Positions 1 to 64,000 of a stretch of 64,000 nucleotides of DNA are shown here, piece by piece (the first letter of the stretch is position 1; each line of letters begins with the position of its first letter). The DNA comes from Ptychodera flava (Eukaryota; Hemichordata; Enteropneusta; Ptychoderidae), in contig NC_091933.1 in assembly GCF_041260155.1 (NCBI RefSeq), forward strand, positions 4,007,001 through 4,071,000, in the 5' to 3' direction. Below the pieces are notes generated by a model. It was not told the origin of the DNA. It searched no databases and worked only from the letters and a program-made list of their open reading frames with translations. Position numbers and translations under genes: made by a program.

Positions 1-1402
1 GGGCCTGAATGACTCTCCAGTCTGGTCCAGTTTCCACTTCTCCCTTCCATTCAAGCGCTTGTTATTTCACACCCAATGTTATTATCGAAAGCAAACTGCG
101 ATTAATGTATAATTTGTTTTGCCCAGTGTTTTTCCTTTCAGTCTACTAAATATTGTATTCTTCCAAGAAAGTATCGCAGGGGCCATTTAAAATGAAAATG
201 TCGCTGCTATCTGTTCAAATTATTTCGGTAATATTTATTTCTTGTGAGCAACTCATGTTGTTCAGCTAACTGAAAGACGCTAAATTTCAGTCATCAGAAT
301 CTTTACTAACCCTCTCAGACTCTGTTCGTAACTTTAACTACTTCGATGGCCAAATTAATAGTACATACCGGAATTTATGTCGTCAGCATATTGACATTAT
401 ATGCGCGTAGAGCTCTGTCGATTGGTAATTCAACATCTTTCAGTATTAGCAAAACATAAATAACTCCTCACATGGAACAAAGAAATATGATTATTTATAT
501 GAACCGTCCTGGTACTTTCCCTTTAACATCAGTTTCTGTTATTCCAGTAGGTTGGGCCAAGTAAACCTACACACCATACGTGTGTCATGCATTCTGCGGA
601 CCTCTCACTTTCCAATGTTTTAAAGGATCATCTAAGCACATCAATTTGTATAACACATGCAAAATTACGTGATAAGTGAGTTAATTATTGCTTTGAGGAC
701 AATGCACCCATTTCTCACGTTCTTCAACTTGATTATTTCCTCTTTACTCTATATTTGAAATATACCTTAAAGTTTACAAGTATACTGTGAAAGAAATTCT
801 TGATTTTGGATATTGGAGAGATGTTCGTTTGTTTGCGCTTACAAAGTCAGCTTAGCTAGGAAATATTATAGATTTAGGTCGGTGTGTCAATCCATGCATC
901 GTCTCCGAATGCAAAGGATGCCACAAACTAGCCAACATGACCAAATAATAGGTGACGGAAAGAACTCATTCTACTATTACTTCTCCTGCACTAAGTCTAC
1001 GATCACGGTGACAAAAACAGAAGGAAATCAACCCTTTCCCAGACTTTAAAATGCAATATAATATTATCTGACGTGTAAGAAAGAATATTATTTGAAACCG
1101 TAATTTTGAAACTGAAATACTGTGGTGTCAATAGAGGCCTGCAAAATTTTCTCTAGGCTATTTCTATTCTGGAAAATAAGAAATTACTTTGGTTAGGAGT
1201 ACGGAAGACTAAAATTTTACACTCTATGATGAGCGGAGTGGAAATATCTTTCCCGGGTCCACAGAAATCCTCTTCCTAAGAGGGGTAGGCTGTTTTTGCA
1301 ACAATGGTACGTAACATCTGCAAAACGCGAATGTTTCAGACACCATACCAACAGATGAGGAAACTTGCTTGGTGAGTATGCGCTCTAAAGTGAAAGACTT
1401 AA

Positions 1403-2114
1403 GGGTGCGTTGCACCCACCACAGCGTATTTTGCTCAAAAATCACCTTTTTGCAAATATTCATTCAATTTTAATAAATTTCTTAACCCAAGATTAAAATA
1501 TTGGTTGGGTTCAACTTTTAGCTTGTTAAGCAGTCATAATTTGCGTGATAAAGAAGTGTTATTTTATGCAAATGTATGCAAATCACCGGATTTCCTGGCC
1601 GGCTTCTTTTTCTTCCCAAATTCAAAATTTCCAAAGAATCTTACACCATTCTGGCTTGGTCAAATTTTCTGAAATTTTCACATTATGTTCTTTGTTTGGC
1701 AATAAAGTTCTTACATTTTGAATAAGAGGCATTTTAATTTTGCTAATCACGATTTTAATCACTTTTTAAGTGTCAGTCTTTCAACCTATGCCATTTTAGA
1801 ATAAGGATAGATAATGCAAAATAAAATAGTCGTTTTTTCTACATATACTCTTCTTCTTTTAAGTGAAATATTACATTTCAGAAAACAGCATCCAGCTTTT
1901 GACTTAAATTAATTTTATCATTAATACCAAAGTTGAGGTTTTTACACCAAATACACGCCCACTTCATCCTTCGAGTAAACTACTGCTACCATACTAAACT
2001 TTAGAGGCTCGGCTTTTTGAAAATATATAAGCTTAATATGAGAGGGTTTTCTCGTCATCTTTGATGAGAAATATTGCTTTGAAAAAGACTGTGTCGGCAA
2101 CATGCAGCTCCACC
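1403..2114. mobile_element. 712-bp Harbinger-like MITE, copy 1
   Basis: It is about the same sequence as 38823-39534 and exactly the same length. Ends are GGGTGCGTTGCACCC and inverted GCAGCTCCACC. TAA precedes it and TGA follows, a decayed 3-bp duplication. The interior is AT-rich with no coding frame. It lies downstream of the METTL27-like stop. Confidence 0.75.
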
Positions 2115-2421
2115 TGAAGCTTTTACTTAAACTTTCCTAAAGGAAGTTTTTCAACCATTCTCTTTCAAACCAAGAATAAAAATCGAGGGTCACCGTGCAA
2201 ATTTTGGTACTGGAAAAACAAACTACCCGAGATTTACCGATACTTGACATTCAAAATGGCCGACATCCCTGTGACAACTCTATGATACGTTTTCGTTTTT
2301 CAAAAATGTTTTTCTTACTCCAAGGCCAAAGAAAGAATGGAAAACGTTTGAGATCCAAATATTAATGCTCGATACGCAGTCTACCTTAATCTAGGAGTCC
2401 CAATACTTCAATCAACGCTTC

Positions 2422-2427
2422 TTTATT
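2422..2427 (-). terminator. Polyadenylation signal of the METTL27-like gene
   Basis: A canonical AATAAA on the minus strand lies 86 bases downstream of the METTL27-like stop codon. Nothing coding lies between. It is the best candidate for the mRNA 3' end; the cleavage site itself is not visible. Confidence 0.5.
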
Positions 2428-2512
2428 ATTATTTTTAAGGTAACACTCCACGACTCTCCTATTTGACTCGCCTCATTGGCTACCTGTCAAACGCAACCAC
2501 AAATAAATCGCA

Positions 2513-4946
2513 CTATTTGTTCATAACTTTATACGCAAGAAACCATCCATCTTCATCGCCGAGGTACTTTTCTAATTTATACTTTTCCACACTTTTGAGA
2601 ATGCCTTCTTGCTTAAGTCTTGCCATTGTCGGCCCTTCCACGCAAGACGGACCATTAAAATCATTGGTAGTTATGGCGATGATTCCACCTATACATAGGA
2701 AAAGAAAATATTCCTTACATTTTCGTTCCGACTTTCAAGTTTAAAAAACTAAAAGTGTGACACATAACATGTGTCAATGTAATAAGGTGCAGTATCCAGC
2801 AGTACAGTAGTAGTTTTCAAACTCATTGTTTAGTCATAGACCACATAGACCACAATGTTCAGAGAACTGCTCGGAGCGAAAATGGCGAAAAATTGAGAAA
2901 ATAGTCGCAATCCTTTGATCAGATTGGACAAATCGTAGGAAATGATGGTTGAAACTATAATACACATTTTAAGTTATTTAGTATGGATAACAGCAGCACT
3001 AGCTATGTACTGAAGATCTGAATCGTAGTGGGTACGAAAACAATCTTTACACTCTGGTCGCAAAACTGTCGCACTATGCACAGCAAGTGCTCGTTATCAG
3101 TAACCTAGGGAAATGAGAGATACACTTGGCGCGATCTCTGTGTTAAAACAAAATAAAAAAAATTGTCCCTCACCTGGTTTCAGTACGCGAACCAACTCTG
3201 GGAGACATCTATCATCCATATGTCCACGCAAAAAGCCACCACTACAAATCACAGCGTCATAGATGTCTGAAACATAAAGAATATATGTTTTTCCCACTGG
3301 ATTGCATTTTCATTCGATCACGAAACGTGACAGTTTTTCCCTGTGGACAGCAAGCATCATACCGACCTAAGGTCATAGACCGTCAGCGGTCAGCAAGCAT
3401 CATATCGGCCCAAGGTCATAGACTGTCAGCGGTCAGTAAGTATCATATCGACCTGAGGTCATAGCAGGTGCCGCCAACTGGTAAATTTCATGAATTTCTC
3501 AAATCGTCACAAAACCTGTTTTGAAGGCTGATATACCGATTTTTCTTATTTTTGACCCTGACCTAAAATTTGGAGGGGAAAGTGAGAGCTGTTCGTAACT
3601 GCCCTCCACTGTATACGCTGAAAATGTGCCCTCCCACTGAATTTTGTTGCCCACTGCCCTCCGGTATCTACAGTCTGCCCGCTCCCCACTTCCCACAACC
3701 ATTCAAGCTCCCCACTGCCCTCTCCCCACTACTGAAATTCCCCATTGCCAACTAGATGCCCAATAGGCAACCCAGATCAACACAAAACCATGCAAGCAGT
3801 TAGCAGTATACCTTGGAACATTGCTCCCCCTCCCCCTACGTATTTCCGGTGCCCACTGTCAAAAATTTTCTCCCCGCCCGCTGAAAGTAATGAAATTTCT
3901 TCCCCGCCCACAGTAAATATCGATATTTTTTCCCCGCCCGCTGATTATTTTGAAATCTGCCCGCCCGCTGAAAAACTTCGCACGAACACCTTTTTGTACG
4001 AACAGCTTCGTTGGCGGCACCTGTCATAGACCGTTGGAAACACTCGTATACGTGTCAACCTTAACTATTGTTGTCTTTCGTGCAATTATGTTGTGAAAGG
4101 AAATCGCAAAGCACAGTCCCTCGTGGGCTATTAAGCTCTGAGACTATTCGCCCCATAGACGAGGGTTGTTTCTCGCTTCTGTACACTCGTCTATGGGGCG
4201 AATAGTTCCAGAGCTGAATAGCCCACGAGGGACTGTGCGCAAAGTATAAACTCTGCCTCTGGTTTCAATACTGAGAGTGACAGCGCTGTGAGATGACAGC
4301 TTTCGAGTGTATGAAACTTGCTGTTTATCATTGTCTTTTGAGGTTGTTGTGTCACGTATGTATGAAGGAGAGAGAGGTGAATTTTTTTTACAATATTACC
4401 ATGTCATATATTTACTCACCAGGTTCTACTCCCTCGATGGGCTCCGCTCCCAATGTGGCACAAATGATATTTGTGTAAACTTTCTTTTGCTCAGCCAATT
4501 TCAAACTCTCTTCTGACATGTCAACAGCATCAATATTACTGTATCCATGGCGTGTCAACTACCAAATGAAATTCAAAATGCGTTTAACCCTTCAACAGAA
4601 TGATCGGGTAAAATGCTGACCTTTTTCATAACAAAGTCGGACCTTTTCACAGAGAAATGGGGGTTAAGGCAATGTTCACTGGGTAGTTCTACTGTCGCCT
4701 ATTCTCCGAATAAGCCACGAAATAATTATAAGCTTGGTCGTGGGATGACGCTAAAACAATTCACAGAACCTATCCAGAAATATGGTGTTACATGATACTT
4801 TTACTGGTTAAATAAGTTATTAAATATCTTAGGAGGGCACTTCTTACTGGGAAATGTGATTCACAGTGACATTTTTCACAAACGACAGGAGAGTTTAAAA
4901 TGCGTTCAAAATGTAAACAACGCCAATTTTATGTCAGATTATGAGG

Positions 4947-4980
<34 letters not shown>

Positions 4981-7900
4981 TGCATTTTGCTTTATTTGCG
5001 TGTAAGTCAACGACTAATGCAGGTGTCATGTGACATCCATTTATGCAAATTCTATCAATCATAATGCAGATCTGAATACAATAACTCATTGCAAATACTG
5101 CAAGGCCATGTCCATGTTCAAAATTAAGATTTATATAAAAGTCAACTAAGTGCAGCGGCAAATGTCACGTGATAGAGAGGGCTTGCAACAAAGCGTAAGC
5201 TTAATGTTGTTACACGTCTTAATATTTAAATGTTGTAAAACAGCTTTTTCAAGGGCGACCAGAGACAATGCAGAGTATTAATGGTATGAGAATACGTTTT
5301 GTACATGTTAAGTAAGGTATATCTTGTCGAACAAACAGAGAATTATATATACTTATACTACAATCTGATATTTCAGTCTGGTAATGTTGCGGTCCCTGTG
5401 CGAAGGTTGTTATAATAAAGAAAATGTTCACGAAGTGTATTCCATGAGTTCATAACTTTCATCAGCTTTGTACGGCTGTCTACAATTTTCAACTCGACTT
5501 GGCATTTTCAGATCTCTTGAACGTGTTAATGTTTTACTTGTATACAGCGGATCTGTTTATGCGTGTCTAAAATCAGTATTTGCACTCCATACTTTATTAT
5601 TATTCATGCTTACACGATACCCAGCTTGGCTTGTCTTATTGTAAATCAAGCTCACTGCACTGAGGGCAATGAACAATTCCTATTACTTACATATTAGAGA
5701 TATAGCAAGTTTTCCAATATCATAATTTAACATTTAACAGTTAATAATTTAACAGTTACCTGCACTGAGACTACTAGTACCATGAAAAGTTTAATAATAC
5801 TTTTAGGTGAAATTCCAATATCATTATTGTTGTCCACATCTGAACTTTTAAATACTCTATTTGAATCAAGTACATCAATTATCAAACACTTATAAAAGCA
5901 CAAATTAATTTAGTTTAGCATTGTAAAAATTTATTCTTAATTTTCTCATAGACTCCAATATATAGTGAATCAACATTTCAGTGAAGTTCCAAAATCCAAT
6001 TTCTTGCACACATATTAACCTTTAACCATCCTAGGCTAACTAAGTACTTTAAAATGAAATATAAAATGTCTATAAATACACAGATTTTGATATTTTTATA
6101 TTGTAAAAATATTATTCATATTTTTCTCATAGACTCCCATGTACAGTGAATCTACATTTTGGTATAGTTTCAAATTCCAATTTCTGGCGAACACATCCAT
6201 TTGTTACACCCTAATCTAGTCAAGTACATTAATATCAATAATCGAGAGTACATAAATACAGGGGTTTACCTATTTTTGTATTGGAAAAAAATTACTCATA
6301 CTTGCTTCGTAGACTCCAATGTATAGTGGATGAATATTTTCAGTGAAATTCCATAATCAGATTTCTTGTACACATAATATGCACCTTTAACCATCATATT
6401 CTAATCGAGTACAATTATGTTGATTATTGAACGTCTGTATATGCACAAGTATACCAAGTTTTGCATTGGAAAAAAAATTATTCATAATTTTATCATTGAC
6501 TCCCATGTATAGTGGATGAACATTTTTGGTGAAATTCTAAGGTCAAACTTTTTGTCCACATGCCAGTTGTAACAACCCTATTTCATTTAAGTATATTTAT
6601 GTAAATTATCAAATATCTATAAATGCATAGATATAGTTTTGCATTGAAAAAGTATTACATCGTTTTCTCATACATTACCATGTATAGTGAATCAACATTA
6701 TCAACAGCTGATTTTTAATTAAATCCAAATATCAAAATTTTGTACACACACACTTGCGAAAAAATATTGCGATCCACCAGTAATTTCTGTCCAACCCCTT
6801 TGAGGGGTAATTTCAAAATTATAGCAAGTCAGAAGGGGAAATCTGAGCATTAACATCATGTGAGTTTGTAAGGAAGGTAATTTGAAAAAAATCTAAGCTC
6901 TTCGGTTTTTTTTTATTCTATCGCTCCATACTCCCCCGAGGTGTTTGTGTGTGCAGCTTTACTCTGAGTCAAGCAATGCAGGGGGGTCATGAAATTTTTG
7001 TCATCTTGAAAGGGGGGGTCATCAATATTTTGGCACAATGGGTAGGGGGGGGTTCACTTATTTTGACAGATTCGCAGGAAGAATTTGCCGGCCCACCCCC
7101 GGCCATATTAACTGAACACTCCCTAATTTGGGACAATTGGATTTTCATAAATCTCAAATTTCTCAAAAGTGTTAGGTGCCCTATAGCTAAATGTTGCAAT
7201 ATTACAAATTACTCATAAAAACAAGTGTATAACTTATAAAGAAAAGCAGATGAGCTTACATTTGAAGATTAAACCGACATTACTTCACAATTCAATTATC
7301 CCAAATTAGTTCCAATCGTGTTTTTTCATTAAAAACATTTCCTGCCGTAAAGTTATTTATAATGATATTTTGCTCGGATGACAAAAAATGTTTGAAATGC
7401 GTCTAAAACCGTGAAGAACCGTCTAAACCGTCTGACTCTAAACTGTCTGACTGCTTTCTTTATTATTTACAAGTCCTTATCTCCTCTCTGACCTGTGTAC
7501 ACATCACTCCAATTGCTCCGCAAACATTGCAAACATGCTAATCGGCTGTCCGTATCAGCGAATTAATTGATAGAGTCAACCCAGCCGTTCCACACATAGT
7601 AAAATATTTTACTACATGTGGGGACGGATGTGATGCTGACCCTATCAATTAATCTGCCGATACGGACAGACTATTGGCAATGTTTGCAATGTTTGCTGAG
7701 CAATTAGGCCTACAGTGGCGTGTATACAGGTTGGAGAGGAGATACGGACTTGCGTAGTAATAAAACAGTCTGACGGTTTGAAGTCGAAATCTTTGTTTGA
7801 AAAACCACCGTCAAAATTGATAAAATAAAATAAAATAAAAATAAAGTAAACAGTTGCACAAAGAATCCCACCCTCCCCATCCAGGGAACTTACCGCTTTT

Positions 7901-9370
7901 CCTGTGCTGGAACTGTCTTACAAAATGTAATGTAAATACACGTTTTATGTTTAGTTTTTTTTTGCATAGATTTCATTTACTTGATGGCGTTCATAATATG
8001 GCTTTTCAATTGATCGAAGTGAGTCTTTTCATTGCAATCTAAACTAAGACAATTGTTTGTCTATCGCATGACAACATGCGTGTTGCCTTGTTCCGTAAAC
8101 AAGAACCTCCGTCAGTTTCGTATTTTGCCATCTCTATGGCAATTGGAAGAGGCTACAATTGTAGCGGCGAGACATTATACACGATGCAGTCAGTAGAAAA
8201 ATAAATTATGATAAAATAGCCACTCCCGTACAAAATAAAATCATAAAAAACAACAACAAAACACACACACAAAATCAATAGTTTAAAGCTATAGATGTGT
8301 AAAGATGTTGGAAACTGTCTTTCCGATAGAACTCGTCGACGTACACAACCCATAGATAATGGGTATGGCTAAGATACATAGGGCAGAATCTAAGTTTAAC
8401 TTATTTAAATATTATATTTTGATAACGAGCCACAGTCGTCGGATTTGCATACCTCAACAAAGCTTATATTAATACACTTTGCATGAATTAATATTGGTCG
8501 TGCTGCCTTTATCATTCGAATCCAGGTTAGAGTCAATGTGTCTTGAGCAGACTGATCTCACGTATCGAAAGACTGGAAATATCTTAGATTTCGCAAGAGA
8601 ATCAACCATACCGCTAAATGGCTGCATGCAAAGCTTGGTGATGTGTGTCTATCCTTGAAAGAAGAGCTACAACGAATATAGTATAGATATTACCTCAACA
8701 CCAGAAAGGCCCGTGCCAGCTGCGCAGTCAAGAATGCGGCCGTCCTTTTGGTGAAAAACCTTTGAGAAACCTTTGGCTGCCTCCACGGGAGCATTCCACG
8801 TCGCGATGGCCAGGTCCTGAAGTAAATTGGAAAGTAAATGAGACATTACAATATGGGCAGGCAAAGACGTAAACAGACATGTAGCCTTACATACACAAAT
8901 GAACACACATTTGCCAACATGAATGCATAAATTCAACATGATCGATAGAAAATAGACCAATACATATGAATATCTACAAATATATGAGTATCAAAGATAG
9001 ATAGATGATTGAAGATAGGCTACATACATCGACATCCACAAATGCACACACATAAGTACACATTCACATCAAATGAATCATTTGCCTCTTTATAGACATA
9101 GTTACTGCACACTTAACTTCCTCCCATGATCGTTGTCGACATGACCCACATTGCCGCTCTTTAACATAAACAAGTGTGCCTTGCCTATCAATTCTCAAGA
9201 TAAGAACCTTTAAACTGAGTACTTAGTGAGTCAAAATCAGAGAAATATATGATAAAAGGACTCGTTACACTCTCATATCTGTCGCTCCACTTATCGTACA
9301 TGGCTCTAACGTCATCACTTGTGTTTTCAGGTCGTCTGATCTCTGCGAGTAAAGCCGATATGTTAGACAT
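2513..9370 (-). CDS. METTL27: METTL27-like class I methyltransferase, complete five-exon coding model
   Basis: Coding exons on the minus strand are 9370-9269, 8816-8694, 4558-4420, 3266-3174 and 2688-2513. All junctions are GT-AG, the phases join without a break, and the product is 210 residues. The family is the METTL27 (WBSCR27) group of SAM-dependent methyltransferases, whose substrate is not established. The N-terminal YDKWSDRYES (residues 25-34) matches the family's YDxWAxxYD block. Motif I is ILDCAAGTG (62-70), the SAM-binding glycine loop. GYSNIDAVDMS (80-90) carries the acidic Asp88 expected to hold the SAM ribose. YDAVICSGGF (124-133) is the post-II/IV strand, and LKPGG is the turn before the last strands. 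Human METTL27 has a longer C-terminus, while this length is like other invertebrate copies. The ATG at 9370 follows an acceptor at 9375-9376, so at least one 5'UTR exon lies upstream. An AATAAA sits 86 bases past the stop. Introns 3 and 4 are full of repeats. Identification is firm at family level; orthology within the family is inferred. Confidence 0.9.
3348..3464 (+). repeat. 43-bp tandem repeat, about three units
   Basis: CAGCAAGCATCAT recurs at 3348, 3391 and (as CAGTAAGTATCAT) 3434, each followed by GACC/GGCC, AAGGTCATAGACCGTCAGCGG. The third unit is interrupted by the 3465-4023 element and resumes at 4024. Confidence 0.85.
3465..4023. mobile_element. 559-bp TIR element (CAGGTGCCGCCAAC ends), 6-bp duplication
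   Basis: Perfect 14-bp inverted ends CAGGTGCCGCCAAC flank a C-rich interior made of CCCCGCCCGCTGAAA-like blocks. TCATAG occurs directly on both sides (3459-3464 and 4024-4029), and the tandem repeat around it shows only one TCATAG in an empty unit. CAG-starting ends recall hAT, but hAT normally duplicates 8 bp, so the superfamily stays open. It lies in METTL27 intron 4. Confidence 0.8.
4112..4237. mobile_element. 126-bp foldback MITE with 7-bp duplication
   Basis: Two 52-bp arms (CACAGTCCCTCGTGGGCTAT... and inverse) differ at about three positions and enclose a 22-bp loop. CGCAAAG flanks both ends (4105-4111 and 4238-4244). It has no coding capacity. Confidence 0.88.
4946..4980 (+). repeat. 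(CT)n microsatellite
   Basis: A CT run with one interruption, in METTL27 intron 3. Confidence 0.95.
5690..6740 (+). repeat. About 180-bp tandem satellite, five to six units
   Basis: The block ACTCCAATGTATAGTG with GAATCAACATTT recurs near 5950, 6133, 6313, 6493 and 6675, a period of about 182 bp, with 75-85% similarity judged by eye. It fills part of METTL27 intron 3. The same unit occurs inverted at 23284-23880. Confidence 0.85.
6740..7123 (-). mobile_element. Harbinger-like end, G/C-run body (other end not found)
   Basis: Reading on the minus strand from 7123, GGGAGTGTTCAGTTAATATG is followed by C/G-run sequence with repeated GACCCCCC blocks, then by the 180-bp satellite at lower coordinates. 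TAA follows the end at 7124-7126. It is related to the 22935 element in reverse order, within METTL27 intron 3. Confidence 0.45.
7425..7780. mobile_element. Foldback element with arms of about 175 bp
   Basis: The arms are inverted copies meeting at AAAATATTTT (about 7611-7620). Outer ends are ACCGTCTGACT and GTCTGACGGTTTG; inner blocks GTCCGTATC, TTAATTGATAG and AACATTGCAAACAT are shared. It lies in METTL27 intron 3. A partial relative is at 11225-11500. Confidence 0.82.
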
Positions 9371-11224
9371 GATTCTGAAAGAGACGGAGTGAAAAAAGGA
9401 CGCTTCAGCTTTTAGTTGATATTTTTGAGATGTGACCGGTAGATTTTGTTGTTATTCGTCATCTATGAGCGTACAATGTTGGCGCCACTGAAACGAATTC
9501 AATTATTTGAAGCATTAACCATGACGGCGAAATAATGAAGAAATACAAGAGCGTTACATGGGATATGTGTCAGAAACAGCATCTTTACAACTTATACACG
9601 AAAAGGGTAACATCGAAGTTAGGTGTCAGCTAGTTAGACGCTAAGGTTATAGTGCGAGACTAAAGGTCTCGAGAAGGGCCAGCTATATCGGGAAAAATCA
9701 CAACCCTTGTTCTGCGCTGTTCGAGTGGACCATGGTATCGAAAACTAATGTATGTTGGAACACAGAAAAGGAGAAAATTTGTCTGGTTGGAACCCCATGG
9801 GGTCACGGGGAATGTGTTGACCAACTGTGGGTAAACTCGAATTTGCGTTTATTTATTTGAAAGCGAAGTTAAGCGTAGCTGAAGGTAGTTACGAAGACGA
9901 GGATGGTACACCCTACTAACATTACATTGTTGGAAATGATATTTGACAATACACAGTATAGATGTCCGGATGTTGATTGTAAGTGGTTTACAAAAGAATC
10001 GTACAATATATAGAGCAATCTGAGTAAGTGAGTTTATAAAAAAAAACCCAAACAACCAACTAACAACGGCGTTAAGATTATTCCCATCTTTCTGTCTACG
10101 CTTCATGCTATCCTATCCAAAGCCCAACATGTAAAGCGTAAGGTGGAGATAATGTTCTACCGTATTTCTTTCGGAAACCCACTCAAAGTCAATCTTGTAT
10201 GTAAATATCGGCTTTCCGAAAACTAATTGTAAGACATTCCTTTCACGCAAATACTTCTGTTGTTTAATGAATCATTAAAAGTGACGTACAATAGGAGAAA
10301 AACGTTGAAAGTTAACTTTGCACCAATAATTTTGCGTCAAAATCCAAATGTAAAAGTAAACAAGCGCTTTTGTCAAAAATTCATTTGACTTCCCTGACGA
10401 TGATTTTCCCGTGACACTGCAGTCTCTATTGAAGCTTTCGGACGTCCTCAATTCTGGACAAAAGCTGACGTCACCATCGATTGTGCGCTTTTTACTCTCC
10501 AGCTATACCGCTCATAGTGACTTGACTAGTGTGTAACATCAGGTGATAATACTGCCTCTCTTTGGTCTTCGTCAGCAAAATTCGAAATATAGTTGAATTG
10601 CGAACACAACTAAAATTTTTCTTATAAATTAAAATACTTTGCATGATTTTAAACAAAAATTAATTTTAGACAAAATGATATGTGGGCGACACGACAGCTA
10701 AACGGTACGCATTGCACACATCAAAAAATTTTGACGATTCACCATACAGAAAATATGAAATTACGTCACAATCAAAAGGCACAGAACATTCCCTACGTCT
10801 TCAAGTGTAAAATTGGAGTTTGCTATTGTTTGAAATTATTCATTGCAATATTATCATATATATCCTGGTCACACTACAGAGTCCGATTAGTATATCCGTT
10901 GTCCAATTGCTACACCCTCAACGTACAGAAAAACAACTTTTTTAACCGCCCAAAAGATTACTTCTCCCATCTCACCTCTAGACAGAGACAAAATTGCCGC
11001 CAGTAAGCTTATGATGAGCTATGGCCAGTAGTTGCTGAAAATGCATGATTCACATTTTTGAAGCTAACTTGCTATAGGCAATTATATGCTATTTTGCATC
11101 ATACAACCCAAACGTGTAAGCCAAACGAGTATTATTATACATGGTATAGGAAAAGTCTGCACATTAGACAATTTAGACACGTTAGGGCATGATAAAATAG
11201 TAAAAAAATTATTTGACTTGAGAC

Positions 11225-11500
11225 CCTAAAATGATGTAAATAAGGAGCGTGTGGGACGGCTGTGGTGTTGACTCAATCAATCCGCTGATACGAACAGCGG
11301 ATTAGCAAGTTGGCAATGTTTTCGGAGCAATTACAGTGGTGTATACACAAGTTGGAGAGGAGATAAGGACTTGTCGGTAAAATTATAAAGCAATCAGACG
11401 GTGTGGAGTTGAACTCTTTATTTGAAATATCACAGTCAAAATTAATAAAATCAAGTAAGGTAAACCGTTGCACAAAAAACCCTCTTCCCCACCCTAGGGG
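11225..11500. repeat. Partial copy of the 7.4-7.9 kb foldback family
   Basis: GTTGGAGAGGAGATAAGGACTTG, the CAGACGGTGTGGAG block and the tail AAACCGTTGCACAAAAAACC match 7730-7870 in the same orientation. The left arm is missing apart from a short hairpin (AATCCGCTGATACG/CAGCGGATT). Confidence 0.72.
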
Positions 11501-11563
11501 ACTTTCATCTGTCCCCTGTGATACAGGTGAGGCATTTTAGACATGTTAGGTCCGTACACATTT

Positions 11564-12260
11564 GGTCGGCACGTAACACGATAGGTTCGCACGATTGGCA
11601 TAATAGAATTCGACTTATCTCGATACCCTAAAATGATATACACGTTTGACATTTTAGACACGTATAGGTTCGTACACGCGTGAGGTCGGCACTAGACTTG
11701 GTTCAAGTCTGTGATTTGTGAATGTTTGAGTGGCGTGAACGCAATGATTTGTATTTTGCTTTCATGTGAAACCCGCCCGTGAGTGGAGTGGACGCGATGA
11801 GTGGGGTGAACGCTATACAGGGGAGTTTCACCCGGATGCGGCAGAAACTAACTCACTGTACTGCGCAGACTCAAAGGTAACGCATTCAATCGCAGCGAAA
11901 ACCTGGCCTGCGCAACCAAAGTCCGAATAGGTTTGTACGAAATAGGAGAGACACAAGAGAAACTATTATAAATGATTTTATTTTTTAAAAATTCACCGAC
12001 TTGAACCAAGTCTAGGTCGGCACATTACACGAACGGTTTGCACGATTGGCAAGGTAGAATTTGACCCATCTCGAGACCCTCAAATGATATACACGTTAGA
12101 CATTTTAGACACGATAGGTAACGCGTTCGTACACGTTGTCGGCACATTACACGATTGCGAAAATTGTAACAGTGAGAATATTGCAGTCCACTCTGGAGGG
12201 ACAACCTGCGAAGTCTTCCATCTGGGATACACATACAGTATGAAAAACTTCATTTTTCAG
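11564..12260 (+). repeat. About 120-bp tandem repeat split by a MITE
   Basis: GGTCGGCAC starts units at 11564, 11684 and (after the inserted element) 12015, with a further start near 12137. Units share ACGATTGGCA, CCTAAAATGATATACACG and CATTTTAGACACG. The period is 120-122 bp once the insertion is removed. Confidence 0.82.
11693..12014. mobile_element. 322-bp Mutator-like MITE with 9-bp duplication
   Basis: Perfect 17-bp inverted ends TAGACTTGGTTCAAGTC close the element. GGTCGGCAC lies directly outside both ends (11684-11692, 12015-12023). Neighbouring tandem units hold that 9-mer only once, so it is a real target duplication. Nine bases is the hallmark of the Mutator/MULE group. There is no transposase. 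Confidence 0.82.
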
Positions 12261-13642
12261 GCAACACCAACTCTTTTCTTTTGACTATAGAAGCTGCATA
12301 TTGTCTAGCCTCTCCCTGTCCGGTATTCGTATACGTACATCATGTGTGGATTTCTAAGGTGATTTGCATTACAATACATGCCAAGTCATAATATGATCCG
12401 CAGTGCATGGATACCTTGCGTGATCAGACCGTTCCACACTGCCATGCATGTCATCAATGTCATCATTATTTTGTTGCTTTGCCTACAACTTCTGTTTAGT
12501 AGGTATATATTTGCTGCAAGTCTGTGGGCATATAAATTAAAAAATTAAAAAGATTAAAAGATTAAAAGAATTAAAAGAATGAATTTCAGCTGACATTTGC
12601 GTTAGTGGTGGCTGTTGAGTATGATCGTTAGAACGCATTGGGTTTACAAGCCAGTCACTACTTGGAAAAGACAAGCGACGGAGACCAGTCTACTTAGTAG
12701 GCTATTGAACCAACTCAATAGAGAAATCAAAGAAAGTTCGTTTATGAGATTCTAGTTTTCAATATTAACAGATAAATACACGTCATTTCTTGCATTTTCA
12801 TCCGAGCGTGTCAACATACACCCATCGGGTCGGAAAAAAAGAAGAGGAATGGAGATTGAAGGCTCTGCGACCGCAATGCTATAGATCTATATCTTCTCAA
12901 AGACGGTCTGGAAATCCAAGTTAAATTTGAAATGCGTGCGGTCCATGCATAGAGACACGAACCTACTCAAACTTGACATAAACACCTGTGTATACGTTCC
13001 AGTGTAGTACCATGTTCGAACAGTGTCGCTCAACAGGTTGGTCATACCTATGTTGCATATTGTAAAGTGTGAGTGGTCCTACCCACTTAACCAAAGTCAC
13101 CTTGGTTAATGCGGTCATAGACCCTGGAGTTTTTCTCTACTAGGTCTAATGAAGTCACCTTTGTCAACGTGTAGGTGATGGCAATTTTTTAGCTTATTAT
13201 GTAAGATTGATACATAATACTAGCGGCACATTATCTAGGATGATATTCTTTGCATCGTCTTGGTATTGATGCATGTTACTCTACCCTGACCGTGGTTGAT
13301 GCGAAATGTATCAACGCGTGCACTATTCGGAAATTATGCTTCGGCACACAAGCGCTGTAAGCCATGATAAAGTCAGTATTAAAATTATTAAAAAGTCGAA
13401 GACAATACCTTTTAAAGTGTCATATGGTTATTTATACCGTCAGGTCTTGGAATGTCGAAATGTCGTGAATGTATACTGTAACCATAGAATATTTTCGGGG
13501 TCTATGCTGTAAAAAGAAACACATCATACTTTGTCTCACTGTGGAAGTTAACAACATTCACATGTTGAAAATAAACGATTCAAACCAAGATTTACAGCAA
13601 GTCCGACAGATCCAGAGAAAGTTAACAATTATTCTTGCTTAC

Positions 13643-13796
13643 CTGACCAAAGGTGTGCGAATACTCTGTCCAAACTGAAGATCGATCGCGCGTGTGTCGT
13701 GATGCAATCTCCAGCATTGGGTAGCTGATCCTTTGCCTGATGCACTTCAGTTGGGGGAAGGTCAGGTGACAAATCTGTCTGCGTGAACACTATTGT
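13643..13796 (-). other. METTL27: Probable 5'UTR exon of the METTL27-like gene
   Basis: On the minus strand this 154-bp stretch is bounded by a strong acceptor (TTTTCTACAG) and a strong donor (GGTCAG/GTAAGC). It is open in one frame for 51 codons, but that peptide matches no family I recognise. Splicing it to the acceptor before the METTL27 start exon (which begins at 9374) does not put that frame in register with the METTL27 ATG. The simplest reading is therefore an untranslated first or second exon, with one upstream ATG that ends soon after the junction. It could also be a coding exon of an unrelated small gene. Confidence 0.4.
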
Positions 13797-14364
13797 CTGT
13801 AGAAAACGCAGTTTAGTGATAATCTATCCTCTTTCAGAGCCCCTCGGTGTCTATGCCAGCTGCCCCGATTTTGAGCTTAGGGGAGTCCAGTTATTACTCG
13901 GGTTTGGCTGGAAATATCCAAAGAAGGGCTATGTCACGTGAAATTAGAACACAATAAAGGGGATTATGTTTCGTTCACACAGCACAGAGTGGATGGATCA
14001 CTTGATCTCTAAAACTGTCCACCATGTTTAAAAGTCTTGTAAGCTTAAGTTTCACTGAATAAAAATGTTATGGCAAAGTAAAGGTGACTCTCCGTGTGTT
14101 TTCATTCCCTGAACTTCAGTTCCAAATGTTCTAAACTTAATAGTATATATCTTACCGAATCACTTGGATCAATGAAGATATGAAAAATTATCTACTCCGG
14201 GGAGCAGTTTGATCTGATTAAAGAGGGGTGGGAATTTTAAAACAACCTGCACGACATAACCTATTGTACAGTAAACTGAGGCCGAAAATTCAACTGCTTC
14301 AACACTGCCGCCCCACGTAAGAAGTCGTTTATCCTCCGTCATCTAGCTTAGCTGCGTGTCGTAA

Positions 14365-15161
14365 GGGAGCCGTCATTATTTACGGCACGGGGTCGGAGGA
14401 ATCGGGGGTCGCTTAAATTGAAAGCTACGAGGAGTGTTTGCTCAAAATTTGGAGAGAAAGAAGGGGGTTACTCAATTTTTGGTGCAAAATAAAATAAAAC
14501 ACCTCTTAGATTGCACTATCGCACACATCAACTTCTCAAAATTTTCGAATCGAGAGGGGAACACCCCTTCTCGTCCTCTTCTCCCTTGAGCCGTTCTAAC
14601 AGTATTACGTAGTGAAAAACTACATATCAAAAACATCTCTCAAATTGCACCATTGCATATATCATTTTCTCAAAACTTTCCGCAGAAGATAGGGAACACC
14701 ATCCTCTGGCATTTCCCCCTCAACCTATCGCGTGTTCTCCCCCTGTACTTTCAAATTCTACCCGGAGTCAGATATCCTATGGAAAACCTATGTCATGCAT
14801 GGTTCCCATCCAAATTAAACAATACTATATGGTTGGATTCTGATTATAGTGTGAGGTTTTATATTTATATTTCATTGTGACTTTGTGAATTTCGTTTTGT
14901 TGGTTTAAACTTTTCAGCCATCATGAGATAACAGATGATAATCTAGCAAGGTACAACATGATTTGCAAAGTCTACTATTGCTGTATTTTTGTAAATTTTA
15001 CTGATAAAAATATTGATATTTACTTCAGTCAAATAAAATGTCTGTGTTGAGAGGAGGGGTTACTAAAATTCATCATGGTTGGGGGTGTTTTGGGTTTATT
15101 CGAAATTTCAGTTTCCGATGAAATTCCTCCGACCTTCAGGCCATTAAAAATTATGGCTCGC
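14365..15161. mobile_element. PIF/Harbinger-like non-autonomous element, copy 1
   Basis: The ends are GGGAGCCGTCATTATTTACG and a diverged inverse (GGCCATTAAAAATTATGGCT), followed inward by a shared CGGAGGAAT block. TAA flanks both ends (14362-14364 and 15162-15164). The 3-bp TWA duplication and GG-starting termini are typical of PIF/Harbinger. The 797-bp interior carries C/G runs and no recognisable transposase. Confidence 0.75.
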
Positions 15162-15449
15162 TAAGAAGAGCGAGGGATTGAAATGAAATATCACAAACTG
15201 TTACGCAAAAGTACATGCGCAGTTTGTAACAATCGACAGAATCAACAAACGATCAATACAATAGGGACAAACCTTCTAGTCCATATTAATAGTATCCAAA
15301 GACACCCATATTATGAAATTTAGTAATTTCAAAGTGGTTGATGTATACTTGGGGCATCAAATTGCAAGAAGATATTGCAAACCCCAATGAGGATCATCCG
15401 TAAGCTTGAAATTGTTTATACTATTCTGTGTGTTGTATCACCCCAATAT

Positions 15450-16030
15450 GTAACAATTAACCCAATATGTAATACTAACCCAATATGTAATAACACTTAA
15501 CCCAATATGTAATACTAACCCAATATGTAATAACACTTAACCCAATATATAATACTAACCCAATATGGAATAACACTTAACCCAATATGTAATACTAACC
15601 CAATATGTAATAACACTTAACCCAATATGTAATACTAACCCAATATGTAATAACACTTAACCCAATATGTAATACTAACCCAATATGTAATAACACTTAA
15701 CCCAATATGTAATACTAACTCAATATGTAATAACACTTAACCCAATATGTAATACTAACCCAATATGTAATAACACTTAACCCAATATGTAATACTAACC
15801 CAATATGTAATAACACTTAACCCAATATGTAATACTAACCCAATATGTAATAACACTTAACCCAATATGTAATACTAACCCAATATGTAATAACACTTAA
15901 CCCAATATGTAATACTAACCCAATATGTAATAACACTTAACCCAATATGTAATACTGACTCAATATGTAATAACACTTAACCCAATATGTAATACTAACC
16001 CAATATGTAATAACACTTAACCCAGTATGT
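15450..16030. repeat. 40-bp tandem array, about 14 units
   Basis: Each unit is two half-repeats, CCCAATATGTAATACTAA and CCCAATATGTAATAACACTTAA, and the period is exactly 40 bp with very few changes between units. Such homogeneity suggests recent expansion. The array is part of the left end of the 15434-22769 element. Confidence 0.95.
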
Positions 16031-16744
16031 AATAAAACCTGGGATATAATACTAAGCAAAATAATACAAAAAATGCCTAACAACCATCAACACATCCCTG
16101 TGTGGCCAAAACACTTCAAAACTTTAGACGAAAGCGAGGAACATGTATTGAGAACAGTAAACTTGCAGAAAAGCTAAGAACGCCCAGGTACCATAATCAA
16201 GCCGTCGGCGAGCTTTAAATTTTAATTTTAATTGTTTCTTAATTTTCATACAGCGGAAAATACCTGAAAACACGCACATTTCTTATAATCATTCAGCAAT
16301 AATTTCATGACGGAAAGAAAAGCTTCACCAATATTGCTAGTTCCTGACCTTACAACAATCAGAAAATGACAGCAATGGTTCAAATTTTTTACTTGTTTGT
16401 TTACATGCGGAACGCTTATGGCTGTCAACATTTATGAAACCAAACACAATTTATGGTAAATATGAAAGCGACTACGGATATATAAATTTGATGTGTAATA
16501 TCACAACATTATGGGCAAATAAACGGGAATATTATCCAGACATCAATGTGTCCACAGATTAATAAAGAGAAGAAACTATACATAGGCCTAATAGCTTTGA
16601 AAGGCTGAAGTGACCAACTTCGATTGAATCATAATACTGGCCTTACGTTTATAAGCCTAGGCTTACTTTATGGGATAGAAAGAAATATTCATTTATCTAT
16701 TTTTGGTATTCTCTCAAAATAAGTGCCACACTCAATATTTTTTT

Positions 16745-16990
16745 GATTAACTCAATATGTAATTAACCATCGATTTTGGGTTAACCAAATATGTAATAAA
16801 CCTTCCATGCATTGTGTGTAGACAATTTATATCATGTTGGCTTATTCAAATATGTAATAAAATCCCCATAGAGAATGCGTTATTACATATTGGGTTAACC
16901 CAATATGTAATAAAATTTCCAATATAGAAGGCATGGAAATTTTATTACATATTGGGTTAACCCAATATGTAATAAAGTCCCCGCAGAGAA
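16745..16990. repeat. Palindromic copies of the CCCAATATGTAA repeat
   Basis: Inside the large element the repeat recurs head to head, as in TTACATATTGGGTTAACCC followed by AATATGTAA, twice within 250 bp (about 16880-16915 and 16940-16976), with weaker single copies from 16745. These perfect palindromes of about 28 bp could extrude as hairpins. Confidence 0.8.
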
Positions 16991-19559
16991 TGCATGGAAG
17001 TTAACAATAAAGTTTTGAAGTTGAACTAACTGTTGCAAATATTACAGCTCTTCAAATGTTATATAAAAATTAAATTCAACAAATAAAATGGAAATATAAA
17101 AACTGGTATTTATATTATTACCACTAGTACTCTATTTTCATTGGTTATTCTATGTTCTGCAGAAAGTTTCATTTTGTCGTATTGTACTCACTGTTTGCAG
17201 ACACATTTGTTGGATTTCGCATGTCACAAATCTTGTAGTCTTTCAGGCACGAAACAGCCAGACTTAAAGGTATGGACATCGGTCCCAGGGCCTAGGAGTG
17301 GCACATGTAAAACAATGTGTGATCTTTGCGTCAGAGGCGGAATAAACGATGAGCGTATCTATTTATCCAGGAAATCTTAATCCCGACTGCTATGTTTGTA
17401 CGCACATTGAGCCAGTCGACGTTAGGGACACAAAAAACAACACGAGGAACAAACAGACAGGGGTTTTGAACAAAATGTAGCCGGTACTTCACCGATGTCT
17501 GTAACTCCAAACATGAAAATATTCGTATCTTGACGCACTTTGAACATAGCTCGTAACAAGGACAGTGGAAAGCCTTGGAACTACGTGTACAACTATAACA
17601 GCTACTCATGTAGTTTGTGAACAGTGAAGATTTTTCCTATCAACAAGTTTGACAGATGGTGGACTAACCTTTCCTACTGCAATTGTTATCTCCCTCGATT
17701 CAGCACAAAATTTTCGTATGGACTGTTGATGCGGTGTTTACAGTTGTTACGTGGTGGTAAATCCTAGTCGTATTTACGACTGCTGCGTAAACAGTCACTG
17801 AATAAATTTTGCACAGCATTTACGAGCACTGGATATTTTTACCGTTTTTAATCGAAAACCGTCCGTATACGCGTATGACAGTGACAAAACAACACAAAGA
17901 ATCTGGTAATTGTTACTGAATTACTTTGACCAAAAACAATTCACCCAAATGCCGAACGGTGATCATACAGAACTCTGCAGGTTTCTGGACTAAACGACCC
18001 CAAACCGACCGGATCTCAGTCAACTGTGCCGGGCTCGACGTCTACTCTATCAGCGTCAACTCAACTTTCACTCCAGACAACTTTACTCACAAACTGGGAA
18101 TATACTAAATTTACCTTGAAAAAAATTCAAACTGTGTATCGTATTGAAAAAATCTTACCGGGGCCACGGAACAAATTAAAAAACCAACAATCCCAACAGA
18201 AACAGTGGAATGATCATTAGTGTGTAAGGTCGCTGTATTATATGTCAGGGTAAAAAAATCTAGTTTTGAAATTTCTGGACGGTACAAAAGGCGGGGCAGA
18301 ATTAGACAAGATTACGACCAATGTGTTACCGCCGATGGTACATAACGTTCTGTTGATAGCAGATAGTTCGGTGTCCAGTGAGACACTATTCCCAATATAC
18401 CACGGCTATTGATTTGAGCTGCCTCCGATCGAAAATTTTCTATACAAAGACATGATATCAATAATTTTGCGAGATTATAAGTACCCGCTGTCTTCTCGCC
18501 AAATAGCTGCGATCAAGATCATTATGATAGAAGCAATTGACCGCCGAACACCTGCTTGCTGTTCTTATACACAACGTGTAAAAATGATTATTCCTGCTGA
18601 GAAATACGACAGCAAATATTGCAACGTGAATTTCTTACTATTTTCCTCGCAATGGTTTTACATCTGTGTCTATTTTAACACGGTCACTGGACCATTTCTG
18701 ACGATTTTTACAAACAAAGAATCAGTTCACACTCATCGTGGGAACACATTGCAAAGACGTTCAAAAAATGTTCATCACATAAAGATTACCGTTATCCCCG
18801 TTTCAAAGATGTAGGAAATGTATAATGTGTTGTTCATCTTGAAAAATCCCGAACTGCAGCCTCTAAATACAACTTCCCGACAACTTTACAAGCACACTCC
18901 GGTCATCACATGACGGTTGTAACCGTACATGTGCTGCCGCCAATGGAGAATCAAAAGACTTCAAATCAAAAGTAAAAAAGTATAGAAAAATATCAATATC
19001 CAAGCATTGTAAAACAGAGTAATTTTGATAAGGTCAATTTATTGTATATTATAAAAAATATCCAGGCCACTCGGAACAGCGTAAGATAATGATCTCACCC
19101 GTTCGAATACTACACTCACACAGGGTAAAAATGGGAACTCAGAACGTTATATACTGCTTCCGCCAAGCGAGTCCGCTTAGCTAAAGACGGTAAAATGACT
19201 ATAATTATTATTGCTAGTCTTTGTAAATTTTGCCGAACATTCGTTAGTAGTTGTCGAATTACTTGAGTTTGTCCGAAAACTATTTCAGTGAATGACGTAA
19301 GTTTCAAGACACCTGAGTGTCGGGATAGCAAAATCAGTCACAGACAATCGAGGAAGAACATAAGAGTCTATTAATCTGCCAATTAAATGAATCCTAAGTT
19401 ACTATGAAAGTAAAAAGGTAATGTTGTGTCCTGGTTGGGAAAGAAAAGTTGATTAAGATTTCAAAAAAACGTCAGATAATATTAGAGCAATTTAGTAAAA
19501 ACAAGCTCAGAAAAACGTATAGAGAAGAACGACATCACGGCGATCTTCAAACCTTTTAT
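16991..19559. other. Unassigned interior of the large TIR element
   Basis: Frames are short, and the longest (18452-18814 plus, 120 codons) resembles no family I recognise. Stretches near 17730-17900 and 18000-18060 are CpG-rich. Confidence 0.3.
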
Positions 19560-20460
19560 CATGTTTCAGTCTGAACGGTCAACATTTGATGCTATAATCT
19601 ATGTCAAGTGTCTCTTTTTGGTCAAATCTGACAGAGATGAAGCAATCGCGATTTAGTTTCATCGCCCCGACCCGACAGAAAATAATGCAGCTCATGGGCA
19701 CCTGTATAATCGTGGCGTGAACGTATCCAATGGCCGTCCACTGCATGGGCCATTGACCGTGCATCGCCAGCAAACAACGGTTTTGGACGTCACGAGAGCA
19801 TTTTCCGCAGCCTGTGAGCGATTGAGTGATTTGGGTTGGCTGCATTGATCGGAATCGAGTCGATTTCGGCCGAAACAGTTCGTAAAGTAGTTTTTCGCGT
19901 TCCGTCCGAATTGGATCCGCATGTTGCCGGTTTTGTCCATGGCAATCAGCAGAGCTGTGGTGGGAGGCCGTATAAGGCCGGGAACACACGGCATCGTATA
20001 CGCAGGGCTAGGCGACAACACTCTCCAAAAGAGATCTATCGTAAAATATCGTACTGCGGTCAACATACACATCACCCATTCATAGGCCTGGAGGTACATA
20101 GATCAACAAACAAACAGGGAGAGGCAATCTGCTTGAAACCATGAAATAGTCCGTTTGTGTCTGAACTCATCTGAGACTCGTGTTCAGTAACCGTTGGTCA
20201 AGTATTTTGCTCAGTAGTAAGAATCGTTTATTCATTGTTGACATCGTAATCGATCTGATGTACACAACAAATGTTTGATCGTTTTGCACCTTTGCGCGTC
20301 CCATCGTGATTGGCAGCTGTTTGAATGCTTTCATCTATTGTTTGTTGGACGCTTCGAACACAGCATCGAAGCAGTTTTGGCATCAAAAATCAACTTAAAA
20401 TGGAAAAAGAGAGAATTTCGCCAACAAGGTGATGCCACAAGTATTCACAAAACGTAATAT
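19560..20460. other. CpG-rich block with overlapping open frames on both strands
   Basis: Within the AT-rich interior of the 15434-22769 element this block is unusually rich in CpG. It keeps two long overlapping frames on the minus strand (19579-19989, 136 codons; 19692-20099, 135 codons) and one on the plus (19836-20144, 102 codons). None resembles a family I know. Low AT content alone favours long frames, so coding is not claimed. It may be a promoter island or a fragment of another transposon. Confidence 0.4.
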
Positions 20461-20817
20461 GTTGGAACAGTGCTTTAATTTACACCATGGTTGTTGAAAG
20501 ATCCAGATTTTCGGGAGCATTCGTTGACGCTGTTATCATGTGCCACTCATGTTGGATTATGAATGCCCAGGGAGATAGGGGGTATTTATAGGCTCCACAG
20601 TGTATCTTCAGTATATCAACTTCACGGTCTCTATCGATTCCATGTACCTCATTAATTAATGTTATGTACTTTGAAAACATGTTCAATTGCTATGTCACAA
20701 GCACTTGAAGGTTAAGAATTTATTTGAAGATAATGAAGAAATGTCCTGAGGATTGGACGTGAAGTGATTTTGTATGCGAATGTACGATTGAGCTAAATAT
20801 TATTACGTATGGGGTTA

Positions 20818-22098
20818 GGAGCCGTCATTATTTACGGCCGGGGGGGGGTCGGAGGAATTGCTTTCGAAACTCCAAAATTTCGAGTAACCCCCCTGCCAAC
20901 CATGACGTGTTTGAGTAACCCCCCCCTCTCTGCTAAAGAAAATTTGAGTGACCCCCTCCCCCCAAAAAAAATTGGGAAAGTTGAATATCTATACAGTAAA
21001 ATGGATTGCTGCTGCGACAGGCCCTGTACAGACCCTGATTAAACCCTGTGGTATAGGTCTTTGTCGGAAGGAGGTTCCAATTGCTGTGGTAGGGGCTGAT
21101 GTACAGGTCTGTATCCAGTGCTCTGGTGACAAGCAGTTATTCTGTAGGGTTTTTTTCAAGAGGGGGAAGATGTGGTGCGAAAGCACCACAAGAGACCGCA
21201 TAAGCGGTCGCGGGGGAGGTCAGGAGGGGGTGTCCCCCCTCCTGCCATTGGAGCTTTTGAAAAATAGAGGTTAAAATGGTGTTATTTGGTGGCACTTGGG
21301 GAGTATTTTTTTCGTATAAAAAACTCAAAGGAAAATAAATCTGAGACAGTATTCCAAAACTTATATTCAGTTCACTGATTTCAACTATATTTTTTGAAAC
21401 TGAAAAAATAGCGACAGACATACATTTATTCACATTTATTATTTATTATTATTTTCCTGCAATAAAAGATGGGTTTGTTGTCAAGGCATTCAACTGGTTT
21501 TAAACTTTATAGCATCAGAATAAGCTTGCTTTACACATTTTCCCCTATCGGTAACCTATACAATGTAGAATATAGAAAGCAGACGTTTCTCATCAATGAT
21601 CAGGCAAGTATATCAATCTTTAATCAGGAAATACTGAAAAATGTACTCAGTACTAGCCTCTAACATAAGGCTTGCCACGTCGAATAGCTGATCATTCTCG
21701 TCTGAAGATCACAATAACGTGAAACACATAGTGTAATGAGATTTTAGTTTTTACTTGAAACCACCTGTATTAGGAGCATCATGGCCAGGGCTAGAGCAGG
21801 GACTCATGATCAAAGGATGGTGAGTTCGAGCCCCGGCATGGCTGTGGTGTTGTGTCCTTGGGCAAGGCACTTATTCCTCATTGTTTCTCTCCCACCCAGG
21901 GTGATGGGTACCTGGTAGGACAGAGGTTGTTATGTGTGCGTTTAGCTCTGCTGCGCTTATTGGCTGCACATGTGAGCTGTTGTCTGCTCCCCAGGGAGTT
22001 GAGTGGTATCATATTAGGTCCAGTGACCAGGGGTAATAATAATTGTAAAGCGCCTGATCACATCTACTTGTGGATATGTGCGCTATATAAGAACCAAA

Positions 22099-22131
<33 letters not shown>

Positions 22132-22373
22132 TATGTGTGTGTGGTGTGTGTGTGTGTGTGTAAACAAATACCGGTATGAATATACATATCTTTACTATTA
22201 TTGTTGTATTAATTCGTAACTCAACTAAATGCTTCAATACATGTCAACAAAATTGAGTAGCCCCCCCTTTCTTGTTCTCCACTTTTGAGCAACCCCCCTT
22301 GTAGATTTCGATTTTTTGAGTGACCCCCCTCAGATTCCTCCGACCCCCCCAGGCCATAAATATGACGGCTCCC
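20818..22373. mobile_element. PIF/Harbinger-like non-autonomous element, copy 2, with a SINE inside
   Basis: The left end GGAGCCGTCATTATTTACGG and the right end (CCATAAATATGACGGCTCCC) are inverted. TTA flanks both sides (20815-20817, 22374-22376). The flanks together rebuild one unit of the 40-bp repeat, so the element landed in the TTA of that unit. It shares its ends with the copy at 14365, contains runs of G and C next to the ends, three tetraloop hairpins (21171-21244) and a SINE (about 21777-22130). Confidence 0.8.
21777..22130 (+). repeat. tRNA-derived SINE with L2/CR1-like tail
   Basis: A Pol III B box (GTTCGAGCCCCGG, about 21829-21841) follows a head resembling a tRNA A box (about 21781-21800). 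TCCTTGGGCAAGGCACTT comes next and is a common SINE body motif. The 3' part (GTAAAGCGCCTGATCA, GCGCTATATAAGAACC) ends in an (ATT)n tail at 22099-22125. That tail type matches the V/HE1-like SINEs mobilised by L2/CR1 LINEs. The SINE lies inside the Harbinger-like element and so is younger. Confidence 0.8.
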
Positions 22374-22376
22374 TTA

Positions 22377-22769
22377 GGATTATATATTGGTTTGAATGTT
22401 ATTACATATTCATTTAGTATTACAAATTGGGTCGAATATTATTACTTATTAAGTGAAATGTTCTTACATATTGGGTCAGTATTAAATATTGGGTAAAAAA
22501 AAAACTCAAAAAAAAAACTTTGAAAAATTATCAAATTTTAGAAATGCTGCGGGTTTTGAAGGGGCATGATCATGGTTGCTATGCATACTTTAGTCTTATT
22601 TTGGTCAGTATTATATTCCAAATTCAGTTTTATTACATATAGGGTTAGTATTACATATTAGGTTAAGTGTTATTACATATTGGGTTAGTATTACATATTG
22701 GGTTAAGTGTTATTACATATTGGGTTAGTATTACATATCGGGTTAATTATTACATATTGGGGTGATACA
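22377..22769. repeat. Right-end inverted copies of the 40-bp repeat
   Basis: From 22630 to 22769 the array reads TATTACATATTGGGTTAG and its partner half in the opposite orientation to the left end, stopping at GGGGTGATACA. Positions 22377-22497 hold older, diverged units. An A-rich run (22496-22520) and non-repeat sequence lie between. Confidence 0.85.
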
Positions 22770-23283
22770 TGTGTGACAGTCAAAGTTGACTGCTAGAGCA
22801 GTGAAAATTGTTCTTTGGTCACTAGGGTAATCTCCTTCAAAATTTTATATCAATCGCTAATGATTTCACTGTAAAGTCCTTTGACACTTCGATTTCAAGG
22901 AGACTTGATACAAGGGCCTACGTGGATTTTTTAAGGGAGCATTCGTTTTTTATGGGGTAGGTGGAAATCAGGTCAATGATTGAAGGGGATGTCAAATTTA
23001 TGAAGCTTTGTTGATAGTTATTGGAAGAAAAGCAACAGAATTGACTTTAAAGTATGTAAAACAGAATATTGACATGTCTTTATTATGTCTGACAGGTGAT
23101 AACAAGCAGAAAAGAGCACTTTTATTCACAAAAATACAATTTTCAAGTTGACAAAGAGAAATAAGTTCACTATACAACTTTCATAATACCTTGAATACTG
23201 GGAAAATAGCTCAAAATTTTGAAAATATGGTGTTATATAAAGTGTTTGCAAAGATTTTTGGACTTTGTAATTGCATTTAAACA

Positions 23284-23880
23284 AGAAATCTGATTTTGGA
23301 ATTCCACTAAAATGTTGAGTCACTATATGTAATGTAACCTATGAGGATTTTGTGAACAACGATTTTTTTTAATTTAAAACTAGCTTAATCTGTGTATTTA
23401 CAGGTGTTTGATTATTGATATTAATATACTTAATTAGACTTTAGTGGTTACAGGTGCATGTGTGTGCAGGAAATTGATTTTGAAATTTCACAGAAATGTT
23501 GATTCACTATATACTGTAGTCTATTAGGAAACAATAATTTTTTTACCATACAAAACTAACTAAATCTGTGTATTTCTAGATATTTAATATTGATATTAAT
23601 GTACTTGATTTAGACTAGGGTGGATATAGGTGTTTGTATGTGCAAGAAATTTGATTTTGGAATTTCACTGAAATGTTAATTCAATAAACATTGTAGTCTA
23701 TGAGGAAACTGAATTTTTTTACAGACCTTAATCTGTGCTTTTATAAATGTTTGACAATTGATATAAATGTACGTGATGAGAATATTATGTTTGATAAGAA
23801 CAGATGTGAACAACAAATATTTTATAGGAGTTTCACCAAGTGATTATTTGTAAAGTTCAAAAGAATTCTTTGAAAATCCA
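23284..23880 (-). repeat. About 180-bp satellite, about three units, inverted relative to 5.7-6.7 kb
   Basis: Units start near 23284, 23471 and 23645 with GATTTTGGAATTTCACTGAA and AATGTTGATTCACTATATA, the reverse complement of the 5.7-6.7 kb unit. It sits inside the Harbinger-like element that begins at 22935. Confidence 0.82.
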
Positions 23881-24081
23881 AAGGTCAAATGAGAAATTAT
23901 GTGTCAATTAAGATATTATTGATATGGAACATGACATCTGGGGGAGGGTCACTGTTTTTTGTGCATGAAAATTGGGAAGGATCACTCTTTTTCTTGCAAA
24001 CACTTTTGAAGGGTCACTATTGTTCACTCCAGGGCCTTAGGGTGCAGAGTTCATGAATCAAAGTAGATGAACTTTTTATTT

Positions 24082-24100
24082 GGGGGGGGGGGGGGGGGGG
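24082..24100 (+). repeat. Run of 19 G
   Basis: A pure G run with further G runs at 24124-24133, part of the G-rich end of the 22935 element. Confidence 0.9.
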
Positions 24101-24299
24101 TCAATTTTACAATAGATGAATTGGTGGGGGGGGGATCAAATTTTAGGGTTGTGATGTCCGGGGGCGCAAACTATTGGAACAGAAAAGTAAATTGCAGCTT
24201 CTGGCATCGTGACTTCACTGAATCTGTGGATGTAAAAAGTACTCTTTTCAGATCCATATTTCATGCGGCCATACTGGAATGGGGGATGAGCAACTTTCA

Positions 24300-27200
24300 G
24301 GTTCAGAAGCTTAGTTTATTTATGTGAAAGTCACATTTTAATTATTGCTGTCCATCTTTCCTTCAAAGGGCGTATTTGAAATTGTTTTCAAGCCACGGTC
24401 CTGAATTTCTGGTTCTCACATTGGTCCCTATTGACACTGTTTACATGACTTGCCTACACATCAAAACACAAAGAGTTAATGCTATCAGATAATGGGCCTA
24501 CACTACATAATGCATGTAATTTATACAGAATTTTGTCACTTGCATCACAATTTCAACAAATTTGAACAAGGCAATCAGGATAAACTTAGGCAACTAACAA
24601 TACAAGCAATGAGCGGCATACGTTTTGAGTAAAAAGATTTTCACACCGAAAATGACAAAAAGTCTGCCACAAATATAGTTTGGCTAATTTTGCCATCAGT
24701 TGAGCAATTCTTAACGAGGACACCTCTGGAGAATGGTAAATCATTGTTTCTATCAGTAGATCATCTCACAGCACTTAGTTGCTCGTTTCTAATCTGTTAC
24801 CTAAATTGAAGTGCCCTCAATGGTTTGGCTATGTCAGCAAATTGCAAAATGCTTCACAAAATCGGACCTTGCAGACTACTCCCCTATCAAGGCCAGTTAT
24901 TTGAGCCGGGCTACTGCTAAGGTGAAAATCAGGGTGGGAGAAAGTCACACTAAGTTGTCATAGAGATTCTACAGTGAAGTCAATGTAGGGCTGTGTTAGC
25001 CTTAGTTCAGAGCAATCATACCCGGGGATTTAAAAATTTTCACAAAAAGTTAGAAAATTAAAACATAACACGATGTGATCTCTATAGAATCAAACACAAT
25101 TAAGTTACAAACTCCAAATGAAGGCAATTAGACTAGCCGGATTGTTTTTTTCCACTATTTTCACCTTTTAGCTCATTTTCATAATTGACAGTTAAACGTA
25201 ACAGGACCCCCCCCACACACACACACACACAAATGCCCCTCTATAACATGGAAATGCACAAAACCATTCTCAAGTTTTGCAGTTGACAGATAGACAGAAA
25301 ATGGCAGACACAAACAAAAAGTAGAATGAATGCCCATGAAGAATAGCCAGCAAACGTACATGCTGTTGCAACAATACATATACACAAATACACATATGTG
25401 ACACACACACACAGAAATGAGATTGTGGAAATTGTGGATGGAGCATTCTTACATGATGATGCTATACTGATACAAAACAGACATATACTGAACCTTCCTC
25501 ACCTGAAAATAATTCATACAACCTTTGTTATATCCACATCATAACCTTAATGAAAACTCAAAAACCTTGATTTTATTCATGATTTGTAAATATACAACTA
25601 CATTTGCAAATCCCTCCTCCCCCCATAAAGGAATTACCCATTGAAAAATTATCTTAACTGTACCATGAAACAATATTCATCCCTTCTTCTGACACCATCG
25701 CTCAAAATACAATATAAAATGCTTTACAAGCTTATTTCTTTGAATAACACAAAATACACAAACAATTTTTTCAGCTATTACTATGGTGTCAAAGCTGCTT
25801 AAAAGATTCATTGGGAAAAATGTATTAACAGCTCTTTTGTTTTTGAATATTTGAACGGTACAAATCTTTTGACTTACACTGCAGATATGGCAATCTTTTA
25901 CAGCAATTAGTAATGTTTCAATTTGATCTGGTACTTACAATAATGTGAAAATTTTAAGATTGATACAGAATTGGCTCATTACCATGACCTTCTGCCATAA
26001 CATTTGACTTTACAGATGGCAAATATGAATTAGTGAACTAATATACATACACAAACTGTGACCGAATCAATCTTTGACTTTTTGTTTGGATCAGAATATG
26101 CTATATCACTGGACCAAAGTGTGTGCATTGTGCACTGGGTACCTTGCAATTCATCTGGTCCATCTAACAATAGTATAAAAGTCATAGTGCCATGTGTGCA
26201 CTGTAGTGACACATGCAGCAGAAAATTTCAAAGTGTCATCACATTTGCTATGTGCTAATATTTAGGGGAACTGCCAAGAATGTTGATACATCTGCTGTCA
26301 ATACAGCTTAGAATATGACATGTCAATAAATGCTAAATTGTAACCTTTCAAGATATGAAATAACAGGAATGACCTTGTCTTTGAGGACCTACAAGATTGG
26401 AGATGTAAGGTATTATTGTGCTTGTGTGTGTCTTTTGTTACTATCTCAGTGAAAGTACACTTTTCTTGGCTAATCACAGTGTTGCATTACTGTAAGTAAC
26501 CTAGTCAACAGCACCATCAAATATCACGATATCATTATCAGTAATCTGACATCAAGAGTAATGTCAGAATAGATGTGAACCTTCCTGCTCAGTATGTCTT
26601 GCATGTGTAAAGATAACTTTACTGTCTTTTACATGTGCTCCATTAATTTCATGCACACTTCTGAAGTTTGTAGTTTCTGTGTCTGCACATATCATCTTAA
26701 TTTGAAGACAAGCGTTTCTGTAAATCAACATTCTTTGGTACAAGATAATGAAGAATCAAAGGTTCATGTTATTGACCCAAAAGGAACCACAAACTTTCGT
26801 TGAAACTACAGAAGAGAATGTGTACAGAGGTTACTTATTTGCATAATTTAGAGTAGGTTCATGATTGGTTTACAGTGGCTTTTTGACATAAAGTTCGTGT
26901 CCATGTGCAACACCATGTACAATGACAGCTTTGAATAATCAAAGCACAAAGGAATGTTTGAGATCATAAGTCCTCTGTTTTCTTACAAAGATATTGAGGA
27001 GGAAATAGACAGCCATTCTAAGAAGTCTTTCAAAGATTTTTTTTTTATTTTGGGGGGGGGGGGTTGTATGATGTCACTGCATTTAGCTTGTGAAAAGCTT
27101 TGGAGCACTGACCATGTTTTGAATAATGATATTAATGGTGGTGATAGGAAATATGATGAGAAACATGCCAAAGGTAGCAATTGTGTCAGCCTAGAGGAGT

Positions 27201-28034
27201 GTACATGTATATGGGACCAAGCATTGTTCCTGACTATCTGTAATGCTTGACAGAAATCAACATGTGCATACATAAGCTCTGACTCCCTATATCATTGGTG
27301 TCTAGCTACTACATTGGATCAAACCTACAAACAAATTTGCACAGGTCTTCTTTTCTTTTTCCCTGGTCAAAAACAAAAGGCAATCAAGGTATAGAAATCA
27401 CATTTAAAAACAGCTACTTGCAACCTTACTCTATAATTGTAGAGTGAAACGATTTCAGGGGAATAAATTCAATCAAGAAGCAGGACTTTGAGAGTGACAT
27501 TGACAAATAGTTTTGATCATTTTCAAACCATCGCATCATTATCGACTTTCCCCTTTTTAGTTCAATAACTGTAGAAACACAGAAATATCTAAAAAGATAG
27601 AAACACGAATATAATTTTCCTGCCTTAGTTTTCATACTCAGTCAATATCTTCATGATGGACAATAGTAATAGTACATTCACTGTCTGGCCATGAATTCCT
27701 TCAAATTTACAGCCCATGATAACATATCTTTTGCAATTCAGCAACATTGATAGCACATTATGTTAACAAATGACATTCTTGGCAGTTCAAATAATCCATT
27801 GGCATGGCGTGCTAACCCTTGTTGAGTCAGCCACCAGGTTTATTTCAGAGGTGTTCACAGAATCTCACTTCAAGGAAGGTAAATTGTTCAAGAAAATTAT
27901 TGGCATCTACAGAGTGTTACAATGCGAAGTACCGTAAGTCAAATCACTGTGGACTCACGGTTGAATACAATGTGTCAAGCAAGTCAGATCAGAAAATGCA
28001 AGTGCAGCAATGTGAGTTGCAGGTATTAAAAAAT

Positions 28035-28081
<47 letters not shown>

Positions 28082-28340
28082 TCACAGGTATTTTTGCTTG
28101 TACTTTTCCATTCTGAGTCAGACCACTGTCTGGGTATGATAACAAAGCGAAACACAGCTTTTGTCAACAAGCCTTTTTTACTGTCACATAGACATTGGAG
28201 GAATCGAACAGGCACCACATTCACGATGCCTAAAAGAGGTCCAAAGGTCATTTCTGTCTTTTCCTTGCATACAATAAGGCATGTTTTGCAATAGGATCCC
28301 AGGAGGGTTTTTTAATAGTCCATGTAGAATGTCATGTTGA
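24300..28340. other. UBL4A: Intergenic sequence downstream of UBL4A
   Basis: No exon was recognised. The part nearest 28349 should be the UBL4A 3'UTR; an AATAAA on the minus strand at 27839-27844 is a candidate end. Microsatellites and poly-G runs (27053-27063) occur. Confidence 0.4.
28038..28078 (+). repeat. (GA)n microsatellite
   Basis: About 20 uninterrupted GA units just downstream of the UBL4A stop codon, possibly in its 3'UTR. Confidence 0.95.
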
Positions 28341-28348
28341 GAGATTGA

Positions 28349-31300
28349 CTAACTGCTGGATGATGCACTGTCACTGTCTTGTTGCCTTCTTTCAAGATTA
28401 TAGATGGCAATCCTTTCTAAGTCATCAAGACTTAAATTTGAAATACTTGATTCAAATTCCTGAAAGAAAAGAAGAAAAAGACATGTTAATTGATATCTTG
28501 CTTCTGTGCAAAAGCTTGACCTTTAACCTTTGTTGGTGCCACTTTCCCTTTATGCAGATGCACTGTTGATTCTGAAAAAATAAGATATAACCAAGAAATA
28601 TATTCTCAACCCATTATTTTATTTTCTCTGACTTGATGATCAATATATTTAATTGTAATTTATGCAAAGAAATCCATATGTCAGCTCAATGGCTGGAAAT
28701 ACACAAACTGCCTACCATGGAATAGCAGTAGTTTCCTGAAGTTAGAGGTAAAGTCATTAACAGCATGAAGTCCTGATTAAGGCTGTCCAAATATCAAGGT
28801 TTCACAGAATTTTTCCCATCAAAGAGGCTGAAATTGTATGTCCTAAGACTCCTTAGGTCTCTGATGATCTGTACGTGTACTGAGTTTCTACTTTATCTGT
28901 GTTCCAAGAACACTATCTAAATTCTCATTTAAATGAAAGTCATGTCCAATGACAAATCAAAAGTTATGGTACAATTTCAGTAGTAGCTACAGGAGTGGAG
29001 AGTAGGTATACGAGAGCTTGGAATCTCATAACTGAAACACACTTCAGCTAACAATTGGCAACTGTGTCGTGTAGAAGTAACATTGCTGTGCTGTCTAGTA
29101 TACACAGGCCTGACTTTATTGTCAATGTTTAACTTCACTAATATCATATCACAAAATGTGACCATTGGCCTATTTATCATTCTACATATTTCTCAGATTT
29201 AAATATTAACAAACACTTATGTGCAAAAGTTATTAGAAGTTGAAACAAGCACTTCATAACTTTTGGACTTTTTAGTTCTCTACAGAGGAGACACGATCAG
29301 ATAAGGGTAAAAAACTTCAGCGTGGAATTTTCCAAGACTACCTCATTGTTTGATTTTGTTAAGACTGTGAACAGCTTATTCTGCTTTAGGTCATGTAAGG
29401 GTCACCACATTCTTCTTTCTACTTTCACAGCAAACAGAGTATGTGTATTGAAAAAGGTAAATCTATTGTGTGAATGCAAAATGACATGGCAGACCATTAC
29501 GTGACCCCTGAACCCACAGAGAAAGGGAAAGGCCTGAAAGGTCTTGAGAGATAGATTTACATAGTAGACCTTGAGAAGCACAATAATTGGAGACTTGTTT
29601 ACTTATCATTATGACAAAAACAATTGGTATTGATGCATCCTTTTTTTTAATGTAATAAATATTCTGAGTCAACTAGGTGACCTAATCCTTGGTACATTAT
29701 CATTACAAAATGAAAATCAAGTACCAAATATACCACTTATTACACAATGAATTTTCTATAAATCCCAAAATCAATGCAATGTTCCCAGAAAGACAGGTTT
29801 GTTAGAGGGCACACTGGTTACCAAATATACCACTGATTACACAGAGTGAAAAATTGATCCTCAAAGATGCATTTTGTTCTTCCATTTCTAATAAAATTAC
29901 AGATAAAAATATCACTTCTCTTTAACAAGAAAAACAAGTCATTGACATATAGTCCCTGCTTGTAATTGGGATTTTGTCACTGAAAGTGACTAAAAATTGA
30001 AGTCGATATGATGCGCATGAAAAAAGAAATGCGGGTACAAAAGCCCTGTCTGTGACTGATGTCTATATTGGATTGGATTGTAGTATGAATGGCATAGGAT
30101 TATGTCCTATCACCAAGTTGAACAAAATTAGGTATGTCATGCCCCCGCTTTTGAAATGTAAAAATTCCACTAATCTGCAAGAAACTGGTCTAGGCATGTC
30201 TGAGAACTGGTTCTTGAAATAAAAGAGTCAGAATGCCAGATGTGAACCCAAAATGCCCCCATATTAAGTACTGAAGAGACTTCCTATAGTTAGCTATTGA
30301 TACTGCTAAATGCCTGTCTTGACTGTTAAATCTTTGTATGACCAACATTTGCAGCACGTATCATCAGACTTAGTGCAGTCATTCAGGATATAGATCTTTT
30401 TTTATAGATCTATCTCTATACATCGATCTCTATACACTTTTACATTACTAGAAGATCAATATCTGTACCATGATCAACATCTGTGCCCTGTTTCATCAAA
30501 TTTGATGCAGCATTTCTGGACATATCACACTGATTAGGAAGGTTAATTAAATGTGCAAATTAGAAATTAATTAAAATGATACTGATAAATGCCATTATAC
30601 CCAATTTAGAGCAACATGAGCTCAACATCTATACCAAGTTTCAACAAATGTGATGAACTATTTCTTGACATATCAGCCTTAATGACGCAATGCAAATTTG
30701 CAATTAATTGACATGATACTGCTTAATGTTTACGCACATACAGGATAAGGAGAGTGCTCTAATCTGTCATCTATGGAAGCAGGTATTCAGAACGCTGTGC
30801 ATGTGTGATGTGTATGTCAGCTGTAGTGTGTTACTCTGATACCAAGTTTCAAAAGTCAAGGAATGACATACCTAATTCTATTCAACTTGGTGAAAGGACA
30901 TAATCCTATACAATCATTATGTATGGGCAGTATATGCAATCCTGTGCATACTGTCCATACATAGTTTACGGGGTCTTCAGACTTATTGATTTGCATCCAA
31001 AATCAGCCAATTTAGCTTTGAAAGAAGAACTCTACCGTAATCGTTTTTGCAATTTTCGCTGAAGTTTAGCGACACTACATAGATTTTTGGTGCGCTCATC
31101 AGCGTCTTGAACTTCCACGTTGAGTACAGTGCTGTGGAGTGACTTCACAACCTCTCACTGACCTCAACTAATACTGTTTGCTTAATCAGATTTTCACAGT
31201 TTTTTCTCCGAATTTTCAACTAATATTATCAAAATTTCATTTTATCAAATAATTTTCAGAAAAATTGTGATTATCCATGTATCTGCATTTAAAAACACAA

Positions 31301-33440
31301 AACTTTGAGGGTTGATCCTGTGAGACATGCTTAGTGCAAAATCACTTGGTTCGAAATGGCAATGTTCTAGCTGCTACCTGTCAAACTGCAACCAATTTTT
31401 TACCAACCAGTTTAGCTTCAATTTCACACAAAATTTCAATTTGCCACCATGGTGAATGAGGTCTATAAGAAAAGTTCGCCAAATATGATTTCAATTTGCA
31501 GGTGCCAATATGGCTCTCTCTTCGCCTCTGTTTTTCATCTTGCATTGCAACTGATTCAGATTTGTTTTTGTATGGAATGGGATTCAGAAAATTGTGTTGG
31601 ATTCACATCGGTTTTTTGATTCAGAAATTTCCTCATCAAATAATGGTAAATTGTTAAATCATATCACAACAAAAATACTGCAATTATACGGTGTCGCTAA
31701 AATTTGATCAGAATTGGTAATATACCAGTATGGTACCAAAGATCAACAATAAATATTGTTTCTATCTGTTCAGAGCAGGAAAATTCTATGTTGATGTTAT
31801 GACAATGATTTCTGCACAGTACAACCAGAAAAACGACAAGAAATATTTAAACCAGAAAAAAGAATGACAAAAGTAAATAGGGTCTGAAACTTTAGTACTG
31901 GAGGTCAACTTAAGCAACCTGCATAGCAGAAACAGTTAGTCCCTCTTAGCGGGACCATAGACAGTCTTCCCCCCTCTGCTGTCTATAGTTTGAGCTGGTC
32001 TGTTAATATTGTACAGTTCATAAACAATGACAGGAAATGACTCAAGCGGTTCAGACACTCATGCCATCACTCCTGCACATTTGCAGGATCTCCCTTTTTC
32101 TTACCTCATTTGCACATTTTTGACACTGACATCTTCATTTGAACAAATTCACATCTCAACCCCTGCATCTACCTGTACACCAAATACTGAGACGGTAGCT
32201 TTGGCGGTATGGGAGCCTTTGTGTGTGACGGACATACATCCGCACATACATACCCACAAATATACAGACATACAGACGCCACCGACTCATCATATAAGCT
32301 CTTTTTGGTATTTATCAGCGCTTCCGTTACAATTTCAAAACTTGCGTACGATTTTACGCAACTGGGTTTTTATTTGCGTAAAATGTATCAAAAATGCGTA
32401 CAGTGAGATCCTTATCTTAAGTGAGTTGGGCAGTCTTTTCTGTAGAACTTGGGGGGTTTCCTTTAATGCGCATGCTCTATTGACAAAAATACCGTCAATG
32501 ACGCTTGTACCTTCTCTAATGTGTGGCCAGGTCAGGTATTTGGTTGTTGGTATGGAGTTATTGGTAAATAGTTGATGATGTAGGGGCATGAGGTGAGATA
32601 TGGACCCAAAGAACCCAAAAGATGATTAAATACATCAATCAAAAAAGATTCCAAGCTACAGTATAAACTGCCTAAAGATAGTTCAGTGTGGAAAAAGGTT
32701 AAATAATTCAGAAATAAGAATTAACAGTCCAAAATAGTAATGACGCACTTCCCTACTGACCTGAGTGAATGTGAAATACACAACCTGGCATCTGTAAATT
32801 AATGTATACCAAGTGATCATTTTAAGTCACTTTAACTGTTTTTAAGGGATATTCCAACGAGTCCTGTGGAAATGATGAAAACGCTTATCTGGTCTTGTGT
32901 TTGTAAAACCTCATGGCTGATAATTGTCATAGTATTCAAAAGAAAATTGAAAGTGAAGAACATTACTGTTTTTATAAGTCTCAGTGTTCTCCCCAGGATC
33001 AAGCAAAAGCGTAGCGGCTAATTTGCATAATCATTTGCATATCATTAATTTACATTTGCATATGGATATAAGCTTGCACATGCACCCATGCATTCATGTA
33101 CACTCACAACAAAATGCAATGGTAACACACAAGTATGCAATTTGAACATCATGGAAACTCTTTATTACACTTAAATAAATCATCACAGTATAGTACAATT
33201 GCAATTAAAATAGAAGATTCAAACAGTAACAGCAAGTTCAGATTGAAAGCAAGAAATGGTTCGTCTGATTGGAGTTTCATTAATACATATATTGCTAATA
33301 AAATTGTCAAAAATTGCCAACAAAGAGGAAAATTCATAAGTTTAAGCTTTACACAATTCAAATGTAATTGAGTTTTATATCATTTTTGAACGACAAACAC
33401 CGCGAATAATGTTTCATCACGGGGATCAATTTCAACCAGC

Positions 33441-33494
<54 letters not shown>

Positions 33495-36400
33495 CATAAC
33501 TACCACTGCCACTGAACATCGTCGTTCGATTCTTGATTTTAAAAATACCACCAAGATGATCACAAGACATGAACTCAGTACGACTAGAATCACTCGAAAA
33601 TCAGGTGTAAAATCTTTCAGAGAACGTGTCAGAGTGGAACCACACGCGACGCCAGGATCAATGTCAACACGTTATAAACACGTCGGCCAACATGGCCGCC
33701 GCCATATTGGAATTTATGCGATGTGAACTCGATCGCGATCGTGATCGTACTCGGACAAAAAAAGAGATCATCGTTGTAAAATCATAATCAACCTCACTAA
33801 TCAACTGCTTCTTTTGTTTCTTTTGCGGTCCATTTCGTTGATCAAAGCATGGGAATGTGATCAAAGGCCCCGCTAGTGCTACACCGCCTAACTCTGTGAA
33901 TACTTGTCCTCGATGTATACCGACTAAAGGTCTTTGTTGGTCGTAATAGTCGTTGTAGAATGAAAACTTGTGAACAACCCAGCCGATTCTTCTATTGTTT
34001 TAACGTTCCTCTCAACACTTACGGACAAGTTATCGGACGCATACCATACTTCACACGTTCCACTCTTTCACCAGGTTGAAAGTTGTAGTGAGCGCTAATG
34101 TGTAGACAATGCATGCAACAGCTGGTAGCTACGCAGAGCACTAGCGTGTGAACTAAAGGATGGCGGGAATATTTAAAGCGTAGCGGGGAGAATCAAAGCG
34201 TAGCGGGGAGAGGTGAAAGCGTAGCGGGACCGCTACGCTAAAATGGCCTGGGGAGAACACTGGCAGATTTTCTTCCTTGAAATACATGACCGTGTAAAGA
34301 ATATGTGCTAAAAGTTTTTAGAGTAAATTTCTTTTCAAAAAATAATTTAATCTGTGACCAAAAGATTTTTGTTCTTTGAGTTTACAAATTCAAACATTGC
34401 AATTTGTTCAATCATCTTGTGCAGTGCAAAATTTATAAAATGACTGAAAAATAAAAAAAATTGGCAGAATTACAGTCTTTGTGATGTAAAATCATGGGTT
34501 GACATCACGATAATTGTTAATCTGTTCGAAGTACTTTCTATAATTTAAAAAAGAAAAGTTCATGCAGAAACGGTAACATATATTGTCAGCAATGTAGTGC
34601 TAATTTTGACTTTACATCAAAATATGCCTTTGCTGGATACCAAATATGTAGGGCGAAATATTAAAATCAGCCGTGTTCAGCAAAATCCACACAACAGCAT
34701 TGATCCTTTTCTAATTTGATTTGATTTGCTTATGTTTCTGTATTTGTTAAAATGTGCGCATCTCAAAAACTTTTGATCATAAACATTTTCATTGTTTTTT
34801 ATAGCTGACCAGTCAGTTAACCTGTTTATTTTGAATATTTGTGCATTTTTTCTCAGTATTTGACATTTTCAGAATAGCTTCTTATTCAATTTGTCATTTT
34901 CTAAAAGTTAAAATGCTCCTTTGTGTGGTCAAGCTTTCCACAAGCATCAAATATTGTACTTCATATAGGAAGGTCTGCCTCTAGAGGGCGGGCATCATGA
35001 ATAGTGTTTGTTAGTTATTTCCTCCACATAAACTTCTGATTGTACTGTAAACATTGAACATGGCCGACGTCCGATTTTCCTGTCTAAAACTTTCACTCAT
35101 TTTCGTTCATATGACTCTGAAACTCAAGGAAACGATTGGGAAGAAAGAGTTATCTTGAAATATTGAGGTACTCGCCGATATTTTGCAAAATTAAATGAGA
35201 AAAAATGCAAGGAAAATGCCGACAGGCTTACGCAATGACCGTTTACACACTCAGAGGCATATGATCATCTGCAGATTATGCAACAGGCCCATATCACGTG
35301 AGGCCATGAGGGGATATCCACGCAACTCAGTACCAAACACCAGCGCACACAGAGTGAGCAAACACAAAGTGAGTACCCCTAACGTCAGCTCAGTAGTCTG
35401 TAATAGATCGTAGTCAACGAAGAACCTTGGAGAAAGGCTTACATGTAACACTGTGGCTATGCCGCTAAGTCCCTTTTGATTTTTGTCACAGCTCAAAATC
35501 GTTCTCCTACACCTCAACCTGAACCATGAACACCCCCACCAGTTTATGATATGACCCATCACAATGGCATAACGTCAACGGATCTTGACAGACGGAAGTA
35601 TTGACAGACGGAAGTAGTTGACACCAGCATACTGGTTTTCAACTCTAATACCTTCTCTGTCTATAAATAGACACGAGAAGGTAAAAAACAATAATCTGGG
35701 GGCTTCAAGGCATATGTAGCTGAACGCTGGCAATGCTGTAATGCATGTCTCGTATATGATCGTTGAGCTGCCTAATGACTTCATGTTCAAAGAAATTCTT
35801 TCTGACTACGAAATTAGTGTTTTCAAAGGGCCAACAAAAAGCAGATACTCGTCAAAAGGCCAGGGGACCTATCAAGAATGAAACCCGACAGAGTTTAAAT
35901 CGTCACCCGTAAACACTTTCCAAACAACATGCGACGTAATGACCATTGACTGTATTGTGTTACCAACAACGTAGACTCGGTCGATTCTCGAATTTTTTGC
36001 ATCTGTAGTGTCATTGTCTGTACAGAAATGATTGACATGATGCTTTGTGATGATGAAATACAATGTTGCATAAAGAGTTGCAGTCTGCTAAAGTCTAAAA
36101 TGTTGCAATATCATGTTAATGTCACTTTAAAGCAGGTGCATATGTTCTATTTTTGTCCTGCATTGAACCACATTCAGGCAATGTAGTGCTGGCCAAGTAC
36201 ATCATTTTATGGGGCGGGATTTCTCAATGCGTATTAGTTTACGCAGCCATGATTTTTTTTGCGTATTTCAGAACAATTTTGCGTAAAATACGCAGGATTT
36301 TGCGTTAACGGAAACACTGATTTATATACAAAACCAATATGAGCTAAAAATCGACAAGCATATGTATATCAGAGTGTATTACCTTTGTGTAAAGATTGAA

Positions 36401-39400
36401 GGAAATTAGTGCAGGAATGTATGAGTTACAGCTTTGGACATGCAAAATTTAGATCTGAATGGCCCCCAGACAGCCATATTTGATTGTATCAAAAAATAAT
36501 TTCATAAGCATGTTTGAGTCACAGTGTATTGTCCTTGCACTAAGTTTGAATGAAACTGGTTCATATTAAAGCTGCATAATGCCCATAGATATGAAACAAA
36601 ATGGCAGCCAGGCAGCCACATTGGATCGTATCCAAAAAATTGGCGTGTGTCCGCCTGCGTAGTGTATTACCCTTCTACCAAGTTTGAAAGAAATCAGTTC
36701 AGGTGTGTCTGAGATATCTCTGTAGACGCACTGATGCATGCCACTCAATCTATAAGTTCCTGCCTGACTTCATCGGAAGCGGGGACTAAACAACACTAAA
36801 ATTTTTGATTACATCTAAACTGTCTTTTAATTTGATACACAGTATTTACACTGTTGTGACTTACAGGCCCTATACTCATATTCAGCCTTTCTGCTATCAT
36901 TAGCTTGTTCACTGAGTATTAACACGTGAATAAGATAATCTAGTGACACTCATTCACTTTTTGAATTGAGTGTTGAAAGAGCTATTACTTTGAGAGAACT
37001 CATTACCCAGGATGCATCACAATTTAATCACTAACAACTCCATACATTACTTATCAGTGTGCTCTCTAAGAGTCTGAGGGGAAGTGAAAAAAATTTTTTT
37101 TGAGTCAAGCTGAAGAAAACTTGATTTGCTGTGTGCCACCACATGCATGAAAATGGTATATAACTAAAAGTCAGCAGGTGTAAGTATAGCGCCCTCTATG
37201 GTTGTACGTCTTTCTGATTCCTGGTACTCTCCATTGTGAGTCAATGAGAAGACAATGAAAACAACAATGGTGGCCTCCTACCCTGTCGATCCATCAGCAA
37301 GATAAGTCTATTTGCACACAGTATCACAGAGGAGATTTAAAGAAATAGCATATACAGATATTTTTTCACCTAAAAACTACAGGGAAACATGTTATCTGAG
37401 TAAATTGTGAATCTGGTGAGCATTTCTAGTCATTGGTGGGCTTTTTACAGCTGCATCAGTGACACGTCAGATAACTTATTATTTCAATGCGTCTGGCGGG
37501 TTTGTCCTGCGTCATGATGCATCAAATTGGCTTAGCAGGCACACTGGTAATAATTTTATGATAATACCCCATAATTCAATCTATAACAGACCCATACCAG
37601 TCTGTATATGAAATCTTGTAACAAGCACCTGCGTACTTTCCTGCAAACATAGTTGCGCCTGCTAATCCAATATGATGTGTCACTGACTCATGAGTTATTT
37701 GACCTAAGAAAATTACATGTATAAGTACAGGACTGACTCAAGGAAACTTCCAGCAATCAATTCAAAGAGTTTGGAACCTAGACCTAGAGGTCTCAATGAA
37801 ACATGCATGGATTCTCATGACAGCATAAGCACCTTATGATGGTGGTGGTGGAGCTTCATCAATGATTCGTAGCTGCCCTAAAGCTCACTCAAGCAACACT
37901 GTGATGGCCAGTACATTAAACATAGTTAAATACTGAACACCTGGACTCACTTATTATTCCATTCTGTTTAGAAACCCCAATCATGGCATAGCCTCATAGT
38001 TTCTTCAAGTATACAGCGGACAAAAAGTGGCTAATTTTCACCCTCCACGCACAAACTCTGAACACACCTATAAATGATCTATAATGAAATACCACAATCT
38101 ATGATACATGAAAATGGCTATACATACCTTTTGAAAATGATGTATTACTTTGTCAACATCTTCTGTTTTGAAATGCTTACTCAGTACTGGTTTCAATTGA
38201 TCCCAAAGGGCAGTTGTCTGTGGTGGTATTTTTTGAAAATTTCCTGATTTTTCGTCCTGAGACCTCTTGACCACCAAATGAAGCTTTGTTCCTGGTCCTA
38301 TGTTGTAGTCCCCAAGGCTCTGACCATCTTCAGGACAGAAAATGGATAGTTTTCACATTAGTATAAAACAGTGTACTGATAACATTATTGCGTTATTCAT
38401 CGTTTTTCAATACGGTTTTGCTGTTTAAACAGTAACTGTTTCTGATTCAGTGTTTTTGTTAACCTGTTCACCCTAAAAATTCCCTATGAACAGGTCAACA
38501 GTTACCATTGCCAACAATGGGTTTGGGCCAATCCTTTGTGGGGAAAGGGTTAAGGGTGGCACCTAGAAAAATTTTACATGGGAGTCAAAAGTATTTCCAC
38601 TACCATTCACATATGTCCCTAAAACTCAAGTGAAAACTGATTATTCAGCGACCAGCATCAATGCTTACACACCTTCCATATAATTGAAGGAACCTTATGT
38701 TAGGAAAGAAGGCATTCTCGCAAAAGTCTGGTTATTATATTTCTTGTCACAACAAGTCTGTGCAACAGAAAAACATTTTGTGTGGGGTTACTACACTAAG
38801 GTTTTTATGACCAAGTAATTAAGGGGGCACTGCACCCAACACTGTTTTTTTCGATCAAAATGCAAATATTCATATGATTTTAATGATTTTGTTAACCCAA
38901 GATTAAAATATCTGTTGGGTTCACCTTTTAGCTTGTCAAGCAGTTGTAAGTTGCATGATAAACAAGTGTTTAAGTTTATGCAAACGTATGTAAATCACCC
39001 AATTTCCTGGCTTCTATTTTCCCCCATTTCAAGATTTCCAAAGAATTCAACTCCATTCTGGCCGGGTCAAATTTTCTGAAATTCTCACATTATGTACTTT
39101 AAATGCTCTAATACAAACACACTATTTTGTTTGGCAATAAAGTTCTCACATTTTGAATTAGAGTCATTTTAATTTTACTAATTGTGTTTATAATAACTTT
39201 TTTGATTGTCAGTCTTTCAACCCATGCCATTTTAAAATGAGTTACATAATGCAAAATAAAATAGTCATTTTTGTCTACATATACTCATTTCAAGTGAAAT
39301 ATTACATTTCAGAAAATAGTTTCAAGTTTTTAAATTAATTTTTTTAGTAGTACCAGAATTGAGTTTTTTTACTGCAAATATACACCCATTCATCCTTCGA

Positions 39401-39847
39401 GTAAACTACTGCTACCAAACTAAACTTTAAATTCTCTGCTTTTTGAAAATATATAGTATGAGGGGGGTTCCCTTGTCATGTTAGATAAAAAACATTCCTT
39501 TGAAAAAACTGTGTTAGCAACGTGCAGCTCCACCTTACGTTTCCAAAGTTCCTGAATATACCAGACAGTGTTCTGGCCACATTCCCTCTCATCTACTGAG
39601 ACAAAACAAAAACTGAGTCTTAAATTTAAAGACCCTGGTGAGGTTACCGTTATGTGTTGGTGTTTGGAAAAATAACAGGTTTCCTTAAAGTAGTGAATGG
39701 TGCATATGTGCTATAGTATTGCAGTTTCATTGATAGCTTACCTGCTAGTGTTTTACCTCTGAATACTAGTCTCTGTTGATCTACAGGAACATCTAATTCT
39801 CTTGCTATTAATTCTTTGACAGATGAAATTGAGTCTGTGGCTGTTAC
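28349..39847 (-). CDS. UBL4A: UBL4A / Get5-like ubiquitin-like protein, first coding exon not found
   Basis: Three minus-strand coding exons are clear: 39847-39742, 38327-38128 and 28459-28349, with GT-AG junctions and continuous phase, ending in TAG at 28351-28349. They give 138 residues; human UBL4A has 157, so about 16 N-terminal residues (first beta strands of the ubiquitin fold) are missing. The first two exons carry the rest of the ubiquitin-like domain (DVPVDQQRLVFRGKTLADG, then LGDYNIGPGTKLHLVVK). The last exon carries the C-terminal Tugs helix (LSLDDLERIA), which in mammals docks on BAG6. In animals the UBL4A-BAG6-GET4 complex hands tail-anchored membrane proteins to GET3/TRC40. Introns after the first and second found exons are 1.4 and 9.7 kb, the larger one packed with nested transposons. 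The missing exon should end in phase 0 between 39.9 and about 42.8 kb. Homology is secure from the ubiquitin-like core and the C-terminal helix together. Confidence 0.88.
30090..30930. repeat. Inverted repeat around an AT-rich core in the UBL4A intron
   Basis: AGGATTATGTCC, ACCAAGTTGAACA and TTAGGTATGTCAT (30098-30142) recur inverted at 30866-30915 with about 90% identity. The core holds loosely repeated blocks such as ATCAACATCTGTRCC and ACCAAGTTTCAACAAATGTGA. Confidence 0.65.
32982..34262. mobile_element. 1.28-kb TIR element nested in the 4-kb hAT-like element
   Basis: CAGTGTTCTCCCCAGG and its exact inverse close the element. Subterminal GCGTAGCGG motifs occur at the left (33010) and three to four times at the right (34178-34240, including an inverted one). 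No flanking duplication is visible. The interior holds a 51-base C run (33443-33493). Confidence 0.72.
33443..33493 (+). repeat. Uninterrupted run of 51 C
   Basis: The run is pure C on the plus strand and G on the minus. It makes spurious poly-Pro and poly-Gly frames. Its true length is likely uncertain because sequencing slips on such runs. Confidence 0.9.
36375..36790 (+). repeat. About 145-bp tandem repeat, nearly three units
   Basis: GTGTATTACC/GTGTATTGTCC starts units near 36376, 36523 and 36662, each followed by AAGTTTGAAAGAAATCAGTTCAG-like sequence (three diverged versions) and AGCCATATTTGAT-like sequence. It ends at GAAGCGGGGAC/TA. Confidence 0.65.
37055..37546. mobile_element. 492-bp TIR MITE (CAGTGTGC ends)
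   Basis: CAGTGTGCTCTCTAAG and inverse (CTTAGCAGGCACACTG) bound the stretch. Outside bases are loosely alike but no exact duplication is seen. A similar end, TTAGAGGGCACACTGG, occurs alone at 29802-29817. Confidence 0.55.
38459..38553. mobile_element. TTAACC-ended MITE, 95 bp, diverged
   Basis: TTAACCTGTTCACCC on the left and GGGAAAGGGTTAA on the right. The inner CAACAATGGGTTTGGGCC resembles the 47973 copy. It lies in a UBL4A intron. Confidence 0.6.
38823..39534. mobile_element. 712-bp Harbinger-like MITE, copy 2
   Basis: It matches 1403-2114 along its whole length (shared blocks such as TTAACCCAAGATTAAAATAT and GAGTAAACTACTGCTACC). The ends GGGGGCACTGCAC and GTGCAGCTCCACC are inverted. It lies in the UBL4A intron between 38328 and 39741. 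TTA-type flanks fit PIF/Harbinger. Confidence 0.78.
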
Positions 39848-41639
39848 CTGGATGGTGTGAATCAGAAATGAAAAGTGATATCACTGTGACAGGATAAAAA
39901 TCAACAGACAAGCAATCACTCTGTATAAACTACACATGAAAGCTGAGTAATTACTTCTGCAAAGAGTGGCACGATAAGATGAATACTCTTTTTACTGCAC
40001 TGACCTTTAGAAACTAGAAAAGATACCCTATACCTCTTGCACAGATGTTGTGATGCCATTGCAGTGACATTAATTTTATCATTCATTGTCTGAAATGGTA
40101 TGACTTTAATGATGATATGTGTAATCAAGTGCTTTGATGAATGGTATGTGCTACATGAAGCCTGGGTAATTAAATTGAAATATGATATCAAATAGACTGA
40201 ATTGAAATATGGTATCATATAGACTGACTGAAAAAGGATCCTTCTATTATGAGATGACGTAATTTTCTGTTGGACATCAATACCTAGACAAACTGTGGCT
40301 CAATGCTAGGCATATGAGTGCCTTTACTTCTCTACTTGCAAGGTGCAACATCTCAGCATGCTCCTAGTCTTTATTAAATATTTTCACTACATGCCTATTG
40401 ACTCCCCAATTTAATTGGGTGAAATTTGCTGAAAATGATAACCTTATTATGTAATGCAGTGGCATATAATAATCATTGAACTCTGTTTGTTCTCTATAAT
40501 GCAAGTTGGGTGTATTATTAATGATTCACTGCCATAAACTGCTATGTATGTCAGCAAATTGGTGGTTTGATGCTGCAGTCTTGCAGTATCAAGTAACACA
40601 ACCTTACCGATATCAATCTAGGAAGAAAGAAATTAGACATATATCTAGTGAGTGTAATTGTGGCATATATGGCTACATATAGTTCACAAAAACAAGTGAC
40701 AAGGAGAAATGTGCAGCACCAGTTGAACTGAAACTGAAATAGTCTATCAAAGAGTGGAATCACTTTCTTTGTCAAATCATAGACTATGGTTCAACGCTAG
40801 ACTGGAAGTAGATGAGTCATTTTGTTTGAGTTCAAACAGGCACTATGTGTACTGCCTGCTCCAGCATTTGTACTTGAATTGCTGACAGTAATTCTGTTAT
40901 GCTTTGTGTCCTTTGTGCAGTAACATCAAGTATGAGAGGAAACTAGGGAAGTTAATTTCATAACACTCATTCCATTTAACATAAACTGAGTACACCACCA
41001 ACAAGAAAGGCTGGCATATCCTGACTTAAATGTTCAAGATAGCAAACGGTGCAATGTGAGGGTGATACCAAAACTATGATTGCTAGTTTAAGATCAATAG
41101 TTTTGGGTAGGAAACAATGACAGCTTGGTAGATATCTTCTCTCACCCAGCCGTAAATAAGGACCAAAATCTATATCAGCCTCAGATTCTGTCAGTCTCAT
41201 ATTTAGGCCACACACAGAGGGACTGTGGGCCACACATTCTGTGCCGATATTGTCTAGACGCGAAGAGCTCTACTTCCACCCACGATCAGCTGAGCTTGGG
41301 GTCTTGATTGTCATTTGTAGGTCATTGGGAAGAGTGCTACCTTGGGCAAGAGACTGACCATTACTAAGTGGCCAGCTTTCATCAGCCGAATTGAATATAG
41401 GATTTACTGCCAAACAAAGCACAAGTCTACCCTCTCTTGGGTATAGTGAGCGACTCTCAACAAGAAGAAAGCTTGAGTAAACACAATATATGCAACTTGC
41501 AACTTGTTCAGACCTCCATCATCATTACTGAGCAAATGTTTCGGAAACAAAATATGTACACGAGTTCATGTTTCAACACACCTCTATACTACATTCTTTT
41601 CCTTGAGCTTGAAGTATCTTCACCGTTATTAACATAATT

Positions 41640-42960
41640 GGTAAACTTCGTTCGTGATCGACAGAAAACTAAAAAATGTCGGAAACAGCTTCGTGTCGAA
41701 GTTTCGATTTACAGTACAAAGTCGAGAAATGTTGAATTTTGAAGATGGCGACAAACCCGGAAATACTGCTGCCCTCACACGACGATGTCACGGGGTCAAA
41801 TACCGGCAAAGAGGGCATAAATAATGGTGCGTTTCAGCCCCAAAGATTCAGACCTCATTAGTTTTCATTTACGTTATCTTACCAGAAAAATATAGATTTA
41901 GTACATAGGCATTGAATAATAACTCCAATTTGTCGCCAAATGCAGATATATCTGCGACCAACTCAAAGTTCCCGATTTAGCTGGGGAGACTTACGCTGTT
42001 CCATTTACGGTGTACACTCCCAAGTTTCTCTGAACTTGCTGCGTCTCTAATCAGAGGTGAACCATAAAATCGTCGGCGGTGCGAGTTATCTCATCATTTA
42101 CTCTCCCCTCGTACGCCCAATTCGTAAACAATATCTTTCATTTAATCTATTTAATGCCATCTTTGAATAAAATGACAATCCCAAACTGACAAACTCTGTC
42201 ACATTTCAAACAGAGCCGCACACTTGTAAACCAGATTGAAACTGCTACCATTTGGAGGGTCTATGCATTCGATGCATTCGCAAGGGACCTGTGCAGCGAA
42301 CATGGAGGTAAAAAGACGTCCGTATATTGCACGAGCCATGTGTAAACACTCATCTCTACCGCCTATTTATTAAGATTATTCACGTCTAATATGAAATTTC
42401 ACCAGAAAGAGGTCGACTTTTGCATTCAAAACGACAAGCCGATGATGTCGTGTTAAATCTGTGTAAAATTTTTCGTCTGATTCTCCCATGTTTGGAACCG
42501 CAGTGTACCTAGGCTTTCTTATACTCGCATAGATGTGCATGTGTTCCGTTCTACCTCCATATTTAACGCCATGGTTGCAACAATGGGGGTGCAAGTTGGT
42601 AACGGTAACGGCGACTATGTAGTCTTTTGTTTCCCACCTACACGACCAGCCATTAGCGTTCTTCAATAGTGTCATACTTGCTGCTTACTGGCTGACAGTT
42701 TGTCTTGTTAAAATACCCAAACCAACCAACCAACTTGTAGATCAACAATCATCCAGGCCTTGTCATTCTTCACCAATAGTTACGGTGAGTTCTTTTGAGC
42801 TCCAAATTTAAAGATTATTAGGCATGAGTCATGACTGTGCAGATCGCAGTCCCGCCGTACTCATCATGCATCACTTTGTTCTCGAGTGATCGCGGCCGCT
42901 CATTGTTGACAGACGCCATGCCGCGTAAAGCTGTGATATATCGTTGACCCAAGGAGGAAT
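41640..42960. promoter_or_regulatory. CpG-rich divergent promoter region of UBL4A and NFYB
   Basis: This stretch between the 5' ends of UBL4A (minus) and NFYB (plus) is clearly richer in CpG than its surroundings, for example near 41690-41830, 42060-42120, 42290-42340 and 42880-42930. A donor-like ACG/GTGAGT at 42782-42789 could end a noncoding first exon of NFYB; the 45.1-kb start exon has an acceptor, so such an exon is required. ACCAAT occurs at 42770-42775. No TATA box stands out. The first UBL4A exon should also start here. Transcription starts are inferred, not seen. Confidence 0.45.
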
Positions 42961-43765
42961 TAAAAAAAAAAGAGATTTTTACCACTCATAGAGTATCTGG
43001 CCCCGGTATCTGAGTAATAATGATAACGTAATTCCTGTATTTTAACGAATGCAAATTTCACGGATGTTCTTTACACTGATGTCGAGAATGTAAGACGTAC
43101 ATGCTAACACAGTAACAGTGCAAAGTGCAAGTAGATTGTGAACAGAGTTATTAATCTCAAAAAGCAGGGAAGCTCAACAGTACAGGCTGCGCTTTCAGTT
43201 TCACTTCGACTTTTTCAAACGTGTAAAAATCCTGGGCACCAACTACCATTATTATATGTACTATGATGTAACTACTCACTTGGACGAAATTTTGTTACCT
43301 GCTGTTATGTTCCCCATCCCTTACATGTAAATGAAACCATGGAGTTTCTCTGCTACCTCCATGATGAAACAAACACAGCATGCCTTGTACTTGTGTGTAG
43401 ATGTGAATTTACTACAGGTAACAGTAGCAACGGTTTCAGAAAGTAACTTGGTTACATCATGATTGCCATTTACCAAGGCAGTTCTTTTATGTAATAAGCC
43501 ATAGCACATATTTATGTTGACTTTGATGATGAAATATGTATTATACATAAGATAAATTGTATTATGGAATCCTTTATGTGGTTGAATTACATGCATTTCT
43601 TGAGCACTTGGCATATTATTTTCTTCGACAGAATAGTGTAAATTTCTTGTCATGTGCACAACAAACCATAAAAATTAATACTAAAGATTGCTGACTTGTC
43701 TCTGCAATACACAAAATCATTCCCTATCTCAGAAAAGTAATGGCAAATAGACTGTCAAGCTTTAA

Positions 43766-44306
43766 AGGGACAAAAGTCGCTCTTTTTTGTACCTTTTTTT
43801 GATATTAACATGGAATACTTGCATGAAGTCACTAGGCGTACAATATTGAAACAGTATATACATGTAACTGAAAAAAGTGTCAAAACTTACTGCTTTGAAA
43901 AGTGCAAAACAGATGATTTTGTTTCTGACTTCTTGGCAAAATGAATTTTTCCTATACCTACATGCATTCTTATGATAAATAAATGTTGCCACAATGTGAA
44001 AGAAAGCTGCAATCCTCATCTATGATGTGAAGGGTAGTGTCAGTTAAGATCTCTGCACAAAAGCTTGTATGACATCCAAACTGTATGTTCAGCAATGCAT
44101 GGTAAAACGTAAAAGTTGTGCACGGAACTTGATTTTTTTGTTCCAAACTGTAAAATATTTTACTGAATGTTTAATCTTGTCTTGCTGCAAGTAGAGTTGA
44201 GGTTGTGCAGACCCTTTTTCAGCATATTTTAAGAAGTCAAACAACACAAACTACTTTTATTTCAAACAAAATTACGAAAAAGCTAAAAAAGAGCAACTTT
44301 GTCCCC
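43766..44306. mobile_element. 541-bp MITE with TTAA flanks
   Basis: The ends AGGGACAAAAGTCGCTC and inverse (GAGCAACTTTGTCCCC) lie between TTAA on both sides (43762-43765; 44307-44310). TTAA targets suggest a piggyBac-like origin. A reverse copy sits in HBP1 at 58490-58908. Confidence 0.75.
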
Positions 44307-45155
44307 TTAATGAATTATGTAGCTCTTTTTAGGACATTAACAGTATTTGTAATGTCATATTGACATGATTTCAATAATCAACACAATGTAGGGCCCTAAT
44401 GCTGAAGTAAGCATGACACTTCAAAAATGATATTTTTGTATTCAAATTTATAACGAACCCATTTTCTGTATTTGGAAAAAATACTTAAAGGGGCTATGGA
44501 GTCCAATTTCTTAAAGTCTTCCTTCATTCATGGAGAATAGTGGTTGTAGTGATAAGTTACTAAACCTTTCAGTAACTCTCAGAATTCAAAGACTTGCCAC
44601 TTTTTTATGATTCATAACTTAATGGTAGGTCGTTCGCAGTTGTAATGTAACACACTCTGTTGTATGGCATGGATCTTTTATCCTTTTTCTTTTCATCCAA
44701 CTTTGTTCACATTTTTTATTTTGTCTCAGATGTATCATAAAGCAATTTCTCCCTGTGTATGTTGAACAGTAATAAAAAGCAACAGCTGAACAATGAGGAA
44801 ACACTGCAAATTGATGTAAAATCAATGAAAATTTATTCATCAGTGGAAAAAAAAACTCAACATAGAAAGAGTAACAATGAAATTACATGTTATACAGGTG
44901 TTTACTTAAGTTCACTGAGGTTGATAAATATTTTTAGAAACTGTGGTTATGTTTTCGTCCCCTAACGTAACTTCATTATTGGAATGCGGCAAGCCAAACT
45001 TGGTAATAATGACTTTGAAAATCTCAGGTCAGCCCATCTGAAACCAAAGTGCTGCTATGTGTATGTTCTCCTTTCACTTTGCCATCCCTTATTGTAAGGT
45101 ATTGTCACTTAACCACTGGTGATGACTCAAAAGTCTCTAACTTTACAGTCATAGA

Positions 45156-47494
45156 ATGGAAGGCACAGCAGATAATACGGCAGTTGAAGATCAAACGGCT
45201 CTTCAACAGGCAACAGAAGCACATGGAGAAGGAGCAGAGGCATTGGAGTAAGTCACCTGTCTTCAGTTTGAACAGTGCTACTATATAGTGTATAAGTGGA
45301 GCTTGACTTGACTCTTATCTACAATGAAGTTAAAATTTAATATCAACCAAAACATTACCAATAATGCAAGTACACAAGTAATTGTTGCAATTGTTTTGTT
45401 GTCTCTCAATAGCATGGCTGTCATAGAGGGTGCTGACCATGGTGACACAGCAAGTCTTGGCATATCAAATGACTACAATTTGTACGTACAGTCAAATCCT
45501 GATGGTATGTGTTCAAATTGATTCTATTTCACTTACACTGTACATCTCATTAACCCTTTTCCTGCCAGACAGTATCACTTTCCCATCAGCCTGGTCTGTT
45601 ATAGCATCTTTTTTCCAAAAAAATCAAGTTTACAGTATTGTAAAAAGTTTTCAACAGCTTTCAAATGTACAGTATTATGTTAAAATACACCATATGGAAT
45701 ATGTTGTGTTTCATTAATTTTAATCATCTTGACCTGATGGTGAAATATGGACTTGGGAGGAAAAGGGTTAAACGAACAGCAGCTACATCTTTTGACAATA
45801 TCTTTGAGTATTCTTATTACCGGTACACAGTATGTGAGTCAACCAACCACACTTTCTTGTTTAACTGCCTAAAGCACGTTAAAATACCCATTTCTCAGCT
45901 TGTCAACATAGTCTGTAAAGTGTAAAGTACAATATTATTATTAACATCAACATTTTACTCTGTGATAAATTTTACTTGTCAACAATAACAGTCCTAGCCC
46001 TGACTCTAGACAAAGTGTTTTGGCTCGGAGTTCTTTTTACCTTAGCCTGGCTACACATATAGACTGTGTTAATAATCCAGACACTGGGCAATTCAACATG
46101 ATTTAATGAGTTGAAAAAGTAACTGTCATTAATAGACGAAACAAAAGTACTCCAAAAATCATCAAAAATTACGGCTACTGTCCGCTTAAACACTGCACTA
46201 TTGGAATGATATGTTATCGAAAGTCATTGATTGGGGGCGCTCTTCCCCATTCGGCTAACAGGCACAAGCACTCGGCAGTAATGCATTGTGCAACCCTTAT
46301 GATTATATCATTATCAAGTAGTCTAGACATTTTTTAATCAGTCTCAGTGACTCATTTTGTTCTGTCAATTTGGGTAATATAATTCTATAATCAATGATAT
46401 CTTCAAATATTTACTCATGCAGAAATTGCACCAACCATGAAAAACTTAATGTTATGCTATAAGATTGTAGCTTTTGTGAAGTTGTCTTGTCAATGCAATG
46501 GTTTTAGAGCAAAAAGGTATGACAATGGTAGGAATTTCTGTGTATGATCGCATGATAGAGGAGAAAGATTTCTACCCTAATGATGTCAATGGTATGATCC
46601 ATGAATGTAGTTTGTATTGAAGGTAGAAAAGAGTGCATGGCTGTGTTTATGTCCTGTTTACAAGTGTTATCTATCTGTGAAGGCAGGTTTGTAGTTGTTA
46701 CTGAGAATTCTGTGTATCTTAGTGTAATTTCACCTTTGAAAACAATAAGGACGAAAGCTTAACCATCTGAATTGACAATTTTATGTAAATAATCAGGGTT
46801 CTATATGTTTATAAACTCCTCAATCATAATGATCTAAGGTTCAAGTAAACTAGGCTGGAAGGAAGTTAGTGTAGGAGTGCCCTCATGGATAGACCTTCCT
46901 ATCCAATCCATTGATTGTGTGAGCGGAGCAATCATTCACCTCAAAATTAATCTTGTACAATACTTCACACAAAAAGGGTGTTGTGTTCATGGAAATCTAC
47001 AGTCTTTATTTCAAATTAAAAATAATAATTGGCAATAGTACAGAAGTCAAAGCTCAAAGTATTGACAATGGCGACCTGATTGATCACAGTGTACCAAAGC
47101 ATAGTGACAGCACATTGAAACAGAGTGGTGACTACGCCACTATGATTGTATGCTTGGGAGAACACTGAGATTAACCCTATGCAGTTAAATGTTTATGACA
47201 AAAATTGCATCCATTTCATGCTTTCACAAGTGAAGTTATTTTTACTAAAACAAAGTGCTTGTAAAATTTAAAATACTTTCCCCTCATGTTGAACAATATA
47301 ATTGCAGGTGGTACTGCAGCAGATGAGAGCATTCACAGTGCTGCTGGTGAAGGTGATGAAACAGAAAAGGGAGGCAGTTCACCTCTCAGAGAACAAGACA
47401 GATTTTTACCAATTGCTAATGTCAACAGAATTATGAAGAAATCCATCCCCAAAACTGGCAAGGTAATTCATAGATGTCATCATAGAACCTTTTC

Positions 47495-47557
<63 letters not shown>

Positions 47558-50500
47558 GTATGTTTGGTACCTATTACTTGAGTTTCATGCAATCACATGA
47601 TCGTCAGATAGATTTTATCGTCTGAAATATGCTTCAGGCGCTAAGTATCAAGTTGGGTCAAACCATTTGAGGTGATTGGCTGGATGGAAATTTGACAAGT
47701 AAAATTTGCGTTCTTGTTGCCTTCTTTGAGACCAACTCAGAATGCCTGTTTAACATGTTGGACTTATCTGCATTCATTATGAATAGCTTCTCTGTTACAT
47801 AAAGATTGCATTTCTTAGGCACATAGGAGTATCTTCTTGCTTTTTAGAGATTGACCATGATATCTTGAATGGTTAGTCCTTAGAATTCAAGTACCGGACA
47901 TACTTCAATAATTCTGTGCTGTTAAGATATATCTTGCTTTGGAAAGATTGGACATGATTTGCATAGTTTGTTTTAACCCTTTCACCCCAGTTCCCTTTAT
48001 ACAGGTCCAACTTTACCATAGAAAACAATGGATTCGGGATAAACCATGGTGGTGAAAGGGTTAAATGTTGTCAGATAGTTGTCAGTTGTATACAAAATAT
48101 CAACAGCCGTATTATATGCACACACATAAAGGGTATATACATATTGTAAAATATGTGATATTTACCGTAAAGAAAATGTCGCCAGGGGTTGTTCAATGTT
48201 GTGTTCCCACTTTGCATGTCTTGTGTTACTCTCTATCTATTAACACATTGCAGTAAAGCCATCAATAGAAAGTATAAGTAGCTTTTAGTTTTAAACAATG
48301 CTTGTGGGTCACAAGTGAAAATGCAAAAGTTCACAGTTAAAGCCCCCACTCAATTATCAGATTTATCTAATATAAATATTAGTTACTTGATGAAATATTC
48401 AATGGAAAACAAAAGAATGACAAACTGTTAATGGGCTATTGACACATTTACTAATGCAAGAACCAGGGATTGAGAAGGGCGCCTTTAAATTAAGTGGAAA
48501 ACCATTTCTGCCTAAATGACATAATTTCACTTTTTGAACTTCTTGGACAATCTGAAATGGTCCCTTACATTTCAGGGTTTTGTAAACAAAGGCTGTTGAT
48601 AGTAGAGAGAATTATTGTACTTTTGGTACTTTAGCTTAAGGTACTATAGTATACTGCATACTATAACTTCAGTGATCTGAAAATGTGCCTGGTCCGACTA
48701 CAGAAGAACAAACGATGTGACATAGAACGTAAATGTGATTAACTTCCTTTTTTTGGCTAAAATATGTATCTTTCAATAAAATCATCTACAAGGTCAACAA
48801 AAGCTGCATATCTTTCAGTAAACTTTGAGGTCAACTTTTTTTCAGATTGCCAAAGATGCCAAAGAGTGTGTCCAAGAATGTGTGTCAGAATTCATCAGTT
48901 TTATAACCAGCGAGTATCCTTTCTAATTGCTTCAGGCAGTGGTATTTGTTCACTCTTCAAGTGATTTTCTGCAATTGAATGGTGATTTCAATTGTCCTTT
49001 TAGTTTTGAAAACTCATGAAGTTTTAGATATATCAGCTCATCAGAAAGTTTTGTACTTGGCAGTATCTTTGAAATTTCATTTAGTGAAGTACATTTTATC
49101 ATTGCATATGCTGTTCATGGAAATTTTCCCTCCACTTTCCACAAAGAGATATTAGTGTCAGATACATTGAGAGGCCATGATTACATATAAATCTTAAAAA
49201 GGAGTGAATTTTAAGATTCAGATTTCCCAGAAATTCAATGGGTATAGTAACCAACTACCGGTACCGTTAATCATAGCTTGAAACAGTGTAATTAGTTTGT
49301 TAATTGATTGCTACTGGAGGTTTTCTGACAATTTGAAAGATTGAATCTTGTGTGAGGTTGATCTGTTTCCATGCATATCTTTGGAAATTATCTGTTTCCT
49401 CCTAATACAGCAAAGTTATCAAGAAGAAAACTACAGAATTTTCTCTCTATGATTCTAGACACATGCTGGATCAGATTCATATGACCAGTCTTTTTTTCCA
49501 AAAGAACAAGATAGCATCTGACAGCAGACAAAAGTCAATGAATATTATAGTACATTTCTAATTGTGAAGGTGTCACAAAGTTACAAAGTTGTTTAGTACA
49601 TCTGCCATTTGCATATTGTCTCATTGTTCATGAAAAAAAAACTTTTTGAAAGTTTTTGATAGAAAGTGAGTCAATATTTCAGCCCACTGTCCAGTGTAGG
49701 CTTTATGCCTTTGAAATCATGTGTTAGTCAAAAAGTTGATAAAGTTGATGACAGCATCCGTAGTTGTATGTTGCTGAAGTGTCTGGTTCCTGGTCTGCTG
49801 ACCTAAATTATGAATGTCTATCGAGAAAAATCTGATGATTCAAAGTTTTAGCATGACCTTGACTCCAAGTGCCAATCAGAGCCAGCGAGAGATGTCATCA
49901 AGAGAAAAGAAAGACCATTAACGGAGAAGACATATTGTTTGCAATGTCGACGCTGGGTTTTGATAACTATGTTGAACCACTCAAAACATACCTTCAAAAA
50001 TACAGAGAGGTGAGAACATGTTCATAATGATGTGACTGTTGTTGATACAGTGCCAGTATTCAGTTGTCTCTGTCGTTGGTAATATTTCATTTCAAACTAT
50101 AAAAAACTATTATTCCCTGAACAATTTACTATGTACTTTTGCTGACAGGTTTTAAAGTACATGTTGTGAATAAAAATTGATGTGCTGAAAGCGAAACTGA
50201 ATATGAACATAGCACTAAGTGCAGGACATCTTTTTCCCCATCAGTCAAGGAAATGAGAAAACCTCTTGTTGGTTATTGTTGTATGGCTGTACCACCAATT
50301 CATATCAACACTAATGTACACCTTTTTCTTGCTCAGTCAATGAAGGGAGAAAAATCACTTGCATCAGGTGCACCTGAGAGGATAGCAGAGGAATTGGAAG
50401 AAGATCAGTTTTGTAAGCAACATCTTGCCAAGTCAATATTTTTATCAAGAAAGTCATGTCCTCTTAACGGCATCGGTCAGACGTCAGATTGTCTTGCCAG

Positions 50501-51801
50501 AAAATTTACTTACTAGATTACAATTTCAGTGGAACATAAAAGGCTATGACACCTCCATAATCCTCTTACAGACTAGAACAAACTCAATCCCTGGGATTGA
50601 ATCCCCGACCTTTAAATGTATATTTGTTCTGATGTGATAAAATTTAACCTGGGCAGTTTTCACCATGTTGCAGTTTAGAGAAAAAGAAAAAATCCTGAGC
50701 AGTAATATAAATATATTGCTTAATATTTCAAAAAGAACTAAGACACTAAGCACAAGCAGTTCATTATTGAAGACCACTGCATTTGACAATTATTCTAAAG
50801 AAACTGTGGTTTTAGTGCAATCTGTAGCCAAAAGTCGCTGTATATATACTTGGGTAAGCTTTGTGACCATGGAGAAAGTTCAGTATCCCTCAGAATTTTC
50901 ATTTGTCAATTGATTAATTGATTTGCAGTGTTTGTTGACAGCTCATCTATACGTTGATTCATTTGGCTCTTTTCAGCTGCACACACATTGGCGGCAGCCG
51001 CAGGGAACTTGATAGACCCACAGGCAGCATCACAAGGCATCACCTATGCAACTACTTACCAGGGCCAGGTGAGTCCTTACTTATAAGCAAATTTACTCAT
51101 GCTCAGTGCTTCTTTGAGTTCCATTTTGATGTATTCTCAATAAAGCTTGTCAACTAATCATCGTGAACCAAATGCAGTAGCATTTGGTGGAAAGTTTTGC
51201 TGTATCAGTTTTTTTTTGTGGAGTAATTTCACAGCAGGAATGGTTATGTCAAACAAAATGCATAAGAAAGATAACGCAGTAATGACATTCATGTTTGTAA
51301 GTAACCATTTGGTGAAAAGCATATCTTTATCAAAAGATGTTTTGTATCATTAAGATGCAATGAAAAATAGCACTGCAATGTGCAGATATAGACACTCACT
51401 AGTTGCAATGTTTTGTACACACATAGTCGATGTTTGAAATATCATGGCAGTACACAAAATTCACTGGTTCACGTGACTTTAACAAAATTCATATGAACCC
51501 TATTTCCAGAATAAAATACAAAAACGAAAAGCAACACCAAACAAAAGAGAGAAAGCTCTGCAAGATTTTACCATCAGCTTAATTCATATGCGTGTACTGT
51601 AATCACAATGAATATGTGATTTGCAGCAAAGATTTTCAGAAAAAAACACCTATTCTGCAGTGTTGCCTAGAATTATGCGTGAAATCCATCAATGTGGCTC
51701 AGAACTAGTCTTCTTGTTTCATTTCAAGCAGATCATATCCAAGTAAGGCATCTTTTTTCTCCATTTGTCTGCAGATTGGACAAGCTCTGTCATTCACATA
51801 G
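45156..51801 (+). CDS. NFYB: NF-Y subunit beta (NFYB), histone-fold CCAAT-binding factor
   Basis: Plus-strand coding exons are 45156-45247, 45413-45504, 47308-47462, 48846-48913, 49880-50009, 50337-50412 and 50977-51068, with a proposed last exon 51775-51801. All phases join, giving 243 residues. The N-terminus is acidic and Ala/Glu-rich, with [10 protein letters not shown] matching the vertebrate QLGISADY block. The H2B-like histone fold runs from about residue 89 ([16 protein letters not shown]) to about 180 ([13 protein letters not shown]). [19 protein letters not shown] and [20 protein letters not shown] are almost identical to vertebrate NFYB, including the three conserved Cys of this region. 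NFYB pairs with NFYC, and the dimer recruits NFYA to bind CCAAT boxes. The C-terminus keeps the ITYATTYQ segment, like the vertebrate VMVYTTSYQQ. The last exon (nine codons, IGQALSFT then TAG) is chosen for phase and position and is less sure. The start codon lies eight bases after an acceptor, so an upstream noncoding exon exists. Confidence 0.93.
45550..45771. mobile_element. TTAACCCTTT-ended MITE, 222 bp
   Basis: TTAACCCTTTTCCTGCCAGA at the left mirrors GGGAGGAAAAGGGTTAA at the right. It lies in NFYB, intron after the second coding exon. Confidence 0.75.
47500..47555 (+). repeat. (CA)n microsatellite
   Basis: About 28 CA units in the NFYB intron right after exon 47308-47462. Confidence 0.95.
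47973..48064. mobile_element. TTAACCCTTT-ended MITE, 92 bp
   Basis: TTAACCCTTTCACC and GGTGAAAGGGTTAA bound a 92-bp stretch in an NFYB intron. Its inner AAACCATGGTGGTG is shared with 54099-54184. Confidence 0.8.
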
Positions 51802-52900
51802 GAAAGGGAGAGATCTGTGCAATTAGTGTTATTTTATCATTCACCATCGTTGAAGATGGTAACATTTCCTTCAAGGCATACAAGCTCTCTTCTCATCTGC
51901 AGACAGAAGTTGAAAGTCCTCAGCGTTCAGTGCCAGGTTGTTTATTTTCTACTTATGGACAATTTAATATTAAAAAAACGTATTATCAGTACCTATGTAT
52001 TTTTAAAAATTGTTTGCCAATAACATTCTAAATTACTTCCTTCACATGTATGTTTATTTTCTATAGTTTATTTTCTTTACACAACATGGGACTGTTCTCC
52101 ACATGCCATCATATGACATACAGGCTGTGTTACCATAATAGCAGATATTGAAAGTGACCATAGAACAGTGATTACCTTTCCTTCACTTCCGTGTAAAATT
52201 TCAGGAAATTTATTTGTAATGATGAGTCAGAATTCCTTGAAATGGCAGAACATAGACAAAGTCCTAGAACAGTCAACCCCGGGCCATTTGCCTTGTTAAA
52301 ATCCAACCAGTCAATGGCAAATATTCAGGGTACCGCCATCCTGAAACCTCATGAAAACATGTATGGATTCAATTACTGTAGCTGACTCATTAATAAACTA
52401 CATGCAATATTGATGTGTGATATCAGATTTGGGAGAACAGTTCTAAAAAACTTCTCAAGCAATATTGATAGGATGTGTTATCTTTATTTGGATAATCAGT
52501 ATGATAGCTAGCTCCTCTGTCAACGTGGGCTGTATTTATTTTACTGTAAGTGCTGTGTAGTTCCTAGTTTACAGCTTTGAATAAAAAAAATATCCAATTT
52601 CATACTGTCTTTCTCGTGTTATTTTCATATTGTTTTGTGATGTTGTACAATTGACCTTGAAATTGCTTTGTAGAATCGTCAGGGTAATCTGGTCTGTAGT
52701 TTGTCATGTGTTTTGACAGTATATTTGAAGAGCTTGATCCGGTTTGTACGGTTTGTATTGGTCACCGATCATTTTGATGTACAGTCACACATATGTACTC
52801 ACTATAATCAAACTAGTATATGTGAACACAGATGAGTGTATTAATGGTGTCTTTTGTGTGTTTGTAAATATACAACAATAAAGAAATGTACACACATAAC
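51802..52900 (+). other. NFYB: Likely NFYB 3'UTR and downstream sequence
   Basis: No frame is kept. Candidate AATAAA signals occur near 52391, 52575 and 52875. Which one is used cannot be told. Confidence 0.4.
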
Positions 52901-55900
52901 AAAGTAGAATTTAATGGCCACCCTCTTGTTTATTACTTAAGAGTAGGAATTCAGCTGTTACCATTGTATGGCAAACTGGATCCCAATAAAATATCACTGC
53001 AGAATCAGTTCCAACAGGGAACTTTTCACAAATAAATACTGTGTCAACAAATATTATTCACTCACTCAACAACAATCCAAGGGCATAACAATAATACGAA
53101 CCACTGAAGTAAGTTGTACAAGACAATGAGAAAACATGATAACAACAAATAATAACATGGCAGTAAACTGCCGTTTGCATAGAGATATCTGTGTACATGG
53201 ATCATGTTTGCTATATCCAAACTTCAGCAGCACTCTTTTCTGCAATTTTTAGTACTTAATTTGTGATGACAATGAATACCTGTATAGGACTTCTGCTTTG
53301 CTTTGAAGCAAGATATACTACTTGCATAAAACTTAAGAAAGATGAGAAAAATGTCAACATCCAGGCTGTAAAGGTGAAATGAGTGCCTTGCAAGGATCTG
53401 AGCTGAATTGACTGAGTGGAATGCAACAGATATGATAATTAGATCTACAAGATGAATTTGTAGGGCATTAAGACACACTATGTGGCTGTGTCTTTCAGTT
53501 TAATGAGGCATAAAGTCATAGTCACAAATGATTACTTATGTATGCAAACAATTTATAAAACCTTCCAGCATAAACTTACACTATGCACAAAGTAGCACTG
53601 CAATTTTAAACTTAATTCATTGGTGAAACCCACCTGAATTGCATTAAAAAAGTCTTTAGGTTTAACAAAACTTGTCACCACTTGACAGTTGGACATTTAC
53701 ATGAAAACACCTCCGGATTGTTGGGCACAAATTTTCAGCTAGACTGATGAGCATTCCCAAATATTTCAGTTATTTGATGAATGCATGGCATCTTTAGTGA
53801 TGGATACATCTCGGCATTCTGTGACTGACATATTGACATTGTTGACATTAGATCATTCACTGCTACACTGTGACATGCAGAATCAACAAAGTCCAGAATG
53901 AATCAATATTGCTGAAAACGGCATGTCTTGATTTCTTTGAACAGAATTTTCAATCTCTAAGGTTCAACAAACTTGAAAAAGTTGAAAATCAAAGAACCAT
54001 TTGATACTGATATTAACATTATCATGACAATACATGTATTGTAATTATCAATTTCAAGTACACTATATAGACGTTGAGTGATTCTGACCTTTCAATAGTT
54101 TACCCCTATTTCCAAGTGTGGAGGTCCAACATCAACATTCAAAACAAATAGCACAAGGCAAAACCATGGTGGTGATAGGGCTAATTAATATTGTTAATGA
54201 TATTTTGCACTGAAGTGGAATGATAGGGTGTGCTTAAAATGCATAATTTAGCTGCCAATTATCTAGTTAGGTCCAAATATAAAAGACATGTTAAACAAAG
54301 GGGTGGTCGACTGAATGATAAATGCAAAGCTATGTTTTGGAAATCTATGCTTTCTCTAGCAAAACTAAGCTATCTTTGAAGAGAGAAATGATTTTCATTG
54401 CATTATCTCATCCACACTGATAAATATTACAGCATAATAGCAGAAAGAGTACAATATTTTTTTTCAATGTTTCTAAATGCTGGATATACTCAATAGCTGC
54501 CAGAAATTAAACACTGTCTCAACAAAGAATAATGAAGTGATGTGAAACAGAAAATTGTACAAATTTTCTTCTTGAGACAAGTTCTCTTGAAAGGATTGAT
54601 GGATTAATGAACTTTTGAGTCTGTATGCATGCAAGGAAATCTAAAGAAAAGGCTATCAGGGCAATTACAATATCACCAAAGAAAGGCAAACTCTAAAATG
54701 TAACTTTGCTTGTATATGTAATGACAGTTTCCATTTTTCAAGAGTTTCGATAATATAACAAACTGTATTAATTTGAAACCTAAAGAAAGGCGTTATGAAA
54801 TGGAAATTTTGTATCAAATTGCTGGTGTAAGAAAAAAGTCACTCACAATATAGGCTTCCCCTAATACTACTGATCTAATTGAGGCAACTTCAAGGGCAAG
54901 GTTGGTTAATTGCATATATCTCATATTTTCACCATTGATCCCATAAATTGCTTTGATGTTGGTAGAGTTTGTCATCAGGGCTAAGCTTCCTTGTTCATTT
55001 AACAAGTGTAGCCAATGACCCCTCTACATTCAGTACCTGCTACCTGCTCAATAAAACATGCAAACACCACCAATAAACATTGGCCAAACCATAGTCCCTC
55101 CATCACAAAGTGTATATAGCCAAACAAAGTAAATGGGGTGGTTCTGGCATCTCAAGATACTATCTGGTTCTGTTCAAATTGGTATACAACAGTGACACAA
55201 ATAAACACATTTCAAGTTGACCAGTAGTGAGGTTGATAAGAAGACAATTATAGCTTGCGATGCATTTTTAAATCTTATTATGAGCATGCTTGAGAGAAAG
55301 AAAATTACCATTGAATTCCTGATTCTCATTACAAACAATTACATCACTTATCTACCCTTCCCCTTTAAATATTTGCAACATGCAAAGATAGCCAAGTTGG
55401 CTGTGTATTAACCACAGGCTAAAAAAACTTACTCAAGGAAAATTTAAATGTGATCATACAACTGTGGCAACAAAACTAATCTAATGAATGTTTGTATTAT
55501 AGTTTTTTCAATCGTTAATAGTCATTCTTTATCAAGAAAACAGTTCACACATTGTATGGAGAGAACATTGCTTTGTTGTTGACCATGGACTGTGTTAATA
55601 ATATTGTTGCACTTATGAAATATGCAAAATTCTCAGAGAGATGATGTCAAAATAACTCACCCCTGTTCCTTTTTTTCTTGTTAAACCCTGCCCCTTTCTT
55701 CCTTTTTGTTGCTTGTGTTTGCTTCATGTTCCAGTTTGAATTTGTGCATTTTAAAGTTTTGGTTGTTTAATGTTAAGGGCAGATAGAATATTTGAAATTA
55801 CATCATTTATCATATGCCACATGCATAGATGTTTTGTCAAAAGGTTAGAAGATTTTTAAAGTATTTCAAACCCAGGACTGATCCGGCTTCTTTCTGAATA

Positions 55901-57393
55901 AAGGCAGAGTTCTGTTTTGATACGAGTATGCTTGAGAATTCTTTATACGTGTATTGTGCATAATGTGGCTTTAGCAAAAACTGTGGCCGTTACAAAACAT
56001 GGAAACTATACCAAGTCAAATTTGAACAGTTGATCTTTCAGTAAAATCTGATGAAACCTGATATGTGTACAGCTTAGAAATGATTGCTAAGGGAATTTTT
56101 GAAATACTCATGAAAGACATGATTTGTGTAAATTATGTTTTCTACAACTACACAGATGAATTAGAGACCACCTGAGTCAAAAAGGTGGCTGACATTATAC
56201 ATAGATATTAACAGTAACAGAAACACAACAGGAAAAAATACAACTCTGGCAACAAATCTTCAAAAAAATGCAATAAGAAATTTGGAAGCTGGCAAATACC
56301 ATAAGATAAGGCTAATTAGGTGATGATTAAACCTCTACTGAATACTATTTCACTGAATTAATAACATCATCTTGTATCTATTGACTTTCAAAAAACCATC
56401 CATCTTGTAATGTTTACTTTAAGACAACAACCATATTGTAGTATTGACACTCTTTCACCAGTCACACTACTGCCTCTTATGCTGATAATCATGGAGAAAT
56501 GTTACAAATAGTACATGCTTGGCATGTGATTTTCATTGATGTTTTATACTGTAGAATACGGTACATCCTGAGAGTCCAAACCATGGAACCACTCACGGTA
56601 TAGCCTTTGTTTGCTGAAAGGACACTGCTTTGGTATTTTCCTGCACTGTCATTTGTATTGCTCTCATGGTAAACAATTAGTACCAGTAAATTCTTGATTA
56701 TTATGGACTTTCCAACAACAAATATGAAACATAAATTATATTAATGTATCATTGGTTGCTAAGACACTCTCGATATATCCCTTAATCTATAGTTTAGCAA
56801 AGTTTTCAAAGCAGAACAAAATCCCATCCCTGAGATCCTCATCATAGGATCATAGCAAACAATAGCAATACTGTAATTATGATGATATTTTAGAGTATCA
56901 AGGAACACAAAAGATAGCAAACACTGTACAGTTATCCATAAATAACACCTGCATAGATAAGTTCTTTATGTTAAAAAAAAGCATTTGATTCACTCAGCCA
57001 GAATTTTTACAATCAAAATTTACAAACTTTTAAAATATTAGTATTTAAAACATTCTGTATTCATAATTAAAAGACACACTTGGTATTATTATTATTTTAT
57101 ACAAATAGATGTTGCAAAGTAAAATATAGTACTGTATCAATAAATATTTTACACTGTATTTTGCAACATTATTTTAAAAGAGACACACATTGTGTGTAAC
57201 ATCCCCAAGTTGCTATTTACAATATACAGCCCCTGTCTTTGTACAAAATAATACAATAATATCAACTGTGGTGGTCAGCACCTTGGTAGGCATACATATG
57301 GCACCCTAGCCACAGAGAGCTATTGTCCGATGATACGTGCCATGGAGTGTTTGTGGTGGTTGATGGGGAGGTGCAGTTTGGTTTTCCCTGATG
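52901..57393. other. NFYB-HBP1 tail-to-tail interval
   Basis: The region is AT-rich, with a small MITE at 54099-54184 and two exon-like minus-strand stretches (54847-55023, 53634-53696) reported as findings. The part next to 57394 should be the HBP1 3'UTR. Confidence 0.4.
54099..54184. mobile_element. TTAACCCTTT-type MITE, 86 bp, decayed ends
   Basis: The interior matches the copy at 47973 (AAACCATGGTGGTGA); the ends TTTACCCC and GGGCTAA have changed. It lies between NFYB and HBP1. Confidence 0.6.
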
Positions 57394-60300
57394 TCAAAGT
57401 GACTGCAAAAAATCAAAACAGAAAGTGAAACTTTGGAGGCTTATTCTGGACTCTCTCTCTATATATAAGGTTATAATCATTTCATCAGGGTACGAATATG
57501 AACATGCTCATAAGAATAAATGAAACATACACTTTCATTTTTGTTGTTTACATTCACATGGTTTCAACTTTTATACCATCTCTCATAATTCATTTTTCAT
57601 CAGATGAGTTATGAGTACTTCAACTGGCTTTCCGGTTCAACTCATGTTTACAAATTCATTTTGACATTTAATCAATAAAACTTTCTATGATATGGCAAAG
57701 TCTCTAACTCATTTTTGTTTTTAACCCTTTGAGTGCCAAAGTCAATTTTTGTCGACTGTATAAAATGTGACCTAGACAATTTTTGTTAAATCTTTTCCAA
57801 ATTTTTTTTTCAAACACTGTTGCCAATGAAGAGTAATGTCAATTTGGTCAAAAATTACCAAAAAATGACATAAAATTTCTAAAAATTGGTAATACGTTGC
57901 ACTAGAATTTTGGTGGGAAAAATTACAGCCCTCAAAGGGTTTACACTTTTAAATTACATCATGGTAAATTGGTCATGAAACAGGAGTTGTATTACACTCA
58001 CGGTTGAACTTGACCTCTTTCTTTTCCAGCAATCAGGGTGAATCTTTTTGTGTTCTTCAGCTAGCACCTTGGCTTCCTGAGCATAAACTCTTCTTTCTTC
58101 CACTTTCATTTTCTTCCATCGATCACCAAGTATCACACTGATAGCCCTACAAACAGTGAAGTAAAACACCATCATTGATGCCCCCTGTGACTTCTTTAAC
58201 CAAGAACCAAAGCCAGTTCAAAGACATCCTGATTCCACAGGAACAGCTTGCAATTGTTTAATAATTATTGTTATCAACTGGGCAAATTTCTCACCTCGAA
58301 TATTGACATTGGGCTATGTGCCTGTGTAACCTAGATATGTATCTTCACATCATTTTGTAAGTTGCAAATTAATTGGTCCATGCCGTTTACTATTTAAAAT
58401 GCATAAAATTTTACACCAGTTTGATAGCAGGAGCATGCAATAAAGGTTGTGATTGCCAGTCTGATGGTTGGTACAACACTCCATTTTAAAAGGGCAATGT
58501 AACTCTTTTTTGAGGTTTGTTTATTAACTTTGTTTGATATGAAAAGTTTGTGTGGTTTGACATCTTCAAATATACTGAAATACTGGTCAACTGTGCACAA
58601 CCTCAACTCTGCTTGCAGCAAGACAAGATTAAACATTCAGTGACACATTTTATGGTCTGTACCAAGTGTACAACTCTCACTATGCAAACTGCTGAACATA
58701 CACTGTTACACAAAGTGGGGACCTCAATGGTCATAAACAAAATTATCTGTTTGAATTCAGCAACAGTGGAGGGACTGTGATTCAGCAAAGGGGGAATTTT
58801 TGACACTTTTGTCATGCACCGCTGTCATTTTGTACACTGAACAACTTCATGCAAGTATTCCATGTTTTCGTGATATCACAAAAAGGTCAAAAAGAGCGAC
58901 TTTGTCCCTTTAGGCACCATTTCAACTCCACTCAAGGAAATTCATTCACAGCTTGCACAGAAGTCATGAAATGTAACTTGTAAACTGGATTCTACAGTAC
59001 GTCATCACTTACCTGTTGTCTTTGCCAGGATAGAGCTGGGTATACTCTAATCGAAATTTTTTTGCAAACAGCATGAATGCATTCATTGGTCGTTTGCCAC
59101 GGCTGGGTTCAGCTTTATATTTCTTCTGTCTGTTTGGTGAGACTGGAGTGCCTGTTTTTGTAGGTGATGTGGGTGATTTGGGACTTGTTTCTAAATCTCT
59201 GCGGTGTCTAGCCATGCTGCTGAGTGCAAGGACAGCTGAGGAGTCCATTGGTGTGAAGTCAAAACTGCACATGAAATGGAAAAGAGCTTAATATATTTTA
59301 CAGGAAAGAGCAGAAAGCTGCATAGTTTTATAGAAACAATATCATAATGAAAAATCCCTGATGTACTTTGATGAAACAGAACTATATGGAGACACTGAAA
59401 AAAGGCTATAATACTAAAGCTGAATGTAATCAATGTAATCAATGTAATAGTGCCTTGAAAAGAATAATGTTGATTAAGAGCAAACTTTATACATATGTTC
59501 TTTGCTATAAATACTGTACTCATGAGAGGTCATTTCTGATGTTAAAAGTAGGATGTGATATGCTTTACCACAACCAGTAAATAACAATTACCTTTTGAAG
59601 CTTTCAAAAACCTCAGAATCCAGAAAACTGATAGCTTCTGGATGTGAAGGTGCAAGGCACATATCACCACATTCTAACTCGCAACATGGAATACCATACT
59701 TCTCCACTGTCAAACATGGATTATAAGAGGACCATCCTGTAGGAAAGAAAAAAGTCCAAAAATGGTGCATATGTTATTCAATGAAAAATAATACCTTAAT
59801 ATTTCCAGATCATAATTTATAAATAATTTTGTTATGTTTTGACTAATCATACCTCTGCTGGGAATTACAAACTGATTATTATCACAGTATATCATGCAAT
59901 AAAAGTGTAAAACCTGAATTTGAAACAATGGAGTCTATGTAGAATAATACAGTAATACAGTAATACTACTGATACAGTTTCCATTACTGAGAGGAACCTG
60001 ATGAGCAATAGAGCCTAACAAATTGTGCTATAATTGTTATACATTTCAGCTTATCTTGTTTGCTATGACATGCTATATGCCTTACCCAGAATATCAATGC
60101 ATTAGTCTGTGATTAAATACATGAAGTGTGATTAGATAGGTATTCATTTAGCAATCACTTCACACTTAGTAAGAATCTAAAATTTAAAGCTCTTAAACAA
60201 CGATTCTTTGAAATACGCATAAATTTCCTTGAAGAAAGATAAAGAAATTTCTGATTTGTTCGCTTAACAAGTATAGAATAGGAATACATGTCTATGTCAT

Positions 60301-62061
60301 GGTCTGTTTGTAGCTTAAAGACAGCCACTTTTTGTTTCAACTTTGAAGCATATTTCTGTCGGAAATGTAAAACAGACAAGATTCAAAAATATCAAACATC
60401 TCAAGACTGTCTTTGTTTGAGCATTTGAAGTTTCAAACACATTATTACAAAAGCAAAACTGCTTGTTGTTTCGTACCTTTGTCTTTCACATAGAATGGAT
60501 GTTCTAATTCACATTCTGTGACAATATAAGGCTGATTGGGTAAATCTGGACTCATTGTTAGTGTTATGATATTGTCCTTGTGGGGGTTGGGTTCCTCAAT
60601 CTTGACGATTCGCAGACCATTGGGTGCATACCCTGATGTTGAAGACTGACCCCTGCCCTCACTGTCTTGATGCTGATTGGCTTGTGCTGCTAGAGTTTCA
60701 TTGTTGCCAATGTCTTCAGCCAATCGCCAATCAGTTTTTGGCCCTGATGTAAAATGCACTCTTGTTCCTGCATAATTAAGAGAATTACAATGTTAGATCG
60801 ACACTTTTCAAAGACTGGCAGGTATATACCTGACACTTGAATAGATGCCAAGTTTTGATAAATCCTATAAATAAATTTAAAATAATTCAGAAAAGTGCTG
60901 CCACTCTGCATTTGGTCATGAGGCAAACCATATAGATGTAATTGCTAGTATAGTGTCTTCATTTAGTTTTGAAGCAAATGGCTATTTCAAGAACATCACT
61001 GCTATACAGGAACTGGCTGTAAATTGAACCATTTGTAGTGAGAATTATCTTGGTTTCCTTTGCACTATGAGGACATTACCTTTCAGAAAACATTGCCACA
61101 CAGCAGTTGGCCAGGAATGGGACCAGGTACCACTGGAACTTTCACTGACTTTGGGTGACGCTGGAAATGGTGATGATGATGTAACTCTGGATTCGTCTTC
61201 AACAAGAGCTTCATTGCTGGTTGAAATTGATGACGAAGGGTAGATAACTTCAAAATGATCAATAAGGGCTGGTGGAGGACTTGGGGATCTTGGTGGCTTG
61301 GCATAGCTATGTAGTGATCTATCAATAGTGGATACTGAACTTCTGCAATAGAAGGAGAATTGATCAGTCAAAATAAATTATGCATCTCTGAGGTTAATAA
61401 CAGTGCTGCCTCTGAAAATATAATACTGATGGTGAGAATTCTCCTTGGTGTGTAAAAAGTTTAACATGTATTGGTATTGGGTTTATGCAAAATATTCTCC
61501 TGACAAAATCAGAGATCTTTTATGTTGAAAGTTTACTGATTATACATGGGAAACTGTGAAGTATGGTGGATGCAGACTGTAAATTGACATTTACTCATAG
61601 TTGATGTGCCCTTTATGCACTAAGAAGCTTATGCAACAGACAAAATTCATCAGATCACTACAAACCGGAGCATGTATATACCGGTACACCTTGGAGTTTT
61701 GATTTAAGGAAAAATTCTTTGAAGTATTCATAAAGAAGGCAATACATAACATCATTATTTTACTTTTCTTAAGCATACCTTGAGAGAGATGTTTTCTGAA
61801 GCAAGGGACTTTGTGGACTTGTTGCAATGATGGCCAACTCAGTTAACCAATTCATGTTGGTTGGTTGGCTGTGGTTGGTGCCAGGTTCTGTCTCCTCACT
61901 GCTTGACATGGGGGAATGGCTTGACGTTGGTGAATTGGCACTTTCATGAATTGTCGTCGATGGCTCCTCAAAGTACGAAGCGCTTGTGTCTATCATTAAA
62001 GCATGAGGGATGTATTTCATTTTCTTTGGAGTTTCCATCGAAGGTAGATCACTTGTTTCAG
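57394..62061 (-). CDS. HBP1: HBP1 (AXH plus HMG-box transcriptional repressor), N-terminus missing
   Basis: Minus-strand exons are 62061-61779, 61342-61080, 60767-60477, 59736-59592, 59264-59013, 58146-58002 and 57402-57394, all GT-AG with matching phases, giving 461 residues and a stop. Human HBP1 has 514, and the first exon seen here opens in mid-codon, so about 50 N-terminal residues lie upstream. NWLTELAIIATSPQSPL and SLHSYAKPP match conserved HBP1 segments. The AXH domain spans WPTAVWQCFLKG to FTPMDSSAV and includes CELEHPFYVKDKG and YGIPCCELECGDMC. The HMG box begins at KRPMNAFMLFAKKFRLEYTQ and continues as AISVILGDRWKKMKVEER. It ends in a basic tail, CWKRKRSSS. HBP1 represses Wnt and cell-cycle genes; AXH recruits SIN3 and the HMG box binds DNA. 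The last exon adds only two residues before TGA. Intron 58147-59012 carries a MITE. Confidence 0.93.
57721..57943. mobile_element. TTAACCCTTT-ended MITE, 223 bp
   Basis: TTAACCCTTTGAGTGCC at the left and CCCTCAAAGGGTTTA at the right. It lies in the last intron of HBP1. Confidence 0.7.
58490..58908. mobile_element. Second copy of the TTAA MITE, in an HBP1 intron
   Basis: It runs in reverse to 43766-44306, sharing CTCAACTCTGCTTGCAGC and AAGAGCGACTTTGTCCC. It is shorter (419 bp) and its right flank has decayed from TTAA to TTTA. It lies between the two HMG-box exons. Confidence 0.75.
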
Positions 62062-64000
62062 CTGGAAAAATAATATTTATCACTACCATGAAACAGATGT
62101 GAAAAATAAAATAGCGAGCATATTCTTTTAGCGAGCATATTCTTTCCCTACTGTTTAAGTTTAACAAAACCAGAACTAGCTATGCCTATAGTACCCTATT
62201 ATTTGTTGTTAATGAGAAAATGAGGTGAAAGAATTAGCATAAATTTCAATAATTCTTCCTCAGCTCAATTCCAAAAATTGAACTGTTTTTTATGGTTGAT
62301 GCCAATAGTTTGATAACAGAATACTATCATCTCAAATTTACACATATGATATCAATAAATGTGTAGAATCAGAAGTTAAATTCTAAGTTGCTGATTATTT
62401 TCTTGACAATATCAATTGTGTGAATTGTTTGCATATTTCAAAATCTAGATTAAGAACATTTTGGATATTAAAAGGCTAGATAGGTATCCTTGTAGATTTG
62501 GCGATAAACGAACACTCCTATTGAGCAAAACACCTGAGCAACAAATAACTCAACAGCAAAGTTGATAAACTGTTATCACAAATATGACCATCATAATTAT
62601 ATTAAATAAATCAATTAATGAAAAAAATAAAATATCTGTCAGTTAAAGTGGAAAATAGCACTAACTCTAAAAATGGATGAGTTGCTATAAATAAATACCC
62701 ACACTACGGTATACAGTGATATATTAGTAATGTTAATTCCTTCAGCTATGACACTTCTGTCTACAGGGCACTGGGTCATAAGCCTAAATGTTTTGACCTG
62801 TACTTTTTAACAACATGTTTTGTTACTCTGTGTTTTAGTCCTATCTGTCAATCTTTGTGTCTATATGTCAAAAGGTGAATCCCACAATCAGGCGAAGGTT
62901 TTAACTGTAATTAAACCAATCCTTTATTTGAAACTTTTTTTATTACAATTTAGTTACAGTTTTCAAACTGAGTTGGCAACTTTTTAACTTATTGAGGAAA
63001 TTTAGTGAGATCGTCAAACAAAAGATTTTCAAAAATGACCTCTTGCCAATATAGAGATTCTAAAGAAATTTGATAACATGTGATAAATAAAGTCAGCATA
63101 TTATATCATTAATAAAAAGTACATCAAAACTTTTATAATTGATTTGATATATTCATTTTAAAATATATTAGGAAGTGCATCATCAATTTCAAAAAATGAC
63201 AAGAACTGAAGAAGTGTACTGTGACCTGCTTTTCAATAATTTCATGATTGTATTTTTGTATCAAACTAGAGCTTTGCATAGCCGTACAGTACAGAGTTTA
63301 CAATTGACTTTTTGAGCAAAGATGATGTGCATTGAACAGTTACTTGGACATATCTTTAATTACAATAAAGTACCAACTTTTTCAGTTATCACTTCTGCAG
63401 CTCTATAAGCGGTATGCATTGTTTCTTTTGTTTTACATGCAGGTTAGATAATTCTAGTTACTTTTTCAATTTCTAAGATATCATTTTGCTCCATTGAACT
63501 GTGATAGTGACATCTTGCCGTGAGTATGCACTTTCTTCTTGCAGTATGACCTGAATTGTATCTTGGCCAGGGACCTTATCAATGACAATGAAATTACCAT
63601 GAAAATGAAATTGAAACTTCAGCAATGCTGAGGACTTCCAGTTATCACATTCAGGTTCAGGTCAGAAAGAAGGAACATGTATTATCAACCTAACTGACAA
63701 CAATTAGGAAAATTTTGGATACTATGAATAAACATGAACAGTTGTGTGGATACCTAAAAGTTTCAGGTAGGTGAAATACAATGAAAATTGTTTATCATTT
63801 GAAATAACTATGTTTCTCTACAGAATACCTCTTGCAAAATACAGTTCCCTAAAATATGGTCAAACTCAGCCAAAACAAATAGCATGTGTACATTACGATT
63901 AGAATGTGTAAGACAGGTAAAGATTCTCCGATACTAGGATGGATTGTATGTGACAGGTATAATAAACCTCTTGATAAGTGCTGACATACTGAGATAAAGG
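62062..64000. other. HBP1: HBP1 upstream intron, no exon seen
   Basis: HBP1 needs at least one more coding exon upstream of 62061. I saw no stretch with the expected N-terminal HBP1 features here, so it likely lies past the window end. Confidence 0.4.

What the first reader, a model, noticed from the sequence alone, without database searches (positions are those of the whole stretch)
15434..22769. A 7.3-kb element whose inverted ends are made of a minisatellite
The same terminal motif (TGTATCACCCC) closes both sides in inverse orientation and leads straight into copies of a 40-bp repeat. Non-repeated sequence inside the array also matches in inverse. So the repeat is part of a terminal structure, not a chance satellite. 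Foldback elements with ends of sub-repeats are known in flies, but I know of no described family with this CCCAATATGTAA unit. No transposase is seen, so what mobilised it is open.
Basis: partly seen in the sequence, partly recalled or inferred. Interest (0 to 1): 0.7.

Follow-up and report, generated by a model that had tools for sequence, protein, structure and literature searches.

The report
Foldback-like DNA transposon, no transposase
A stretch of animal DNA is bounded by two mirror-image arms built of the same short tandem repeat, as in the known 'foldback' class of jumping DNA; no gene for moving itself was recognised in this copy, and it looks like an ordinary new member of that class.

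Summary
TGTATCACCCCAATATGTAA[C/T]AATTAACCC opens at 15434 (+) and closes at 22769 (-). The outer 170 nt of the arms match in inverse at 90%, including an irregular first spacer. The left array has 14 full 40-bp units, the right 3. Inside the arrays, 48-49 nt of non-repeated sequence also match in inverse, better than any of 314 window controls or 1000 shuffles. The flanks carry an in-register TGTGT repeat (chance about 0.2-0.3%), but it is low-complexity and not significant if stray bases are allowed. No Pfam match was found in six frames of 16040-20817. Best reading: a non-autonomous foldback-like DNA transposon, moved in trans by a transposase that binds the repeated CCCAATATGTAATA core. That kind is known from flies, nematodes, plants and sea urchin. 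The superfamily is unresolved. No genome was held, so other copies and the element's own empty site were not tested. New member of a known kind; modest interest.

The parts
15429..15433 (.). candidate target site duplication, left copy (TGTGT)
   Evidence: exact 5-bp match in register with 22770-22774; 7 bp with one mismatch; not significant if asymmetric ends are allowed
15434..15460 (+). left terminus: TGTATCAC cap plus the irregular first unit (core spacing 19 instead of 18 or 22)
   Evidence: same cap and same atypical first spacer on both ends
15461..16020 (+). left outer array, 14 full 40-bp units (18 + 22 bp half-units), 11 of 14 identical to the consensus
16040..16087 (+). non-repeated part of the left arm that has an inverse counterpart in the right arm
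16751..16975 (.). left inner block of scattered units in both orientations; two copies of a perfect 34-bp palindrome (16880-16913, 16942-16975) predicted to form a long hairpin (no shuffled control run)
17010..20780 (.). unique interior, no Pfam match in six frames, no second copy in the window
20801..20814 (-). right inner array, unit on the far side of the nested element
20818..22373 (.). nested element, 1556 bp, ends GGAGCCGTCAT / ATGACGGCTCCC, TSD TTA (20815-20817 and 22374-22376; TTAGGA if its ends are unequal); holds a SINE-like stretch
   Evidence: joined flanks restore the phase of the array it entered
22378..22493 (-). right inner array, degenerate units with one phase slip
22572..22620 (-). 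non-repeated part of the right arm, inverse counterpart of 16040-16087
22623..22742 (-). right outer array, 3 full 40-bp units (1, 0 and 4 mismatches to the left consensus)
22743..22769 (-). right terminus, TGTATCACCCCAATATGTAATAATTAA read inward
22770..22774 (.). candidate target site duplication, right copy (TGTGT)

Best explanation
A non-autonomous cut-and-paste DNA transposon with long composite terminal inverted repeats (foldback-like). Each arm has an 8-nt cap (TGTATCAC), an array of 18/22-bp half-units sharing the core CCCAATATGTAATA, a short non-repeated stretch, and a second, decayed block of units. Shown by sequence: the arms, their order, and a second transposon that later landed in the right inner array and split it. 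Suggested only: it entered a TGTGT-containing site as one unit. Inferred: a transposase made elsewhere binds the caps and uses the repeated cores as extra binding sites, as Galileo's THAP domain does. Inferred: the left array grew and was homogenised by slippage or unequal exchange (11 of 14 units identical).
For: 170-nt inverse match of the outer arms at 90% starting at the very ends. Same irregular first spacer on both ends. Non-repeat inverse homology inside the arrays, 0 of 314 window controls and 0 of 1000 dinucleotide shuffles as good. 14-mer core confined to the element at up to 2 mismatches. In-register TGTGT flank repeat, chance about 0.2-0.3%. Right inner array continues in phase across the nested element: 40 of 50 bases, 0 of 4522 controls as good. 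In Galileo, binding of secondary sites in the TIR tandem repeats was tested by EMSA (PMC3688188, passages).
Against: A single copy: no second copy in the window and no genome to search. The TSD is low-complexity; with stray bases allowed, 61 of 200 random flank pairs are as good. The cap alone is not rarer than chance in the window. The left and right inner blocks differ in layout. The 3.8-kb interior has no recognised transposon signature, so host DNA between two separate insertions is not excluded.
Confidence: 0.75

Rival explanations
1. Two separate short repeat-ended elements (or solo ends) inserted in opposite orientation, with 3.8 kb of host DNA between them.
For: The interior has no Pfam match and CpG observed/expected of 1.07, like the DNA to the left (0.65-1.13 in the 1-kb steps between 7.5 and 15.5 kb). 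Inner blocks differ in layout, and the left inner block is itself palindromic, so each arm might be a small foldback.
Against: Within the element the exact TGTATCAC cap occurs only at the two outer ends; two complete elements would need four, though inner caps could have decayed. The candidate TSD joins the two outer ends. The arms run cap, array, same non-repeat stretch in the same order.
Confidence: 0.13
2. Not a transposon: an inverted duplication of a minisatellite by a repair or replication error.
For: The repeat is a true minisatellite, and inverted duplications of repeats occur (recalled).
Against: Both ends stop at the same cap, and beyond it only 11 of 50 bases agree. The outer arms are 7 kb apart, with no long inverse match found in the interior. 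No unit at up to 2 mismatches lies outside.
Confidence: 0.07
3. A Helitron/Helentron-type element with an internal minisatellite.
For: Such elements (DINE-1 and relatives) can carry tandem repeats (recalled; PMC4067079 seen only as search listing and start of abstract).
Against: Here the arrays lie in long inverted arms at the very ends, with a possible TSD; rolling-circle elements lack both (recalled).
Confidence: 0.03

Closest known systems
Tm1 (Mutator/Foldback family of root-knot nematodes, PMC3169594, passages)
   Same: Composite TIRs: short terminal motifs, then a variable number of short tandem repeats (mostly 14 bp), unequal arm lengths, non-autonomous members without transposase.
   Different: Tm1 has 8-10 bp (mostly 9) TSDs in 45 of 53 elements, a different repeat, and asymmetric terminal motifs; here the cap is symmetric and no 8-10 bp TSD is seen.
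Galileo (P superfamily, Drosophila; PMC3688188, passages)
   Same: Long TIRs with tandem repeats that hold extra transposase binding sites; foldback-like.
   Different: No sequence comparison with its TIRs was run. Its TSD is 7 bp (recalled); here 7 bp match in 6 of 7. No P transposase recognised.
Tetris (Drosophila virilis, PMC4079207, passages)
   Same: Foldback layout with flanking, repeat-array and inner domains; no transposase found; repeats of variable number.
   Different: About 220-bp repeat, 8-10 bp TSDs.
Rehavkus (Mutator-related; PMC6446971, passages)
   Same: A minisatellite associated with TIRs in animals.
   Different: Described as a minisatellite before the 3' TIR, with 9-bp TSD and a PHD-finger transposase; neither TSD nor transposase found here.
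Ginger2/Tdd (PMC2836005, passages)
   Same: Ends beginning TGT, and 4-5 bp TSDs.
   Different: Ends follow TGTNR; here the fifth base is T. Its preferred target RTATAY is not the target here; the words tandem and subterminal do not occur in that paper.

Membership tests
Foldback-like elements (structural class) | long TIRs composed of short tandem repeats | tested here: met
Foldback-like elements (structural class) | arms of unequal length through differing repeat number | tested here: met
   14 against 3 full outer units
Foldback-like elements (structural class) | dispersed copies in the genome | not testable with these tools
   no genome held; none elsewhere in the window
Mutator superfamily (incl. 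Rehavkus, Phantom, Tm1) | 8-11 bp TSD | tested here: not met
   in register 8 bp match in 0 of 8, 9 bp in 5 of 9, 10 bp in 1 of 10, 11 bp in 5 of 11; none of 8-11 bp within the allowed mismatches with up to 20 stray bases a side
Mutator superfamily (incl. Rehavkus, Phantom, Tm1) | MULE transposase | tested here: not met
   no Pfam match in six frames of 16040-20817; expected for a non-autonomous copy, so weak
P superfamily / Galileo | 7-8 bp TSD (recalled) | tested here: inconclusive
   TGTGTGT against TGTGTGA, 6 of 7; 8 bp 0 of 8
Ginger2/Tdd | ends TGTNR | tested here: not met
   ends TGTAT; pattern from PMC2836005
Ginger2/Tdd | 4-5 bp TSD | tested here: inconclusive
   TGTGT, low complexity
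Helentron | no long terminal inverted arms and no TSD (recalled) | tested here: not met
   170-nt inverted arms

The most novel reading that the evidence does not exclude
A foldback element that belongs neither to Mutator nor to P but is moved by a retrovirus-integrase-type transposase (Ginger/Tdd-like): symmetric TG...CA ends with a 5-bp TSD. That would show repeat-built arms evolving in a third transposase lineage. The fifth terminal base departs from TGTNR, so it would have to be a divergent branch.
Probability: 0.07. Interest if true: 0.5.

Novelty: new member of a known kind. Interest (0 to 1): 0.3.

Why it matters
It adds to the foldback-like elements a repeat unit that I did not find in print: four short strings of it were searched in open-access papers, 5 papers held one of them, and by title none concerns a transposon. 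Repbase and subscription journals were not searched. It preserves a readable history: one array nearly uniform, its partner shorter and more decayed, and a later insertion that splits an inner array. If copies exist in the genome, it would help test whether repeat-built ends arise independently in different transposase lineages.

Tried and rejected
Viral contigs: 0 hits for two cores in tandem and 0 for the 20-nt end. Prokaryote contigs: 0 hits for two cores; 5 stretches with a single exact 18-mer. By my own arithmetic (no call) chance gives about 7 in 257 billion bases on both strands at equal base frequencies, so these were not read and not counted as relatives. Coding: 7 of the 57 open frames listed, and six full frames of 16040-20817 with stops as X: no Pfam match. 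The nested element was not searched for coding. The interior's CpG level looked foreign at first, but similar levels occur through much of the DNA to its left, so this was dropped. Rfam, whole window at gathering scores: 0 matches. Literature: searches (9 papers, 9 listed; 54, 20 listed; 28, 20 listed; 8; 1; 3; 507, 10 listed) gave general foldback papers; I saw no described element with this repeat among the listed rows. Letters of the neighbouring SINE-like stretch: 0 papers. In one search a fixed 40-bp frame gave 5, 20, 18 and 17 mismatches for the right inner array, because that array has a phase slip; one search tests the junction in one phase instead.

Full report
Observation. The window holds one 40-bp minisatellite at 15451-16034 (14.6 copies, 97% matches) and a shorter inverse one at 22626-22761 (3.5 copies, 92%). 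Both are closed on the outside by TGTATCACCCC, which has no other match in the window within one mismatch. The 8-mer cap TGTATCAC alone occurs once more, at 11518, as chance allows (3 found, 3.24 expected). The outer arms match in inverse over 170 nt at 90% without gaps. Read inward, the ends are TGTATCACCCCAATATGTAACAATTAACCCAATATG... and TGTATCACCCCAATATGTAATAATTAACCCGATATG..., sharing the cap and a first spacer unlike the later ones. Outside the caps 11 of 50 bases agree, as unrelated DNA would.

The match goes beyond the repeat. Just inside the arrays, 16040-16087 and 22572-22620 match in inverse (82%, 49 columns). The score of 51 was reached by 0 of 314 control stretches of the same window, both strands, and by 0 of 1000 dinucleotide shuffles (best 37); the direct orientation scores 18. 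So the arms are inverted repeats in the order cap, array, non-repeat. The core 14-mer at up to two mismatches is confined to the element.

Anatomy. The left outer array has 14 full units, 11 of 14 identical to the consensus; the right has 3, with 1, 0 and 4 mismatches. Each 40-bp unit is two half-units of 18 and 22 bp sharing the core. A second, decayed block lies deeper in each arm. On the right it has one phase slip and is split by a nested element. On the left it is rearranged, with units in both orientations and two copies of a perfect 34-bp palindrome; the single strand is predicted to fold into a long hairpin, without a shuffled control.

At 20818-22373 lies a 1556-bp insertion with inverted ends (GGAGCCGTCAT...ATGACGGCTCCC) and, as read from the sequence, a TTA duplication. 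With its flanks joined and one TTA kept, 50 bases across the junction match the 40-bp consensus in one phase at 40 of 50; 0 of 4522 control stretches do as well (best 29), and the two unjoined borders reach 23 and 27. A relative with similar ends (134 columns at 77%, 89 at 74%) lies at 14365-15161 with flanks TAA. A 3-bp TWA duplication is typical of PIF/Harbinger elements (recalled, no call). The foldback-like element itself is therefore about 5.8 kb (7336 minus 1559).

Boundaries. In exact register, the 5 bp outside both ends are TGTGT; 7 bp agree in 6 of 7; 8, 9 and 10 bp agree in 0, 5 and 1. Random pairs of places in the window give an exact match of 5-10 bp in 0.2% of cases; given the left flank, 0.28% of places match. 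If the ends may carry stray bases, 61 of 200 random pairs do as well as the best here (TGTGTG). The TSD is suggestive, not proof.

Interior. 17010-20780 has no second copy in the window. Seven of its open frames and six frames of 16040-20817 have no Pfam match. Its CpG observed/expected is 1.07; much of the first 21 kb lies between about 0.45 and 1.25, while most of the DNA from 23 kb on lies at 0.1-0.35, with higher stretches near 30.5-36 and 41-43.5 kb. So the level is not foreign to this window. Signs of the host: an AXH-domain open frame at 60448-60792 above Pfam's cut-off, and an NF-Y-type histone-fold match near 47.4 kb just below it. I take the host to be an animal (AXH and NF-Y together with the SINE-like DNA; inference); which one was not determined.

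Mechanism. The layout fits a transposon whose ends hold many copies of a transposase binding site. In Galileo the THAP domain binds sites inside the TIR tandem repeats (PMC3688188, passages). No protein is known here, so mobilisation in trans is inference.

Comparison. Foldback elements are reported in Drosophila, rye, Arabidopsis, sea urchin and Chironomus (PMC4079207, passages), with ends of about 14-bp repeats in nematodes (Tm1; PMC3169594, passages), and a minisatellite is reported in Rehavkus (PMC6446971, passages). Different transposases lie behind such elements: P in Galileo, MULE in FARE and Tm1. Mutator membership fails on TSD length. P is undecided. Ginger2 fails on the fifth terminal base (PMC2836005, passages). 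I file it as foldback-like by structure, superfamily unassigned.

Limits. One copy, no genome, no empty site for the element itself. The chief rival, two insertions with host DNA between, is disfavoured because within the element exact caps occur only at the two outer ends, but it is not excluded.

Noticed in passing
14365-15161 and 20818-22373: Two elements with similar inverted ends (GGAGCCGTCAT type) and apparent TSDs TAA and TTA, probably PIF/Harbinger-type non-autonomous elements (name recalled).
   Followed up: partly
about 21780-22110: SINE-like stretch with a (TTA/ATT)n tail inside the nested element (recognised from memory); a paper search for short strings of it found nothing.
   Followed up: partly
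5793-6703 and 23273-23850: An AT-rich repeat (tandem at 23376-23722, period 176) occurs in two places in opposite orientation, the second 0.5 kb beyond the element's right end.
   Followed up: no
1399-2115 and 38819-39535: A 717-bp dispersed repeat, 78% alike, both copies beginning TTAAGGG.
   Followed up: no
4111-4238 and 7434-7785: Two self-complementary stretches (83% and 76%), hairpin MITE-like.
   Followed up: no
window, 1-kb steps: CpG observed/expected is a mosaic: about 0.45-1.25 over most of the first 21 kb, mostly 0.1-0.35 beyond 23 kb, with higher stretches near 30.5-36 and 41-43.5 kb.
   Followed up: partly
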